Origin: Clostridia bacterium
Lineage (GTDB): Bacteria; Bacillota_E; SLMV01; PUMD01
Assembly (NCBI GenBank): GCA_003562655.1
Contig: PWUC01000202.1
Coordinates: 1 to 9,442 of the forward strand
Direction: 5' to 3'
DNA length: 9,442 nucleotides
Of this stretch, positions 1-9,442 are shown one piece after another. Position 1 is the first letter of the stretch. Each line of letters begins with the position of its first letter. The notes beneath the pieces are model-generated. The model was not told the DNA's origin. It worked only from the letters and a program-made list of their open reading frames with translations, and did not search any database. The translations under genes and the position numbers were made by a program.

Positions 1-1695
1 GGTAGTGAAATCATCCCGGTCGGGGGGTATTCCGACGGGCAGAGCCGCCACCGTATGACCGTGCAGGGGCAGCTGTCCCGGATCATCTCCCTGGTGCCCG
101 ACACCGGTTTCTCCTACCTGTCTCCCGAGGCCCGGCTCCAGCTGTTCAACGATGCGGCCCGCACCGCCGTCGGCAGCGGGCGAGCCCACGAACACCAGCT
201 GACCGGGGCAGGCCAGGTGCTGGCAGTCACAGACAGCGGGGTTGACACCGATCACGAGATGTTTGCCGATGCGGGCGAACAGGGAAGCGACGGCGACTCC
301 GGGTTCCAGCTGCCCCCTCCCTTCGGGAGCCCGCTTCAGGCCGACCCGCCGGTAAAGCCCAACTTCTTCCCCGCCTTTCCCGGTTTTCCCGGCCTTCCCC
401 ACCAACCGGAATTCGGAGCCGACCACAGAAAGATCGCCGCCTTTCACGACCTGTCGGGAGACTTCTTTCCCTCAGCCGGCGACGCCCTGGGACACGGAAC
501 CCACGTAGCAGGCACGATGGCGGGAGACGCCCCCGAGTACGGGACCTGCAACCGATACGATGGACATGCCCACGACGCCAGACTCGTGGTGATGAAGGTG
601 TTCAACTCCATGGGCATGTGGGGTGCAGGCTTTGACTTCTACAGCGTCTACGAGAAGGCCCAACAGTCCGGTGCCCACATCAATAACAACAGCTGGGGAG
701 GACCGGCCAGCCAACTCGATGATCCCTACGGTATGGTGGGTCACGACGCCGACCGGTTCGTCGCCGACCATCCCGACCAGATCATGGTAATGGCTGCTGG
801 AAACTTCGGCGAGGAGGGCCGGGGCTCCATCGCCACCCCCGGCAACGCCAAGAACGTTCTGGCGGTTGGTGCCGTATTGACCGACCAGCCGGACAGCATC
901 GCGCCCTTCTCTTCCAGGGGACCGACGCACGACGGTCGCATCAAGCCCGACGTGGTCGCCCCGGGCGGCCCGATCTCCTCGGCCGAGGCTGACACAGTGA
1001 ACGGGTACGTCGCTCACCAGGGAACCAGTATGGCTGCTCCGGCGGTATCCGGCGCCGCGGCCCTGGTCCGGCAGTACTATACCGACGGCTACTATCCCAC
1101 CGGGGCCCCGCAGCCAGCGGCCGGGTTCACCCCCAGCGCCGCCCTGGTCAAGGCCACCCTCATAAACGGCACCGGGGAGGTCACTGGTCGGGACTCCGAC
1201 GCCTACGGCGAGGGCTACCCCAATAACGCCCAGGGCTGGGGACGCATCGACCTCGACTCCAGTCTCCACCTGCAGGGCGACGAGGGATGCATGAGGGTCT
1301 GGGACGGACCAGAGGCCCTGTCGAGCGGGACCGGCTGGCAGGAGACGGTCGCCGTCGTTGACGGCTCCCGGGAGCTCAGGGTGCACCTGGTGTGGACCGA
1401 CCCGGCGCCAGCCCAGGGCGCTGACCGCATACTGGTCAACGACCTCGACCTGCAGCTGACGACCCCCGACGGCACCGTCTACCTGGGCAACAACTTCACC
1501 TCGTCAAATCCCGGATCCTCCGTGCCGGCAGGAGAGGCCGACTCCGTCAACAACGTCGAGGGGATCCGCCTGGTCCCCGGACACAGCTTTCCCGGGGACC
1601 TGCCGTCCGGAACCTGGTCGGTGAGGGTGCTGGGCGCCAACGTGCCGGACGGCCCCCAGGACTTCGCCCTGGTCATCTCCGGAGGCATCAAATGA
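1..1695 (+). CDS. S8 family subtilisin-like serine protease, 5'-partial
   Basis: Endopeptidase with an Asp-His-Ser triad. The frame is open from base 1, so the true start (and any signal peptide) lies upstream; the ATG at 55 is internal or uncertain. Counting from that ATG, the catalytic Asp is D60 (AVTDSGVD), the His is H147 (GHGTHVAG), the oxyanion Asn is N250 (MAAGN) and the nucleophile is S325 (GTSMAAPAVSG). FSSRGPTHDGRIKPDVVAPG (285-304) is also typical of the family. Residues ~410-546 form a beta-rich C-terminal domain with NDLDLQLTTPDG, DSVNNVEGI and a terminal FALVISG, as in KP-43-type subtilases. The Asp-His spacing is 87 residues against about 32 in classical subtilisin, because of a Pro/Phe-rich insertion around residues 85-120. 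It is probably secreted or envelope-associated (inference). It is followed by a terminator and converges with the next gene. Family assignment is firm; the substrate is unknown. Confidence 0.95.
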   Translation, partial: GSEIIPVGGYSDGQSRHRMTVQGQLSRIISLVPDTGFSYLSPEARLQLFNDAARTAVGSGRAHEHQLTGAGQVLAVTDSGVDTDHEMFADAGEQGSDGDSGFQLPPPFGSPLQADPPVKPNFFPAFPGFPGLPHQPEFGADHRKIAAFHDLSGDFFPSAGDALGHGTHVAGTMAGDAPEYGTCNRYDGHAHDARLVVMKVFNSMGMWGAGFDFYSVYEKAQQSGAHINNNSWGGPASQLDDPYGMVGHDADRFVADHPDQIMVMAAGNFGEEGRGSIATPGNAKNVLAVGAVLTDQPDSIAPFSSRGPTHDGRIKPDVVAPGGPISSAEADTVNGYVAHQGTSMAAPAVSGAAALVRQYYTDGYYPTGAPQPAAGFTPSAALVKATLINGTGEVTGRDSDAYGEGYPNNAQGWGRIDLDSSLHLQGDEGCMRVWDGPEALSSGTGWQETVAVVDGSRELRVHLVWTDPAPAQGADRILVNDLDLQLTTPDGTVYLGNNFTSSNPGSSVPAGEADSVNNVEGIRLVPGHSFPGDLPSGTWSVRVLGANVPDGPQDFALVISGGIK

Positions 1696-1743
1696 ACGGC
1701 CCCCTCACAGCATGAAATGGAAGAATGAAATCAGAAGAATGAA

Positions 1744-1785
1744 GGGCGCCCGGGGGATTCACCGCTCGGGCGCTCGTTGTTTTTC
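1744..1785 (+). terminator. Rho-independent terminator after the protease gene
   Basis: Left arm 1744-1754 (GGGCGCCCGGG) pairs with right arm 1765-1775 (CTCGGGCGCTC) with a few G-U pairs, and is followed by GTTGTTTTTC. It sits about 50 bases after the protease stop codon. The same hairpin lies just beyond the end of the convergent minus-strand gene, where its T-run is much weaker, so it may end both transcripts. Confidence 0.75.
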
Positions 1786-2194
1786 ATGTGTCCTTCTGCA
1801 AGCGCGAGAGCAGTTCCTTTGCCAGGGAATCGAGATCGGCACCCTTGGCCAGCTGCAGCAGCTGGGCGATGTCCGGACTCGATCTCCGGTGCGAGCCCGT
1901 ATCAGTCAGGGGCCTGTCGATCACCCCCGCGCGGGTGAGCTCCGTATACTCATCCGGGCTGAGAAGCAGAACCTCCAGGAGTTTATTGATGTACAGGGCC
2001 GAGGAATTCAGCTTTTCCGACAGGTACATCATCTCATCGGCAATGGTCTTCATCGTCTGCAATGACCTGGCTTTCTTGGAACGTGGGCCCCCGAGTTCCA
2101 TGCCCAGATCCGCCATGCTGCGGCCTGTTGGAGTTGACTGTTCAGAGCTGTCTTCCGTTTCGCCCGTCGACTCCTCCTTTTCCTCCTCCGTCAC
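1784..2194 (-). CDS. Hypothetical protein, paralogue of the 2521-2895 protein
   Basis: Product of 136 residues; I do not recognise the family. The GTG at 2194 is chosen because GAGGTG lies 5 bases before it and because the paralogue has the same leader and the same GTG position; an in-frame TTG at 2254 lacks this support and overlaps the leader motif. The N-terminus is acidic and low-complexity (many E, S, T). A helical core follows, with LQTMKTIADEMMYLSEKLN, then a leucine-rich stretch, a polar linker, and a helical C-terminus ending LAKELLSRLQKDT. The core and the C-terminal LLSRL motif align with the paralogue, while the linkers differ. No signal peptide or clear membrane span is seen. It is probably soluble and partly helical or coiled, and converges on the protease terminator. 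A sporulation role is suggested only by its neighbours. Confidence 0.7.
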   Translation of the reverse strand: MTEEEKEESTGETEDSSEQSTPTGRSMADLGMELGGPRSKKARSLQTMKTIADEMMYLSEKLNSSALYINKLLEVLLLSPDEYTELTRAGVIDRPLTDTGSHRRSSPDIAQLLQLAKGADLDSLAKELLSRLQKDT

Positions 2195-2520
2195 ACAATC
2201 ACCTCGCTCCCCCTCTACGAGACCGTCGGCTACCTCACTACTACCTGTATGCAAAAGGCGCGACCATTGCAGCTACCGGACCCGGATGCAACATGAGCTG
2301 CCGCCCTGCCCCGATGCCTGAACCCGGGACGCATCCTGCACCGGTTCAGGGCCCCAACGGCCCGAGGACGCAGGGTCACTGCACAGCACGACAGGGCCCT
2401 CACCCGTCCAAACGGCCAGCGTCCCCGGGTTCCCGCTCTCGCTGCGAGGTGCAGGGGAGGCCGCCCGGCCCCACCGACGGCAGAGCCTGTGCAGGACGGT
2501 CTCCCTCGTCCTCTGTGTCC
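2195..2520. other. Gap between the paralogous genes, with leader and hairpin
   Basis: No convincing gene. On the minus strand 2195-2252 is the leader of the downstream gene. A hairpin with CCTGAACC at 2317-2324 and GGTTCAGG at 2343-2350 lies in the middle and has no T-run on either strand. An open frame at 2273-2524 on the minus strand has no good ribosome site and Arg/Pro/Gly-rich composition of the kind seen in noncoding GC-rich DNA. Confidence 0.5.
2242..2252 (-). promoter_or_regulatory. GCATACAGGTA motif, candidate sporulation-sigma -10 region
   Basis: On the minus strand GCATACAGGTA starts 58 bases before the GTG at 2194. The same 11-mer precedes the paralogue at 2942-2952. CATAC resembles the -10 of mother-cell sigma factors (SigE CATAC, SigK CATAnnnTA), but I see no convincing -35 element. 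Because the two genes are paralogues with homologous leaders, the match may reflect shared ancestry as well as function. Confidence 0.35.
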
Positions 2521-2895
2521 TCATTCATCTCCCTTCAGGCGCGAGAGCAGCTCCCTTCTCAGTTCCCCGAGCCTGGCATCCCCGACAGCCTGCAGCCGTG
2601 TGCCTCGACCCGATGCCCCCCGGGAGCCCGGGTCAGAAGATGCCTGCCCGCCCGACTGCAGACTCTCTCCGTCGGCCCGCTGCAAAACCGCCAGAATGAT
2701 CCCTACCTGTACGGCCGCGTGGCCCAGCTGCTCCGACAGGCGCGTCATGTCGTCAGCGACGGCCTTCAGGGTCCGGACGATCTCAGCCCCTGACCGGAAG
2801 CTGCTTACACCACCCCTGCGACCTCTCCCCTGAGCAGACGCTCGGGCCGCACCCTCAATGAGACCCTCTTCTCTCGGCCGTTCCTCTTCAGCCAC
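2521..2895 (-). CDS. Hypothetical protein, paralogue of the 1784-2194 protein
   Basis: Product of 124 residues, family not recognised. The GTG at 2895 follows GGGGTG with a 5-base gap, in a leader (GGGAGCGGGGTGATTGTG) almost identical to that of the paralogue. The charged N-terminus begins (M)AEEERPREEG. The helical core IVRTLKAVADDMTRLSEQLG aligns with the paralogue's core, a Ser/Gly/Arg-rich linker follows, and the C-terminus LRRELLSRLKGDE matches LAKELLSRLQKDT of the paralogue. It is transcribed away from the mini-gene array and towards its paralogue, 326 bases downstream. No signal peptide or membrane segment is seen. The conserved ends with divergent linkers support two real genes under selection. 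Confidence 0.7.
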   Translation of the reverse strand: MAEEERPREEGLIEGAARASAQGRGRRGGVSSFRSGAEIVRTLKAVADDMTRLSEQLGHAAVQVGIILAVLQRADGESLQSGGQASSDPGSRGASGRGTRLQAVGDARLGELRRELLSRLKGDE

Positions 2896-2941
2896 ACAAT
2901 CACCCCGCTCCCATCCTGCGGCACGTCAACAACCTCATTAG

Positions 2942-2952
2942 TACCTGTATGC
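2942..2952 (-). promoter_or_regulatory. GCATACAGGTA motif, candidate sporulation-sigma -10 region
   Basis: Identical to the motif at 2242-2252 and 57 bases before the GTG at 2895. It lies in the divergent region shared with the first mini-gene promoter on the other strand. No clear -35 element is visible. Confidence 0.35.
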
Positions 2953-2998
2953 GGAGGCGAAGCCCTTTGCGCCCGGGTGAAAGCAGCCCGACCTTCCG

Positions 2999-3028
2999 TT
3001 AACAAGTCCCGGGCGTGATACGTATTAT
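2999..3028 (+). promoter_or_regulatory. Sigma-A-like promoter of mini-gene 1
   Basis: TTAACA (2999-3004), an 18-base spacer, and TATTAT (3023-3028). Each hexamer matches the consensus at 5 of 6 positions. The same boxes with the same spacing are kept in the second repeat unit although the spacer sequence differs, which supports function. Confidence 0.6.
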
Positions 3029-3050
3029 GTAACGAACTCGAGGGCCCTGA

Positions 3051-3074
3051 CCCCGAACACGATTCGGGGAGGTG
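3051..3074 (+). promoter_or_regulatory. Leader hairpin overlapping the Shine-Dalgarno site of mini-gene 1
   Basis: CCCCGAA (3051-3057), loop CACGA, TTCGGGG (3063-3069). The 3' arm runs into the ribosome site GGGGAGGTG (3066-3074), so the stem would cover part of it. The second repeat unit keeps a shorter CCCCG/CGGGG version. Translational control is an inference. Confidence 0.45.
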
Positions 3075-3082
3075 AACAAAAG

Positions 3083-3226
3083 ATGCTGCTGGGCAGACGC
3101 GACCCTGGTATTGGCTCTCTGCTTTTGTTCCTCGTACTGGCCGGACTGGGCGACTTCCGCCGTGATGACAATCTGCTGACGCTGCTGCTCTTCCTCTTCC
3201 TCATCGGCGATACCGTTCGCTACTGA
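3083..3226 (+). CDS. Leucine-rich hydrophobic mini-protein 1 (47 aa)
   Basis: Start ATG at 3083, 8 bases after GGGGAGGTG. The product begins MLLGRRDPGIG and has hydrophobic segment 1 (SLLLFLVLAGLG, residues 12-23), a charged turn DFRRDD (24-29), hydrophobic segment 2 (LLTLLLFLFLIG, 31-42) and a short tail DTVRY. The segments are short for classical transmembrane helices; a membrane-inserted hairpin or peripheral association is plausible. It is nearly identical to the next mini-protein (44 of 47 residues), and base differences between the two are mostly synonymous, which argues for a real selected gene. It has its own promoter and trailing hairpin. Function unknown. Neighbouring spore-coat-type genes suggest a spore-envelope role; a type I toxin-like peptide is an alternative. 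Confidence 0.85.
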   Translation: MLLGRRDPGIGSLLLFLVLAGLGDFRRDDNLLTLLLFLFLIGDTVRY

Positions 3227-3256
3227 TCGACAGTCCCTGAATTCCAGGCCGCACGT

Positions 3257-3279
3257 GGGGAGGCCCCCTGGGTCTCCCC
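3257..3279 (+). terminator. Intercistronic stem-loop after mini-gene 1
   Basis: GGGGAGGCCC (3257-3266), loop CCT, GGGTCTCCCC (3270-3279), giving a 10-bp stem with one G-U pair. No T-run follows, so this may be a weak terminator, a processing site or a 3' stabiliser. An equivalent hairpin follows mini-gene 2. Confidence 0.5.
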
Positions 3280-3426
3280 AGCTCCTCCCGGGCAGTCTGC
3301 AGCGTGCCCATGTGACAGATGCTGCCTCTGACAGGGCGACCGGACTGCGCGGCCCCAGCGGGCTGCCTTCCTTTCGGCGCACCCCCAGGGAGGATTCGAC
3401 CCCCCGACGCACCACCCCGCCTTCCG

Positions 3427-3456
3427 TTAACACATTTATGTCCCGGTGCGTATTAT
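3427..3456 (+). promoter_or_regulatory. Sigma-A-like promoter of mini-gene 2
   Basis: TTAACA (3427-3432), 18-base spacer, TATTAT (3451-3456), with both boxes and the spacing the same as in unit 1. The second mini-gene can therefore be transcribed on its own. Confidence 0.6.
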
Positions 3457-3477
3457 GTACCGACCTGAGGGCCCAGA

Positions 3478-3501
3478 CCCCGCAATCCACTCGGGGAGGT
3501 G
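3478..3501 (+). promoter_or_regulatory. Leader hairpin overlapping the Shine-Dalgarno site of mini-gene 2
   Basis: CCCCG (3478-3482) can pair with CGGGG (3492-3496), which overlaps the ribosome site GGGGAGGTG (3493-3501). It is weaker than its counterpart in unit 1 because the two extra A-T pairs are lost. Confidence 0.35.
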
Positions 3502-3509
3502 AATGACGA

Positions 3510-3653
3510 ATGTTGCTAGGCACTCGCGACTCTGGTATCGGCTCCCTGCTTCTGTTTCTTGTGCTGGCCGGACTGGGCGACTTTCGCCGCGATGACAATC
3601 TGCTGACGCTGCTGCTCTTCCTCTTCCTCATCGGCGATACCGTTCGCTGGTAG
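3510..3653 (+). CDS. Leucine-rich hydrophobic mini-protein 2 (47 aa)
   Basis: Start ATG at 3510, 8 bases after GGGGAGGTG; the ATG at 3502 is in another frame and abuts the ribosome site. The product differs from mini-protein 1 at only three residues (R5T, P8S, Y47W) and keeps both hydrophobic segments and the DFRRDD centre. It has its own promoter and trailing hairpin. Function unknown; see mini-protein 1 for topology and alternatives. Confidence 0.85.
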   Translation: MLLGTRDSGIGSLLLFLVLAGLGDFRRDDNLLTLLLFLFLIGDTVRW

Positions 3654-3679
3654 ATGAAGACCGAGGCAGTAACCCCGTG

Positions 3680-3707
3680 GGGGGAGGCCCTCAAGAGGGC
3701 CTCCCCC
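3680..3707 (+). terminator. Intercistronic stem-loop after mini-gene 2
   Basis: GGGGGAGGCCCTC (3680-3692) and GAGGGCCTCCCCC (3695-3707) form a perfect 13-bp inverted repeat around AA. It is followed by ATCCAGG rather than a T-run. Mini-gene 3 has no evident promoter of its own, so some readthrough or RNA processing is expected here. Confidence 0.55.
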
Positions 3708-3785
3708 ATCCAGGCCCGTCGTGGCAAAGTCACAGCAGACTCCAACTGCGCAGACGTAGCGGCATTCATGGAGGAGGTGAAGTAG

Positions 3786-3932
3786 ATGCTCGGTCGTGAC
3801 GGTGACATTGGCTCCCTGCTGCTGTTTCTCGTACTGGCCGGAGGACTCGGCGACTTCCGCCGCGATGATCAGCTCCTGACGCTGCTGCTGTTCATCCTCC
3901 TCGCAGGAATGGGAGACTTCCACCGCAAGTAG
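3786..3932 (+). CDS. Leucine-rich hydrophobic mini-protein 3 (48 aa)
   Basis: Start ATG at 3786, 6 bases after GGAGGAGGTG. The product starts MLGRDGDIG, then SLLLFLVLAGGLG, the charged turn DFRRDD, QLLTLLLFILLAGMG and the tail DFHRK. It shows the internal two-fold design most clearly: LLLFLVLAGGLGDFRR in the first half and LLLFILLAGMGDFHR in the second. It is a divergent paralogue of mini-proteins 1 and 2. No promoter-like boxes resembling theirs precede it, so it is probably co-transcribed. Function unknown. Confidence 0.85.
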   Translation: MLGRDGDIGSLLLFLVLAGGLGDFRRDDQLLTLLLFILLAGMGDFHRK

Positions 3933-3980
3933 TCGAGGACCGACAGCTGTAACCGGCAAGGACCAAAACCCAAATTCGCA

Positions 3981-4006
3981 GGGAGGTGGAGGTATCTCCA
4001 TCTCCC
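3981..4006 (+). terminator. Intercistronic stem-loop after mini-gene 3
   Basis: GGGAGGTGGAG (3981-3991), loop GTAT, CTCCATCTCCC (3996-4006), giving an 11-bp stem with one G-U pair. No T-run follows. Position and base composition match the hairpins after mini-genes 1 and 2, although the sequence differs. Confidence 0.5.
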
Positions 4007-4035
4007 TCCGGCCGGAACGTGGGAGGTGTTGCTGC

Positions 4036-4203
4036 ATGTTTGATCGCAATGGTGGTTTGGGATCGCTGGTTCTGTTGCTCATCCTGTCCGGGATGCTGGA
4101 CGGTTTCGGCGATGGAGACGACGTAATGCCTTTACTCCTGCTGCTGATATTGCTCGGCGGGGGACTCGGCAGATCAGCCACCACGGCAGACAAGGAGAGC
4201 TGA
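4036..4203 (+). CDS. Leucine-rich hydrophobic mini-protein 4 (55 aa)
   Basis: Start ATG at 4036, 7 bases after GGGAGGTG. This is the most diverged and longest member. MFDRNGGLG leads into SLVLLLILSGMLDGFG, an acidic turn DGDD, a second segment MPLLLLLILLGGGLG, and a polar tail RSATTADKES. It keeps the layout of the other three (G-S-L hydrophobic run, charged centre, leucine run) but has lost the RR pair. It is the last gene of the array, followed at once by a strong terminator. Function unknown. Confidence 0.8.
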   Translation: MFDRNGGLGSLVLLLILSGMLDGFGDGDDVMPLLLLLILLGGGLGRSATTADKES

Positions 4204-4215
4204 CACGGTGCCGCC

Positions 4216-4249
4216 ACGGGGGACGTGGGTACCTCGTCCCCCGTTTTCT
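4216..4249 (+). terminator. Rho-independent terminator ending the mini-gene array
   Basis: ACGGGGGACG (4216-4225), loop of nine bases, CGTCCCCCGT (4235-4244), then TTTTCT. Of the four hairpins behind the array genes only this one has a T-run, so the array likely ends here and the next gene is expressed separately. Confidence 0.8.
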
Positions 4250-4320
4250 CACCGGATCGTCGCCCGGTGCCCCCGAGGCCGCCCCTCAGCACGGCCGAGG
4301 TGTCTTTTTTCCTTCCCGAG

Positions 4321-4334
4321 GCATACCGTATACT
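4321..4334 (+). promoter_or_regulatory. GCATACCGTATACT motif, candidate -10 region
   Basis: GCATAC lies 54 bases before the ATG at 4375, nearly the same distance as the GCATACAGGTA motifs of the paralogous pair. CATACCGTA fits the SigK-type CATAnnnTA pattern and is close to the SigE-type -10. It overlaps TATACT (4329-4334), which could serve a sigma-A promoter instead. I see no clear -35 for either reading. Confidence 0.4.
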
Positions 4335-4374
4335 GGTCAGCACGATACAGACGGCTGCGACCGGGGAGGAGACC

Positions 4375-5355
4375 ATGCTGCGAGCAGATCCACACCAGAT
4401 CCTTTCCAGTTACGAACAACTGGACGATGACCCGGCTGTGCGCAGGGCAGACTACAGGACCTATCTGGTCGAGGAAGCAGACTGCCAGTACCTCCTGCGA
4501 GATGCCCTGGACCCGGAGCCAATCTGCCGGGCCCACCGGCTCATGCAATCCCTGAAGAAGAGGGGATTCACCAATCTCGTGCCCATCGTTCCCACGACCC
4601 GTGGAGAACCCACAGTCTCGGGGTACGGCGGTGAGTGGTATCTTCAGCCCCACTATCCCCCGGCAGAGTTGAACACCGGGGAAGAGCTTCTGCGACTGGC
4701 CCGCCTCCTGGGGAGCCTCCATCTCTGCACGGAGGGTGAAGAGGAGGGTTCCATGGTCCACGGTCGTCTCGGACCCGGGGTGGTCAGGGCCGGCCCCTCG
4801 GGAGAGCTTCTCCTGGACTCCTGGGACCACGCAGGACCGGGCAACGCCGCCGACGACCTGATGCCGCTGCTGTTCATGGCCGCACAGCAGGGCTGCGCAG
4901 TCCCGGCCTCGACCCTTGACGCATATGCTTCGGTCCGGGATCTCGGCAAGAAAGAACGCTCCCGGCTCAATGACCTGATCGCCCGCTGCCGCGAGTCCCG
5001 ACTGCGGGGACTGGCTGTGCCGGAGCCCAAGGAGAAGCCCGGGGAGATGCCGCCGGGCGATTTACTGGAGCGGGCCCTCAGTGCCGTCGAAAAGGGGAAA
5101 TGGACCCCATCAAGGGAGGATGAGACCGTGTCCAGACCTGAGCTCAACCGTGAAGACGTCGATGTCAGACCCACTGAAGACGAGGTGGGAGGGGATCCGC
5201 CGGAGAAGGAAAAGGAGAAGCTCTCTCCCCTGCGGTGGGAGTTCCCACCCGCCCTGTCCGCCGCTGACGAAAAAGGCACCGCGCCGGACGAAGAAACCGA
5301 ATGTTGTGATCAGCAGGAGCAGAAAGACGACCGCTGTATCCCGGAACAAGGGTGA
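4375..5355 (+). CDS. CotS-like spore-coat pseudokinase with acidic C-terminal tail
   Basis: Product of 326 residues from ATG 4375, which follows GGGGAGGAG; longer upstream starts overlap the terminator and are rejected. Residues ~25-195 resemble the CotS/YutH kinase-like spore-coat family. YRTYLVEEADCQYLLR resembles the N-lobe strand that normally ends in the ATP-binding Lys, here Arg42. KKRGFTNLVPIVPTTRGEPT (61-80) fits the family's GF...IPT..G segment. HGRLGPGVV (129-137) takes the place of the catalytic HGDLHPxN, so the Asp is Arg131 and the metal-binding Asn is absent. LLDSWDHAGPGNAADDL (146-162) corresponds to the DFD loop. Such loss predicts no phosphotransfer and a structural role. Residues ~215-326 are Glu/Lys/Pro-rich low complexity with a CC near the end. 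It has its own promoter region. The family call comes from motif layout and is moderately sure. Confidence 0.65.
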   Translation: MLRADPHQILSSYEQLDDDPAVRRADYRTYLVEEADCQYLLRDALDPEPICRAHRLMQSLKKRGFTNLVPIVPTTRGEPTVSGYGGEWYLQPHYPPAELNTGEELLRLARLLGSLHLCTEGEEEGSMVHGRLGPGVVRAGPSGELLLDSWDHAGPGNAADDLMPLLFMAAQQGCAVPASTLDAYASVRDLGKKERSRLNDLIARCRESRLRGLAVPEPKEKPGEMPPGDLLERALSAVEKGKWTPSREDETVSRPELNREDVDVRPTEDEVGGDPPEKEKEKLSPLRWEFPPALSAADEKGTAPDEETECCDQQEQKDDRCIPEQG

Positions 5356-5381
5356 ATAAGCGCCACCAGGGGCAACGCGGA

Positions 5382-5412
5382 CCCGGGCCGGCATAGGGCC
5401 TGCTGGCCTGGG
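5382..5412. terminator. Hairpin between convergent transcripts
   Basis: CCCGGGCCGGCA (5382-5393) and TGCTGGCCTGGG (5401-5412) form a 12-bp stem with two G-U pairs. It lies between the ends of the pseudokinase gene (+) and the SPOCS gene (-). Neither side has a T-run, so it may be an inefficient bidirectional terminator or only a 3' end structure. Confidence 0.45.
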
Positions 5413-5426
5413 GCCCACCCCCAGAT

Positions 5427-5951
5427 CTACGGTGCCTCACGAGAGCCCTTCGGACCCATCTCCTGGCCATCCTCGCGCGAGAGGACCGCCACACACATGC
5501 GCACCGGCCCGCTCACCTCAATCCTGCCCCGGACACGGATCACCAGACCGATCCGTCCCTCCTCGTCTGCACACAGAAACACCCTACGAAGGGTGGCGTC
5601 GGGGGCGATCAGGGACACCTCGGGCTCCGCATTTCGCACCGGGGTCATGAATGCGTCGAAGGTCAGGGGCACGCGAACCCGATACCCCTCGCGGGCGGTG
5701 AACGCATCGACATCGCCCCTCCCGCGGGCGGGAACATACTGAATCCGCCAGTTCAGGGTGCCTCGCACCAGGACATGTCGACGGTCCAGGTGAGCGTCAA
5801 CGCTGTGTCGCACCGTCCTCGCGTCCACGATCCCGGCCGCGGGCCGCGGGGGGGCGACGTACACCACCTCCGTGGCATCGGCGACCGCCCGGGCAAAGAC
5901 ACTGACGGCGGTGATCTCTCTGACGTCCCAGGATCCCCCGTACAGGTCCAT
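5427..5951 (-). CDS. SPOCS/DUF3794-like domain protein, probable spore-coat assembly
   Basis: Product of 174 residues from ATG 5951, with a G-rich ribosome site (GGGGGGGAG) 5 bases upstream. Residues ~58-158 match the layout of the SPOCS (DUF3794) domain of SipL and clostridial CotE-like coat proteins: HVLVRGTLNWRIQYVP (59-74), a short Arg/Gly loop, VPLTFDAFM, then alternating beta strands ending GLVIRVRGRIEVSG (135-148). In known members these domains bind coat or morphogenetic proteins. This one has a single domain and no LysM, so it is shorter than SipL. The first 55 residues (RAVADATEVVYVAPP) may be part of a second, degenerate repeat. It follows guaB on the same strand with a 50-base gap. 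The assignment is by motif pattern only; there is no signal peptide. Confidence 0.65.
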   Translation of the reverse strand: MDLYGGSWDVREITAVSVFARAVADATEVVYVAPPRPAAGIVDARTVRHSVDAHLDRRHVLVRGTLNWRIQYVPARGRGDVDAFTAREGYRVRVPLTFDAFMTPVRNAEPEVSLIAPDATLRRVFLCADEEGRIGLVIRVRGRIEVSGPVRMCVAVLSREDGQEMGPKGSREAP

Positions 5952-5956
5952 TCCGT

Positions 5957-5986
5957 CTCCCCCCCGGGTTTAGAATATTGGGGGAG
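5957..5986 (-). promoter_or_regulatory. Inverted repeat that could hide the SPOCS-gene ribosome site
   Basis: On the minus strand CTCCCCC (5986-5980) can pair with the G-run and GAG (5963-5957) that forms the Shine-Dalgarno site of the gene starting at 5951. The stem is 7 bp with a long loop. A GCATAA sequence further upstream (5994-5999) could be part of a promoter, but nothing decides this. Confidence 0.3.
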
Positions 5987-6001
5987 GGCTGATTTATGCC
6001 A

Positions 6002-7525
<1,524 letters not shown>

Positions 7526-7560
7526 TCAATGGAGGAAGGACAAATACCCGATGATGGTGC

Positions 7561-7576
7561 GGCGATGTGAATCGCC
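7561..7576. repeat. Short inverted repeat between murC and guaB
   Basis: GGCGAT, loop GTGA, ATCGCC, a perfect 6-bp stem about 30 bases after the murC stop codon in the direction of transcription. No T-run follows. It could be a weak terminator or a 3' stabilising structure. Confidence 0.3.
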
Positions 7577-7602
7577 GAGGATGGCCGGCTCAGCCTCGCA
7601 GC

Positions 7603-9039
7603 CTACGCTCCCCCATCGCAGAGGCCGCTGGCGGGAGCCACGGTACCCGGCCCCTCGCCCGCCAGTTCTGCGGCAACCTTCCATATGTCGCCCGCACCCA
7701 TGGTCAGCACCACATCGCCGGGGCAGATGGCATCATCGAGGTAACTGACGATCTCCTCGCGGTCTTCCATCAACTGGATGGGCAGACAAATCCGGTCGCG
7801 GATCCTTCCGGCCAGGCTTTCCGAGGAGACCCCGGGGATCGGCTTCTGCCCCGGTGGCGAGTATATGGGGGTGAGGATCAGCTCGTCGGCACCGTCGAAG
7901 CAGCGGCTGAACTCCTCCATCAGATGGTAGGTGCGGGTGTGACGCTGGGGCTGAAAGACGGCGATGACCCGGTTCTGCGCCAGCCTGCGGGCCGTCTCGA
8001 GGTTGGCCTGTATCTCAGTGGGGTGGTGCGCGTAGTCGTCGACGACCAGGGTCCCGCGGACGCGTCCCATCCGCTGAAAGCGGCGGCTCACCGCACGGTA
8101 GGATGCCAGACCCCCCGCGATCGCCTCCAGGGGACAGCCCATCTCCCTGGCGGCCGCGGCAACCTGCAGGGCGTTGGCCACCATGTGCGCCCCCGGCACC
8201 GCGACCTTCAGACGGCCGAGGTCCTCATCGCCGAAATAGAGGGAGAACTCTGAGCAGCAACCCTCGAGGGCCACATCCACGGCCCGGTAGTGGGCGGAGG
8301 GATCCCCCGAGGGAGAACACAACACCACCCGGCCGCGGGTCAGCTCCGCCATCCCCGCCAGCCGCCTGTCATCGGCGTTTATCGCCACGACGCCACCGGG
8401 CCGGACATTCCCCAGGAAGCGCCCGAAGGCCTCTACCATTCGATCAAAGCTGCCGTCGTAAAACTCCAGGTGCTCCGGCTCCAGGTTGGTGACGATGAGA
8501 TGCCCGGGGTGGTACCTCAAAAAGGTGCCGTCGCTCTCACAGGCCTCGGCCACAAGATAGTCGGATTCGCCAACCCTGGCGGTGACCCCTGGTCGGCAGA
8601 TCTCACCGCCGATGAGAGCGGTGGGATCCAGGTCAGCAGCCTTCAGGATCGCCGCCATCATCGCCGTGGTCGTGGTCTTGCCGTGAGTTCCGCTCACCGC
8701 CACGCTCTGCGGGAAGGTGGAAAAGAGATGGGCCAGCAGGTGGGAGCGGTGCAGCAGCGGTATGCGGGCCTCCTCCGCCGCCGTGAGCTCGGGGTTGTCC
8801 CGGGGCACATCGGTGCTGTAAACGAGGGCCCTGACCCCACACAGGTGGTCGGCGCTGTGTCCCAGCAGCACCGGTATCCCCTCAGACCGGAGCCACCGGA
8901 CGCGCGACGACTCCCGGATGTCACAGCCCGTGACCTCGGAACCCATCGAGGCCAGGACCCGGGCCAGACCACTCATCCCGTACCCTCCCACCCCCACAAA
9001 GTGGAGGGGTCCCCTGATCATATCTTGCAATTTCGTCAA
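7603..9039 (-). CDS. murC: UDP-N-acetylmuramate--L-alanine ligase
   Basis: Cytoplasmic ATP-dependent ligase that adds the first stem-peptide residue, L-Ala, to UDP-MurNAc in peptidoglycan synthesis. The product is 478 residues. The start is TTG at 9039: GGAGGTG (9053-9047 on the minus strand) is ideally spaced for it, while the first ATG, six codons later, is too far. The N-terminal Rossmann motif is GVGGYGMSG (16-24), the ATP loop GTHGKTTTT (117-125), and the central acidic motif EACESDGTF (165-173). [11 protein letters not shown] (185-195) keeps His190. [12 protein letters not shown] (283-294), [10 protein letters not shown] (334-343) and FQPQRHTRT (362-370; the usual form is FQPHRxxRT) are also in place, and LTMGAGDIW closes the C-terminal domain. 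It lies 19 bases after the broken acyltransferase gene, suggesting one transcript. Confidence 0.97.
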
Positions 9040-9046
9040 ATTTTTG

Positions 9047-9053
9047 CACCTCC
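9047..9053 (-). promoter_or_regulatory. Ribosome site deciding the murC TTG start
   Basis: GGAGGTG on the minus strand; nine bases separate GGAGG from TTG 9039. This favours the rare TTG start over the downstream ATG, 27 bases from GGAGG. Confidence 0.75.
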
Positions 9054-9058
9054 GCAGG

Positions 9059-9442
9059 CTATAGTATGTGCGGAAAGGCCGCTCCTGAACCCTTCAGACG
9101 GTCACCTCGCAACCCGGGCCGCACCCCGACGGCGAGGGGACCGGGGGGAATGTCTCCTGCGACGACGGCCGCACCGGCACAGACCGTCACCCCGGCCAGG
9201 ATGGTGGCGTTGGCCCCGATCACGGCCTCGTCTCCGATGGTGGTCGGACCCACCCTTCATCGACGAGGAACTCGTGAGCGAGGACGGTTACATTATAACC
9301 CAGGACGCAGTTGTCACCCAGGGTGGTCTTCCCCGGCCAGAAGACGTCGAAGGCGACCGCAAGGGCCACCCCCGCATTCGGCCCCACCTTCATGCCCAGC
9401 ATCGGGTACAGGGCGTTCTCCCCGCAGAGAACGCGCCCGAGA
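9059..9442 (-). pseudogene. Hexapeptide-repeat acyltransferase, frameshifted and window-truncated
   Basis: Left-handed beta-helix acyltransferase of the YvoF-like (maltose/galactoside acetyltransferase-related) group. The upstream part, open to the window edge, reads GENALYPMLGMKVGPNAGVA, then DVFWPGKTTLGDNCVLGYNV and TVLAHEFLVDE. The downstream part, in another frame, continues VGPTTIGDEAVIGANATILA, GVTVCAGAAVVAGDIPPGPL and ends near 9059. Together they give the normal family order with hexapeptide repeats; the break is at about 9255/9256. Relatives have E-Y-R-(L/V)-G at this point, and here four bases appear to be missing between E and the R/V codons. Either a real inactivating deletion or a sequencing error would explain this. 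It is upstream of murC on the same strand. The substrate is unknown. Confidence 0.75.

Follow-up and report, generated by a model that had tools for sequence, protein, structure and literature searches.

The window, that is, the whole stretch of 9,442 nucleotides analysed here, carries an S8 protease gene on the plus strand (named from its Pfam match), two related genes on the minus strand, four mini-genes and a CotS-like gene on the plus strand, a minus-strand ORF, and two minus-strand ORFs at its end, which we take to be IMPDH and MurC. Nothing in the window matched Rfam. The mini-genes lie one after another on the plus strand at 3083-3226 (47 aa), 3510-3653 (47 aa), 3786-3932 (48 aa) and 4036-4203 (55 aa). 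As described in the initial annotation, all four are complete and preceded by a Shine-Dalgarno sequence, which is purine-rich and reads CGGGGAGGTG before genes 1 and 2, GGAGGAGGTG before gene 3 and GGGAGGTG before gene 4. Gene 2 is a near-duplicate of gene 1 (94% amino acid identity) with a promoter and leader of its own, gene 3 has no promoter copy of its own, and gene 4, which adjoins the CotS-like gene, belongs to a diverged "terminal" subfamily. Two long minus-strand ORFs (2999-3808 and 3516-4376) overlie the array and are weakly similar to the minus-strand frames over the array of a related locus, L031 (E 4e-7 and 4e-5). Mirrored coding sequence would produce such matches, and no further support for these two ORFs was found.

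All four mini-proteins consist of a charged turn flanked by two hydrophobic runs. The initial annotation described this design correctly. The motif GSLLLFLVLAG..GDFRRDD..LLTLLLF is common to the products of genes 1-3; gene 4 is a diverged version in which GFGDGDD replaces GDFRRDD. The charges of the products of genes 1-4 (5+/5-, 4+/5-, 5+/6- and 3+/7-, respectively) make the proteins neutral to negative.

The typical member of the family is composed of two copies of one unit of ~20 residues (about RRDDIGTLLLFLLLAGMGDF), and a few members have three (P0014, P0029 and L037b, the second gene of the array in genome G083). One example, P0010, reads MLG-RRDDISTLLLFLVLAGIGD-RRDDIGTLLLFLLLAGMGDFRF, i.e., one unit, twice. 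The repeat was examined by the self-comparison of 31 proteins, namely 8 database proteins picked for a visible repeat and the products of all 23 locus genes, against 300 shuffles that preserved the hydrophobic pattern (residue class). The similarity between the first and second halves was equalled by 0/300 shuffles for gene 1, 0/300 for gene 2 and 2/300 for gene 3. Gene 4 failed this test (89/300), and it is one of nine proteins, all from locus genes, for which more than 10 of the shuffles did as well (w4, L031b, L031c, L031d, L032b, L032d, L032e, L033b and L033c). A clear repeat was thus seen in 14 of the 23 locus genes, with a period of 18-21 residues, and in the 8 chosen database proteins, with a period of 18-22.

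Each unit has a zwitterionic cap rich in R and D, a run of ~12-16 Leu, Phe, Ile, Val, Ala and Gly residues without a strongly polar face, and a G-D turn. The hydrophobic runs span 9-17 residues, mostly 12-16, the GRAVY values range from 0.33 to 0.92, and the net charge differs from zero by no more than 2, the exceptions being L037b and the terminal type (w4, L031d, L032e and L033c). The AlphaFold model of the gene 3 product, built on a 37-row alignment, contains helices at residues 5-20 and 26-45 (pLDDT 72.5, pTM 0.47); a Foldseek search with this model found no match in the PDB at E<=10. The hydrophobic runs and the predicted helices suggest that the mini-proteins probably form a helical hairpin in the membrane.

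The initial annotation knew of no named family with this layout, and the database searches agreed with it. Against Pfam at E<=10, genes 1, 3 and 4 matched no family and gene 2 gave one sub-threshold match (DUF4267, E 0.13). NCBIfam returned no match for any of the four, no PHROG fitted genes 1, 3 and 4 (best E 0.35), PADLOC had no match for the same three genes, and profile A3 found none among the PDB sequences. Meanwhile, homologues were readily found among 5.77 billion proteins. A one-sequence search gave 7 matches at E<=1, including the window's own, with homologues down to E 6e-16. Profile A1, scored over the 7970 candidates with the most words in common, gave at least 40 sequences at E<=1, again including the window's own, with the best at E 1.7e-19. 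All 40 family proteins listed by the profile are 40-69 aa long. In several cases, two or three of them come from contigs of the same size, which suggests further arrays. The subfamily of gene 4 is rarer: its own profile search found 3 proteins including gene 4 itself, and its equivalents by position lie at 9320-9499 in locus L031, 9573-9746 in L032 and 9370-9549 (minus strand) in L033. The suspicion that gene calling misses such genes is only partly true, as two relatives are annotated in a metagenome-assembled genome (MAG) as R6U70_07340 and R6U70_07350.

A degenerate DNA pattern applied to the contigs of GTDB genomes matched 6 stretches, five of them in three Clostridia MAGs (B1Sed10_244R1, B1Sed10_227R1 and T1Sed10_160) and one in a Myxococcales MAG; the same pattern had 0 matches in viral contigs. 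The Myxococcales stretch was taken for a chance match because the profile covers 18/48 positions there, inside an open frame of 1870 aa. The pattern is not exhaustive, since the carrier genome G083 is absent from its matches. A scan of the GTDB contigs with a single protein matched 585 stretches, none of which was confirmed as a relative, perhaps because tblastn masks leucine-rich sequence. Within the class, the family is present in 4/154 genomes (G001, G003, G004 and G083), and its known range is thus a narrow group of spore formers, some of which come from soda lakes. A second profile at E<=0.1 matched 7/154, and the extra genomes G011, G015 and G143 (partial matches, E 0.03-0.1) were regarded as noise. 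In an even sample of the phylum, the one carrier among 398 genomes was G003, the centre of the sample itself. The B1Sed10 and T1Sed datasets are described as high-salinity ones (PMC6146748), and the same source relates more than 50 MAGs there to Syntrophomonadaceae and places their 16S genes nearest to Dethiobacter-related sequences. From this we infer that the carriers belong to this Syntrophomonadaceae-related group near Dethiobacter. A literature search for exact peptide strings found no paper, no report on tandem small hydrophobic proteins in Firmicutes sporulation was found, and among the papers listed by wider literature searches (10 of 62 and 8 of 15), no title or abstract opening names such proteins.

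The codon substitutions were compared in 16 chosen pairs among the 23 locus genes. The dN was lower than the dS in 16/16 pairs, which share genes and are therefore non-independent, several of their dS values being near-saturated; for genes 1 and 2 the dN was 0.05 and the dS 0.32, and for gene 1 and L031a they were 0.23 and 0.82. The third codon position was the most changed, or tied for it, in each of the 16 pairs. As judged from these substitutions, the mini-protein family is under purifying selection, a pattern whose absence in relatives the initial annotation would have taken as a refutation. The low complexity of the proteins could suggest that the frames are chance GC-rich ORFs coding for hydrophobic residues, or low-complexity expansions, and not genes at all. 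This explanation is extremely improbable, being contradicted by the homologues, the dN/dS values, the repeat, and the conserved locus and promoter described below. By sequence comparison, the mini-proteins are a real, narrow and previously unnamed family.

The locus itself is conserved. An array with the CotS-like gene 3' of it recurs in relatives, where the initial annotation had proposed to look for it, in 4/4 loci where the contig continues. In all four, the mini-gene nearest to the CotS-like gene is of the longer diverged type (55-59 aa). An S8 gene precedes the array in 4/5 loci, L037 having no S8 match, and IMPDH and MurC follow in the 3/3 loci that the contigs reach. The 174-aa minus-strand ORF at 5427-5951 had no significant match in Pfam or NCBIfam and no BLAST match among the ORFs of eight compared loci. 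The initial annotation called this neighbour SPOCS-like, which is not supported: there was no Pfam SPOCS match, and at E<=10, Pfam (5430-5951) yielded DUF7256 alone (E 0.13).

The two related minus-strand genes upstream of the array form an unnamed family, A6. Copy A (1784-2194) has orthologues beside every main-locus array read, and copy B (2521-2895), 34% identical to copy A, is divergent from mini-gene 1. A gene of this family flanks 5/5 main-locus arrays (the window, L031, L032, L033 and L037), it is duplicated in the window and in G083, and its profile matches exactly the 4/154 genomes that bear arrays. Copy B matched a PHROG family of unknown function (E 0.009). The promoter-like motif GCATACAGGTA lies before copy B at 2942-2952 (minus strand) and before copy A at 2242-2252. 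In the four genomes, the motif GCATACNGGTANTA was seen before 3 genes of this family and at one other site, in G083:C293. On its neighbourhood and common range in a few related genomes, we regard the gene as a candidate partner of the mini-genes; common descent alone could yield the shared range.

The gene at 4375-5355 (plus strand) resembles CotS and YsxE, as had been proposed, and would encode a degenerate kinase fold. The window protein matched the YsxE model TIGR02904 at E 1.2e-4 and Pfam APH at E 1.9e-4, both under the cut-off. Three orthologues were matched by TIGR02904 (E 6e-8 to 1.5e-11), each of them again below the family cut-off, and had no Pfam APH match at E<=1. With TIGR02906 and TIGR02904, the scores of 14-44 bits stayed far below the curated cut-offs of 172.7 and 263.55. 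In the Foldseek search, the best PDB match was B. subtilis YtaA (2q83, E 6.5e-9), presumably a coat protein, and APH-type kinases were matched as well; the fold is kinase-like (TM about 0.45, model pLDDT 63.5). The protein has a long, charged tail predicted with low confidence, most of residues 211-326 being of this kind. In 4/4 aligned proteins, the stretch aligned with the catalytic motif HGD reads HGR, HSL, HGG or HGN, so that the protein, lacking the catalytic Asp, is likely a pseudokinase. Its profile matched 6/154 genomes, strongly in three carriers and with weak scores (E 1.7e-4 to 2.8e-7) in three further genomes; G083 was unmatched, and its contig ends at the array. No match to the gene was found in phage records or viral contigs.

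The promoters of gene 1 (2999-3028) and gene 2 (3427-3456) both read TTAACA - 18 nt - TATTAT(GTA), and they are the sole sigma-70-like sites in the region 2900-4420 (0.3 in shuffles). Among the 23 mini-genes, 16 have this promoter (15 with the exact TATTATGTA and 1 with a variant), its -10 element beginning 48-72 nt upstream of the start codon. The seven mini-genes without it are all at array tails (w3, w4, L031c, L031d, L032d, L032e and L033c). In the four genomes, RTATTATGTA occurs at 27 sites, 13 of them before mini-genes and 14 elsewhere, the latter number being close to the 13 that a control with the reversed pattern gave. Three of the mini-gene sites (the two in C88 and the second one in C96) were not flagged by the regular expression but are shown by the other comparisons to precede mini-genes, and were counted as such. 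A -35 element with at least 4/6 identity to TTAACA accompanies 13/13 mini-gene sites versus 2/14 others. Of these two others, the one in G083:C279 has a 4/6 element, and the one at G001:C45:2469-2478 a perfect TTAACA-17-TATTATGTA that no mini-gene follows within 300 nt.

Downstream of the promoters, a leader motif was seen in gene 1 (GAGGGCCCTGACCCC, 3040-3054) and gene 2 (GAGGGCCCAGACCCC, 3467-3481), and GAGGGC is exact in 10/16 leaders. In gene 1, the CCCC of the motif opens a 7-bp hairpin (3051-3069) that reaches into the Shine-Dalgarno sequence, and the fold of 3040-3083 has -15.0 kcal/mol. The leader hairpin is strong in gene 1 and in copy a of G083 and inconsistent across the leaders; therefore, no RNA switch is claimed. 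Folding also showed plus-strand hairpins after the genes: GC-rich ones without a T run after gene 1 (3256-3280) and gene 2 (3680-3707), one between genes 3 and 4 (3981-4006, its ends read from the sequence) and one followed by TTTTC after gene 4 (4216-4244), a possible terminator of the array. A terminator scan of 2900-4420 gave one site (3349-3366), no more than in shuffles (1.0), and none of the hairpins after the genes.

The promoter scan also bears on the possibility that the array is a set of type I toxin-antitoxin modules, i.e., small hydrophobic toxins repressed by antisense RNAs. The small size and hydrophobicity of the proteins, their tandem paralogues and the own promoters of several of them would fit toxins of this type. 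However, the scan of 2900-4420 showed no sigma-70-like promoter on the minus strand, the array occupies a fixed place with the same flanking genes in several genomes, the two hydrophobic runs are made from a repeat, and PADLOC, which is not a dedicated type I library, had no match for genes 1, 3 and 4. Hence, we consider this reading unlikely.

The same promoters are central to the question of whether the mini-proteins are specific to the spore. Here, the mother cell would produce them under the control of sigma-K or sigma-E, and they would be deposited, together with the CotS-like protein, on the outer membrane or coat of the forespore. The presence of the CotS-like gene 3' of the array in 4/4 loci reached speaks for this, and SpoIVA was over the cut-off in all 4 carriers. 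SpoIVA is, however, present in 139/154 genomes of the class at E<=0.001 (130 over the cut-off) versus the mini-proteins in 4, and so widespread a protein does not tie the mini-proteins to spores. The sigma-K pattern is AC-N16/17-CATANNNTA. The -35 region and spacing of the 15 exact promoters fit this pattern: [AC]AC stands 16-17 nt upstream of the -10 in 15/15, the third base of the -35 is never G, and the -10 starts with CRTA in 12/15. The one to three mismatches to the pattern all fall in the -10. The identity of the -35 to TTGACA is 3-5/6. Elements reading GCATAC or GAATAC were also seen upstream of the CotS-like and partner genes in most loci read. Against this, the promoters of genes 1 and 2 have 10/12 identity to the sigma-70 consensus as well, and the spoIVA promoters look different in the 2/4 carriers where they were read (CATATT..CATATAC). 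As a native yardstick for sigma-K we looked for dpaA, and none was over the cut-off in the 4 carriers. At two unrelated sites (G001:C96:1800-1809 and G083:C24:22604-22613), TTGACA stands 9 nt before TATTATGTA; this spacing rules them out as sigma-A promoters. On its sequence, the mini-gene promoter resembles both the sigma-A and the sigma-K types, and it leaves the choice between growth and sporulation undecided.

Further mini-genes were found outside the main locus, three in G001:C194, one in G001:C99 and one in G003:C88. Pfam matches in 6/9 neighbouring ORFs placed the extra copies near OpuAC and MatE, MutS_V and Ham1, and saccharopine dehydrogenase and amidohydrolase; the ORFs around G001:C194 are presumably an M3-type peptidase and an exonuclease III-like protein. 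No spore gene was recognised among the scanned neighbours, which argues against a role confined to spores. A further copy at G001:C178:30048-30183 (L036 about 6049-6184, minus strand) has its frame broken after unit one, with a similar promoter still recognisable. At G083:C235:11991-12104 (L038), an ORF of ~60 aa with two hydrophobic runs matched the profile weakly (E 2e-4) and is possibly, if doubtfully, a distant relative. The dispersal over several contigs of G001 and G003 also counts against secreted leaderless peptides, either bacteriocins or surfactant-like, which the tandem small genes, the charged ends and the lack of a signal peptide by eye could otherwise indicate. Such peptides would be expected to be cationic, but the charge is neutral to negative, and of the nine window proteins scanned none was recognised as an exporter or immunity protein; we consider this reading highly unlikely.

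The neighbours suggest a spore role, and a spore-envelope function may be inferred from them, as in the initial annotation, while the extra copies without recognised spore neighbours and the undecided promoter keep it at that level. We rank a general envelope role first, and the spore-specific role second, as a possible though less probable alternative. Our preferred reading, to which we assign a probability of roughly 45%, is that the locus encodes a lineage-restricted array of membrane mini-proteins whose helical hairpins use their repeated units to assemble within the envelope of the cell or forespore. Each protein would form a short helical hairpin sunk in the lipid membrane, with charged caps at its ends and turn. 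The ends of each protein look like its internal junction, so that neighbouring proteins may pack side by side as though the chain ran on, giving an open-ended membrane assembly. The amount of this assembly would be set by the number of genes, the promoter, the short leader and the strong Shine-Dalgarno sequence. As the array is tied to the divergent partner gene and to the degenerate CotS-like kinase, the assembly would probably be located in the envelope of the cell or forespore. Several findings weigh against the membrane assembly: at 12-16 residues, the hydrophobic runs are short in relation to a standard bilayer, the pTM is 0.47, the PDB contains no match, the repeat is clear in 14/23 locus genes, and genes 3 and 4 are without a promoter.

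A more far-reaching version, which we regard as rather doubtful, is that the modular 20-residue units, two or three to a protein, build a self-assembling membrane layer of a new kind. It would be produced in bulk from several dispersed genes under one dedicated promoter-leader element, organised by the dedicated partner and the pseudokinase, and would serve halo-alkaliphilic Clostridia as an armour of the cell or forespore membrane. If the mini-proteins do assemble in membranes, they would represent a self-associating hydrophobic repeat in a minimal natural form and could help to account for membrane protection in the spore formers of salt-saturated soda lakes. With this analysis, the small proteins, a part of the proteome that is under-reported by gene callers, gain a well-delimited family marked by its repeated unit, its promoter signature and a candidate partner.

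Although the family is unmatched, its broad kind, small multi-copy membrane proteins, is already known. The neighbouring product of 4375-5355 is like the CotS/YsxE family in its model matches and kinase fold and differs from it in the sub-cut-off scores, the altered HGD and the low-confidence tail. Leaderless multi-peptide bacteriocins of the aureocin A70 kind also have several small peptide genes in a row; the mini-proteins, unlike them, are not cationic, and the scanned proteins included none recognised as an exporter or immunity protein. Type I toxins of the Ldr/Ibs/TxpA kind, which occur in tandem arrays, are likewise small hydrophobic paralogues, whereas the mini-genes have a fixed locus and an internal repeat, and no antisense sigma-70-like promoter was found. 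SpoVM and the YjcZ-type proteins are tiny hydrophobic membrane proteins of spore formers and share their size, hydrophobicity and kind of host with the mini-proteins. The latter differ from them in having no significant match in Pfam or NCBIfam, in a promoter that is not clearly of the sporulation type, in their occurrence in 4/154 genomes of the class and in being built as a repeat of two units.
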